From Magnetococcales bacterium (GTDB lineage: Bacteria; Pseudomonadota; Magnetococcia; Magnetococcales; Magnetaquicoccaceae): 43,698 bases of DNA. Below are positions 1-43,698 of this stretch, in pieces. The stretch lies in NCBI GenBank assembly GCA_015231915.1, contig JADGAR010000030.1, forward strand, positions 1 through 43,698. Reading direction: 5' to 3'. The position numbers and the translations under genes were made by a program. Under the pieces are notes generated by a model. It was not told the origin of the DNA. It ran no database searches and saw nothing but the letters and a program-made list of their open reading frames with translations. Within the stretch, counting starts at the first letter, position 1, and every line of letters begins with the position of its first letter.

Positions 1-709
1 TGTGTAGGGAGACGGCCCGCCCGGTCACGTCTTGGACGACCGCCACCAATGCCGGGAATCGTCCGATCTCGCGCCCGTCTTGCCAATAGGGCAACGCGGG
101 ATGACACCGCACCACCTCCGGCCCCGGCAAATCGGCCAGGATCCCATCCAAGCCGCGCGCTTTCATGTAGCGGCGGGCTGGTTCCGCGCCAGGGTGGTCA
201 AGCGGGAGTGATGCCTTCCAGGTGGCGCGCAATCGTGCTTTTGCTTGGTGGTCAGCGGTTGAGGGTGCATGTCTGGCGGGTGTCGGTCGCGCCGTGGCCC
301 GATTCCGGGGGGTGGATCGCTCCGATTCCCACCGCCACCCGGCATCACGCGCCAGCTTGAAAAGCGACTTGATGCCGATGCCGCCCCCCTCCCGGATGCT
401 TCGCCAAGTGTCGCGGGTGTCGGCGGGGTTGTACGATCCGCCGCCCCGGCTCCAATGGGCGAACAGGTGGAATCCCTCCTGGTCGCCAAGCGCATCCTTG
501 AGTGCCGCAGCGACGGTGAACCAGGTTTGCCGGTCGCATCCAGGATCGATTGCGGCCATCGCCGATTCGATTTCTGGCAGGGTGGGGGGTTGCCCACGGG
601 GGTCTGGCGCGGTATAATGCGTGCATGATGCATTTCCCCCGCCCGGCCCGCCAGCCGGGCTTTTTCGTTCGTCCATGGCCCCATCCCCGTGATGGGAGTT
701 GTTGTTCAT
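1..709 (-). CDS. Primase-like replication protein of a mobile element (PriCT-2 plus Toprim-type region), 3' end outside window
   Basis: The reading frame is open from an ATG at 709 to the left edge, 236 codons, so the C-terminus is missing. After about 40 low-complexity residues, the segment from roughly residue 45 to 110 resembles a PriCT-2 primase C-terminal domain (AIDPGCDRQTWFTVAAAL, then GFHLFAHWSRGG and a DTRDTWRSI stretch). Residues about 150-236 resemble the DUF7146 region that precedes a Toprim domain in phage and plasmid primases (ARRYMKARGLDG, then HPALPYWQDGREIGRFPALV). Such proteins prime or unwind DNA when a mobile element replicates. The gene lies 11 bases downstream of the AlpA-like gene on the same strand, so the two are probably cotranscribed. 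A promoter-terminator pair on the opposite strand sits inside its first codons. The family call rests on recognised motifs, not on a search. Confidence 0.75.
   Translation of the reverse strand, partial: MNNNSHHGDGAMDERKSPAGGPGGGNASCTHYTAPDPRGQPPTLPEIESAMAAIDPGCDRQTWFTVAAALKDALGDQEGFHLFAHWSRGGGSYNPADTRDTWRSIREGGGIGIKSLFKLARDAGWRWESERSTPRNRATARPTPARHAPSTADHQAKARLRATWKASLPLDHPGAEPARRYMKARGLDGILADLPGPEVVRCHPALPYWQDGREIGRFPALVAVVQDVTGRAVSLH
590..618 (+). promoter_or_regulatory. Sigma-70-type promoter antisense to the primase gene start
   Basis: TTGCCC at 590-595 and a perfect TATAAT at 613-618 are separated by exactly 17 bases. Transcription would begin near 625, pointing rightward against the primase mRNA. 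No protein gene lies downstream on this strand. The -10 match is perfect and the -35 matches 4 of 6, so the geometry is good, but activity is untested. Confidence 0.5.
625..667 (+). ncRNA. Candidate short antisense RNA over the primase start codon region
   Basis: A transcript starting about 7 bases after the TATAAT at 613-618 would immediately reach a GC-rich hairpin: GCCCGGC at 641-647 pairs with GCCGGGC at 654-660. Five T residues follow at 661-665, the layout of a Rho-independent terminator. The predicted RNA is only about 40 nt and is complementary to codons roughly 15-28 of the primase mRNA. Counter-transcribed RNAs of this kind control replication-gene expression in several plasmids. 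That parallel is an inference; the sequence itself shows only the promoter and the terminator. Confidence 0.35.
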
Positions 710-720
710 GGCTGACCCTG

Positions 721-930
721 TCAACCAGTCGCCTGCCCAGGGAATTGACCCGGACCTTTCATGGCAGCATGGAAAGCTTCCTCGATTTCACTTTCGGTCC
801 AATAACGGATATTATTGATAATTGTTGGTTGCGGTATAACTCCGCGTTTGATCATGCGCCACAACGTGGCATTGCTGATACCACCAAGCCGTTTGCAAAG
901 ATCGCCAGCTTTCACCCGTGACTGCAACAT
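721..930 (-). CDS. AlpA-type phage regulator (MerR-like winged HTH, excisionase-like)
   Basis: The 69-residue protein has the AlpA/excisionase HTH layout: a short N-terminus, KAGDLCKRLGGISNATLWRM as the helix-turn-helix, then a wing (PQPTIINNIRYWTESEIEEA). In phages and integrative elements, AlpA-type proteins bind DNA to activate integrase genes or act as recombination directionality factors. The start ATG at 930 has an excellent ribosome binding site (AGGAGG, six bases upstream). The gene is first in a unit with the primase-like gene. Upstream is a 258-base region carrying a tandem decamer array. A role in excision or in element gene control is inferred from family and context. Confidence 0.75.
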   Translation of the reverse strand: MLQSRVKAGDLCKRLGGISNATLWRMIKRGVIPQPTIINNIRYWTESEIEEAFHAAMKGPGQFPGQATG

Positions 931-1050
931 TTTTTCCTCCTGAAAAGTGAATGGTCATCGCACTGACCGGACGATATCATCCACTTTCGAAATGCTGCAA
1001 TATGATGCTGAAGCGTTATTACATTGAAAAAAAAATACGAAGATTATTTC

Positions 1051-1110
1051 AAGCGCGTTCAAGAGCGTTCAAGAGCGTTCAAGCGCGTTCAAATACGTTC
1101 AAGCATGTCC
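1051..1110. repeat. Tandem 10-bp iteron-like array (AAGNGCGTTC)
   Basis: Six consecutive decamers cover this stretch. Units at 1051, 1061, 1071 and 1081 are AAGCGCGTTC or AAGAGCGTTC, the unit at 1091 is AAATACGTTC and the last at 1101 is a diverged AAGCATGTCC. A period of exactly 10 bp places all units on one face of the helix, which fits a cooperative protein-binding array such as iterons, an operator or integrase/excisionase arm sites. The array lies about 120-180 bases upstream of the AlpA-like gene. The rest of the gap between 931 and 1188 holds an A-rich tract near 1027-1035 and no gene that I can support. Confidence 0.75.
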
Positions 1111-1188
1111 GTAAGGTGTGTCAATTTTTTCGTGGGGATGCGTCAAAGGCTGGTGGAGGTATCCGGCTTTGTCTGAACCGGTCAGGGC

Positions 1189-1313
1189 ATGCAAACAATA
1201 CTTCGGGATGGTGTTGCGCAATCCACAACAACGAAGCAGCGGTCCCGGAAGGCATCCGGAACAGGAGGATTATGACAATCCCATGCGACTCTGGATCTCC
1301 TTCACATCGCCAG
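1189..1313 (-). pseudogene. Decayed duplicate of the XRE antitoxin gene
   Basis: The minus strand reads GDVKEIQSRMGLS followed by TAA, then in another frame PSGTAASLLWIAQHHPEVLFA. Both pieces match the intact antitoxin encoded at 1569-1835 (GDVKEIRGRMELS and PSGAAASLLRIAQRHPEALLA). About 52 bases that would encode the DNA-recognition helix are deleted between the two blocks, and the N-terminal third is absent. It lies immediately downstream of the DUF2442 gene, as the intact copy lies immediately upstream of it. It cannot make a functional antitoxin. The homology is visible by eye at both DNA and protein level. Confidence 0.8.
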
Positions 1314-1544
1314 CCGCAAACGCTCTATCAGGAATTCCGGCGCAAGGTCCGCGCCGTTGGCCCATACGATGGTGCCGATTTCCCGGTCCACATGTACCGT
1401 GGCGAAAACAGTCTTGTCCTGCAAGGGAGCGAACATCTCCCCCCACAGCTCCGGCTCAAGCTCCACCTCTCCCGAAGCGCCGTTGTCAAATGCCAGCCAA
1501 AGACGGTATTCGCCAAGATATTTTACCTCATTCACATGCGGCAT
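1302..1544 (-). CDS. DUF2442 family protein
   Basis: This 80-residue protein fits the DUF2442 pattern: an N-terminal strand with VKYLGEYRLWLAFDNG, a central acidic segment ending in LWGEMFAPLQD, then DREIGTIVWANGADLAPEFL. The biochemical function of DUF2442 is not established; members often sit beside XRE-type regulators or DUF4160 proteins in toxin-antitoxin-like pairs. The ATG at 1544 has GGAG 8 bases upstream. It follows the intact antitoxin gene by 24 bases on the same strand, so it is probably the third gene of the toxin-antitoxin transcript. Its own downstream partner appears to be the decayed antitoxin copy, whose remnant begins inside its stop region. Confidence 0.7.
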   Translation of the reverse strand: MPHVNEVKYLGEYRLWLAFDNGASGEVELEPELWGEMFAPLQDKTVFATVHVDREIGTIVWANGADLAPEFLIERLRLAM

Positions 1545-1568
1545 GGCCGTTACTCCAACCGGCGGGGA

Positions 1569-1835
1569 TCAGGCCAGCAACGCTTCAGGGTGGCGTTGCG
1601 CAATCCTCAATAGAGAGGCAGCAGCCCCGGAAGGTTTCCGCCTGCCTTGCTCCCATTCCTGGACAGTGCGGACGCTGACGCCAAGAATTCCGGCAAAGGC
1701 TGATTGGGACAATTCCATGCGGCCCCGGATCTCCTTCACGTCACCAGGAATATCCACCGTCACGGACTTTCCCTGTCCGGCCTTGATGGCCCGGACGCCT
1801 TCAAGCAACTCCTGACCGATATCGCGTTTGCTCAT
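1569..1835 (-). CDS. XRE-family antitoxin (HigA/NadS-like)
   Basis: An 88-residue DNA-binding antitoxin. The HTH runs from about residue 38 to 75 (LSQSAFAGILGVSVRTVQEW, then EQGRRKPSGAAASLL). The N-terminal arm (ELLEGVRAIKAGQG) is typical of NadS/HigA-type antitoxins. Start at 1835 was chosen because its ATG overlaps the toxin stop codon as ATGA, giving translational coupling. A longer upstream frame exists but lies inside the toxin gene. In this family the antitoxin binds the toxin and represses the shared promoter. In the toxin-first order seen here, the pair lies directly downstream of the integrase, suggesting a role in keeping the element. Confidence 0.85.
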   Translation of the reverse strand: MSKRDIGQELLEGVRAIKAGQGKSVTVDIPGDVKEIRGRMELSQSAFAGILGVSVRTVQEWEQGRRKPSGAAASLLRIAQRHPEALLA

Positions 1836-2161
1836 ATTTCTTCGATCTCCTGTTTCAGCAGTTTCAACACCCCGGCGGGGATATTGTCCGTTTCGTTCTT
1901 GGCGTAGATGGTCAGCAACCAAATTTCACCTCTCTGGGTCACCCAATAGTAGATCACCCTGACACCACCGCGTTTCCCACGCTCATGGACTCCCCAACGC
2001 ATCTTGCGGATTCCCCCGCTTCCGGGGATGACATCGCCAGTGCAGGGGTGTAACGCCAAGGACCATTGCAGCGCCGCGTATTCCGCATCGTCCAGATAGT
2101 CATGGACCAGCTTGGTGAAGCCGGGTGCCTCAATGAAAGTAACGTTCAAAGTATACGGCAT
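1832..2161 (-). CDS. RelE/HigB-type toxin
   Basis: A 109-residue protein of the RelE/ParE superfamily (COG4737-like). Visible hallmarks are the N-terminal amphipathic segment (FTKLVHDYLDDAEYAALQ), the basic core GGIRKMRWGVHERGKRGGVR followed by VIYYW, and the hydrophobic strand IWLLTIYAKNE near the end. Members cleave mRNA on or off the ribosome. Start ATG 2161 was preferred to a codon six residues earlier because GGAG lies 9 bases upstream. It overlaps the antitoxin start by 4 bases and starts 28 bases after the integrase stop, so integrase, toxin, antitoxin and DUF2442 may share one transcript. Confidence 0.85.
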   Translation of the reverse strand: MPYTLNVTFIEAPGFTKLVHDYLDDAEYAALQWSLALHPCTGDVIPGSGGIRKMRWGVHERGKRGGVRVIYYWVTQRGEIWLLTIYAKNETDNIPAGVLKLLKQEIEEI

Positions 2162-2189
2162 TGACGGAACTCCACGCAAACGGAATCGA

Positions 2190-3428
2190 TCAACTGCCCG
2201 CCTTCCTCACGGGCATCATGACCACGTTGCCATCCGCCTGCCCCGTGACGATGGCTTGCAGCCGCTTGCCCCATGCATCGAGCGCGGCCCGCTTTTCAGC
2301 GTCGTAACTGTGCCGATCACAAACCGCCGTCACGCCACGTTCAACGTGGTTGAGGATCTTGGACACCACCAGACGGGAAATCCCCATGCCGGTCATCAGG
2401 CTGGCCGCCGTGCGTCTCAAGTCATGGGGGGTGAACTGGCCGATGCCGAATTGCTCCTGGTTCCGCCGCACCGCATGATCAACGCTGGTTTCGGCCACAT
2501 GCTGGCCGGCCACGCGGGAAGGGAATAGCCAAGGAGAGTCCCCAGAAATGGCCTTGATACGTTCCAGGATCTCCAAGGCTTGCACGGAGAGGGGAACGCG
2601 GTGCGCCATCTTGTTCTTCGATTCGTCCACCGGGATGGTCCACATCTTCCCGGCAAGGTCGAAGTCATTCCAGGATGCGGCCAGCACCTCCCCCTTGCGG
2701 GTTGCGGTGAGCAATTGCAGCTTCAACGCCAGCCGGGAACCATCGGACATGCTCGCCTGGTCCAGACCGTTCCAGAAGGTCCGGATCTCGTCAGGGGAAA
2801 GCACACGCTCCCGTTGCACCTCCTGGACGGGTGGCCTTATTCCCGCACACGGGGAGACATCCACGATCCCGCGTTCTACGGCCCAATTGAACATCTTGCG
2901 GATGCAGGCAAACGTCCTGTTCGTGGTGATGGTCGCGCCCCGGTCTTGCAGATCGTCCAGGAGGGTGATGATATCCCGCTTGGTGACATCCTTGGCCTTC
3001 CGCTTGCCCCATCGGGGAACAACGTCCTTGTGGAGCATCCGGGCATCTTCCGGCCATGTGCGCTTGCGCGGCTTGGCCCATCGTTCGATGTACTCCTCAA
3101 CCAGTTGGACAATGGTCGCGGTCTGTTCTTCCTTGCGCTTGCTTTCTTCGGCCTTGCGTTCCTGTTCCTCCTGCCATTCGACCGGATCCACTCCCCGTTC
3201 CAGGCTGGCCCGCAATTTCGCGCATGCCTCCTTGGCTTCTTTCAGCCCCATGCCGGGATAAACCCCAAGACTGACGCGCCGTTTTTTTCCCTGGAATGTG
3301 TAAATGAACTGCCATGTTTTGGTTCCCGATGGAGCAACCCGGACGGCAAATCCGTCCGTTTCTCGCACATCATACCTTAGCGGCTTGATTTCCAAATTTT
3401 GAATAAATCGATCCGTGAATCTCGCCAT
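2190..3428 (-). CDS. Tyrosine-family integrase of the mobile element
   Basis: A 412-residue site-specific recombinase of the P4/DUF4102 type. Residues 1-85 form the arm-binding domain (VRETDGFAVRVAPSGTKTW). Residues about 105-195 are the core-binding helical domain, and 205-390 the catalytic domain. The catalytic set is visible: R244 (ATRKGE), H335 and R338 (HDLRR), H361 (LNHVERG) and the nucleophile Y375 (HSYDAEKR). A coiled, charged linker lies at 84-103. The ATG at 3428 has GGAG upstream. The gene sits about 200 bases from the tRNA-derived attachment site, as expected for integrases that use tRNA 3' ends. It appears intact, so the element could still be mobile. Confidence 0.93.
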   Translation of the reverse strand: MARFTDRFIQNLEIKPLRYDVRETDGFAVRVAPSGTKTWQFIYTFQGKKRRVSLGVYPGMGLKEAKEACAKLRASLERGVDPVEWQEEQERKAEESKRKEEQTATIVQLVEEYIERWAKPRKRTWPEDARMLHKDVVPRWGKRKAKDVTKRDIITLLDDLQDRGATITTNRTFACIRKMFNWAVERGIVDVSPCAGIRPPVQEVQRERVLSPDEIRTFWNGLDQASMSDGSRLALKLQLLTATRKGEVLAASWNDFDLAGKMWTIPVDESKNKMAHRVPLSVQALEILERIKAISGDSPWLFPSRVAGQHVAETSVDHAVRRNQEQFGIGQFTPHDLRRTAASLMTGMGISRLVVSKILNHVERGVTAVCDRHSYDAEKRAALDAWGKRLQAIVTGQADGNVVMMPVRKAGS

Positions 3429-3532
3429 ATCCGTTACTCCTCATGTGGCATCCGTTGCTTTCGCGTGGGTTCCTCTATGGGTTCCTTTTGATGCTGGCAA
3501 TTGGTGATTTGCCTTGAAACGACATGCAATGA

Positions 3533-3561
3533 AGCATAATGTATAATATTGCAATTTTCAA
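3533..3561 (-). promoter_or_regulatory. Probable sigma-70 promoter of the integrase
   Basis: Reading leftward, TTGAAA (3556-3561) and TATGCT (3533-3538) are 17 bases apart. The start point would be near 3526, giving a leader of about 100 bases before the integrase ATG at 3428. The flanking DNA is AT-rich compared with the genes on either side. Confidence 0.45.
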
Positions 3562-3626
3562 GATATTTTTTGCATGTTTCGGGCATTTCATGAGCGTTCA
3601 AGGGAGCCAGGAAAGTGCTATTATGG

Positions 3627-3673
3627 ATGGATTCCTAATCCGTAGGCCTTGCGTTCAAATCGCGCCAGGGAGA
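3627..3673 (+). other. Attachment site: 3' fragment of tRNA-Arg(CCU)
   Basis: The sequence folds as the 3' part of a tRNA. The anticodon stem 3627-3631 pairs with 3639-3643 around loop TTCCTAA, whose anticodon CCT at 3634-3636 reads arginine codon AGG. A variable loop follows, then a T arm with TTCAAAT at 3654-3660. The 3' acceptor strand CAGGGAG and discriminator A end at 3673. The acceptor and D-arm 5' half is missing upstream, one T-stem pair is mismatched, and no CCA follows. This is the duplicated tRNA end left by integration. Since the fragment is at the right end on the plus strand, the complete tRNA should lie at the left end of the element, outside the window. Confidence 0.75.
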
Positions 3674-3711
3674 CAAAATTTTACATTATACTTCAACATG
3701 TCAGCAATTTG

Positions 3712-4024
3712 TTAGCATTCATTTTTGTGTTGCGCATATCGCCTGTGTGAGAGTTCATGTGTGACTTTTGCCTGGCCGAAGGCATCCTCCACCTGCTGCC
3801 CCAGCCTCGGCAGCAGGTCCAGCCCGGAGCCGGTGCGGTCCAGGCAGTTGAGGGGGCTGGGGGGTGATGGCGATGATCTTCCGCCACCGCTCGCAGACCT
3901 GGTAGCGGTTGACGAAGGTCTGGAGGCTCAAGGTCGGGACGAGCAGCGCCTTGGCCGCGTTGACCATGGCATACAGCAGGCAGGCCCCGTCCAGCCCAAC
4001 CTGCGGGAAGATCGTGAGTGCCAT
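3712..4024 (-). pseudogene. Possible frameshifted remnant of an unknown protein
   Basis: From an ATG at 4024 the minus strand reads a plausible protein (LDGACLLYAMVNAAKALLVP, then SLQTFVNRYQVCERWRKIIA). Near a G-rich run at 3849-3862 the protein-like quality moves to another frame, which continues NCLDRTGSGLDLLPRLGQQV and then EDAFGQAKVTHELSHRRY to a TAA at 3712. This suggests one gene broken by a shift in a homopolymer tract. I do not recognise the family. It lies just outside the attachment site, so it belongs to the chromosomal side or to an older insertion. The following 4025-4294 gap is AT-rich and shows no supportable gene. Confidence 0.35.
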
Positions 4025-4294
4025 CTGCTTCTCATCGGTGCCTGTCCATTGTGATGCAAAACAAGACTACGCAATTAAAATATAAAATTTATTTATGGGC
4101 GCGTCAACGATTTTAGTTAATGATGGGACACAGGAAAAAGATTCGCTTGCCCATTGGGGGGTTGGCACCTATCATCCATGCTGAGCACATCCTGTTGCCC
4201 AGTACGGTTTCAGATGAGCACGACCGGGAATGGTATCTCCACGCCGTTGGCAGGAGACAGTCCATGTCCCTCACGACATGCGAGGTTCTCCATG

Positions 4295-4675
4295 GATGCA
4301 TCAACCCCGATTTCTTCCGACGCATTGTTGCACGAGGCCGTGACCCGCATCGTTCATGAGGCCGACCCGGAACGGGTAATCCTGTTTGGTTCCCGTGCCA
4401 GGGGGGAGGATCGCGAGGATTCGGATATGGATTTGCTGGTGGTGGCCTCGGAAGAAACCATTCGCCAGCATGGAAGAAGACGCTTGTTGGCACGTTTCTG
4501 GTCGATCATGGGACGGATGCCCATCTCGTTTGATTTCCTGCTGTTTTCCCCCGCAGAAATTGCTCATTGGCAGAACAGTGTCAACCATGTGGTCTGTCGA
4601 GCCGTGCGGGAAGGCAAGGTGGTGTATGAGCGGCCACGACCATGCTCGTGCCTTGCTGGCGTTGGCCAACGATGA
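4295..4675 (+). CDS. MNT-type nucleotidyltransferase (antitoxin of an MNT/HEPN pair)
   Basis: A 126-residue minimal nucleotidyltransferase. The signature is clear: GSRARG at 33-38 followed by the metal-binding SDMDLLVV with D45 and D47, then a third acidic strand FDFLLF. In MNT/HEPN toxin-antitoxin systems this enzyme neutralises the HEPN ribonuclease, in studied cases by adding AMP groups. Start 4295 was chosen for its GAGG about 6 bases upstream. A longer frame begins at 4154 but lacks a good binding site and adds residues outside the domain. The gene overlaps the HEPN frame by 50 bases. With the partner truncated, its present role is uncertain. Confidence 0.78.
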   Translation, partial: DASTPISSDALLHEAVTRIVHEADPERVILFGSRARGEDREDSDMDLLVVASEETIRQHGRRRLLARFWSIMGRMPISFDFLLFSPAEIAHWQNSVNHVVCRAVREGKVVYERPRPCSCLAGVGQR

Positions 4676-4871
4676 TTTGAAAGCCTGCCGCAGGATGGTG
4701 CGGGATGTGGAGGATTTCTCCGACGCCATTTTCGGGTTTCACATCCAACAGGCCATCGAGAAGGCTTTCAAGGCATGGCTTGCGCGGGCATTGACATTAA
4801 CTCTGAAATCGAGTATCTTATTTATTATTGACCTGTTTCTCCCCCTTGAAAAAGAATACATATTATCATGA
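4626..4871 (+). pseudogene. Truncated HEPN-domain toxin gene
   Basis: The 81-codon frame begins like a HEPN protein (HARALLALANDDLKACRRMV, then FHIQQAIEKAFKAWLA) and loses similarity after about residue 55. The remaining residues are a hydrophobic tail encoded by AT-rich DNA that also contains the promoter of the next gene. The helix carrying the usual RX4-6H ribonuclease motif is missing, so toxin activity is unlikely. The stop codon overlaps the histidine kinase start as ATGA. The simplest reading is a deletion that joined the middle of the HEPN gene to the upstream region of the kinase gene. Confidence 0.65.
4791..4819 (+). promoter_or_regulatory. Sigma-70 promoter of the hybrid histidine kinase
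   Basis: A perfect TTGACA at 4791-4796 is 17 bases from TATCTT at 4814-4819. Transcription would start near 4826, leaving about 42 bases before the kinase ATG at 4868. The promoter begins exactly where HEPN similarity ends, which supports a deletion junction near 4785-4790. Confidence 0.65.
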
Positions 4872-6511
4872 CACAACATCAGAATCTCTGTACGCATTTG
4901 TTTCAAATATTACAAAACAATAAAGAAAAAATTATTGAAACATGGAAAAACAATATCCTTGCGCTACCAGACAACCCAACCTTGGTACGGATGCGCACCG
5001 AACAGTTGCAGGAACAGATTACCGGCCTGTTCGAATCGCTGCTGGTGGCGTTCCAGAAAGACAACGAATTGGAGATCCACCGCCGGGAACTCCGGGAAGC
5101 CAAACAATTCCTGCAAGATATCAGTGAATTGCGCGCAAAACAGGGATTTACGCCCACGGAAACGGCAATGTTCGTTTTCTCCCTCAAGGATGCCCTGCTG
5201 CCCGTGCTGCAGGAGTCCTTTGCCCACGACCGGGAACAGCTGACCAGGGCCGTGATCAGCATCTATCAGATGATCGACAAACTGGGTCTGGTGACTTTCG
5301 AAAGCTTTGTGGCGACCCGCGAGAAGGTCATTCGCGATCAAAGCCGCAACCTGGTGGAACTGGCGGAATCCGCCAACCGGAGCAAAAGCTTTTTCCTGGC
5401 ATCCATGAGCCACGAAATCCGCACGCCCATACATGTGATTTCCGGGATCGGATCCCTGCTGGCCGACTCACGACTCGACGAACGTCAACACGAGTACGTG
5501 GCCACGATCAACCAGGCATGCGAGGGATTGCTCGGCCTGATCAACGACATTCTGGACCTCTCCAAGATCGAGGCGGGTCAATTCGAATTGGAGCACGCTC
5601 CGCTCGCACTGCGCAGCCTGTTTGCCGAAACGGTGGGCATACTGGCACTGCGCGCCAAGGACAAAAACCTGCGACTGGATTGGCAGGTGGACGACGATGT
5701 GCCAACCACGATTCTGGGAGACCAGGACCGGTTGCGACAGATCCTGCTCAACCTGCTCGGCAATGCCATCAAGTTTACCGACAATGGGGAAATTCGGATA
5801 CACGCGGCACGCAAGGGACAGGAACTGCTGGTGAGCGTGACCGATAACGGCGGGGGAATTCCGCAAGAACGCCTGGAGATCATCTTCTCCCCTTATGTAC
5901 AAATCGACTCCGGGCAAGGCCGCAAAAAGGGCGGAACCGGACTCGGATTAACCATCTGCCGCCAGTTGGTGGAAAAAATGGGTGGTCGGATCTGGGTGGA
6001 AAGCACACTGGGCAAGGGCAGCACATTTCAGTTCACGCTGCCCATTGATGCCATCACCCCGATGCCACCCGCCGAGGCGAAGCCCGAACACAGGACGGAG
6101 GATTGGCCATCCCGATCCGAAGATCGGGCAGCACGGATTCTTCTGGCCGAGGATGAACCAGCCAACAGAATGATCCTTAAGGCATTTCTAAAAAATACCC
6201 CTTGGCGGATCGATGCGGTCAAGGACGGGAGCGAAGCGTTCCTGCAATTCACCCGCGAACGGTACGACCTGGTCTTGCTGGATGTGGAAATGCCGGTCAT
6301 GGACGGCTATACCGCAGCCAGGGCGATCCGGAACTGGGAACAGAACAACGGCCAACCCCGCACCCCGATCATGGCATTGACGGCCCATGCCATGCGCGAC
6401 CACCGTGAACGCAGCCTGGAAGCCGGCTGTGATCATCATCTGACCAAACCCATCCGCAAGGAACGCCTGATTCAGGAGATTCGGGAAATTCTGCTTCCCA
6501 CCACCTCTTGA
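4868..6511 (+). CDS. Hybrid sensor histidine kinase with RsbRD-like N-terminal domain and receiver
   Basis: A 547-residue cytoplasmic protein with no membrane segment. Residues about 5-150 are all-helical and resemble the RsbRD N-terminal sensor domain (KIIETWKNNILA). The HisKA phosphoacceptor is H182 in SHEIRTP. The ATPase domain follows with N299 (NLLGNAIKFT), the DNGGGIP box and GGTGLGL. After a 30-residue linker, a receiver domain from 422 to 545 carries D472 (LLDVEMPVMDG) and K527 (LTKPI). Phosphate should pass from H182 to D472 and on to an unlinked phosphotransfer partner. No Hpt domain or output regulator is encoded nearby. The start overlaps the HEPN remnant stop. The signal sensed cannot be told from sequence. 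Confidence 0.9.
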   Translation: MTQHQNLCTHLFQILQNNKEKIIETWKNNILALPDNPTLVRMRTEQLQEQITGLFESLLVAFQKDNELEIHRRELREAKQFLQDISELRAKQGFTPTETAMFVFSLKDALLPVLQESFAHDREQLTRAVISIYQMIDKLGLVTFESFVATREKVIRDQSRNLVELAESANRSKSFFLASMSHEIRTPIHVISGIGSLLADSRLDERQHEYVATINQACEGLLGLINDILDLSKIEAGQFELEHAPLALRSLFAETVGILALRAKDKNLRLDWQVDDDVPTTILGDQDRLRQILLNLLGNAIKFTDNGEIRIHAARKGQELLVSVTDNGGGIPQERLEIIFSPYVQIDSGQGRKKGGTGLGLTICRQLVEKMGGRIWVESTLGKGSTFQFTLPIDAITPMPPAEAKPEHRTEDWPSRSEDRAARILLAEDEPANRMILKAFLKNTPWRIDAVKDGSEAFLQFTRERYDLVLLDVEMPVMDGYTAARAIRNWEQNNGQPRTPIMALTAHAMRDHRERSLEAGCDHHLTKPIRKERLIQEIREILLPTTS

Positions 6512-6558
6512 AATGACGCATGTGCATGACCATATCGATGATCGAAAGGAGACATGCC

Positions 6559-7479
6559 ATGATCATCAATCCTTATGCCATCGATCCGGAACAGGTTCTT
6601 TCGCGCAAGGCGGGCAATCTCTTGCAAACCCTCGCCGCGCTTGCCGGCATGACCGGTCTGCTCTCCCTGGTGGGATGGACCCTGGGGGGAGAGGAAGGGG
6701 TGTGGTGGAGCCTGGGGGTCTCCCTGCTGGTCAATCTCCTCGCCCCGGGCATGGCCCCCTCCCTGACCCTGCGCCTGGCTGGAGCGCGTCGGATCGATGC
6801 CAGCGTTTGGCCCGATCTGCACCGGATGGTGGCCCACCTTGCCCGGCGCGCCCATCTGAAGACGATTCCACAACTCTATTACTTGCCGACCCCGATTCCC
6901 AACGCCATGGCTGTCGTTGCCAAAGGAGAGGCCGCAGTGGCGCTTTCGGACGGAGTGCTGCGCCGACTCAACGCCCATGAACTGCAAGCCGTGCTGGCCC
7001 ATGAAATCAGCCATATCAAGAATGAAGACACCCAGGTGATGGCGCTGGCCGACGCCTTCCGCCGTCTGACCCTGATGCTGGCCAACCTGGGACAGATCCT
7101 GCTTGTGCTGCTGCTTCCCTTTGCGCTCGCCGAGGGAAGAAGCGTCCTGCCCCTGCTGTTGCTGCTCGTGACGGCCCCCACACTGAGCGCTTTGCTGCAA
7201 CTTTCGATCTCCCGTACCCGCGAGTTCGCCGCCGACCTGGATGCCGCCGACCTGACCGGCAATCCACGCGCCCTCGCCAGTGCCCTGCGTCGTATCGACT
7301 CCCCGTCGTCGCGGACACTTTTCGACCGACTCCTGTTCCCACTGGGGCATCCGAAGGAACCGGGCTGGCTGCGTACCCACCCGGAAACGGAAGAACGGGT
7401 GCGTCGACTGCTGGAACTGGAACAGCGCCACATCCTGGTGCAAAGATCGGGTATTTGGCCAGTCTCGACCGGATTTTGA
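6559..7479 (+). CDS. HtpX-like M48 family membrane metalloprotease
   Basis: A 306-residue protein with zinc ligands H148 and H152 in HEISH and a likely third ligand E222 in TREFAAD. Hydrophobic segments lie near 20-40 and 50-68, with a further pair at about 170-215, as in HtpX. These enzymes degrade misfolded membrane proteins in the inner membrane. ATG 6559 was chosen because AAGGAG lies 7 bases upstream; a start at 6520 adds 13 residues without a binding site. It sits next to the dnaK-grpE-hsp20 block, consistent with a protein-quality role, though it is on the opposite strand from grpE. The central part is close to the family pattern but the protein may be a paralogue of the main HtpX. Confidence 0.82.
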   Translation: MIINPYAIDPEQVLSRKAGNLLQTLAALAGMTGLLSLVGWTLGGEEGVWWSLGVSLLVNLLAPGMAPSLTLRLAGARRIDASVWPDLHRMVAHLARRAHLKTIPQLYYLPTPIPNAMAVVAKGEAAVALSDGVLRRLNAHELQAVLAHEISHIKNEDTQVMALADAFRRLTLMLANLGQILLVLLLPFALAEGRSVLPLLLLLVTAPTLSALLQLSISRTREFAADLDAADLTGNPRALASALRRIDSPSSRTLFDRLLFPLGHPKEPGWLRTHPETEERVRRLLELEQRHILVQRSGIWPVSTGF

Positions 7480-7505
7480 TGTCAATTCGGCGGAACCGCC
7501 CATGG

Positions 7506-7545
7506 CAAAAAACACCCCCGCCTCTTCTGATCACGAAGGCGGGGG
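7506..7545 (-). terminator. Rho-independent terminator of grpE
   Basis: A 9-bp perfect stem (7515-7523 with 7537-7545, CCCCCGCCT/AGGCGGGGG) lies 10 bases past the grpE stop. Read leftward it is followed within a few bases by a T run (7506-7512). The plus strand has no T run after the stem, so it serves grpE rather than the protease gene. Confidence 0.85.
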
Positions 7546-7555
7546 CATGGCGGTT

Positions 7556-8212
7556 TCATTTGGCGATGTTCACCAGTGTCGGGCGCAACAACCGCCCATT
7601 GAGCAGATAACCCGTCTGCAGTTCCTGGACAACGCTGCCGGATTCGGCTTCGGCGTCATCCACCTGCGTGATGGCCTGATGCAGGTTCGGATCGAATGGT
7701 TTCTTGAGTGCCTCGATCTTTTCGATACCATGTCTGGCAAAGGTTCCTGCCAAGTCTTTTTCTATTAATTCAACACCTTGTACCAATGATTGCCACAGCG
7801 ACGGATTCTCCCCGGCGTCGCTCAGATTGGCGCGGATGGCAGTCAAAGCCCGCTCCACATTGTCGGCCAGGGTGAGAAGATCCCGGGCAAACCCAGCCAG
7901 GGCGAATTTCCGCGCCTTCTCCATCTCCCGCTCGGTACGCTTGCGCAGGTTGTCCATCTCCGCCAGGGCGGTCAGGTGGTCTTTGCGCCTTGCCTCGGAT
8001 CGTTCCTGTTCTCGTACCAACTCCTGCTCCAAACTCTTGATCCGCTCTTCAGGGGCTGATTCCGCTTCGACACTCTTTTCCCCATCCCCGGAATCCGCAG
8101 TGGACTCCAGCAGCACGGACAAGGCTTCTTCGGCGGCCAAGGCGTCCTCCTGGGCACCCTCCACGGTTGCAACCGAGGACGCCTTGGCGCTTGATTCTTT
8201 ATGCTGTTCCAT
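7556..8212 (-). CDS. grpE: GrpE nucleotide exchange factor
   Basis: A 218-residue co-chaperone that releases ADP from DnaK. The N-terminal 75 residues are acidic and disordered, followed by a long coiled coil (about 75-130: LEQELVREQERSEARRKDHL) and the beta domain with the family signature IEKIEALKKPFDPNLHQAIT and ending GYLLNGRLLRPTLVNIAK. The ATG at 8212 has GGAG 9 bases upstream; a longer in-frame extension to 8296 crosses the dnaK terminator and is rejected. It lies downstream of dnaK, the reverse of the common grpE-dnaK order, and is separated from it by a strong terminator. Transcription would need read-through or its own promoter in 8213-8271, where I see none with clear boxes. Confidence 0.93.
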   Translation of the reverse strand: MEQHKESSAKASSVATVEGAQEDALAAEEALSVLLESTADSGDGEKSVEAESAPEERIKSLEQELVREQERSEARRKDHLTALAEMDNLRKRTEREMEKARKFALAGFARDLLTLADNVERALTAIRANLSDAGENPSLWQSLVQGVELIEKDLAGTFARHGIEKIEALKKPFDPNLHQAITQVDDAEAESGSVVQELQTGYLLNGRLLRPTLVNIAK

Positions 8213-8271
8213 GATGACCTCCACAGTTTGATTCAATTGGCAATGGGAGCGCGGCACGCGGATTCTGCTTG

Positions 8272-8308
8272 CAAAAAACTCCCCCTGCCAAACCATGGCA
8301 GGGGGAGT
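8272..8308 (-). terminator. Strong Rho-independent terminator between dnaK and grpE
   Basis: A 13-bp perfect stem (8278-8290 with 8296-8308) with a 5-base loop is followed, reading leftward, by a run of six T. It lies 31 bases after the dnaK stop and about 60 bases before grpE. It should sharply reduce grpE levels relative to dnaK if grpE depends on the dnaK promoter. Confidence 0.88.
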
Positions 8309-8339
8309 CTTGCTTGCAAGAAACCCGTTACGACCCGGA

Positions 8340-10265
8340 TCATGCGGCCCTGGAATCGGACTTCACCTCTTCGTACTCGGCGTTCACCGCATCGTCGTGA
8401 CAGCTTCCGCTCGAACAGGACCCGGTTCCACACGAACCGTGATGGGCGGCACCATGGGCAGGGGAGCCTGCGTAGACCGCTTCCCCCAGTTTCATGGAGG
8501 CTGTCATCAACGCCTGGATCCTGGATTCGATGGCTTCGGCACTGTTGCCATTCATGACGCTCTTGAGATCCTGGAGGGCCTTGTCGATGCTCTTTCTCGT
8601 CGCCTCATCCACCTTGTCGCCATGTTCCGCCAGGCTCTTCCCGGTGGCATGGACCAGGGAGTCGGCCTGATTGCGGGCATCGATCAGCCGGCGTTTTCTG
8701 GCATCCTCATCGGCGTGCGCCTTGGCCTCACGCACCATCTTGTCGATTTCCGCTTCGGTCAGGCCGCCTGAGGCTTCAATGCGTATGGACTGCGCCTTGC
8801 CGGTGCCCAGATCCCTGGCAGAGACCTGCACCAGGCCGTTGGCATCGATGTCAAAGGTGACCTCGATCTGGGGCATGCCGCGAGGGGCCGGGGCGATCCC
8901 CTCCAGGTTGAACTGGCCGAGGAGCTTGTTGTCCGCGAACATCGCCCGCTCGCCCTGAGCCACCCGCACCGTCACGGCGGGCTGATTGTCCGCAGCGGTG
9001 GAGAAAATCTGGGACTTTTTGGTCGGGATGGTGGTGTTCTTGTCGATCAGCCTGGTGAACACCTGCCCCATGGTCTCGATACCCAGGCTCAAAGGGGTCA
9101 CGTCCAGCAACAGCACGTCCTTGACATCGCCCTTGAGAACGCCACCCTGAATCGCCGCGCCGATGGCCACCACCTCGTCGGGGTTCACTCCCTTGTGTGG
9201 CTCCTTGCCGAAGAACTCGGTCACCACCTGCTGCACCTTCGGCATGCGGGTCATGCCGCCCACCAGCACCACTTCATCGATCTGGGCGGTGGCAATGCCG
9301 GCGTCCTTCAGCGCTGTCCGGCACGGCTCCAGGGTGCGTTGGATCAGGCCATCCACCAGGGATTCCAGTTTGGCGCGGGTCAGATTGACATTGAGGTGCT
9401 TCGGACCACTGGCATCGGCGGTGATGAACGGAAGATTCACATCGGTTCGGGAACTGTTGGACAGTTCGATCTTGGCCTTTTCCGCCGCCTCCTTGAGGCG
9501 CTGCAGGGCCATGGTATCCTTGCGCAGATCGATACCGTTCTCCTTGTGGAACTCATTGGCCAAATGGTCGATGATGGCCTTGTCGAAATCCTCGCCGCCC
9601 AGGAAGGTATCGCCGTTGGTGGCCTTGACTTCGAACACCCCATCGCCAATCTCCAGGACCGAGACATCGAAGGTGCCGCCGCCCAGATCGTAGACGACGA
9701 TGGTGCGACCGCCCTTCTTGTCGAGGCCATAGGCGAGAGATGCCGCCGTAGGCTCGTTGATGATGCGCAGAACATTCAAACCGGCGATCTTGCCGGCGTC
9801 CTTGGTGGCCTGGCGTTGGGCGTCATTGAAATAGGCCGGAACGGTGATCACCGCGTCGGTGATCTTTTCTCCCAGGTGATCCTCGGCGGTCTGTTTCATT
9901 TTTCCCAGAATCATGGCCGAGACTTCGGAGGGGCTGATCTTGCGTCCGTCCACCTCCACCCAGGCGTCGCCGTTGTCCGCCTTGACGATTTTGTAGGGGA
10001 CCAGATCCCGATCCTTTTTGATCATGGGATCGTCGAAACGGCGGCCAATCAACCGCTTGATGGCAAACAGGGAGTTGGTGGGATTGGTCACCGCCTGCCG
10101 TTTGGCGGCCTGTCCAACGAGCCTCTCGCCACCTTTGGCGAACGCCACCATGGAAGGGGTGGTGCGCGCTCCTTCGCTGTTTTCGATCACCTTTGGATTG
10201 CCGCCTTCGATGACCGCCACGCAGGAGTTGGTGGTCCCCAGGTCGATGCCAATAACTTTACTCAT
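8340..10265 (-). CDS. dnaK: Chaperone DnaK (Hsp70) with Cys/His-rich C-terminal tail
   Basis: A 641-residue Hsp70. The ATPase domain opens with [14 protein letters not shown] and contains [19 protein letters not shown]. The linker ([18 protein letters not shown]) leads to the peptide-binding domain and a helical lid from about 510. The protein ends with a DnaK-type acidic tail ([12 protein letters not shown]), where GrpE- and DnaJ-linked functions depend on the EEVK-like end. Between lid and tail is an unusual stretch: C612, C617 and C622 spaced exactly five apart, with H604, H608, H609 and H623 around them. Most DnaK proteins have Gly/Ala/Asp there and no Cys. A sigma-32-like promoter precedes the gene and a terminator follows it. 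No dnaJ is present in the window. Confidence 0.97.
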
Positions 10266-10331
10266 AGCAATTCTCCTATCCTTTTCTCGATGTGAATTGG
10301 ATCATGTTGTCTGTTCGGTTCTGACGGGTTG

Positions 10332-10361
10332 AATATAGGAAGCGATTTTCCGGATTTCAAG
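10332..10361 (-). promoter_or_regulatory. Sigma-32-like heat-shock promoter of dnaK
   Basis: Reading leftward, CTTGAAA (10355-10361) and CCTATAT (10333-10339) are 15 bases apart, close to the heat-shock consensus CTTGAAA and CCCCATNT. The promoter ends 66 bases before the dnaK ATG. It matches the hsp20 promoter at 22 of 30 positions, including most of the spacer. Confidence 0.7.
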
Positions 10362-10466
10362 AAGGGGGGGGAATTTTTTCGCACCGGGACGCCGACATGC
10401 CAATACGGCAAAGAATGATAGATTTTTGAACATGTTGTGCGCAGATCAAAAAAAATCGCCAACCCT

Positions 10467-10496
10467 CTTGCAAACGAAAAAATCGCCTCCTATCTC
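10467..10496 (+). promoter_or_regulatory. Sigma-32-like heat-shock promoter of hsp20
   Basis: CTTGCAA (10467-10473) and CCTATCT (10489-10495) have the same 15-base spacing as the dnaK promoter, with a shared AAAATCGC block in the spacer. The hsp20 ATG is 62 bases downstream. The two promoters are divergent and about 105 bases apart, so dnaK and hsp20 are probably induced together. Confidence 0.65.
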
Positions 10497-10558
10497 ATTG
10501 CGCAAGGTGGCCGTCCACTCCTTCAAACAACATCTGCTCATGTCAAAGGAGGCACAAA

Positions 10559-10996
10559 ATGTCCATGCTTGTTCCCCACGATCCATTCCGGCAATTCCGT
10601 TCGCTTCAGAACGAGATCAATCGCCTGTTCGAACGGGATATCGACCCCGCCAATGGCCAACTCACCGCCTGGCCCATGCGGGTGGACATCCGCGAGGATG
10701 CGAACCAGATCGTCATCAAGGCCGACGTTCCCGGCATGGAGCAGAAGGAGATCAGCGTCAACGTCGAAAACAACCATTTGACCATCTCCGGCGAGCGCAA
10801 ATTCGAGGACGAGGCCAACCAGGAGAACTATCATCGCATCGAGCGGGCTTATGGCCGGTTCAGCCGTTCGTTTTCGCTGCCCAATACCACCGACACCGGC
10901 AAGATCAGCGCCACCTACAAGAACGGCGTATTGGAGGTGACCCTGCCCAAACTGGAAAAGGCCAAACCCCGTGCCATCCAGGTGCAGGTCAATTGA
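10559..10996 (+). CDS. Small heat-shock protein, Hsp20/alpha-crystallin family
   Basis: A 145-residue ATP-independent holdase. The short N-terminal arm (PFRQFRSLQNEINRLFER) precedes the alpha-crystallin domain at about 40-135, with strands VDIREDANQIVIKADVPGME and HLTISGERKFED, and the conserved GVLEVTLPK motif near the end. The last residues lack a clear IXI motif but include AIQVQVN, which may act as one. AAGGAGG lies 7 bases before the ATG. It is divergent from dnaK and shares a near-identical promoter. Such proteins bind unfolding clients for later refolding by DnaK. Confidence 0.95.
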   Translation: MSMLVPHDPFRQFRSLQNEINRLFERDIDPANGQLTAWPMRVDIREDANQIVIKADVPGMEQKEISVNVENNHLTISGERKFEDEANQENYHRIERAYGRFSRSFSLPNTTDTGKISATYKNGVLEVTLPKLEKAKPRAIQVQVN

Positions 10997-11064
10997 ACGC
11001 GACCGGGTTGACCGGTCTGGGAGTGGCGTCCCGTGCCGCACGCACTCCATGGCAGGCGACAGAG

Positions 11065-11090
11065 CCGATCCGGTTCACATACCGGATCGG
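11065..11090 (+). repeat. Perfect 9-bp inverted repeat between hsp20 and the next gene
   Basis: CCGATCCGG at 11065-11073 pairs with CCGGATCGG at 11082-11090 around an 8-base loop. No T run follows, so it is not a standard terminator. It lies 37 bases before the next start codon and could stabilise the hsp20 mRNA 3' end or act as an operator. Confidence 0.5.
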
Positions 11091-11126
11091 TCTGCAACGA
11101 CAAAGGCTTGGCTTGAGGATCGAGAC

Positions 11127-11672
11127 ATGGAAAGGAATGCTTTTATCAATTTTCTGAGCAACGTTTCTTCCAGACTGCCCATTCAGGCCGAAGGGGGATT
11201 CCCGGGAGCTTTCGGGCAATGGTTCGAAAAGGATCTCCCCTGGATCCGGACGGAATGGCCGGATCGATTTTCCGTTCCGGCCAGCCTGCGGGAATCGCGA
11301 ATCTGGCTTTTTTTGACCGCCCCCGTCATCTGGTCGGTGTCCATTCCACTGCTCCTGCTGGACCTGATGGCGACCCTTTATCAAACGATCTGCTTTCCCG
11401 TTTACGGCATTCCAACCGTGGACCGGTCGGAATTCGTGATCATGGACCGGCACAAACTGGCCTATCTCAACTGGCTTGAAAAACTCAACTGCGTCTATTG
11501 CGGCTATGGCAACGGCGTTCTGGCTTATGTACGGGAGATCGCCAGCCGTACCGAAGAACGATGGTGCCCCATCAAACATGCCAAAACACCAAGAGACACC
11601 CATCCAAGATATATCCATTTTGCGGAGTATGGTGACGAAAAAGATTATCTTGACAAGAAATCAAAACAATAG
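11127..11672 (+). CDS. Conserved hypothetical membrane-associated protein with NCVYCGYGNG motif
   Basis: A 181-residue protein. Residues about 65-95 form one hydrophobic segment (FLTAPVIWSVSIPLLLLDLM), so the protein is probably anchored in the membrane. The C-terminal half carries the motif LNCVYCGYGNG (C122 and C125 spaced CxxC) and a later WCPIKHA, giving three cysteines and a histidine that could bind metal or a redox cofactor. I believe similar proteins are scattered in proteobacteria without known function. Start ATG 11127 was chosen because earlier in-frame codons would cross the hairpin and hsp20 end. It ends 9 bases from the convergent spermidine-synthase-like gene. Confidence 0.65.
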   Translation: MERNAFINFLSNVSSRLPIQAEGGFPGAFGQWFEKDLPWIRTEWPDRFSVPASLRESRIWLFLTAPVIWSVSIPLLLLDLMATLYQTICFPVYGIPTVDRSEFVIMDRHKLAYLNWLEKLNCVYCGYGNGVLAYVREIASRTEERWCPIKHAKTPRDTHPRYIHFAEYGDEKDYLDKKSKQ

Positions 11673-11681
11673 CAGAACCCG

Positions 11682-13271
11682 TCACAAGGAGGCTTCCTGC
11701 CTCGTGAAACGGGTAAACCGGTACAACGCCTGCACCAGCTCGGACGCCATGAGCCGTTTGCGCAACTCCTCCTTGGCCCAGGCATCGTGGAACTCCAGGG
11801 GGGAATAGTCATCGGTCAGCAGCAGGGCCGGCACTCCGGGGGGGAAATGATACCGTCGCGCCAAAAAGCGGTTGACGATCTCCAGGGCATTGCCATGCAC
11901 CGGCCTGCCGTTCACAAGGGCGTGATCCGGCTCACGCAAAGGACCATCATAGGCCATGACGATCACATTGCCGATCGACGTATCCTCCGCATCGAACAGC
12001 GGAACCACCTCCACCTGGTCGAATACCCGCCGCAAGGTATGCAACACCGATGGAACCATGGGATGGCCAGGACGCAAGGTGCCAATGAGATTCATAAAAA
12101 AAACCCCGCCCGGTCGCAGGCGCGCCTTGACCAGACCCATGGCCTCCCGGTCGAGGAGATGACCGGGGGTGGTCTCTCCGGAAAAGGCATCCATCACCAC
12201 CAGGTCATAACGCCCCTTGCCGGAAGCGAGAAAATGACGGGCATCGGCCAGATGCACCCGCTGGTCGGGCCGAAAGGCAAAATGGCGTGCGGCCAGTTCC
12301 ACGATCACCGGATCGATCTCCACCACCTCCACTGCGATCCGGTTTTTCTCCAGACAGCGCGGCACCAACCCGGCCCCCAGCCCGATGACCAGGGCATCGG
12401 CGGCGGACGGGGCGATCAGTTCGCTCAGGAAACAAAGGAAGTAGGGATAGGTCGTCACCGACAGCCCCCCCGGCTCCACCCCCCCCTGATTGAGACCGTC
12501 GATCAGCAACAGCCGCTGCCGATCCGCCCCGTTTTCCACATCCACCACCTTGATGTGACCGTAAAACGAATGGCGCGACTCCACCACCCGCACCCCGCTC
12601 CCGTCGGAAAGGGTGAACGCCACCGGCTCCTCCCCGGCCAGCCAGCCGGGAACCGCCAGCAAGGCAAACGTCAAGCGCGCCGTGGAACGCCGCGCCCGCC
12701 ACAGACAGGCCACCCCGAGCAGCACCAGCAAGGTTCCGCCAAGCTGAAAAATCCGCTCCACCCCAAAGGCGGGAATCAGGAAAAAACCGGTCGCCACCGT
12801 CCCCGCCACGCTGCCCAGGGTGGAAATGGCGGTCAACCCCCCCACCACCCGGCCCAACCGCTCCCGTTCCGGGGCCGCGATCTTGACGATCAGCGGCGTG
12901 ACACACCCCAGCGCCACCAGCGGCGGCCCGAACAGCGCCAACGTGCTCATCAAGGCGCCAAGCCGCAACCCCAGGAAATGCGAGGCGCTCAGCACCACCC
13001 CCTTCCACAGCGGCAGACCCAACACCAACCCGCCGGCCAGCAGCAACGGCCAGCCCAACACCTGTTCCGCCTCCCCCCGATCCGCCAGACGCCCCCCGAG
13101 CAGATACCCCCCCGCCAAAGCCAGCAGCGTCACCGTGATCAGGGAGGTCCAGACATACAGACCCACCCCGTAATACGGCCCCACCACCCGGGAACCCAGG
13201 ATCTCGATCATCATGACCAAAGCGCCGCTCAACCCGGTCACCCACCATAAAAAACCCATCGACATCCCCAT
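11682..13271 (-). CDS. Membrane-fused spermidine-synthase-like protein
   Basis: A 529-residue fusion. Residues 1-210 contain about seven to eight hydrophobic segments (LSGALVMMIEILGSRVVGPY, then VWTSLITVTLLALAGGYLLG), typical of the MFS-like half of fused spermidine synthases. Residues about 215-480 form a SAM-binding Rossmann domain, with VIGLGAGLVPRCLEK, the acidic strand VEVVEIDPVIVEL and DLVVMDAFSG. True aminopropyltransferase activity is not assured, because many members of this family lack proof. Several ATGs lie within six codons of the start; 13271 is the first. It is divergent from the TPR gene with only about 65 bases between start codons. Confidence 0.85.
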   Translation of the reverse strand: MGMSMGFLWWVTGLSGALVMMIEILGSRVVGPYYGVGLYVWTSLITVTLLALAGGYLLGGRLADRGEAEQVLGWPLLLAGGLVLGLPLWKGVVLSASHFLGLRLGALMSTLALFGPPLVALGCVTPLIVKIAAPERERLGRVVGGLTAISTLGSVAGTVATGFFLIPAFGVERIFQLGGTLLVLLGVACLWRARRSTARLTFALLAVPGWLAGEEPVAFTLSDGSGVRVVESRHSFYGHIKVVDVENGADRQRLLLIDGLNQGGVEPGGLSVTTYPYFLCFLSELIAPSAADALVIGLGAGLVPRCLEKNRIAVEVVEIDPVIVELAARHFAFRPDQRVHLADARHFLASGKGRYDLVVMDAFSGETTPGHLLDREAMGLVKARLRPGGVFFMNLIGTLRPGHPMVPSVLHTLRRVFDQVEVVPLFDAEDTSIGNVIVMAYDGPLREPDHALVNGRPVHGNALEIVNRFLARRYHFPPGVPALLLTDDYSPLEFHDAWAKEELRKRLMASELVQALYRFTRFTRQEASL

Positions 13272-13337
13272 CCCGATAAAATTGTGCTATCCTGCAACCC
13301 GATTCGGTTGACACCCTGCCCCACGGAGAATGCCCGC

Positions 13338-14819
13338 GTGCCCACCCCCGCTTCGGCCATGCGTCACTACCAGGAGGCCACCCGGCTGCTGGCCCGCAAC
13401 GACCCGCAACGGGCCGAAGCCGCCTATCGCCAGGCGATCCGGGCGGATCCCGGCCTGGCGCCCGCCCTCAACGACCTGAGCCTGCTTTTGAAAAAGCAAC
13501 AACGCTTCGCCGAGGCCGAGACCCTGCTGATACGCGCCAGCCACCTCCTGCCCGGCCACCCCATGATCATGACCAATCTGGGCAACCTCTACAACGACTG
13601 GCAACGCTGGGACGAGGCCATGCGCGTCTACGCGGAACAACTGCGCCTGACGCCCGATCACCTGGAGGCCCGCTACAACCTGGCCCTCGCCCTGCACCGC
13701 CAACACCGCGATCCGGAAGCCGAAACCGCCTACCTGGACGTGCTGCGCCGCCATCCCGATCACTGGGAGGCGCTCCTCAATCTGGGGGTCCTGCGGCACC
13801 AGCGGCAGGCGTTCCGGGAGGCCGAGGCCGCCTATCGACGCGCCGCAGCCCTGCGTCCGGACCACCCCGACCTGGCCTGGAACCTGGCGCTTCTCCTGCT
13901 CGCCCAGGGCCGCTTCGCCGAGGGGTGGCCCCTCCACGAGGCCCGCCATCACCCCGGCAAGCAATACCGCACCGCCATCCCCATCCAGGCGCCGTTTCCC
14001 AAATGGCAAGGGGAGGCGCTCCACGGACGCTCCCTGCTGATCGTCACCGAACAGGGGTTCGGCGATCAGATTCAGTTCTGCCGCTACCTGCCGCTGCTCA
14101 AGGCCAGGGGCGCCAGCCGCATCACCCTGCTGGCCCCCTCCCCCCTGCTCCCCCTGTTCGCCACGCTGGACGGCGTGGACCAGATCCTGGACAAAGACGC
14201 CCCCTTGCCCGCCCACGACTTCTGGACCTTTCCCCTCTCCCTGCCCTGGCATTTTGGGACCACGCCGGAGACCATTCCTGCCGTCCTTCCCTATTTGCGT
14301 GCCTCCGGGGAGCGCCTCGCCCGCTGGCGACCGGTCATGGCCGACCTGCCCGGTCTGCGCGTTGGGCTGGTCTGGCGGGGCGATCCCCGCCACCCGCGCG
14401 ATCACCTGCGTTCCCTGCCGGACCCTGCCATCCTTCACCCGCTGTGGGAGGTGCCCGGCGTCTCCTTCGTCAGCCTGCAAAAGGACGACGGGCCTCCATT
14501 CCCCCCCGACCGGCCCTTGTGGCAGCCGGGCGACGCGCTGCGCGACTTCGCGGACACGGCGGCGCTCATCTTGCTGCTGGATCTGGTCATCACCATCGAT
14601 TCCGCCGTGGCCCATCTGGCCGGGGCGCTGGGCAAACCCTGCTGGGTGATGCTGCCCGCGCACGGCTGCGACTGGCGCTGGATGCTCGCCCCTGCCCACT
14701 CCCCCTGGTATCCGGACGTGATGCGCCTGTGGCGGCAATCCACCGCCGGCGATTGGGAAGAGCCGGTACGCCAGATCACCCGCGCGCTGCGACAGCGTGC
14801 CGCAGCAGCCGATCGATGA
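13338..14819 (+). CDS. TPR-repeat protein with GT9-like glycosyltransferase domain
   Basis: A 493-residue protein starting at GTG 13338, chosen for GGAG nine bases upstream. Residues about 8-210 make five to six tetratricopeptide repeats (ALNDLSLLLKKQQRFAEAET, then LGNLYNDWQRWDEAMRVYAE). The remaining 280 residues resemble heptosyltransferase-like ADP-heptose/GT9 folds: RSLLIVTEQGFGDQIQFCRY, then RVGLVWRGDPRHPRDHLRSL and the sugar-nucleotide-site region ITIDSAVAHLAGALGKPCWV. Proteins of this layout occur next to flagellin and capsule glycosylation genes, but the acceptor here is unknown. Its 3' end overlaps the convergent methyltransferase-kinase gene by 44 bases. Confidence 0.8.
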   Translation: MPTPASAMRHYQEATRLLARNDPQRAEAAYRQAIRADPGLAPALNDLSLLLKKQQRFAEAETLLIRASHLLPGHPMIMTNLGNLYNDWQRWDEAMRVYAEQLRLTPDHLEARYNLALALHRQHRDPEAETAYLDVLRRHPDHWEALLNLGVLRHQRQAFREAEAAYRRAAALRPDHPDLAWNLALLLLAQGRFAEGWPLHEARHHPGKQYRTAIPIQAPFPKWQGEALHGRSLLIVTEQGFGDQIQFCRYLPLLKARGASRITLLAPSPLLPLFATLDGVDQILDKDAPLPAHDFWTFPLSLPWHFGTTPETIPAVLPYLRASGERLARWRPVMADLPGLRVGLVWRGDPRHPRDHLRSLPDPAILHPLWEVPGVSFVSLQKDDGPPFPPDRPLWQPGDALRDFADTAALILLLDLVITIDSAVAHLAGALGKPCWVMLPAHGCDWRWMLAPAHSPWYPDVMRLWRQSTAGDWEEPVRQITRALRQRAAAADR

Positions 14820-16620
14820 GATCCACAGTGCGCAGGAACCGATGGTTGAACGCATGAAAAATCGCTGCGGTATTGGCGAAACACCCCATGCGGCCATCCA
14901 GATGACGCGCCAGAATCAGCAGAATCTCCCGTGCGGAGAGGGTGCGCAACCAGGCGGCCTGACCGGCGAACCGGTTGCCGGGGGATGGCGCGGCCCCCTC
15001 CAACAACAGCCGCATGGCCACCTTGTCGAACTCCTGACCGGTACAGCGTTCCTCTTCGCCCAACAGCAGGCGCAGCCGGTCACCGTGCAAGGGCGCGGAC
15101 GGGGCGTACATGGACCAGTCGATGATCCGGAGGGCACCCTGCGGATCGGCCAGCAGATGCCCAGGCTGCAGATCCCCATGGGCGAAGGCGCATGCCACCG
15201 GCTCATCCCCGAGAAATGCCTCCAGTTCCGCATGCAATGGCAGCCGATCATTGAAATCCAGAAACGATTCCAGATGCGGACAATCCAATAGCGCCTTTGC
15301 GGGCATCGACACCACACCTGCCTGCTGCAACGCGAAAAACGGCTCCAGTAACGCCAGGTCGGGCTGTTCTTCGCCAGCCAGCCATCCGATCGCCTGCACC
15401 GGCACCCCGTTCACCTCCAGGCAGCGCATCCATGGCAAAAAATCCCGCAGCCCCCCTTCCCGCTCCGCCCGCTCCACCACCATGGCCTCATGGCGCAACC
15501 GCCGGGCCGCAAAAGGCGCGGTGGGAATCTTGTACAGGGTGCGATCCGTTCTGACCACCACGACGCTCTTGTGATTGCGGTTCTCGATGGCCCGGATGGC
15601 CAAACCGCGCTCCTGATTGGCGGCCAGCACGCTTTCCACAAAACCGGGCACACCCGCATTGGAGCGAATCAGAAAGGAGTGGGGCAAACTCCGGCGCAAA
15701 CCGCCTTCCAGCCAATCCCGCCAGGGCGTCTGGGCCGGATGAATGGCCACGATGTCCCGATAATCCGGGTCCGGGGTGGCAAAACCGATATCGGCGAAAC
15801 CGGCCTCCTCGAGCAGGGTGCGATAGCCGTCCCGGCTGTAGGTATAGGTGCGATAGGGTTTCTGCCTGCGCCGCATGGAAACCCGGTCGGCCAGGGAACG
15901 GGGCAGGAGGGTTGCGTACTCGAGTTCGGTGTGTTCGTCCGGCAGGCCGCGAAAATAGACCCATCCGTAACGGTGCTCGATGCCGATGAAAATCTGACCG
16001 CCACTCTTGAGCACCCGGCGCGCCTCCCGCAGGAAGGCAAGCTGCACCTCTCGCGGATCCCCGCTGGTCAGGTATTCCGGGATCCACTCCAACACCCCGT
16101 TCAAGACCACGAGATCGAGACTGCGATCCCGAAACGGCAGGAACACCCCATCCCCGCCATGCAGACAGGTGATGTTGCGCTCTCCGGTCCTTTGACAGAA
16201 ATGGAGACTTTCATAGGTCATGTCCATCGAAAAGACATGACCGACAAAATGGGACATGAATTTCGTCAGATTGCCCCAGCCCGCGCCATAATCCAGCACC
16301 ACCGCATCGGGATGCAACCGGCACAAAATGGTCCCGACACCCCGATTGTGATCCAGGGCGTAGAAGTCGTACTTCCATTGCAGTTCCTGCTTGAAGACCT
16401 GGTAGCAGCTTCTGTGGATATCCTCGGAACGATTGATCCGCTGCAGTGCCTCCCTGGGCATCTTTTCGCGGAAATAGAACTCCCGGTTGGCGGTCAACCG
16501 GAAAATGCCGTTTTCATCCCTGGCAAAGACGAACCCGCACGTCTGGCAACAGGCCTCCCTGATCTCCCCCCGGCAGGCGGGACAGGCAAACAACGGCTCC
16601 AAATCGTTTTCGGCATTCAT
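14776..16620 (-). CDS. Zinc-ribbon SAM methyltransferase fused to an APH-like kinase
   Basis: A 614-residue fusion. Residues 10-40 form a zinc ribbon (CPAC, then CQTCGF). Residues about 85-300 are a class I methyltransferase with VVLDYGAGWGNLTKF at 107-121 and the later LDLVVLNGVLEWIPE and RRVLKSGGQIFIGIEHRYGW. From about 345 on the protein is a phosphotransferase-like fold: a likely ATP-binding K364 (TLYKIPTAPF), the catalytic loop AFAHGDLQPGHLL with D483, and IIDWSMY with D501. ATG 16620 has GAGGGGAG upstream. It is divergent from the APH-like gene at 16777. The combined domains suggest modification of a sugar or lipid by methylation and phosphorylation; the substrate cannot be named. Confidence 0.78.
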   Translation of the reverse strand: MNAENDLEPLFACPACRGEIREACCQTCGFVFARDENGIFRLTANREFYFREKMPREALQRINRSEDIHRSCYQVFKQELQWKYDFYALDHNRGVGTILCRLHPDAVVLDYGAGWGNLTKFMSHFVGHVFSMDMTYESLHFCQRTGERNITCLHGGDGVFLPFRDRSLDLVVLNGVLEWIPEYLTSGDPREVQLAFLREARRVLKSGGQIFIGIEHRYGWVYFRGLPDEHTELEYATLLPRSLADRVSMRRRQKPYRTYTYSRDGYRTLLEEAGFADIGFATPDPDYRDIVAIHPAQTPWRDWLEGGLRRSLPHSFLIRSNAGVPGFVESVLAANQERGLAIRAIENRNHKSVVVVRTDRTLYKIPTAPFAARRLRHEAMVVERAEREGGLRDFLPWMRCLEVNGVPVQAIGWLAGEEQPDLALLEPFFALQQAGVVSMPAKALLDCPHLESFLDFNDRLPLHAELEAFLGDEPVACAFAHGDLQPGHLLADPQGALRIIDWSMYAPSAPLHGDRLRLLLGEEERCTGQEFDKVAMRLLLEGAAPSPGNRFAGQAAWLRTLSAREILLILARHLDGRMGCFANTAAIFHAFNHRFLRTVDLIDRLLRHAVAARG

Positions 16621-16716
16621 TTCGACTCCCCTCGCCACGGTCAAACCATCACCCTAAGATCTGCTCCGCGCAGACCTCATGCAACGCCACCCATTCCGGA
16701 GAGGCTTGCAACTGCG

Positions 16717-16732
16717 GATACGGGATCGTATC
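16717..16732. promoter_or_regulatory. Inverted repeat in the divergent gap before two kinase genes
   Basis: GATACG at 16717-16722 and CGTATC at 16727-16732 form a 6-bp dyad around GGAT. It lies in the 156-base gap between the divergent methyltransferase-kinase gene and the APH-like gene, where a shared regulator could bind. No clear -35/-10 pair was found for either gene. Confidence 0.3.
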
Positions 16733-16776
16733 GTCTCCCATCGGGAACACTATCAACCCGCAAGGCGCAAAAATCA

Positions 16777-17868
16777 ATGATCCCGTTGCCGAAGAGCATG
16801 CCGGGGCTGTGGACCCCTCCTTTCACGGTGGCCCTGTCCGGAGGAACGGAGAGGGAGCGGGCCGTGTTGCAGGATGCCCTGACCGGTGGCGATGGGATGA
16901 TCGTGACCAACCCCCGGCTGTACCGTCCGGACGCGGTGCTGTTTCTGGACGAAGGTGCCCATCCGGGGGGACGCGCGCCGGGAGTGAATCTGGCGCGGAT
17001 CCCGTCAGAGGAGCGCGTCGAGGCGGCCCAGACATTTTTGTTCTCCCTGCCGGTGTTTGCGCGCCGGTTGTGCCGCAAGGCGTCAGGCCGGGCGAAGTTC
17101 GGGGCGCTGTGGATCGCCACCCGCGACCGGCACTACAAATTCGCCTGCACGCCGGAGGCGCGCCAGGAACTGGCTCATGCCGTGGCCGTCATGGGCCGCG
17201 TTGCCTCCCGGGACGCGCACGGGTGCGTGCCGGAGATCCATCTGGCCAGGGAGGACCTTCTGGTCACCCGCCGTTACCCGCCCCTCGATCTCGCGGCCCA
17301 TGGCGAGGCGGTCGCGGCCTGTCTGGAGGGCAATCTTTCCCGGCGACGGGACCGCCCGACATCCCTGTGGGCGGTGGCCCACTCCCCGATCCTGGAGGCC
17401 ACCTTCGGCAAGGAGCCTGGATATGCCGCCTGCCAGACGGCCTTGCAGGCCATTCCCGTCCAGCCCGGATTCGCCCATCGGGATTTCCATGCCGACAATC
17501 TGCTGTGGGACGCCGACCGCGCGCGGATGGTGGTGGTGGATTGGGGGGATGCGCGGGAGGATTCCTGTTGCTGGTTCGATCTGTTGAATCTGGTTTTTTT
17601 CCGGCTTGCCGTCTTGTCCGGCCTGCGGCAACTGGAGGCGGTCCAGGCGTGGCGGCAGGCGGGTGACGCGCTCCTGCCCGCCGGGGATCCGGTCGCGCGA
17701 TTGCTGGCGCGTCACTCCGGGGAGATCACGCCGGCATTGGTGGCCGCCTATCTGTTGGATTACATCGCCGTGGACCTGAACAAATGGTCCCCCAAGGAGA
17801 GGCGTCGCAAACGTCCGAAATACGGGAACTACCTCGCCCTGGCCACAACCCTCGTCGGAGGATCGTGA
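16777..17868 (+). CDS. APH-family phosphotransferase-like protein
   Basis: A 363-residue protein. Catalytic loop HRDFHADN spans 234-241 with D236 as expected base, and the metal-binding DWG follows at 255-257 (VVVDWGDAREDSCCWFDLLN). The N-terminal lobe has weaker but visible strands (LWIATRDRHYKFACTPEARQ). Such kinases phosphorylate small alcohols, sugars or antibiotics; no resistance role is implied. The start at 16777 is uncertain: no strong binding site precedes it, and another ATG lies at 16798. It is followed 4 bases later by the DUF4424 gene, so these two are probably one transcript. Together with the methyltransferase-kinase, it makes a pair of APH-like kinases facing away from each other. 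Confidence 0.75.
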   Translation: MIPLPKSMPGLWTPPFTVALSGGTERERAVLQDALTGGDGMIVTNPRLYRPDAVLFLDEGAHPGGRAPGVNLARIPSEERVEAAQTFLFSLPVFARRLCRKASGRAKFGALWIATRDRHYKFACTPEARQELAHAVAVMGRVASRDAHGCVPEIHLAREDLLVTRRYPPLDLAAHGEAVAACLEGNLSRRRDRPTSLWAVAHSPILEATFGKEPGYAACQTALQAIPVQPGFAHRDFHADNLLWDADRARMVVVDWGDAREDSCCWFDLLNLVFFRLAVLSGLRQLEAVQAWRQAGDALLPAGDPVARLLARHSGEITPALVAAYLLDYIAVDLNKWSPKERRRKRPKYGNYLALATTLVGGS

Positions 17869-17872
17869 ACTC

Positions 17873-18922
17873 ATGAAAGCAATGCAGCGATTCTGCGGGG
17901 CAGTGCTGACCGCGTGGATGATGTTGACCGGAACCGCCCTGGCCAATGACGGCATTGGCGAGTTGGGGATTGGCGGGGTCGTGGCCGGCAAGACCGATCG
18001 GGTGCATCTGCGCAAGGAGGTATTGGAGGTGGGGATCGACCGGATCAAGGTCGCCTACGAGTTCATCAACCGCAGCGACGCTCCCATCACCCTGCCGGTC
18101 ATGTTTCCCCTGCCCCGTTATGGCCCACTGGCAGAGGAGAACCGGTATCACGGGGAACCGGAGGCGTTTTCGGTGCGGATCGATGGTGTGCGTCGGGAGC
18201 ATCGCACCCATGTACGGGCCATCCACTGCCCGCGCAGCGTGGTGGAGACCCCTTGCCGGGAGGTGACCGGCGTGCTGAAAAAGATCGGTCTCACGGATCG
18301 TCAGATGGCGCATTTTCCCCCCGAGGCATCGCCATTCGCCTTTTTGCGCCATGAATTTCCCAAGCCCCTGTCTCGGGATCAGGTGGAGGCATTGCGCAAG
18401 CAGGGGCTGCTGGAGATGCCGCAAGAACAGGATGGCTCTCCCATGCCGTTGTGGGAGGTGGAGGTCACCTATTTGTGGGAGGTGACCTTTCCCCCGCGCC
18501 AGGTGGTGGGGGTCGAGCATGTTTACCGTCCCTTCCCCTCCCGTGGCGGTGCGGCGATGCACGATGAGGCGGCCTTGCGGGAGCGATTCTGCGCCGACAA
18601 GGGGATTCTCGCCTTTTGGAACCGGATCGCTCCGGCGGATCGTTTCGATGCCGGGCCAAGCATCGAATACATTCTGACCACGGCCAACACCTGGGCGGGT
18701 CCGATTGAGGATTTCACCCTGATTCTGAAGAAAACGACGCCGAAAGAGCTGATCTCGTTATGCTTTCCCGGAACCGCCACCCGCATCGACCCGCTCACGC
18801 TGGAGTTCCGGCTGAAGGATTTCAAACCGAAGCGGGAGTTGAGCGTGTTGTTTTTGAACGGGCTTGGTTCCGACATCCGGGGCAAGGGTCAGCCACCGGC
18901 GCTGGCCTATGAGCAGGAGTGA
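17873..18922 (+). CDS. Secreted DUF4424 family protein
   Basis: A 349-residue protein with a Sec signal peptide (AVLTAWMMLTGTALA, cleavage expected after residue 24 before ND). The start of the mature part, GIGELGIGGVVAGKTDRVHL, followed by EVGIDRIKVAYEFINRS, fits DUF4424. It has three cysteines after the signal, two of them near 120-128 (IHCPRSVVETPC), which could form a disulfide. The function of DUF4424 is not known; it should be periplasmic. It sits 4 bases behind the APH-like kinase gene and ends 8 bases before the convergent xseA gene. Start ATG 17873 has GGAGG about 12 bases upstream. Confidence 0.8.
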   Translation: MKAMQRFCGAVLTAWMMLTGTALANDGIGELGIGGVVAGKTDRVHLRKEVLEVGIDRIKVAYEFINRSDAPITLPVMFPLPRYGPLAEENRYHGEPEAFSVRIDGVRREHRTHVRAIHCPRSVVETPCREVTGVLKKIGLTDRQMAHFPPEASPFAFLRHEFPKPLSRDQVEALRKQGLLEMPQEQDGSPMPLWEVEVTYLWEVTFPPRQVVGVEHVYRPFPSRGGAAMHDEAALRERFCADKGILAFWNRIAPADRFDAGPSIEYILTTANTWAGPIEDFTLILKKTTPKELISLCFPGTATRIDPLTLEFRLKDFKPKRELSVLFLNGLGSDIRGKGQPPALAYEQE

Positions 18923-18930
18923 GCGCGGGT

Positions 18931-20259
18931 TCAGGCAATCTTTGTCACCGTAACGGTCAATTCCCCCTCGGCCAAGCGCACGCGCAGGGTGGCGCCCGGA
19001 TGGGTCATGGCGGGAGCACGGAGGAGGCGGCCCTGATCATCCCATACCAGGGCATAGCCGCGCGCAAGAACCTGAACGGGTGAAATCGCCTCCAAACGGA
19101 CCTGCAGCAGACGCAGCCTTTCCCACTGGTTGGCCAGACGGGCGTTCGCGAGGTCCGTCAAACGGGTTTGGGCACGCAGCAACCGGGCTTCCCGCTGAGC
19201 CAGGGTGCGACCGGTCGGCCAGGCGTTCAGGCGAGAAAGCAGATGGACGGAGGTCTGGCGACGTCGTTGCAGCAGGGCGCGCATGGCAAGGTGCAGGCGC
19301 TGCTCCAGTTCGTCGCAACGCAAACGGCCCTGCTCGATGCGGCGTCCAGGATGAATCAGGCGGCCTCGCAACTGTGTCAAGCGCTCTTTCCGACGGGTCA
19401 ATCCGGTGGCGGCCACCCGAAGCAAACGCGCGCGCAAGGCATCGAGCCTGGCCATCAACACGGCTTTCTCCGGCATGGCCAGTTCCGCAGCAGCGGACGG
19501 GGTGGAGGCGCGGGCGTCCGCCGCCAGATCGGCCAGGGTGACATCGATTTCATGGCCCACCGCCGAAATGACCGGAATGGGCGAAGCGGCAATGGCCCGC
19601 ACCACGCTCTCATGGTTGAACGGGGCCAGATCCTCGGCGGAACCGCCGCCACGACCGCACAGGATCACCTCTGCGCGACCATCCCGCATCAGCAGGGTCA
19701 GGGCGGAGACGATCTCTTCCGCCGCCCCCTCCCCCTGCACGCGGGCGTGGGCCAGGATCAAATGAAAGTTGGCGAACCGGCGCTCCAAAGTGCGGGTGAT
19801 GTCATGGATGGCGGCCCCCGACGCCGAGGTGACCACCCCCACGGCAGCGGGCAACATGGGGAGCGGACGTTTGCGGGCAGGATCGAACAGCCCCTCGCCG
19901 GCAAGTCTGGCATGCAGGGCGAGCATCCGCTCCCGTTCGCCGCCGGCCCCCTCCAGCCGCAGCCCCTCGACGATGAGTTGATACTCCCCGCGCGGGACAT
20001 AAAGGGCGATGCGTCCGGTGACAACCACGGACTCCCCGCCCTTGGGCAGGTTGGCGATGCGCAGGCGGTTGCCCCGCCAGATCACCGCCCGGATGCGGGA
20101 CCCGGCATCCATGAGCACGAAATAGATGTGACCCGACGGATGGATCTTCCAGTCGGCCACCTCGCCGCGCACCTGCAGATAGGGAAAACCGTTCTCCACC
20201 ATCTCCCGGATTGCCTCGTTGAGCCGGGTGACGGTCAGGCAGTCGCCGATACCAGTCAT
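18931..20259 (-). CDS. xseA: Exodeoxyribonuclease VII large subunit
   Basis: A 442-residue catalytic subunit of the single-strand exonuclease XseAB. The N-terminal OB-fold (residues about 8-105) shows FPYLQVRGEVADWKIHPSGH and YFVLMDAGSRIRAVIW. The catalytic region at about 130-320 contains RPLPMLPAAVGVVTSASGAA and GRGGGSAEDLAPFNHESVVR, then SAVGHEIDVTLADLAADARA and STPSAAAEL. The C-terminal part is a long coiled coil rich in Arg. The small subunit xseB is not in the window. ATG 20259 lies 4 bases after the stop of the K+ channel gene, so the two are likely cotranscribed. There is no functional link known between them. Confidence 0.95.
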   Translation of the reverse strand: MTGIGDCLTVTRLNEAIREMVENGFPYLQVRGEVADWKIHPSGHIYFVLMDAGSRIRAVIWRGNRLRIANLPKGGESVVVTGRIALYVPRGEYQLIVEGLRLEGAGGERERMLALHARLAGEGLFDPARKRPLPMLPAAVGVVTSASGAAIHDITRTLERRFANFHLILAHARVQGEGAAEEIVSALTLLMRDGRAEVILCGRGGGSAEDLAPFNHESVVRAIAASPIPVISAVGHEIDVTLADLAADARASTPSAAAELAMPEKAVLMARLDALRARLLRVAATGLTRRKERLTQLRGRLIHPGRRIEQGRLRCDELEQRLHLAMRALLQRRRQTSVHLLSRLNAWPTGRTLAQREARLLRAQTRLTDLANARLANQWERLRLLQVRLEAISPVQVLARGYALVWDDQGRLLRAPAMTHPGATLRVRLAEGELTVTVTKIA

Positions 20260-20263
20260 GGCA

Positions 20264-22285
20264 TCACCCGATGACCCCCTTCAGGCGATCCAGATCGGGA
20301 CGACTCCCCAGACAGAGGATCTCCTCGTCTCCGGCGAATCGGTAGTCGGGCATCGGGTTGAGGCTCAAGTCCCCGCCGGAGGGCTGCACCGCCACCACCG
20401 TACAGGCGAAATTGCTGCGCAGCATGGCGTTGCGCAGACTCTTGCCCCTCAGGAAGGAACGCATGGGGACATGAATGCGCTCCAGTTCCAGGTTGAGGTA
20501 GTTCATGGGCGTCTGGGCGAAATCCCCCACCTGCTGCCGCATGATGTCGAGCTGCTCCCGAAACCCGAGACAGATCAGCACGTCCCCGGCAGAAAAACGC
20601 GCCTTCGAATCCAGCTTGAACACCACTTTGCGCTCATGCACCATCCCCACCAACTGCACCCGGTAGTGGGAGCGGAATTCGGCATCCTCGAGTTGGACGC
20701 CGATCAGGGAGGATTTGGGTCCCACCCAAATCTGGGCCATTTCCAGCTTGCCGATGACATTGTCGATGGCAATCTGGCGGGCGGCCTGCTTCAACCGTTC
20801 CAGATCCAGCTTGTGACCGAGACAGATCAGGACATCCCCGGCGATCAGGCGGTAATCCGGCGGCGGGGTATGCAGCATCTTCACGCCCTGGGAGAGGATC
20901 CCGACCACATAGGCGTTGTATTCCTCCCGGAGCCGGGAGTCACGCAACAGGGTGAAATCGAACACCGCCCCGGGGGTGATGACGATCTCCTCCACCACCA
21001 GATCGGCATACCCCTGGTTGAGGGCGAGATTGAGAAACTGGAGGGCATTGGGACGAATGGCGGTCTGCGCCAGGTGCTGTCCGGCGTTCTGATAGGGGGA
21101 GACCACCCGATCCGCGCCGATGCGCAACAGGCGCTGCTCCGAGTTCGACTGGTTGCCGCAGGCCACCACGAAACATTTGGGGTTGATCTCCCGCGCCATC
21201 ATGATGATGTAGACATTGGTCGCCTCGTTGAGGATGGTGCTGATCACTCCGGCGGCGCTGGACAGGCGCGCCCGTTCCCAGGTGCGGGATTCGTTGACAT
21301 CCCCGCGAATGGCGATCCACCCCTCGGCCAGGGCGAGATCCACCCGCTCCTGATCGGAGTCGATGGCGATGAACGTCCGCTGTTCCGAGAGCAGACTCTG
21401 GCAGGTGAACTGCCCCAAGGCCTGCAGACCACAAACGATGAAGTGGTTCTGCAACCGGGCGATCTTTTGCTCCATGTGGTACTCCTTGAGGTTGAATACG
21501 CGATCCGTGAATACCGAAACGATGAGCGAAGTCAGCATGACGGTCACCGCCATGCCCATCAGCACGCCCAGCGAGGCGATGAAACGGCCCGTATCGGTCA
21601 CCGGTGTGATATCCCCATAGCCGACCGTGGTGATGGTGATGATGGTCCAGTAGACCGCATCACCAAGAGTTTTTACACGTTCATTGACATTATGCTCCAC
21701 AATGAAAAAGGCAATCGCGGTCATTCCCCAGATGGTGAGCGCCGCATAAAGCAGGGAGACCATCTCGTAACTGCGCTCGCCGATGATGTTGGAAAAAAAA
21801 CTGACCCGCCGGGAGTAACGGAACAGTTTCAGCAGATGCAACACGCGCAGAGTATGGAAAGCAGGCCACAGCGGCAGGATCGCCACCAGATCCACCAGGG
21901 AGGACGGTCGCGACATCCAGCGCAATTTGTTGAGCAGGGCGAAGGAGAGACCATGCAGGATTTCGACGGGACGCCTGTCCTGGTAATGGCTGCGATGGTA
22001 TGCCACCACGGCGGCGCGGTAATCCTCGCGCAGGGAGGTGTTGACCCACCAGCGCAGCAGGTATTCCACCGCGAACAGAGCGGTCACCAGATCGCCAAAG
22101 GTCGTGAAGCTGGCCTGCAGCGGCGTACCGGCGCTTTGCACCTCCAGCACCAACAGCCAGATCGAGAGGCACACCAGCAGGATCATGGCGTAATGATAAT
22201 AAACCCGGTAAGGAGAGCCAGGCTCTTCCATGTACCATTGGAGACGCCGCTTGGCGCCCTGCAACCGCATACTCCATGCACTCAT
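20264..22285 (-). CDS. Voltage-gated-type K+ channel with RCK domain and three TrkA-C lobes
   Basis: A 673-residue channel using ATG 22285; in-frame ATG 22336 and TTG 22387 would extend it. Six membrane segments lie at about 30-290: S1 (AMILLVCLSIWLLVLEV), S2, S3, an S4 with spaced charges (LRVLHLLKLFRYSRRV), S5, then pore filter TTVGYGD and S6. An RCK/TrkA-N domain follows (HFIVCGLQALGQFTCQSLLS) with AIDSDQERVDLA. Three TrkA-C lobes come next, each ending in a repeated motif: AGDVLICLGHK, AGDVLICLGFR and AGDEEILCLGSR. One such lobe is usual. Ligand gating is expected. It lies behind the flagellar genes on the same strand and directly before xseA. Confidence 0.88.
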   Translation of the reverse strand: MSAWSMRLQGAKRRLQWYMEEPGSPYRVYYHYAMILLVCLSIWLLVLEVQSAGTPLQASFTTFGDLVTALFAVEYLLRWWVNTSLREDYRAAVVAYHRSHYQDRRPVEILHGLSFALLNKLRWMSRPSSLVDLVAILPLWPAFHTLRVLHLLKLFRYSRRVSFFSNIIGERSYEMVSLLYAALTIWGMTAIAFFIVEHNVNERVKTLGDAVYWTIITITTVGYGDITPVTDTGRFIASLGVLMGMAVTVMLTSLIVSVFTDRVFNLKEYHMEQKIARLQNHFIVCGLQALGQFTCQSLLSEQRTFIAIDSDQERVDLALAEGWIAIRGDVNESRTWERARLSSAAGVISTILNEATNVYIIMMAREINPKCFVVACGNQSNSEQRLLRIGADRVVSPYQNAGQHLAQTAIRPNALQFLNLALNQGYADLVVEEIVITPGAVFDFTLLRDSRLREEYNAYVVGILSQGVKMLHTPPPDYRLIAGDVLICLGHKLDLERLKQAARQIAIDNVIGKLEMAQIWVGPKSSLIGVQLEDAEFRSHYRVQLVGMVHERKVVFKLDSKARFSAGDVLICLGFREQLDIMRQQVGDFAQTPMNYLNLELERIHVPMRSFLRGKSLRNAMLRSNFACTVVAVQPSGGDLSLNPMPDYRFAGDEEILCLGSRPDLDRLKGVIG

Positions 22286-22389
22286 GCGCGTCTGCCGCCA
22301 CCTCGGGGATAGGGATGGATACCGGCTTGGCAGCATAGCATAGCCGGCCTGGCGGATGCACAGACCTTTTTTCACATTATCAATCAATT

Positions 22390-22401
22390 GAATTGCAATT
22401 C
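22390..22401. promoter_or_regulatory. Perfect palindrome before the K+ channel gene
   Basis: GAATTGCAATTC is a 12-bp perfect palindrome in the AT-rich gap between the FliK-like gene and the channel gene. Reading leftward it is followed by TTGATTGATAATG, which may include a -10-like GATAAT. It could be an operator or part of a promoter. The spacing for a -35 and -10 is not convincing. Confidence 0.35.
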
Positions 22402-22415
22402 ACATGACACGCCCC

Positions 22416-23465
22416 TCAGATCTCCGCTTCGAAGCCGCTGCCCAACCCCATGGCGCGCGCGCGTTCGGCGCGCATCTCCGTTTCCGGCAGTTTGGCCAGA
22501 TCCAGGGAGTGCAGCGGCAGCTCGGCGACGATCAGGGCGCGGCGCAGATCGCCGATGCTGGCGCGCAACTCCGTCAAGGCGGCTTCGTCGCGGGCCGCGA
22601 TGGCCACCCGCAACAGCCCCTCCCCATACGCCAGGCGCGCCTGCACCATCCCCAGCCGGGTCATGTTCAGGGAGAGCAGAACCGACTGCAGCCGCTCCTT
22701 GCCGGATTTGCGCCCACGCTCCTTTTCCCGCTCCTCGCGCCAGATCGCCTCGCCCACCCCGCCCTCATGCATCCAGAACAGGCGATATCCCAGCAACACG
22801 GAACCATCCTCCGGCGTGGCCACCTGCGGCAGGAGATGCTGCATCGCCAGGGCGTCGCCGAGCATCCGCAACCCGGAACGTACACTGCCCAGTTCCGCCG
22901 CATCCACCTGGCCGGGGCGCGCGGGATTCGGCTCCAGTTCCACCGCCGCCTGCCGCAACCGCGCAACCGAGCGCATCACCTCCCGAGGATCGCTGTTCTC
23001 CAGCAAACGCGCCAAACGGGTCACATCCCCCTTCAGCAGCCCCTCCAGGGAGAGATCGGGCAGCGCCTCGCGCGCCACCTCGGCCAGCGGCGCGCGTCCG
23101 GCCAGCAGACCGGAAGCGGGACGCAACAAAGACTGCAACAGATCCGGCGCCCGCAGCAAGCCGCGCGACGCCGACCGCGCCAGGGAGGCCGCTGCCGCCG
23201 AGTCGCTGGAGAGCAGACGCAAGGTCACTTCCGGGACCAGACGCAACACCTCGAGCGTGACCTGGTCGCCGACACGCAATGCCTGTCCGCCGGTGAAAGC
23301 AAAACCGCTGCCATTGGGAAAACGCACGATGCCTTGACCGTCAGGAGAGGCCTGACTGATGCGGCCCGACAGCAGCCTGCCTTCGGTCAATGGGGGGGGA
23401 GAAGCGGGCGACGGGGTGGGAGCAGTGGGATCGACGGGTCCGTTCAACACGCCGGAAACGATCAT
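22416..23465 (-). CDS. FliK-like flagellar hook-length control domain protein
   Basis: A 349-residue protein. The N-terminus is Pro-rich (about 10-30). The middle is low-complexity and Leu/Ala-rich. The last 90 residues resemble the FliK C-terminal domain: MTRLGMVQARLAYGEGLLRV, then the helix TELRASIGDLRRALIVAELP. In FliK this domain switches export from hook to filament substrates. Here the protein may be a divergent or second FliK. ATG 23465 is two codons into the frame and is preferred to a GTG at 23471. It is 24 bases behind the DUF2802 gene in the flagellar run. The FliK-like call is from pattern only. Confidence 0.65.
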   Translation of the reverse strand: MIVSGVLNGPVDPTAPTPSPASPPPLTEGRLLSGRISQASPDGQGIVRFPNGSGFAFTGGQALRVGDQVTLEVLRLVPEVTLRLLSSDSAAAASLARSASRGLLRAPDLLQSLLRPASGLLAGRAPLAEVAREALPDLSLEGLLKGDVTRLARLLENSDPREVMRSVARLRQAAVELEPNPARPGQVDAAELGSVRSGLRMLGDALAMQHLLPQVATPEDGSVLLGYRLFWMHEGGVGEAIWREEREKERGRKSGKERLQSVLLSLNMTRLGMVQARLAYGEGLLRVAIAARDEAALTELRASIGDLRRALIVAELPLHSLDLAKLPETEMRAERARAMGLGSGFEAEI

Positions 23466-23489
23466 GGCCACCCCGCGCCCTGTGAGGTA

Positions 23490-23969
23490 TCAGGAGAAAT
23501 CGTCCATGTTCCTGCCAAGCCGCTTCAGGAGACTGACCTCCTCGACCGCCAGGCCGGTTTCGTTGACGACCCGTTCCTCGTCCACGCCGTTGGCCAGCAA
23601 CAACCGGGCCTCACGGTAGGCATCCGACATGCTGGAACCGCCGCCGCCGGTCATGACATCGCCCATCTTGCCCATGGTCCCACCGGACATCGGACGGGAG
23701 AGAAACCGCAAGTCGGCCTGAATGCCCTGCAAATCCTTGCGCAATTGTTCCGGTATGGCGGAGATGGCCGATTCGAAGCGCTCCTCGAAGGCCGCGATCT
23801 CACGTCGCATCATGCTCATGTACTCGGAGGGATCCAGGGATTCCACCTCCGGCTCCGCGCGCGTCAGCTTCAGTTCTTCCCGCAGCTTCTGAATCTGCAG
23901 AAAGACCAGCGTCAGCGCCAGATAGAGCGTTGCGAAACACACAACCACCATCAGATTCCAAAGATTCAT
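23490..23969 (-). CDS. DUF2802 family membrane protein of the flagellar operon
   Basis: A 159-residue protein with one N-terminal membrane helix (NLMVVVCFATLYLALTLVFL), a coiled-coil region (40-90), a Gly/Met-rich linker and a C-terminal DUF2802-type helical domain (DAYREARLLLANGVDEERVV, then VEEVSLLKRL). DUF2802 genes are often found between fliA and chemotaxis genes in polar-flagellated bacteria; function is unknown. Its ATG at 23969 overlaps the fliA stop as ATGA, so translation is coupled to the sigma factor. Confidence 0.72.
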   Translation of the reverse strand: MNLWNLMVVVCFATLYLALTLVFLQIQKLREELKLTRAEPEVESLDPSEYMSMMRREIAAFEERFESAISAIPEQLRKDLQGIQADLRFLSRPMSGGTMGKMGDVMTGGGGSSMSDAYREARLLLANGVDEERVVNETGLAVEEVSLLKRLGRNMDDFS

Positions 23970-24763
23970 GTGAGTCTCCCCAATACCCGACGCATTTTTG
24001 CCCGCATGCGCATGGCGGCCTTACTGTGCAATTGGGAGATGCGCGATTCGGTCAATCCGAGCACCTCGCCGATTTCACTCATGGTCAACTCCTCGAAATA
24101 ATACAGGCTCACCACCAGGCGTTCCTTCTCCGGCAATGCCGTGATCGCCTCCGACAACGACAGCCGCAACTGGCTCAGACCGATGCTGTCCACCGGATCC
24201 ACGGTATCCGGGTCGGCCAGGATTTCCAGAACGTCCCACTCCTCCTCATCGATGGAGGGACGCAGATCGTCGAAAGAGAGGATGGAAATCCCGCGCACTG
24301 CATCCAGGTTACGATAAAATTCGTTCAGCGTCATCCCCAGATGCGAGGCCACCTCCTCGTCTTCCACCGCCTTGCCGTGCACGCCTTCCAGCATCAGATA
24401 GGCGTCCTGAATCTGGGAGGCGGTCTGCCGGACGGCACGCGGGACCCAGTCCATGGAACGCAGTTCGTCCAGGATGGCCCCCCGCACACGGAATTCGGCG
24501 TAGGTCTGAAACTTGATGCCCCGGTGGGGATCGAATTTGGCGATGGCGTCCATCAGACCCAGGATGCCCACCTGGATCAGGTCGTCGATCTCCACCGACT
24601 GGGGCAGCTTCATGGAGATCCGGTTGGCCACGTATTTGACGATCGGGGCGTATTTCAGGATCACCTCGTCGCGGGTCATCCCCTCCCAGAGGCTGCCCTG
24701 ATCCTTGTCTGGGGAGTTCTTGTGGTGTTCCGCCTTGCCGGCCATGACGGCCCCGCTGATCAT
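23966..24763 (-). CDS. fliA: Flagellar sigma factor FliA (sigma-28)
   Basis: A 265-residue sigma-70-family factor of the FliA group. Region 2 is seen at about 38-110 (KYAPIVKYVANRISMKLPQS, DDLIQVGILGLMDAIAKFDP and RGIKFQTYAEFRVRGAILDE). Region 3 follows (WVPRAVRQTASQIQDAY) and region 4 ends the protein with KERLVVSLYYFEELTMSEIG and LTESRISQLHSKAAMRMRAK. It directs RNA polymerase to late flagellar and chemotaxis genes. ATG 24763 overlaps the flhG stop as ATGA; another ATG at 24745 has some upstream G-rich sequence and is possible. An anti-sigma FlgM gene is not in the window. Confidence 0.95.
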   Translation of the reverse strand: MISGAVMAGKAEHHKNSPDKDQGSLWEGMTRDEVILKYAPIVKYVANRISMKLPQSVEIDDLIQVGILGLMDAIAKFDPHRGIKFQTYAEFRVRGAILDELRSMDWVPRAVRQTASQIQDAYLMLEGVHGKAVEDEEVASHLGMTLNEFYRNLDAVRGISILSFDDLRPSIDEEEWDVLEILADPDTVDPVDSIGLSQLRLSLSEAITALPEKERLVVSLYYFEELTMSEIGEVLGLTESRISQLHSKAAMRMRAKMRRVLGRLT

Positions 24764-25707
24764 GAGGTTTCCTGCTGCCCGGAATCCTTCAGCAGCCTCC
24801 TCCAGAAAAAGATCATGCGGCCCTCCTCCTGACGCCGCTCCCGCCACAGGCGCATCAGGTTGTCGGCGAGACGAGCGAAGGAGCGGGTGACGGGGGAATC
24901 GGGATGGGCGACCGAAACCGGTTTCTTCTGCCGTACCGACTGGGCCAGCAGCGTGTCCTCCGGGATGAAGCCGACATAGTTGAGGCCGATGTTCAGGAAC
25001 TTGTCCGCCACCTGGGAGAGGGTGCGATAGACATCCTTGGCCTCGCTCTCATCGCGCACCTGATTGACCACCAGATCGAACTGGGAGGCGCGATGGTTCA
25101 GAAAGAGGACCTTCATCAGGGCGTAGGCGTCCGTGACGCTGGTGGGATCCGGCGTGGCGACGATCATGATCCGTTCCACGGCCAGCACGAAGAAGCGCAC
25201 GTTTTCGGAGATCCCGGCCCCGGTATCCACCAGGACCACGTCGAACTCGGCGTTCCAGTTGTCGATGGAATCCATCAGGACCAGCTTCTGCTCCTCGGTG
25301 AGGGCGGAAAGCCCGGCGACCCCCGAGGCAGCGGGCAGGACGGTGATCCCTTCCGGGCCGTCGATGGCCACCTGATCGAGGGTCAGATGCCCTTCCAGCA
25401 CGTCCTGAATGGTATGGGCCGGCTGTTGCAGGCCCAACACCACGTCGATGTTGGCCAACCCCAGATCGGCATCGATCAGCAGGACCTTCATCCCCTGGCG
25501 GGCGTACTGGATGGCGAGATTGACGGTCACCAGGGTCTTGCCCACCCCCCCCTTGCCGCTGGTGATGGCGAGGGTGTGCGGCACCCTCCTCTGGGAGAGT
25601 TCGTTGCGGACGTGGGGCGCGGGCAGCGACCCTTCCGTATGGGCGCTTGCCTTGCGGCGTGCCAGTTCCTTCAATGTGGCGACTTGATTGTCCAGGTCCT
25701 TGATCAT
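24760..25707 (-). CDS. flhG: Flagellar number regulator FlhG (FleN), MinD-like ATPase
   Basis: A 315-residue ATPase of the ParA/MinD group. The deviant Walker A motif is at 51-58 (GKGGVGKT with K52 and K57). Other hallmarks are DADLGLANIDVVLGL, VVLVDTGAGISENV and the late VNQVRDE strand. The N-terminus carries LDNQVATLKEL, matching the DQAxxLR-type motif by which FlhG stimulates FlhF GTPase. FlhG limits polar flagella number together with FlhF. ATG 25707 is clear. A 102-base gap separates it from flhF, containing a small GC-rich hairpin but no T run. The membrane-targeting helix at the C-terminus is suggested by the hydrophobic/basic segment FFWRRLLKDS. Confidence 0.93.
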   Translation of the reverse strand: MIKDLDNQVATLKELARRKASAHTEGSLPAPHVRNELSQRRVPHTLAITSGKGGVGKTLVTVNLAIQYARQGMKVLLIDADLGLANIDVVLGLQQPAHTIQDVLEGHLTLDQVAIDGPEGITVLPAASGVAGLSALTEEQKLVLMDSIDNWNAEFDVVLVDTGAGISENVRFFVLAVERIMIVATPDPTSVTDAYALMKVLFLNHRASQFDLVVNQVRDESEAKDVYRTLSQVADKFLNIGLNYVGFIPEDTLLAQSVRQKKPVSVAHPDSPVTRSFARLADNLMRLWRERRQEEGRMIFFWRRLLKDSGQQETS

Positions 25708-25809
25708 ATCACCCCCGCTTCACCGCAAACCCCTGATGGGGGTTGCCCGGCAAGCACGGATCAAAAAGGTGGATTCCTATTACCGATTCAAAGCAAGTTT
25801 CATTCCAAT

Positions 25810-27000
25810 TCATTGATCCAGGTCCCGTTCCTCGAGAAACCAGCGTGCCATGGTCTTTGGGGACATCCAGCCGAGATTTTCCGGCACCCGCTGTCCGTCG
25901 GTGTACATGGTCAGCGGCAGACCGGCACGCACGGCCACGTTCAAAATCCCGCCATAGGTGACGGTCTCGTCCAGTTTGGTGAAGATCAATCCCGTGGGCT
26001 TGAGCACGGAAAAGCGACGGTAGATCGCCTGCTGTTCCGTTTCGCGCACGTTGGCCGCCATGGTCAGGATCACCTCCCGGTCGTCTCCCATGATGGGGAG
26101 CAGTCCGGCAGTGGAGTTGACCTGGCGGCGATTGTAGGGACTGGAGCCGACGGTATCCACCAACACGAAGTCACAGCGATTCAGGGAGTGGAGACCGGCC
26201 TTGACCTCCGACAGGGTGCGCGCCACCACCAGCCGCACCTGCAACAGTTTGGCGTAGGTCTCGAGCTGGGCCACGGCCCCGACGCGGAAGGTATCCAGGG
26301 TGATCATCCCCACCGAACGCTGCCGGTTGAGAATCAAATCGGCAGCGAGCTTGGCCAGGGTGGTGGTCTTGCCCACCCCGGTCGGCCCCACCAGCACGAT
26401 GACCCGGGACTTGCCATCCAGGGGATCGCGGAACTTCAAGGTGCGCATGAAGGCCACATCCAGGCCGCGCTCCTTGCCGGACTGGTCCATCATGGCGACC
26501 TTGCGGGCAATCGGCTCCTCGACGCCATGCATCAGGAGGGTGCCATAATGGCGCTTGCCCATCACGTCCAGGCCGGAGGCATCCCCCAGCACCGGATAGT
26601 CCGCAGGCAGTTCCCCCAGGGACATGGGCAGATCCGACACCGTATCCTCGCTCTCCCTGGGCAGGGGGATCTCCCTGGCCGAAGGGGCAGCAGGGGGAGG
26701 TGGCGGCGAGGCACTCCGTTCGACACGGGGCCTGGGTTCCGGGGCGCGGGGCTTGCTCTCCATGGAGGGACGCTCGATGGGATCGTCCACCACCGCCGAA
26801 AAACGCCCGCCGGAAGCAGCCGTCGCTGCAGGGCTGGGACAGGCCGTCACCTCGATCAGGGTGCGACCCAGGGCCATCCCGGGACCGCCCTTCTCGCGGA
26901 CGCTCTTGGTGGACAAGATCACGGCATCCGGTCCCAACTGCTCCTTGACGATCTGGAGCGCCTCGCGCATGTCTCGCGCCTGAAATTTCGAAATGTTCAT
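25810..27000 (-). CDS. flhF: Flagellar GTPase FlhF (SRP family)
   Basis: A 396-residue GTPase that places the flagellum at the pole. The N-terminal B domain starts with a conserved helix (MREALQIVKEQLGPDAVILS), and residues 75-130 are Pro-rich and disordered. The N domain precedes the G domain with P-loop 205-212 (GPTGVGKT), then TLDTFRVGAVAQLETYA, the G3 element VDTVGSSPYN (the usual DTAG is changed to DTVG) and TKLDETVTYGG. ATG 27000 lies 41 bases after the flhA stop, so the two are likely in one operon. The order flhA-flhF-flhG-fliA is standard for polar-flagellated proteobacteria. Confidence 0.94.
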   Translation of the reverse strand: MNISKFQARDMREALQIVKEQLGPDAVILSTKSVREKGGPGMALGRTLIEVTACPSPAATAASGGRFSAVVDDPIERPSMESKPRAPEPRPRVERSASPPPPPAAPSAREIPLPRESEDTVSDLPMSLGELPADYPVLGDASGLDVMGKRHYGTLLMHGVEEPIARKVAMMDQSGKERGLDVAFMRTLKFRDPLDGKSRVIVLVGPTGVGKTTTLAKLAADLILNRQRSVGMITLDTFRVGAVAQLETYAKLLQVRLVVARTLSEVKAGLHSLNRCDFVLVDTVGSSPYNRRQVNSTAGLLPIMGDDREVILTMAANVRETEQQAIYRRFSVLKPTGLIFTKLDETVTYGGILNVAVRAGLPLTMYTDGQRVPENLGWMSPKTMARWFLEERDLDQ

Positions 27001-27041
27001 GTACGGTCAAATCCTTGACTGTCTGAGGCCATGCCCGCCAT

Positions 27042-29117
27042 TCAGGAGAGCGTCACCGTGCCCAGGGACTGCACGGGAATATTGGTTGGAATCTCGTTTT
27101 GCGAAAGCACCGCCAAATGGGGGATGACCGCCTCCGCCGCCTGTTTGAAGAACGGTCGTGCCCGTGCTCCGGTGATGATCACCGGCTGCTGCACATGCGC
27201 GGCGATGCGGTCCACGGACTCCCGGATGCGCGCCATCAAAAGCCCGGCTGCGCGCGGGGCCAGGGAGAGATAGGAACCGTACTCCCCGTCCACGATGGCC
27301 TCGTTGACCAGGTTTTCGGCGTCCGCGCCCAGGATCAGGGCAGAGAGCCGGCCATCGTCGTCCAGATAGCGGGTCACCAGGGAGCGGGCCAGGGACTGAC
27401 GGGTCAGCTCCACGAGTTGCGCCGGCTGTTTGACCACCCGCGCGTAATCGGAGATGGTCTCCAGGATCGTGCTCATGTCGCGAATGGAGACCCGTTCCCG
27501 CAGCAGGCCCTGCAACACCTTCTGGAGGGTCCCCAGGGTGATGATGTGGGGAATCAGCTCCTCCACCAGCTTGGGCTGGGTCTTGGCGGTCAGGTCCAGC
27601 AGGCTCTGCACCTCCTGGCGGTTGAGCATCTCGTGGGCATGGTTGTGGATCAACTCGGTGATATGGGTCGCCAGGACCGTGGCCGGATCCACCACGGTAT
27701 AGCCCATCATTTCGGCGCGCTCCCGGTCGTTGGGGGAGATCCAGAGGGCGGGCAGGCCGAAGGCCGGTTCGGTGGTGGGGGTGCCATCGATGCGACCGGT
27801 GACGGCGCCGCCTTCCATGGCCAGATAATGGGAGGTCTTGAGTTCCCCGCGACCCACCTCCACGCCCCGGATCATGAAGGCATACTCGCCGGGCCGGAAC
27901 TGGAGATTGTCCTTGATGTGGATCGGCGGGACCACGAAGCCCATGTCCGAGGCGAACTGCTTGCGGATGGAGCGGATCTTGTCCAGGAGCGTCCCCTGCT
28001 GGCTCTCGTCCACCAAAGAGATCAGGCCGTAGCCGACATCCAGCCTGAGGAGATCCAGGGAAAGAAAGCTCTCGATCGGCTCCTCGGCCATGGCCTCGGT
28101 CTGGGCGCGCATGGTTTCGGAGCGCGCGGTGACCTGTTCGGCCTTCTCGAGCTTCTTGAAGAGCAGATAGGACCAGCCGCCCAGCAGGATGGACAGGATG
28201 GCGAACGGCACGGTGGGCATGCCCGGCATGATGGCGAACAGACCCAGCACCCCGGCGCTCAACAGGATGACCCGTGGCTGGGCAGTGATCTGACCGCCCA
28301 CATGCTCGCCGAGATTCTCGTCCGATGAGGCGCGGGTGACCAGGAAACCGGCTGCCGTGGAGATGACCAGGGCCGGAATCTGGGCCACCAGGCCGTCGCC
28401 CACGGTGAGGATGGTGTAGATGTTGGCCGAATCGGCTGCGGAAAGCCCGTGCTGACCGACACCGATGATGAAACCGCCGATGATGTTGATGAAGGTGATG
28501 ATGATCGCCGCCACCGCATCCCCGCGCACGAACTTCGAGGCACCGTCCATGGCCCCGAAGAACTCGGATTCCTGCTCGATCTCCTTGCGGCGGGCCTTGG
28601 CCTCGCTTTCGGAGATGAGGCCGGAGTTGAGATCCGCGTCGATGGCCATCTGCTTGCCGGGCATTTTGTCCAGAGTGAAGCGTGCCGCCACCTCCGCGAT
28701 GCGCCCGGCACCCTTGGTGATGACCACGAAGTTGATGATCACCAGGATGCCGAAGATGATCATCCCGACCACGGGATTGCCACCCACCACGAACTGACCG
28801 AACGAGCGGATCACCTCGCCCGCCGCTGCCTCACCCTCGCCGCCGTGCAGGAGGATCACCCGGGTGACGGCGATATTGAGGGCCAGCCGGAACAGGGTGG
28901 AGATGAGCAGAATGCTCGGGAACGAAGAAAAATCCAGCGGTTTGTGGACATAAACGGTCGTCAGCAGGATGACGATACCGAGCGAAATGTTGACGGACAG
29001 AAAAATATCCAGCAGCCACGGGGGCAAGGGAATGATCATGATCGCCAGGATCGAGATCACGCCAGCCGCCATCAAAATATCGCTGAATCCGCTGAATCTC
29101 TTGAAATACCGAGACAT
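27042..29117 (-). CDS. flhA: Flagellar type III export gate protein FlhA
   Basis: A 691-residue protein of the flagellar export gate. About eight membrane helices fill residues 1-320 (LMAAGVISILAIMIIPLPPW, ILLISTLFRLALNIAVTRVI and FGQFVVGGNPVVGMIIFGIL), with the conserved cytoplasmic loop RFTLDKMPGKQMAIDADLNS between them. The C-terminal cytoplasmic ring domain binds chaperone-substrate complexes. ATG 29117 was preferred to an earlier codon at 29156 because the alignment begins MSRYFKRF. A sigma-54-like promoter lies at 29184-29199. It is the first gene of the flagellar run. Confidence 0.96.
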   Translation of the reverse strand: MSRYFKRFSGFSDILMAAGVISILAIMIIPLPPWLLDIFLSVNISLGIVILLTTVYVHKPLDFSSFPSILLISTLFRLALNIAVTRVILLHGGEGEAAAGEVIRSFGQFVVGGNPVVGMIIFGILVIINFVVITKGAGRIAEVAARFTLDKMPGKQMAIDADLNSGLISESEAKARRKEIEQESEFFGAMDGASKFVRGDAVAAIIITFINIIGGFIIGVGQHGLSAADSANIYTILTVGDGLVAQIPALVISTAAGFLVTRASSDENLGEHVGGQITAQPRVILLSAGVLGLFAIMPGMPTVPFAILSILLGGWSYLLFKKLEKAEQVTARSETMRAQTEAMAEEPIESFLSLDLLRLDVGYGLISLVDESQQGTLLDKIRSIRKQFASDMGFVVPPIHIKDNLQFRPGEYAFMIRGVEVGRGELKTSHYLAMEGGAVTGRIDGTPTTEPAFGLPALWISPNDRERAEMMGYTVVDPATVLATHITELIHNHAHEMLNRQEVQSLLDLTAKTQPKLVEELIPHIITLGTLQKVLQGLLRERVSIRDMSTILETISDYARVVKQPAQLVELTRQSLARSLVTRYLDDDGRLSALILGADAENLVNEAIVDGEYGSYLSLAPRAAGLLMARIRESVDRIAAHVQQPVIITGARARPFFKQAAEAVIPHLAVLSQNEIPTNIPVQSLGTVTLS

Positions 29118-29183
29118 CTTCCGTACCCTCTCTCCATGTGAACGCCCCCATCCCAACGGCGCGGGGCATCGAATGAGTCATCG

Positions 29184-29199
29184 AGCAATTTTTATGCCT
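29184..29199 (-). promoter_or_regulatory. Sigma-54-like promoter of the flhA operon
   Basis: Read leftward the sequence is AGGCAT, five A, TTGCT, against the consensus TGGCAC-N5-TTGCW. The invariant GG and GC are present at the right spacing. Transcription would start near 29173, giving a leader of about 55 bases before flhA. Sigma-54 control by FleQ/FlrC-type activators is known for flhA operons in several polar-flagellated bacteria; the activator is not in this window. Confidence 0.55.
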
Positions 29200-29290
29200 T
29201 GTTCATCTACCCGAAATCCGCGACAATGGGGCCAAGGCAGCGTTTTTTTTCGTTTACCATTCACCAACTTGCCGAGCGGACTTCTTCACG

Positions 29291-30475
29291 ATGAACGCCA
29301 CCCAACCCACTCCCCAATCGGTCGGCATCGTCCGGACGGAATACGTTGACCTGTTCACGGACGGCCAATCCTCCCTGGCGCTGGATTGCGGCGCCACGCT
29401 GGCCCCGGTGCGGGTGGCCTACGAGACCTATGGCAGCCTGAACGCGGAGAAAAGCAACGGGATTCTCATCTGCCATGCCCTGTCGGGCAACGCCCATGCC
29501 GCCGGTCGCCACCACGAAAACGACCGCAAACCCGGATGGTGGGACAACTTCATCGGGCCGGGCAAACCCTTCGACACCGACCGTTTTTTCGTCATATGCA
29601 GCAACAATCTGGGCGGCTGCGACGGCACCACCGGCCCGTCCAGCATCAACCCGGCAACCGGACGCCCCTTTGGCCTGAGCTTTCCGATGATCACCATTGC
29701 CGACATGGCGCGGCTGCAAAAGGCGCTGATCGATCATCTGGAGATCCCCCAACTGATGGTCGTGGCAGGGGGATCGATGGGGGGGATGATCGCCCTGCAA
29801 TGGGGACTGGATTTTCCGGACGCCATGCGGGCGGTGATCGTCATCGCCTCCACCCCGCGCCTGTCGGCCCAGAACATCGCCTTCAACGCCGTGGCGCGCC
29901 AGGCCATCATGGTGGATCCCCATTTCAACGGCGGGAATTATTATGGGGAGGGGGTCGAGCGACCGGTCAACGGGCTGGCCCTGGCCCGCATGATCGCCCA
30001 CATCACCTATCTGTCGGAAAAGGGGCTGCACGAAAAATTCGGTCGCCAACTGCAAGACCGCCAGCAGCTGTCATTCGGTTTCGAGCGGGACTTCGCGGTG
30101 GAGAGTTATCTTCACTATCAGGGATCGACCTTCGTAAAGAAGTTCGACGCCAACACCTACCTTTACATCACCAAGGCCATGGACTATTTCGATCCCTTCC
30201 CGGATCCGGAGACCACGGCCAGGCGTTTGCTCGCCTTCAATGCCCGACTGCTGGTGATCAGCTTCGACACCGACTGGCGGTTCGACACCTCCCGCTCCAA
30301 AGAGCTGGTAAAGATGCTCAACTGGCACAAAAAGACCGTGACTTTTGAGCAATTCCGCTCGATCCACGGCCACGACGCCTTTCTGATCGACGACCCGCAC
30401 TACATGGAGTCGCTGGGATCGTTCCTCAAGCGGCTGCTGCTGGAGATCCGCCACCCCAAGGCGGCCCTGCCCTGA
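29291..30475 (+). CDS. metX: Homoserine O-acyltransferase (MetX)
   Basis: A 394-residue alpha/beta hydrolase of methionine biosynthesis. It transfers an acyl group (acetyl, or succinyl in some members) to homoserine. The nucleophile elbow GGSMGG puts S162 in place. D328 (SFDTDWRF) and H361 (IHGHDAFL) complete the triad, and LGGCDGTTGPSSI at 107-119 is a family signature. Whether acetyl or succinyl is used cannot be decided by eye. The frequent partner metW is not adjacent. The ATG at 29291 has no strong binding site. It is divergent from flhA across 173 bases. It ends 6 bases before the convergent Ppx/GppA-like gene. Confidence 0.93.
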   Translation: MNATQPTPQSVGIVRTEYVDLFTDGQSSLALDCGATLAPVRVAYETYGSLNAEKSNGILICHALSGNAHAAGRHHENDRKPGWWDNFIGPGKPFDTDRFFVICSNNLGGCDGTTGPSSINPATGRPFGLSFPMITIADMARLQKALIDHLEIPQLMVVAGGSMGGMIALQWGLDFPDAMRAVIVIASTPRLSAQNIAFNAVARQAIMVDPHFNGGNYYGEGVERPVNGLALARMIAHITYLSEKGLHEKFGRQLQDRQQLSFGFERDFAVESYLHYQGSTFVKKFDANTYLYITKAMDYFDPFPDPETTARRLLAFNARLLVISFDTDWRFDTSRSKELVKMLNWHKKTVTFEQFRSIHGHDAFLIDDPHYMESLGSFLKRLLLEIRHPKAALP

Positions 30476-30481
30476 TATCGC

Positions 30482-31645
30482 TCAACGCTCCGGCGGACAG
30501 GTGCCCGGATCGCTCAGAAAGGCCCCGATGCCGGCGGATTGCAGGCGGGTCAGATAGCACTGGTAATGGGGGATCCAGGCGCGGGGCCGGGTATCGGCCA
30601 GGATGCCGGGGACATTGTTGACATCGGCGGCCCCGACCTCGATCCGATCGATCGACAGCCCCTCCAAAAAGGCATGCAGCAGGAGCATGTCGGTAACAAA
30701 GGTGGCCACATGGCCAGGATCGCAGGTCGGCCTGGCATCGATGGATCGGCAGTTGTCGAGGGCGGCGAGGATGCCGGCGTCATCCAGTGTGCTCAGCCGG
30801 CGGATGGCCTCGGCGAGCGCCCGTCGTCCGAAGCCGTTCTCGTCCACCTCCCCGCCGGCGGGGGCGAGCAGGCGCAGGACGGGGTGGATCTCCCTGACCA
30901 CTGTGGAGCTGATCGCCGTGACGCGCAAGCCCTTCCCCAGCCGTTCGCGGGCCGCAGTCACCTCCTGATCGAGGATTTTTATGGTTTGTTGCCATGCCCC
31001 CTCGCCCACCGGATTGGGGGCACAGTTGGGATCGGCGAGTTGTTTGACCGATTGGCAAAACCTTTTGCGCCAGGATTTCTGGCCAAGGGGCGCCCCCCAG
31101 CCATTCCGCAGGCTGGCGAACTGCATGCTGCCGCCGCCGATATCGAGGACGAAGGGGGTTTGCAGCCTTTCTTTCAGGATGCGTTGCGCGGCAAGATAGG
31201 CATAGCCTCCCTCCACCTCCTGGGGGATGACGAAAAAGTGGACCCCGGTGCGCTGCCGGAAGGTGGCCAGGGTGGCGGCCACATCGGTCGGCCTGCCCTT
31301 TTCCATGGCATGGCGCCAGGCGGAATACCCCCCCGCCACGGCGGCGCAACTCCCCGACACGCCGATCTCTTTCGGCAACTCCCGGAAGGCGGCGATGCTG
31401 GCCTCGTTGGTGACGTCGATGCGGTTGTCTGGCCAGACATCCTCCAGGTAGTCGATCTTGACCCTGGCGATTTTTTCCAGATGGTCCGCCCCGGCCCGCA
31501 CCCCGGAGGAGCCGACATCGAAGCCGACGAGACAACCCTCCCCCGCCCCCGCAGCCAGGGGCATGAGCAGCAGCCACAGGCAGACGGGCAATTGCCAGAA
31601 AAACGGGAGCCACCTCCCCGGATCAACGACGCTGACGGGTTGCAT
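30482..31645 (-). CDS. Exported Ppx/GppA-like phosphatase
   Basis: A 387-residue protein of the actin-like Ppx/GppA group with a Sec-type signal peptide (PVCLWLLLMPLAAGAGEG, cleavage near residues 34-36). Phosphate-binding loops are seen as GFDVGSSGVR at 41-50 and VLDIGGGSMQFAS later. EVEGGYAYLAAQRIL matches the region of the catalytic Glu. The mature protein has about eight cysteines, consistent with disulfides in the periplasm. Ppx/GppA enzymes split polyphosphate or pppGpp in the cytoplasm, so an exported member is unusual. ATG 31645 has AGGAGG upstream. Activity is not proved, since several motif positions vary. Confidence 0.75.
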   Translation of the reverse strand: MQPVSVVDPGRWLPFFWQLPVCLWLLLMPLAAGAGEGCLVGFDVGSSGVRAGADHLEKIARVKIDYLEDVWPDNRIDVTNEASIAAFRELPKEIGVSGSCAAVAGGYSAWRHAMEKGRPTDVAATLATFRQRTGVHFFVIPQEVEGGYAYLAAQRILKERLQTPFVLDIGGGSMQFASLRNGWGAPLGQKSWRKRFCQSVKQLADPNCAPNPVGEGAWQQTIKILDQEVTAARERLGKGLRVTAISSTVVREIHPVLRLLAPAGGEVDENGFGRRALAEAIRRLSTLDDAGILAALDNCRSIDARPTCDPGHVATFVTDMLLLHAFLEGLSIDRIEVGAADVNNVPGILADTRPRAWIPHYQCYLTRLQSAGIGAFLSDPGTCPPER

Positions 31646-31739
31646 CTTGCCTCCTGTTGCGACTCACACTGGAATGTTGGATGGCAAATCAATGCCAAAT
31701 GCATGCCAATACAATCCCCCACCAACCGGGTCCCGCACT

Positions 31740-31768
31740 TTGACAGACTGGAAAAAAAACCATAAAAT
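31740..31768 (+). promoter_or_regulatory. Strong sigma-70 promoter of trpDC
   Basis: A perfect TTGACA at 31740-31745 is 17 bases from TAAAAT at 31763-31768. The start point would be near 31775, about 40 bases before trpD. I see no leader peptide with Trp codons or attenuator in the short leader. Confidence 0.7.
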
Positions 31769-31813
31769 AAAGCCTTTTCCACAAAATCACCCACTTCGCC
31801 ACAAGGAGTCCCC

Positions 31814-32842
31814 ATGGAGATCAAGGAGATTCTCGCCCGCACGGTCTATGGCCAATCCCTCTCCCAGGAGGAGGCGCGCTGGATGATGGAGCGCATCATG
31901 TCCGGCGAGGTGACCGATGCCCAGATCGGCGCCTATCTGACCGCGCTGCGCATGAAAGGCGAAACCGTGGACGAGATCGCCGGATCGGCGCAAGCCATGC
32001 GGGCCAAGGCGCTGCGGGTGAACGCCGGAGAAGGCGTGGTGGTGGATACCTGCGGAACCGGCGGCGACGGACTGGGCACCTTCAACATCTCCACCACCGT
32101 CGCCTTCATCGTCGCAGCCTGCGGGGTGACGGTCGCCAAGCACGGCAACCGCTCCATCACCTCGAAAAGCGGCTCGGCAGACGTGCTGCTCGCCCTGGGC
32201 GTGAACATCGACCTGGAACCCCCCATGGTGGAACGCTGCCTGCGCGAGGCGGGGGTGGGCTTCCTCTTCGCCCCCCGCCATCACGGGGCCATGAAACACG
32301 CCATGGGACCGCGCCGGGAACTCGGTTTTTTCACCATTTTCAATCTTCTTGGACCACTGACCAATCCGGCGGGAGCCGCACGGCAACTGATCGGGGTGTT
32401 CCACGAAAAATGGGTCGAACCCGTGGCCCGCACCCTCGGACGCCTGGGATCGCAACGCGCCATGGTGGTCCACGGCCTGGACGGCCTGGACGAAATCACC
32501 ACCACCGGCACGACGCGCATCGCCCAACTCCACCCCGACGGCACGATCACCACCCTCATGCTGGAACCGGAAACCGTCGGCATCCGCCGCACCGCGCCCT
32601 CCGAACTGAAAGGAGGCGACGCTGCCTGCAACGCCGACATCACCCGCCGGATTCTGAACGGAGAACAAGGGCCGCATCGGGACATCGCCCTGCTCAACGC
32701 CGCAGCGGCCCTGATGGTGGCCGACAAGGCGCAGGATCTCACCGACGGCATCCGGCTGGCCGCCAATGCCGTGGACTCCGGCCAGGCCATGGAACGCCTG
32801 ACCCGCCTCGTTTTTCTCTCCCATTCGCCAAAAGATCCCTGA
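31814..32842 (+). CDS. trpD: Anthranilate phosphoribosyltransferase
   Basis: A 342-residue enzyme joining anthranilate with PRPP in tryptophan synthesis. Signature segments are DTCGTGGDGLGTFNIST at 79-95, KHGNRSITSKSGSADVLLAL and the later GPLTNPAGAARQLIGV. The length and motifs are normal. ATG 31814 has AAGGAG 7 bases upstream. trpC begins 8 bases after its stop. trpG (amidotransferase) and trpE are not in the window, so the pathway genes are split. Confidence 0.97.
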   Translation: MEIKEILARTVYGQSLSQEEARWMMERIMSGEVTDAQIGAYLTALRMKGETVDEIAGSAQAMRAKALRVNAGEGVVVDTCGTGGDGLGTFNISTTVAFIVAACGVTVAKHGNRSITSKSGSADVLLALGVNIDLEPPMVERCLREAGVGFLFAPRHHGAMKHAMGPRRELGFFTIFNLLGPLTNPAGAARQLIGVFHEKWVEPVARTLGRLGSQRAMVVHGLDGLDEITTTGTTRIAQLHPDGTITTLMLEPETVGIRRTAPSELKGGDAACNADITRRILNGEQGPHRDIALLNAAAALMVADKAQDLTDGIRLAANAVDSGQAMERLTRLVFLSHSPKDP

Positions 32843-32850
32843 GACCCGCC

Positions 32851-33663
32851 ATGGCCGACATTCTCGACACCATCATGGCCCGCAAACGCGAAGAGGTGAC
32901 CGCCGCCCGCCGCCTGCGCCCCGAATCCCAACTGCTGGCCGACTGCCGTGGCACCCCCCCGCCACGCGGCTTCGCCCGCGCCCTGCAAGAACGGGTATAT
33001 GCAGAAGAACCCGCCGTGATCGCCGAGGTCAAACTGGCCTCTCCCTCCAAGGGACGCATCCACCCGGCGCATCTCCCCTTCCACCCCGATGCCATCGCGC
33101 AAGGATACGCCGACAATGGCGCAACCTGCATCTCGTGCCTGACCGACCGGGATTTCTTCCAGGGAGACGGCGCCTTTGTCGCCCGCATCCGCGAGCGGGT
33201 TTTCCTGCCAGTCTTGCGCAAGGATTTCCTTTATGATCCGTACCAGATCGCCGAATCCCGCTGGCTGGGCGCGGACGCCGTGCTCCTCATCATGGCCGCC
33301 CTGGAGCGCAACCAGGCCCTGGAACTGGAAGCCGCAGCCCGGGAACTGGGCATGGATGTCCTGGTGGAAGTCCACGACGAGGCCGAACTGGAACTGGCAC
33401 ATGACCTCGTCACCCCGCTGATCGGGATCAACAACCGCAATCTCAAGACCTTCGTCACCGACCTGGCCACCACGTTCCGGCTGTCCCGCCGGGTGGAACC
33501 GCAACGGATCGTGGTGGCGGAAAGCGGCATCCGCGACGCGCACGACGTGCGCGCCCTGATGGAACATCGGGTGTTCGCCCTGCTCATCGGGGAATCCTTC
33601 ATGAAGGAGGCCGACCCCGGCGCCGCCCTGGGCCGCCTGTTGCAAAATCATGCGACACCATGA
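32851..33663 (+). CDS. trpC: Indole-3-glycerol phosphate synthase
   Basis: A 270-residue TIM-barrel enzyme that closes the indole ring after TrpD and TrpF. Catalytic-type segments are AEVKLASPSKG (first Lys), LPVLRKDFLYDPYQIAESR, VEVHDEAELELA, LIGINNRNLKTF and VAESGIRDAHD. ATG 32851 is 8 bases after trpD, so both share the promoter at 31740. No trpF follows; the next gene is unrelated. Length is normal for a single-domain TrpC. Confidence 0.97.
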   Translation: MADILDTIMARKREEVTAARRLRPESQLLADCRGTPPPRGFARALQERVYAEEPAVIAEVKLASPSKGRIHPAHLPFHPDAIAQGYADNGATCISCLTDRDFFQGDGAFVARIRERVFLPVLRKDFLYDPYQIAESRWLGADAVLLIMAALERNQALELEAAARELGMDVLVEVHDEAELELAHDLVTPLIGINNRNLKTFVTDLATTFRLSRRVEPQRIVVAESGIRDAHDVRALMEHRVFALLIGESFMKEADPGAALGRLLQNHATP

Positions 33664-33747
33664 AAAAATCATTTAACCCCGCACGGGTTTCTGCCGATGA
33701 ATTTACCATGGGAGTGAAAGCTTTCTTGTCGTGAGGAGTACCTGCTC

Positions 33748-34116
33748 ATGATCAACGCACTGCAAAACAATACCAACAACGTTCCTCCACCCGCCCCCGA
33801 GGAACAGCGCAACGCCGCGCCATCCCCGCCCCCTCCGGAAGGAGCGCCCCGGCAGGACATTGTCTCCATCCAATCCCTCGCCGCCCAGATGGAAAAGGCG
33901 CGTCGGGCTGCCGAGGAGAGCCAAAAGGAAGCGACGCCCTCCACCGGAACCGCCGGAGGCTCCGGGCAACGCGAACCCCTGGAGGTCGAGGTGGAACGAC
34001 ATGTCCGCCTGGCACGCACCGCCCCGGTGGCGGTCACCCGCTACCTGATGGCCATGCAGGACAGCCAAAGCGATCCCTGGGCGGATCACACCGGCGCCGT
34101 GAACATTCGGGCCTGA
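33748..34116 (+). CDS. Small Pro-rich hypothetical protein
   Basis: A 122-residue protein without recognised domain. The first 35 residues are Asn/Pro-rich, a short helix follows (IVSIQSLAAQMEKARRAAEE), then a Thr/Gly linker and a C-terminal segment with EVERHVRLARTAPVAVTRYL. The last may be the functional part. GAGGAG lies 11 bases before the ATG, which supports it as a real gene. Its end overlaps the convergent queG gene by 31 bases. Similar short disordered proteins exist near flagellar and motility genes, but I cannot assign it. Confidence 0.5.
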   Translation: MINALQNNTNNVPPPAPEEQRNAAPSPPPPEGAPRQDIVSIQSLAAQMEKARRAAEESQKEATPSTGTAGGSGQREPLEVEVERHVRLARTAPVAVTRYLMAMQDSQSDPWADHTGAVNIRA

Positions 34117-35249
34117 CGGATCTCGGCCAGGACCGTGTCGTCCGCTTCCGCCGCTTCGCGCGCGTTCAACAGGTCGCAAGCCATGCCTGCGGCCAGCCGA
34201 TCCCCTGGGCTGGCCGCGCGCGCGATTCTGCCCAAACTCCAGGCCGCGTGACCCCGCACCAGGGGCGAGGCGTGCGCCAGCAATCCCGCCAACAAAGCGA
34301 TGCGCTCCGGATGTTCGGCATGGCCCAGGGCCACGGCCACATTGCGCAGGAAGCGAATCCGTCCCAGACGCCGCAAAGGGGTGTCGCCGAACAGATGCCC
34401 GAACCGCTCCTCGTCCAGGGTGGCCCATACCTCCCACGCCGCACCGGACAGCTCCGGACGGGGCAGGAACTCCACCCGGCGGGCAACCGGAGCGAAGCGG
34501 TTCCATGGGCAGCCCGCCAGGCACGCGTCGCAGCCGAAAACCCGCGTCCCCATCGCCTCGCGCATGTCAAGGGGGATGGCCCCTTTGCTCTCGACAGTCC
34601 AGTAGGCCAGACAGCGCGAGGCATCCAGCCGGTAAGGCTCGCGCAGGGCATCGGTGGGACAGGCGGACAGACAGGCGTCACAGTCGCCGCAATGCCCCCC
34701 GTCCGGCGCGTCCGGAGGGAGCGGCAGGCCGATGAGCAATTCCGCCAGCATCAGCCAACAGCCGAACTCCCGTGTCGCCAGCAGGGCGTTCTTTCCCTGC
34801 CACCCCAGCCCGGCTGCCACCGCCAGCGGCTTTTCCATGAGCGGAGCGCTGTCCACGCACACCCGCATGGCCACCGGATGCCCCACTTTTTCCGTCAGCC
34901 ATGCCCCGAGATCTTGCACCCCCCTTTGCAACAGATCATGATAATCCGCGTGGCAAGCGTAGGTGGCAAACGCCTCGGGCCGCAACGGCGGACACTGATT
35001 GACCCCCAGCACCAGGATCACCCCGGTCCCGGCCATGAGGGAGACGGGATCGATCCGGGAATCCGGACGCCGCGCCATCCAGGACATGCCGCCATGCCAG
35101 CCACGGGCGAGCCAGGTGGCCAGATACTCCCCACGGGGAGGAGGCCGGGGTGCGGCGAAACCGGCCACATCGAATCCGCTGGCCAAGGCATGGGCGCGCA
35201 AGGACTCTTTCAGTTCCACCCAAGGATTGCTAAACTGGTTCATCTGCAT
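34086..35249 (-). CDS. queG: Epoxyqueuosine reductase
   Basis: A 387-residue cobalamin- and [4Fe-4S]-dependent enzyme for the last step of queuosine synthesis in tRNA. Visible features: VGVNQCPP-like N-terminal part, the catalytic-region motif VCVDSAPLMEKPLAVAAGLG, GKNALLATREFGCWLML, then two ferredoxin-type clusters CGDCDACLSACPTDAL and FGCDACLAGCPWNRF. A C-terminal HEAT-like tail (LAGLLAHASPLVRGHAAWSL) is common in the family. ATG 35249 or 35243 are both possible; earlier in-frame codons would run into nadA. The start codons of queG and nadA are only 20 bases apart, so their promoters must overlap the opposite genes. Confidence 0.95.
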   Translation of the reverse strand: MQMNQFSNPWVELKESLRAHALASGFDVAGFAAPRPPPRGEYLATWLARGWHGGMSWMARRPDSRIDPVSLMAGTGVILVLGVNQCPPLRPEAFATYACHADYHDLLQRGVQDLGAWLTEKVGHPVAMRVCVDSAPLMEKPLAVAAGLGWQGKNALLATREFGCWLMLAELLIGLPLPPDAPDGGHCGDCDACLSACPTDALREPYRLDASRCLAYWTVESKGAIPLDMREAMGTRVFGCDACLAGCPWNRFAPVARRVEFLPRPELSGAAWEVWATLDEERFGHLFGDTPLRRLGRIRFLRNVAVALGHAEHPERIALLAGLLAHASPLVRGHAAWSLGRIARAASPGDRLAAGMACDLLNAREAAEADDTVLAEIRQARMFTAPV

Positions 35250-35269
35250 TTTCAACCGGGAAGTGGACC

Positions 35270-36352
35270 ATGATACCTCTGGAACCCTATTATGAACTCT
35301 CCGATGCCGAACTGGATACCCGGATTGGCGTGGCCAAGGCAACCCTGGGAGAACGGTGTGTGATTCTCGGCCATCACTATCAGCGCGAAGAGGTCTACAA
35401 GTTCGCCGACCTGACCGGTGATTCGCTGAAGCTCTCCCGACTGGCTTCGGCGCGCACCCAGGCCGAATACATCGTCTTCTGCGGCGTCCACTTCATGGCC
35501 GAGGTGGCGGACATTCTCTCCGCGCCACACCAGACCGTGCTCCTCCCCGACCTGGCCGCCGGCTGCTCCATGGCCGACATGGCCGATCTGGCCAGGGTGA
35601 AAACCGCCTGGCGCGCCCTGGGCGGGGTGATGGACGTGGAAAGCAGCGTCACACCAATCACTTACGTCAACTCCATGGCCGATCTCAAGGGCTTTTGCGG
35701 AGAACACGGCGGGGTGGTCTGCACCTCCTCCAACGCGGTCAAGGTCCTCTCCCGCTCCTTCGCGCAACGGGAGAAGGTATTGTTCTTTCCGGATCAGCAC
35801 CTGGGACGCATCAGCGCCTTCACCCTGGGGGTCGGCCTGGACGAAATGGTGGTGTGGAATCCGGAACGGGAACTGGGCGGCCATGACCCGGAAACGCTGC
35901 GTCGCGCCAAGGTGATCCTGTGGGACGGCTACTGCTCGGTGCATCAGATGTTCCGACCGGCCCACGTGGAACTCTTCCGCTCCCGGATTCCGGGCATCCA
36001 GGTGATTGTCCATCCCGAATGCGACTTCGAGGTGTGCCGCATGGCCGATCATCTCGGCTCCACGGAGATCATCCAGCAGACGATCCGGGATGCCCCCGCC
36101 GGGACGCAGTGGGCCATCGGCACGGAATTGAACCTGGTCAACCGACTCAAGAACGAAATGCCGGACAAGGGCATCCATTTCCTGTGTCCCACGATCTGCA
36201 TGTGCTCGACCATGTTCCGCATCGATGCCCAACACCTGTGCTGGACCATGGAAAATCTGGCGCAAGGCGAGGTGGTGAACAGCATTTCCGTGCCGGAGCG
36301 GGAAGCGGCTTCCGCCCGGGTGGCGCTCAACCGCATGCTGGAGATCGCCTGA
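35270..36352 (+). CDS. nadA: Quinolinate synthase
   Basis: A 360-residue [4Fe-4S] enzyme that makes quinolinate from iminoaspartate and DHAP in NAD synthesis. Motifs: ILGHHYQREEVYKFAD, IVFCGVHFMAEVADIL with C71, VVCTSSNAVKV with C151, and FLCPTICMCSTM with C310/C312, one of which is the third cluster ligand. All three family regions for substrate binding appear intact. nadB and nadC are not adjacent. Its stop TGA shares one base with the start of the next gene (TGATG), so translation is coupled to the small HD protein. Confidence 0.96.
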   Translation: MIPLEPYYELSDAELDTRIGVAKATLGERCVILGHHYQREEVYKFADLTGDSLKLSRLASARTQAEYIVFCGVHFMAEVADILSAPHQTVLLPDLAAGCSMADMADLARVKTAWRALGGVMDVESSVTPITYVNSMADLKGFCGEHGGVVCTSSNAVKVLSRSFAQREKVLFFPDQHLGRISAFTLGVGLDEMVVWNPERELGGHDPETLRRAKVILWDGYCSVHQMFRPAHVELFRSRIPGIQVIVHPECDFEVCRMADHLGSTEIIQQTIRDAPAGTQWAIGTELNLVNRLKNEMPDKGIHFLCPTICMCSTMFRIDAQHLCWTMENLAQGEVVNSISVPEREAASARVALNRMLEIA

Positions 36353-36786
36353 TGACCACCCTGGATGCGGCCATCGCCCTGGCGGTCGATGCCCACAAGG
36401 GCCAGACGGACAAGGTGGGACAACCCTACATCCTCCACCCCATGCGGCTGATGCTGCGCCTGGACGGGGAGGAGGAACGGATCGTCGCGATCCTGCACGA
36501 CGTGGTGGAAGACACCCATGTCACCCTGGACGACTTGCGGGCCATGGGTTTTTCTCCGACGGTGATCGAGGCCCTCGACCGGCTCACCCATCGCCCGGAA
36601 GAGTCCTATGACGACTATCTCGCGCGCATCCTTCCCCATCCTTTGGCCCGCAAGGTCAAACTGCTGGACCTGGAAGACAACATGGACATCCGCCGACTGG
36701 ATCACCAGTGCCAGGAGAACGACTGGCTGCGGCTGAAAAAATACCGCACCGCCTGGGCCAGATTGCGGGGTCTGCCGCTGGCATGA
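36352..36786 (+). CDS. Small HD-domain hydrolase resembling (p)ppGpp hydrolases
   Basis: A 144-residue single-domain protein matching the N-terminal hydrolase half of RelA/SpoT. Metal and catalytic residues are in place: H29 (QPYILHPMRL), H49-D50 and E53-D54 (LHDVVEDT), and D106 (KLLDLEDNMD). The synthetase and TGS domains are absent, so it may be a small alarmone hydrolase or a phosphatase of another nucleotide. Starts in the TGATG overlap with nadA, and its stop overlaps the next HD gene as ATGA. Coupling with nadA suggests a role linked to nucleotide or NAD metabolism; this is inference. Confidence 0.82.
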   Translation: MTTLDAAIALAVDAHKGQTDKVGQPYILHPMRLMLRLDGEEERIVAILHDVVEDTHVTLDDLRAMGFSPTVIEALDRLTHRPEESYDDYLARILPHPLARKVKLLDLEDNMDIRRLDHQCQENDWLRLKKYRTAWARLRGLPLA

Positions 36787-38234
36787 CGCACAAGGTCTTC
36801 CGCGACGCGGTGCACAACATGATCTCCCTGCACCGGGAACGGGAAGGTCCGGCTGAGGATCCGGCGGAATGGGGCGACGGCATGCTGCTGGATCTCATCG
36901 ATCTGGCGCCCATGCAGCGTCTCAGGCGCATCCGCCAGTTGGGTCCGGCGGCGCGGGTTTACCCATGCGCGGAGCACTCCCGTTTTTCCCACTCCCTGGG
37001 GGTGATGCATCTGGCCAAACGGATCCTGGCCACCCTCGCCCCGGCCCATGCGCTCTCCCGCGAGGAGATGTTGCAGGTCAAGGTGGCGGCGTTGTTCCAT
37101 GACATCGGCCATGGTCCCTACTCCCATGTCTTCGATCACCTGCACGCCGGTCTGGAGAGCCACGAGGCGCGGGGCTGGCGGATCGTCGCGGGGTGGGAGC
37201 CGATCCGGGAGACGATCCGGCGTCATTGCGTTCGCCTGGGGCTGGAGGAGGCGTCCTTTCTGCACGGCCTGGCCGGGGTGTGGGGCCGCGTCGAGGGCAG
37301 CGCAGCCGCCGGTTTCGGGCGCCAGGTGATCTCCAGCCAGTTGGATGCCGACCGGATGGATTACCTGTTGCGGGACGCCCATTTCACCGGGGTCGGCTAT
37401 GGCCGTTACGACCTGGAGTGGCTGTTGCACAGTCTGCGGGTGCGCGCCATCGACGGGGTGGCGCGGTTGTGCGTGGATCTCTCCAAGGGACCCGCCGCCC
37501 TGGAGAGTTACGTGGCGGCCCGCGACGACATGTACCGTCAGGTTTACGACCACAAGACGGTGCGTGCCCTGGAGGCGTTGCTGATCCACATTTTCCGGCT
37601 GCTGGACCACTTGATGGGCACGGAGGGGCTGCCCGACGGTTCGCCACCGGTGCTGCGGCGGTTTCTGGAGATCCTGGGGGGGGGCGGCGCGTTGCCGCTG
37701 GAGGATTTCCTGCGCCTGGACGACATGGTGCTGGATTATGCCCTGGGCCACTGGGCCGAGCTTGCGCCCCGCTCTCCCATGCAGGCCGAACTGCGTTGGA
37801 AATGCCGCCTGTTCCGGGACCGAGGCCCGATTTACCGGCGGATCTCCTGGCGGATGGAGGGCCGGCAGACCGATGTCATCCACGACCCGGCCATCGCGGA
37901 TCGGGTGGACGAATGCCTCCGCAGGCATGGCGAGGAAAAACTGCGGGTACCAGACGCGGAAAGCGGAACGACCATCGACTTGCCCTTGCGGTTGCTGGCG
38001 CTGGTGGACCGGCTGGAGCGGGCGCCGTATGCCCATCTTCAGTACGCGGTGGGACGCGCGGACCCGGTCCTGGTGAGCGACGGACCCGGCCCTCCCCGGC
38101 CCGCAGAGGAGGTTTCGCCCCGGATTCATTTTCTGGGGGGATGCCGGCGTCGGGTGGCAAGGGTATTCGTCGATCCCAGGGTGGCAGGGGAAGTGACGGA
38201 ACTTTTGCGCGGCTTCTTTGCCGAATGGATGTGA
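36783..38234 (+). CDS. HD-superfamily phosphohydrolase (COG1078/SAMHD1-like)
   Basis: A 483-residue HD protein of the dNTPase-like group. Motifs are H65-S-R-F-S-H70 (EHSRFSHSLGVMHLAKR), the core H106-D107 (LFHDIGHGPYSHVFDH) and the distal SSQLDADRMDYLLRDA with the conserved Asp. The C-terminal 200 residues are helical and mixed. Members hydrolyse dNTPs or other phosphoesters; the exact substrate is unknown. The start ATG 36783 overlaps the stop of the previous gene as ATGA. A longer frame from 36708 adds 25 residues inside the preceding gene and is rejected. Two HD genes in series after nadA is an unusual arrangement. Confidence 0.83.
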   Translation: MTHKVFRDAVHNMISLHREREGPAEDPAEWGDGMLLDLIDLAPMQRLRRIRQLGPAARVYPCAEHSRFSHSLGVMHLAKRILATLAPAHALSREEMLQVKVAALFHDIGHGPYSHVFDHLHAGLESHEARGWRIVAGWEPIRETIRRHCVRLGLEEASFLHGLAGVWGRVEGSAAAGFGRQVISSQLDADRMDYLLRDAHFTGVGYGRYDLEWLLHSLRVRAIDGVARLCVDLSKGPAALESYVAARDDMYRQVYDHKTVRALEALLIHIFRLLDHLMGTEGLPDGSPPVLRRFLEILGGGGALPLEDFLRLDDMVLDYALGHWAELAPRSPMQAELRWKCRLFRDRGPIYRRISWRMEGRQTDVIHDPAIADRVDECLRRHGEEKLRVPDAESGTTIDLPLRLLALVDRLERAPYAHLQYAVGRADPVLVSDGPGPPRPAEEVSPRIHFLGGCRRRVARVFVDPRVAGEVTELLRGFFAEWM

Positions 38235-38235
38235 A

Positions 38236-39351
38236 ATGACCTTTTTACCATTTATGTTGTTATTTGCCTGGTATCAATGGAGTGTCATGGGACCCCTGGC
38301 CATCGACGAGAATGTCCTGTTGCGCCTGTCGGACCAGACGGCGGTGACCCGGGAGGAACTGGTGCAAACCTTGTCCCGGCATCGGGTGGTGCTGATCGGC
38401 GAGGCCCACGACAACCCGGCCCATCATGAGGTGCAATTGACCCTGATCCGGGAGTTGCGGGCCAGGCGACCGGCAATGGTGGTGGCCATGGAGATGTTTC
38501 CCGGCCACCTGCAGCCGCAACTGGACCGCTGGGTTGCCGGGGAACTGGAGGAAGAGGCCTTTCTGGACGCGGTGGAGTGGTATTTCACCTGGGGCTTCGA
38601 CGCCGGACTCTATCTGCCCATATTGCGTTACGCCAGAGAGGAGCGGATTCCGTTGCTGGCCATGAACACCCGGCGCGACAACGTGACGCAGGTGCGCAAG
38701 AAGGGGCTGGCCGGGGTGGAGATCGAACTGAGGGACACTCTGCCGCCGGTCTGTCCCGCGACGCCGGCCTACCGGATGATGCTGGAGGAGGTGTTCAATG
38801 CCCATCCCATGATGTCGCACAGCGGCAAGTTCGATCATTTTGTCGAGGCGCAGGGGGTGTGGGACAGCGTGATGGCCGACCGCATCAAGCGGTGGAGCGA
38901 CGCCCATCCGGACGACCTGGTGGTGGGGCTGGCGGGGAACGGTCATCTGCTGGGCGGTCATGGCATTGTGCATCAACTGCGGGGACGCGGCGTGACCGAC
39001 ATCGTGACCCTGCTGCCCTGGAGCGGCGCGGAATCCCGCATCGACCGGGATGCCGGCGACTTCGCCTGGGGGACTCCCGCCACCCCGGAGCCCCCTCCTC
39101 CGGTGCAACTGGGCATCACCATGGACGACAAGGAGCCGGCAAAGGTGTTGGTCACCATGGTCATGCCCGACTCCCTGGCCGAACGGATGGGGCTGCGCGC
39201 CGGGGATCGCCTGCTGGCGCTCAACGGCCAGCCGCTGACATCCCGCCACGCCCTGGCCAGGAGGGTCCGGGGGCTGTCGCCCGGCACGGAGTTGATGTTG
39301 CGGGTGGAACGGGAGGGGCGGGAAGAAGAGTTGCGCCATGCGATCCCATGA
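38236..39351 (+). CDS. ChaN-family protein with C-terminal PDZ domain
   Basis: A 371-residue protein. The N-terminal 20 residues are hydrophobic (FLPFMLLFAWYQWSVMG) and may be a signal or anchor; no lipobox cysteine is seen. The ChaN/DUF399 domain covers about 30-265, with VVLIGEAHDNPAHHEVQL, VAMEMFPGHLQPQLDRW, and GLAGNGHLLGGHGIVHQL. ChaN proteins bind heme as dimers. Residues about 285-371 form a PDZ domain (VTMVMPDSLAERMGLRAGDR, LLALNGQPLTSRHALAR). ATG 38236 overlaps by one base with nothing but follows the HD gene stop closely. Its stop codon abuts the nuclease remnant that follows. Confidence 0.8.
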   Translation: MTFLPFMLLFAWYQWSVMGPLAIDENVLLRLSDQTAVTREELVQTLSRHRVVLIGEAHDNPAHHEVQLTLIRELRARRPAMVVAMEMFPGHLQPQLDRWVAGELEEEAFLDAVEWYFTWGFDAGLYLPILRYAREERIPLLAMNTRRDNVTQVRKKGLAGVEIELRDTLPPVCPATPAYRMMLEEVFNAHPMMSHSGKFDHFVEAQGVWDSVMADRIKRWSDAHPDDLVVGLAGNGHLLGGHGIVHQLRGRGVTDIVTLLPWSGAESRIDRDAGDFAWGTPATPEPPPPVQLGITMDDKEPAKVLVTMVMPDSLAERMGLRAGDRLLALNGQPLTSRHALARRVRGLSPGTELMLRVEREGREEELRHAIP

Positions 39352-39648
39352 GCTAAGGACGAGTTCGACACCCCATGGCAACAATACGAGGAGGAACGGA
39401 ACATGCCATACATAACGAGCGTGGAACGCATCGGCGAGGCCAAAGGCAGGGAAGCCGGACTTCAGGAAGGCCATCAGACAGGTTTGCAAAAAGGCAAGGC
39501 GGAAACGCTGCTGCAACTTCTGCAATTGCGTTTCGGAACACTCCCCAAAGAGATCATGAACAAAGTAAACTCTGCCGGACTGGAGGAGTTGAGCGCCTGG
39601 ACCGCTCGCATTCTGGATGCCAAAACCTTGCAAGCCGTCTTCCAATGA
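39352..39648 (+). pseudogene. C-terminal remnant of an Rpn/PD-(D/E)XK transposase-like protein (DUF4351 region)
   Basis: Immediately after the ChaN stop codon the frame reads FDTPWQQYEEERNMPYITSV and ERIGEAKGREAGLQEG, then the DUF4351-like tail LLQLLQLRFGTLPKEIMNKV with SLEEL-type spacing (GLEELSAWTARILDAKTL). This is the end of an Rpn-family protein; the nuclease domain is absent. An ATG at 39403 with GGAGG upstream could express an 81-residue fragment. The lack of any spacing between the ChaN stop and the remnant suggests a deletion joined the two. Confidence 0.7.
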
Positions 39649-39684
39649 GTTCCCGCGTCTCCGGCGCCATGAAAACGGGCATGG

Positions 39685-39714
39685 TTGACGGATCCCTCAC
39701 CGATTTGCTAGGCT
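39685..39714 (+). promoter_or_regulatory. Possible promoter of gltB
   Basis: TTGACG (39685-39690) is 18 bases from TAGGCT (39709-39714). The -35 is strong but the -10 is weak. The gltB ATG lies 70 bases downstream, so it fits by position. Confidence 0.35.
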
Positions 39715-39783
39715 GATTGAGGATCCGGCCACGATCCATAGTCACGAACCGCGGATTTTTGCGATTTTTCACAAGGAATCACG

Positions 39784-42700
39784 ATGTCCAAGCACGGTCT
39801 GCCCGAGAAACAGGGGCTGTACGATCCCGCACTGGAACACGACGCCTGCGGCGTCGGCTTTGTCGCCCGGATCAACGGCCAGAAAAGCCACGACGTGGTA
39901 CGCATGGGACTCAACGTCCTGGTCAACCTGACCCATCGGGGCGCGGCGGGCGCCGATCCCCTCACCGGCGACGGCGCCGGTATCATGATCCAAATCCCCG
40001 ATGCCTTCCTGCGGGCGCAAACCGCGAAGCTCTCCATCCAGCTCCCCCCGGAAGGGGATTACGGCGTGGGCATGATCTTTTTGCCCAAGGACAAGGATCT
40101 GCGCGCCTCCTGCGAACGACTGGTGGAACAGATGACCGCCGAGGAAGGACAACTCTTCCTGGGGTGGCGCAATGTCCCGATCAGCCGCCAGGCCCGCATC
40201 GGCTTCACGGCCAAGGGCGCGGAACCGGTCATCCGCCAGGCCTTCGTCGGCGTGCGCAACCGTCCCGCCAACGCCGACCCCATGTGGCTGGAACGCAAGC
40301 TCTACATCATCCGCCGCCGGGTCGAGAACGCCGTGCTCGGCTATGGTCGGGAAGAGGTCAAATCCTTCTACATTTCCAGCTTTTCCTGCCGCACCCTGGT
40401 CTACAAAGGGATGTTTCTGGCCGAGCAGGTGCGCGCCTACTACCCGGATCTCTCCGACCAGACCCTGACGACCGCCTTCGCCATGGTCCACCAGCGTTAC
40501 TCCACCAACACCTTTCCCACCTGGGGACTGGCCCATCCCTTCCGCATGATCTGCCACAACGGCGAAATCAACACCCTGCGCGGCAACATCAACTGGATGC
40601 GCGCCCGCGAAGCGGCGCTCGCCTCGGATCTCTTCGGCGAGGATATCAAAAAACTCTTTCCCATCGTCCCGGAAGGGCTGTCCGACTCCGCCAGTTTCGA
40701 CCGCGCCCTGGAATTCCTGGTCATCAGCGGTCGCTCCCTGCCCCACGCCATGATGATGATGATCCCCGAAGCCTGGGAGAATCACCAGCAGATGGAGGAC
40801 GACCGCAAGGCCTTCTACCAGTATCACGGCGCCCTGATGGAACCCTGGGACGGCCCCGCCGCCGTTGCCTTCACGGATGGTCGCTACATCGGCGCCACCC
40901 TCGACCGCAACGGCCTGCGCCCGGCCCGCTACCTGGTCACCAAGAGCGGCCTGTGCGTCATGGCCTCCGAGGCCGGCACCATCCCCTTCCCCCCCGAAGA
41001 GGAGGTCAAACTGGGACGCCTCCAGCCGGGCCGCATGTTCGTCATCGACCTCATGGAAGGCCGCATCATCGACGACGCCGAAATCAAGGCCTCCATGATT
41101 GCGCGGCAACCCTACCGTCAATGGCTCGACGATCACCTCAAGCAGCTTTCCACCCTTGCCGACGGCGGCCCGGAACGGCAGGATACCCAGCCTTTGCGCC
41201 TGCGCCAGCGCATCCTCGGCTATACCGAGGAAGATCTCTCGATGTTGCTGACCCCCATGGCCAACGAGGCCCAGGAACCGGTCGGCGCCATGGGCAACGA
41301 CGCCGCCCTGGCGGTACTCTCCGACCGTCCGGTGCTGTTGTTCAACTATTTCAAGCAGCTCTTCGCCCAGGTGACCAATCCGGCCATCGATCCCATCCGC
41401 GAAGAGCTGGTCATGAGTCTTTTCACCCAACTCGGCCCGGTGGGCAACCTCCTGGAAGAGACCCCCAAACACGTGGCCCGCATCTGGCTGCCCCACCCGA
41501 TCCTTACCAACGCCGAACTGGAAAAGATCCGCGTCATCGACAGCGACGGACTCCGCGCGCGCACCCTTTCCACCCTCTTCGACGCGGAGGATGGCGAGGA
41601 TGCCATGAAAAACGCCCTCTCGCTCCTCTTCGAGGAGGTCTCCAACGCCGTGGAGGACGGCATCAGCCTGATCATCCTCAGCGATCGGGGCGTCGGACCC
41701 CGCCAGGCGACGATTCCCTCCCTGCTGGCGGTTTCTTCCGTGCATCACCACCTGATCCGCTCCGGCACCCGGGGCGCGGCCAGCATCATCCTGGAGACCG
41801 GCGAGGCCCGCGAGGTCTCCCAATTCGCCCTGCTGCTCGGCTACGGCGCGGGGGCGATCAACCCCTATCTGGCCTACGAAACCCTCGACGACCTGGCCGG
41901 GCGCGGTCTGCTCCAGGAGGGGATCACCCCGGAAAAGGCCAGGTACAACTACATCAAGGCCATCGGCAAGGGCCTTTTGAAAATCTTCTCCAAAATGGGG
42001 ATCTCCACCCTGCGCAGCTACTGCGGGGCACAGATCTTCGAGGCCATCGGCCTCAACCGGCGTTTCCTGGAACGGCACTTCACCGGGACCTTCTCGCGCC
42101 TGGACGGCGTGGGCATGAGCGGCATCGCCAGGGAGACCCTCGCCCGTCACAAGCGCGCCCTGGTCGGCATCACCGGCATGCGCGAACTGCTGGACGTGGG
42201 CGGCGACTACAAATTTCGCCACGACGGCGAGCGCCACATGTGGACTCCGGAGACCATCGCCAGGCTCCAGCAGGCCACCCGCGAGGACAATTTCAAGCTC
42301 TACCGGGAGTTCGCCCGCCTGATCAACGACCAGGACCGGGCGCAATGCACCCTGCGCGGCCTGTTCCAGCTCAAGGAGGCCGACGAACCGCTGGCCATCA
42401 ACGAAGTGGAACCCGCCTCCGCCATCGTCAAGCGGTTCGTGACCGGGGCCATGTCCTTCGGCTCCATCTCCAAGGAGGCCCACGAGACCATGGCCATCGC
42501 CATGAATCGCCTGGGCGGACGCTCCAACACCGGCGAGGGGGGCGAGGATCCGGCGCGCTTTTTGCCCCGGCCCAACGGCGACCTGGCCCGCAGCGCCATC
42601 AAGCAGGTCGCGGCGGGACGGTTCGGGGTCACCAGCCACTACCTGGCCAACTCCGACGAGATGCAGATCAAGATCTGTCAGGGGGCCAAGCCCGGCGAGG

Positions 42701-43698
42701 GGGGGCAACTCCCCGGCCACAAGGTCACCGAGACCATCGCCCGCACCCGCAACACCACGCCGGGCGTGACCCTCATCAGCCCGCCGCCCCACCATGACAT
42801 CTACTCCATCGAGGATCTCGCCCAGTTGATCTTCGACCTCAAGAACGTCAATCCCCGCGCCCGGGTCTCGGTCAAGCTGGTCTCCGAGGTGGGGGTGGGG
42901 ACCGTGGCGGCTGGGGTTGCCAAGGGACACGCGGACATGATTCTCATCTCCGGCGGGGATGGGGGCACCGGGGCCAGTCCGCTGAGTTCCATCAAGCACG
43001 CTGGCGCTCCCTGGGAACTCGGTCTGGCCGAGACCCAGCAGACCCTGGTGCTCAACGACCTGCGGGGCCGGGTCCGCCTGCAGACCGACGGTCAGCTGCG
43101 CACCGGTCGCGACGTGGTGGTGGCCGCCCTGCTGGGGGCCGAGGAGTTCGGTTTCGCCACCGCGCCCCTGGTGGTGATGGGGTGCGTCATGATGCGCAAG
43201 TGCCATCTGGACACCTGTCCGGTGGGGGTGGCCACCCAGTCTTTGGAGCTGCGCAAGAAGTTCCTGGGACAGGCGCAGCATCTGGTCAACTACTTCTATT
43301 TCGTGGCCAACGAGGCCCGGGAGATCATGGCCCGCATGGGATTTCGCACCATCGACGAGATGGTCGGCCAGTCGGGTCACCTGCTGGTGAACGAGGCGAT
43401 CACCCATTGGAAGTCCAAGGGGCTTGATCTCACGCCGCTGCTGGAAAAACCGGACGCCCCCTCCAACATTGCGACCCGCTGCGTGCAGACGCAGGATCAC
43501 GGCATCGACAAGGTGTTGGACCACCAGTTGCTGGATCTGGCGAAACGGGTCTTCGAGAATCTGCGGCCCATCGAGATCCGCCTGCCGATCCAGAATACCG
43601 ATCGCACCGTGGGCGCCATGCTGGGCGGGGAGATCTCCCGGCTGTTCGGCGCGGTGGGGCTGCCCAAGGATTCCATCAAGTGTTACTTCGAGGGGGTG
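39784..43698 (+). CDS. gltB: Glutamate synthase large subunit, 3' end outside window
   Basis: The frame is open for exactly 1,305 codons to the right edge. After a short propeptide, C22 ([12 protein letters not shown]) is the Ntn nucleophile that hydrolyses glutamine. The glutaminase domain continues with [20 protein letters not shown] and [20 protein letters not shown]. The FMN-dependent synthase domain contains [14 protein letters not shown]-type and [15 protein letters not shown] segments. The 3Fe-4S cluster cysteines follow in [20 protein letters not shown]. The last 170-200 residues with the GXGXG domain are outside. The enzyme makes glutamate from glutamine and 2-oxoglutarate with NADPH via GltD; gltD should follow. 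Confidence 0.97.

Follow-up and report, generated by a model that had tools for sequence, protein, structure and literature searches.

The window, that is the whole stretch of 43,698 nucleotides analysed here, begins within an integrated element, the primase gene of which is truncated by the end of the contig. Moving away from the primase, one meets an AlpA-like gene, a repeat array, a DUF2442 gene, a toxin-antitoxin pair of the HTH/RelE-like type and a tyrosine integrase gene. The primase matches PriCT_2 (E 5e-16) and DUF7146 (E 3.5e-14). The AlpA-like gene matches Pfam HTH_17 with an E value of 2.6e-4, below the family cut-off. The toxin-antitoxin pair, located at 1569-2179 on the minus strand between the integrase and alpA, consists of an MqsA/HTH-like antitoxin gene and a RelE-like toxin gene and is likely a maintenance module of the element. 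The features considered here are the following.

1-676, minus strand: primase gene (PriCT_2 and DUF7146), cut by the contig end at position 1; the ATG at 674-676 is favoured as start, an upstream in-frame ATG at 707-709 being possible.
590-676, minus strand: leader region of the primase, MDERKSPAGGPGGGNASCTHYTAPDPRGQ, overlapping the antisense unit and absent from most relatives that have no unit.
590-618, plus strand: antisense promoter read from the sequence, TTGCCC (590-595), a 17-nt spacer and TATAAT (613-618); TTG..-17-TA...T is kept in relatives.
625-666, plus strand: predicted antisense RNA of about 42 nt, with ends placed from the promoter and the terminator.
641-665, plus strand: intrinsic terminator GCCCGGC-CCGCCA-GCCGGGC followed by TTTTT, assigned from its fold and from compensatory changes in relatives.
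721-930, minus strand: gene for an AlpA-like HTH_17 regulator, immediately preceding the primase (weak Pfam match; same gene position in relatives).
1048-1104, no strand assigned: 5.7 copies of a 10-bp direct repeat, TTCAAGCGCG, in the interval from the alpA-like gene to the DUF2442 gene; these repeats may be iterons, a replication origin or binding sites of a regulator.
2190-3428, minus strand: tyrosine integrase of the element (domain match).

Opposite the beginning of the primase gene, the sequence-only reading had noticed a TTGCCC-17-TATAAT promoter followed by a GC hairpin and five T. All of these elements are indeed present on the plus strand at 590-665, antisense to codons 4 to 30 or so of the primase. 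The promoter agrees with the consensus at 10 of 12 positions. Twenty-two nucleotides separate its -10 box from a hairpin made of a 7-bp G+C stem (641-647 paired with 654-660) and a 6-nt loop, itself followed by the T-run (661-665). Because the terminator directly follows the promoter, an RNA of about 40 nt is the only possible product. Its predicted 3′ end would lie about 10 nt past the primase AUG (674-676), inside the reading frame, the alpA stop codon being about 55 bp further on. Taken alone, the hairpin is only moderately unusual (-16.1 kcal/mol, z -1.8 against shuffles), and Rfam covariance models compared with 590-709 gave no family match up to E 1. A joint scan for promoter plus terminator over both strands of the 43.7 kb returned the 590-665 unit only, where 0.13 units would be expected in order-1 random sequence.

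Two further copies are found in the same genome. The 48 bp at 633-680 recur with 100% identity on contig C55, and a 45-bp match at 98% identity is found on contig C120. In both cases the match falls at the beginning of a primase gene that codes for a Zn_Ribbon_Prim N-terminal domain rather than PriCT_2, with an HTH_17 gene upstream. Upstream of the common hairpin, the two copies diverge from the window and have promoters of their own, TTGCGC-17-TACAAT and TTGCGC-17-TACACT. The identity among the three sequences ends where the RNA and the start region end.

By combining BLAST, two covariance models (R1 and R2), protein-domain searches and inspection, 22 complete units were collected in 14 Magnetococcales genomes; two of them, L031 and L034, were reached through the protein search only. 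The spacer between the -35 and -10 boxes is 17 nt in all 22 units and TA...T is kept, while the TTG of the -35 box is found in 21 of them and replaced by TTT in one. T-runs are good in most units and weak in L025, L082 and L084. Wherever the start codon is settled, the distance from the primase ATG to the end of the T-run is 7-19 nt. An AlpA/HTH_17-type gene precedes the primase in nearly all cases, and the upstream neighbours tested for domains match Phage_AlpA or HTH_17. The primases themselves belong to several families: PriCT_2, Zn_Ribbon_Prim and DUF7146/Toprim_3, and also RepB_primase with D5_N (L006/L011) or Toprim_3 with AAA_25 (L017, L082). In L016, the primase behind the unit has no Pfam match. 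One locus, L167 (G006:C111, 3999-8743), contains two adjacent alpA-primase modules, one of the RepB_primase/D5 type and one of the Zn-ribbon/Toprim type, behind one integrase gene; each module has its own unit and a different hairpin.

The hairpin sequence varies among these units and its pairing is maintained, as in GCCCGGC/GCCGGGC, GCCCGGT/ACCGGGC, GCCCGTG/CATGGGC and GCCAGGG/CCCTGGC. In an alignment of 12 units, all 84 cells are paired, three of the seven pairs are altered on both sides, and the covariation score exceeds those of all 500 shuffles and of all slid controls. Quite different and longer hairpins occur in L005, L017, L031, L034 and L133; in L005, the promoter and flank are 95% identical to the window. 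The comparison of homologous primase genes, which the sequence-only reading had proposed as a check, thus shows promoter and terminator kept, with compensatory changes, before different primase families. This conservation across families argues for the suggested RNA of about 40 nt at the primase start. When the leader was recoded synonymously, the promoter survived in 0.1-12% of trials, depending on the locus, and at no locus did the complete unit survive in more than 0.75% of trials. Since synonymous recoding almost always destroys the unit, its conservation exceeds the needs of coding. The possibility of an untranslated leader was rejected, the reading frame being open in 22 of 22 units; L002 has no in-frame start codon between the unit and the core. 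An ATG lies at a fixed short distance in nearly all of them.

Controls came from 59 primase loci picked by protein domain alone, a few of them fetched more than once through different domains. A strict unit is present on the antisense strand at the 5′ end of the gene in 13 of the 59. On the sense strand at the 5′ end there is none (0/59), and none was found inside the gene on either strand (0/57 and 0/57). The remaining 46 loci, of the same families and within Magnetococcales, have no unit, which is therefore not essential to these primases. Most of the unit-less proteins begin directly at the core domain, for instance MNIYQIKDRAQGHWPSIL in L140 and MWDVEQIREAARGRWPEI in L150. Those with a unit carry an N-terminal extension of 30-45 residues, and phage P4 alpha and most listed phage and plasmid homologues do not align with the C120 primase before its residue 36-48 or so. 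Considering the recoding result together with the homologues and unit-less primases that have no extension, this extension looks like an RNA-coding sequence that is also translated. The suspicion that the low-complexity N-terminus is kept for RNA rather than for protein is in this way reinforced. Relatives that keep the protein and have no unit, held beforehand to speak against the unit, do exist; most of them lack the leader peptide as well, and we read them as support. Some loci are intermediate. L132 and L147 have a terminator without a promoter and L157 a promoter without a terminator, and these three may possibly be units in decay. The leader is present and the complete unit absent in L147, L151 and L156.

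Beyond these loci, the hairpin of the window, used as an exact pattern, had no match in genome_contigs or viral_contigs. A broader pattern gave 20 + 2 stretches, three of which are from Magnetococcales and two more of interest, L062 and L073; the other loci inspected look like ordinary terminators. A sample of 398 genomes from across the phylum gave 10 full-length matches outside the order; none is located at the beginning of a primase gene, and those inspected are ordinary terminators. At L062, in Thiodictyon (NZ_CAJAXH010000180.1, 3601-3674, plus strand), TTGCTC-17-TAGACT is followed by GCCCGGC/GCCGGGC-T5, on the strand opposite the beginning of a CHC2-zinc-finger primase gene and in a reading frame that differs from that of the Magnetococcales units. 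This single case may be convergent. The C120 and Thiodictyon primases had no viral relatives in the searches made for them. In IMG/VR phage contigs (L169, L178, L197), an antisense promoter and terminator were observed near the start of replication protein O genes, several relatives keeping only the terminator; these units are probably lambda-OOP-like. The phage O-gene lead L073 was set aside as probably of the same type: the true O start seems to lie further downstream, since in many relatives the alignment does not begin before residue 9-28 or so.

The fixed register with the opposing AUG, the full complementarity and the conserved stem-loop lead us to read the unit as a counter-transcript. 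It is likely, in our view, that it is the gene of a cis-antisense RNA of about 42 nt that base-pairs with the beginning of the primase mRNA, thereby restricting primase output. From the sequence we infer transcription, pairing, translational repression and a role in copy number or immunity, according to the following scheme. A sigma-70-type promoter within the primase coding sequence would fire back toward the start codon, and the terminator hairpin would stop the RNA about 10 nt past the AUG. The RNA would be perfectly complementary to codons 4-17 or so of the mRNA, which could form a mirror-image hairpin. Pairing would probably start in the loops or in the unpaired 5′ portion; initiation and early elongation would then be blocked and the mRNA opened to nucleases. 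A higher copy number of the element would raise the RNA dose and lower primase output, and such a dose dependence could act as a brake on copy number or superinfection once the element is excised. The unit would thus most likely be a brake on the replication of the element. Elements with the same hairpin, such as the window, C55 and C120 copies, should mutually repress, so that there is probably cross-immunity between elements sharing a hairpin.

The main rival, which we hold to be unlikely, is transcriptional interference. Here the promoter would matter and not the RNA: convergent transcription from within the primase gene would interfere with the alpA-primase operon, and the terminator would merely protect alpA from the antisense polymerase. 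Interference has been argued for pO and pR of lambda (PMC3985674), and the promoter is kept in every unit. However, interference alone requires neither a terminator fixed 7-19 nt from the AUG nor a stem-loop common to different primases. It is also quite improbable that, instead of repressing the primase, the RNA primes replication, is an origin transcript or opens the DNA close to an origin. Such an idea was once raised for lambda oop (PMC3985674), and the unit does lie in a replication region near a candidate iteron array. But with such a tight terminator there is no obvious 3′ extension, the repeats are about 400 bp away, no such array was found at the corresponding place of C55 or L167, and the unit follows the AUG of different primases. 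Very improbable, and largely contradicted by the data at hand, is an effect of protein or ancestry, in which a common N-terminal peptide (KSPAGGPG) or recent recombination at the start region would leave promoter and terminator incidental. The long identity and the same peptide in several copies would suit it, whereas elsewhere the peptide varies (SRWAGDPTG, NRRGAGNSPGG, TPGGNRG, SQGGHPG) with the hairpin still paired, synonymous recoding destroys the unit, and homologues do without the peptide. Finally, although terminator-like matches by themselves are about as frequent around the site as chance predicts (7 found for 6.7 expected), the fortuitous meeting of a promoter consensus and a terminator-like hairpin can hardly account for a joint unit expected 0.13 times per window that recurs at 22 loci and is absent from all controls of the 59-locus set.

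Coming back to the counter-transcript, the unit fits the general definition as far as sequence tells: it has its own promoter opposite the target gene at its 5′ end, and a stem-loop that doubles as terminator and, judging from the covariation, is under selection for pairing. By location or family it falls outside each of the named systems, the closest in function appearing to be repABC ctRNA, IS10 RNA-OUT and ColE2 RNAI, and less so lambda OOP and pSYSA asRNA1. In IS10, the antisense promoter lies within the target gene, as here, and fires outward over the translation start, limiting an enzyme of a mobile element. RNA-OUT is longer (about 70 nt), extends over both ribosome-binding site and start codon, and is directed at transposase mRNA, whereas the target here would be a primase. 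RNAI of ColE2 controls a replication protein that is itself a primase. It is carried by the untranslated leader of Rep, a protein of a different family, whereas the Magnetococcales unit lies inside the reading frame of PriCT_2, DUF7146 or Toprim proteins; no replicase domain was detected in the primases scanned. Phage P4 is a satellite-type element with small-RNA control of immunity, and its primase alpha is related to the present ones (30% identity to the C120 primase). Its CI RNA derives from a same-strand leader upstream of alpha and acts by transcription termination, in contrast with the antisense RNA predicted here.

In the repABC plasmids of alphaproteobacteria, the ctRNA (RepE, incA or inc-alpha) is about 50 nt long, its stem-loop being able to serve as terminator; it keeps the replication initiator in check and is responsible for incompatibility (PMC6090056). 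It is encoded between repB and repC and targets RepC, whereas the unit described here is nested in a primase coding start of integrative elements, its neighbours being the alpA-like gene and the primase. Lambda OOP, transcribed from pO, is likewise short and antisense, has a terminator of its own and lies between an HTH regulator gene and the first gene for replication. It is antisense to the 3′ end of the regulator gene cII and not to a replication gene (PMC3985674), whereas the Magnetococcales RNA would end inside the primase frame, within the first codons of the replication gene. In Synechocystis, asRNA1 of pSYSA lies beside a primase-helicase Rep gene and is tied to copy number; with its 153 nt, it is complementary to a separate small gene, ssr7036 (PMC9978351), whereas the RNA considered here would pair with the primase gene itself. 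The sequence-only reading knew of no described case for a primase of an integrative element; in agreement, the literature searched, which covered few subscription journals, yielded no description of antisense control of such primases.

A broader view may be put forward tentatively, as one that could well prove wrong. A leader of about 35 codons and its antisense RNA would form a mobile regulatory module of Magnetococcales elements, placed before several primase families, in which the hairpin would define an immunity or incompatibility type acting in trans. The same design may exist in a gammaproteobacterium, as the Thiodictyon locus with its other reading frame suggests. If the proposed function holds, this would be, as far as we have found, the first antisense RNA family nested in the coding start of a replicative primase, in integrative or satellite-like elements. 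The puzzling low-complexity N-terminus of these primases would be explained as RNA-coding sequence. A simple sequence rule, with a promoter at about codon 22-30 and a terminator about 10 nt past the AUG, could serve to find such controls elsewhere. At about 42 nt, the RNA would be very short for an antisense regulator, and the varying hairpins would offer a natural set of possibly insulated regulators, from which it may be predicted which elements of one genome should be mutually incompatible.
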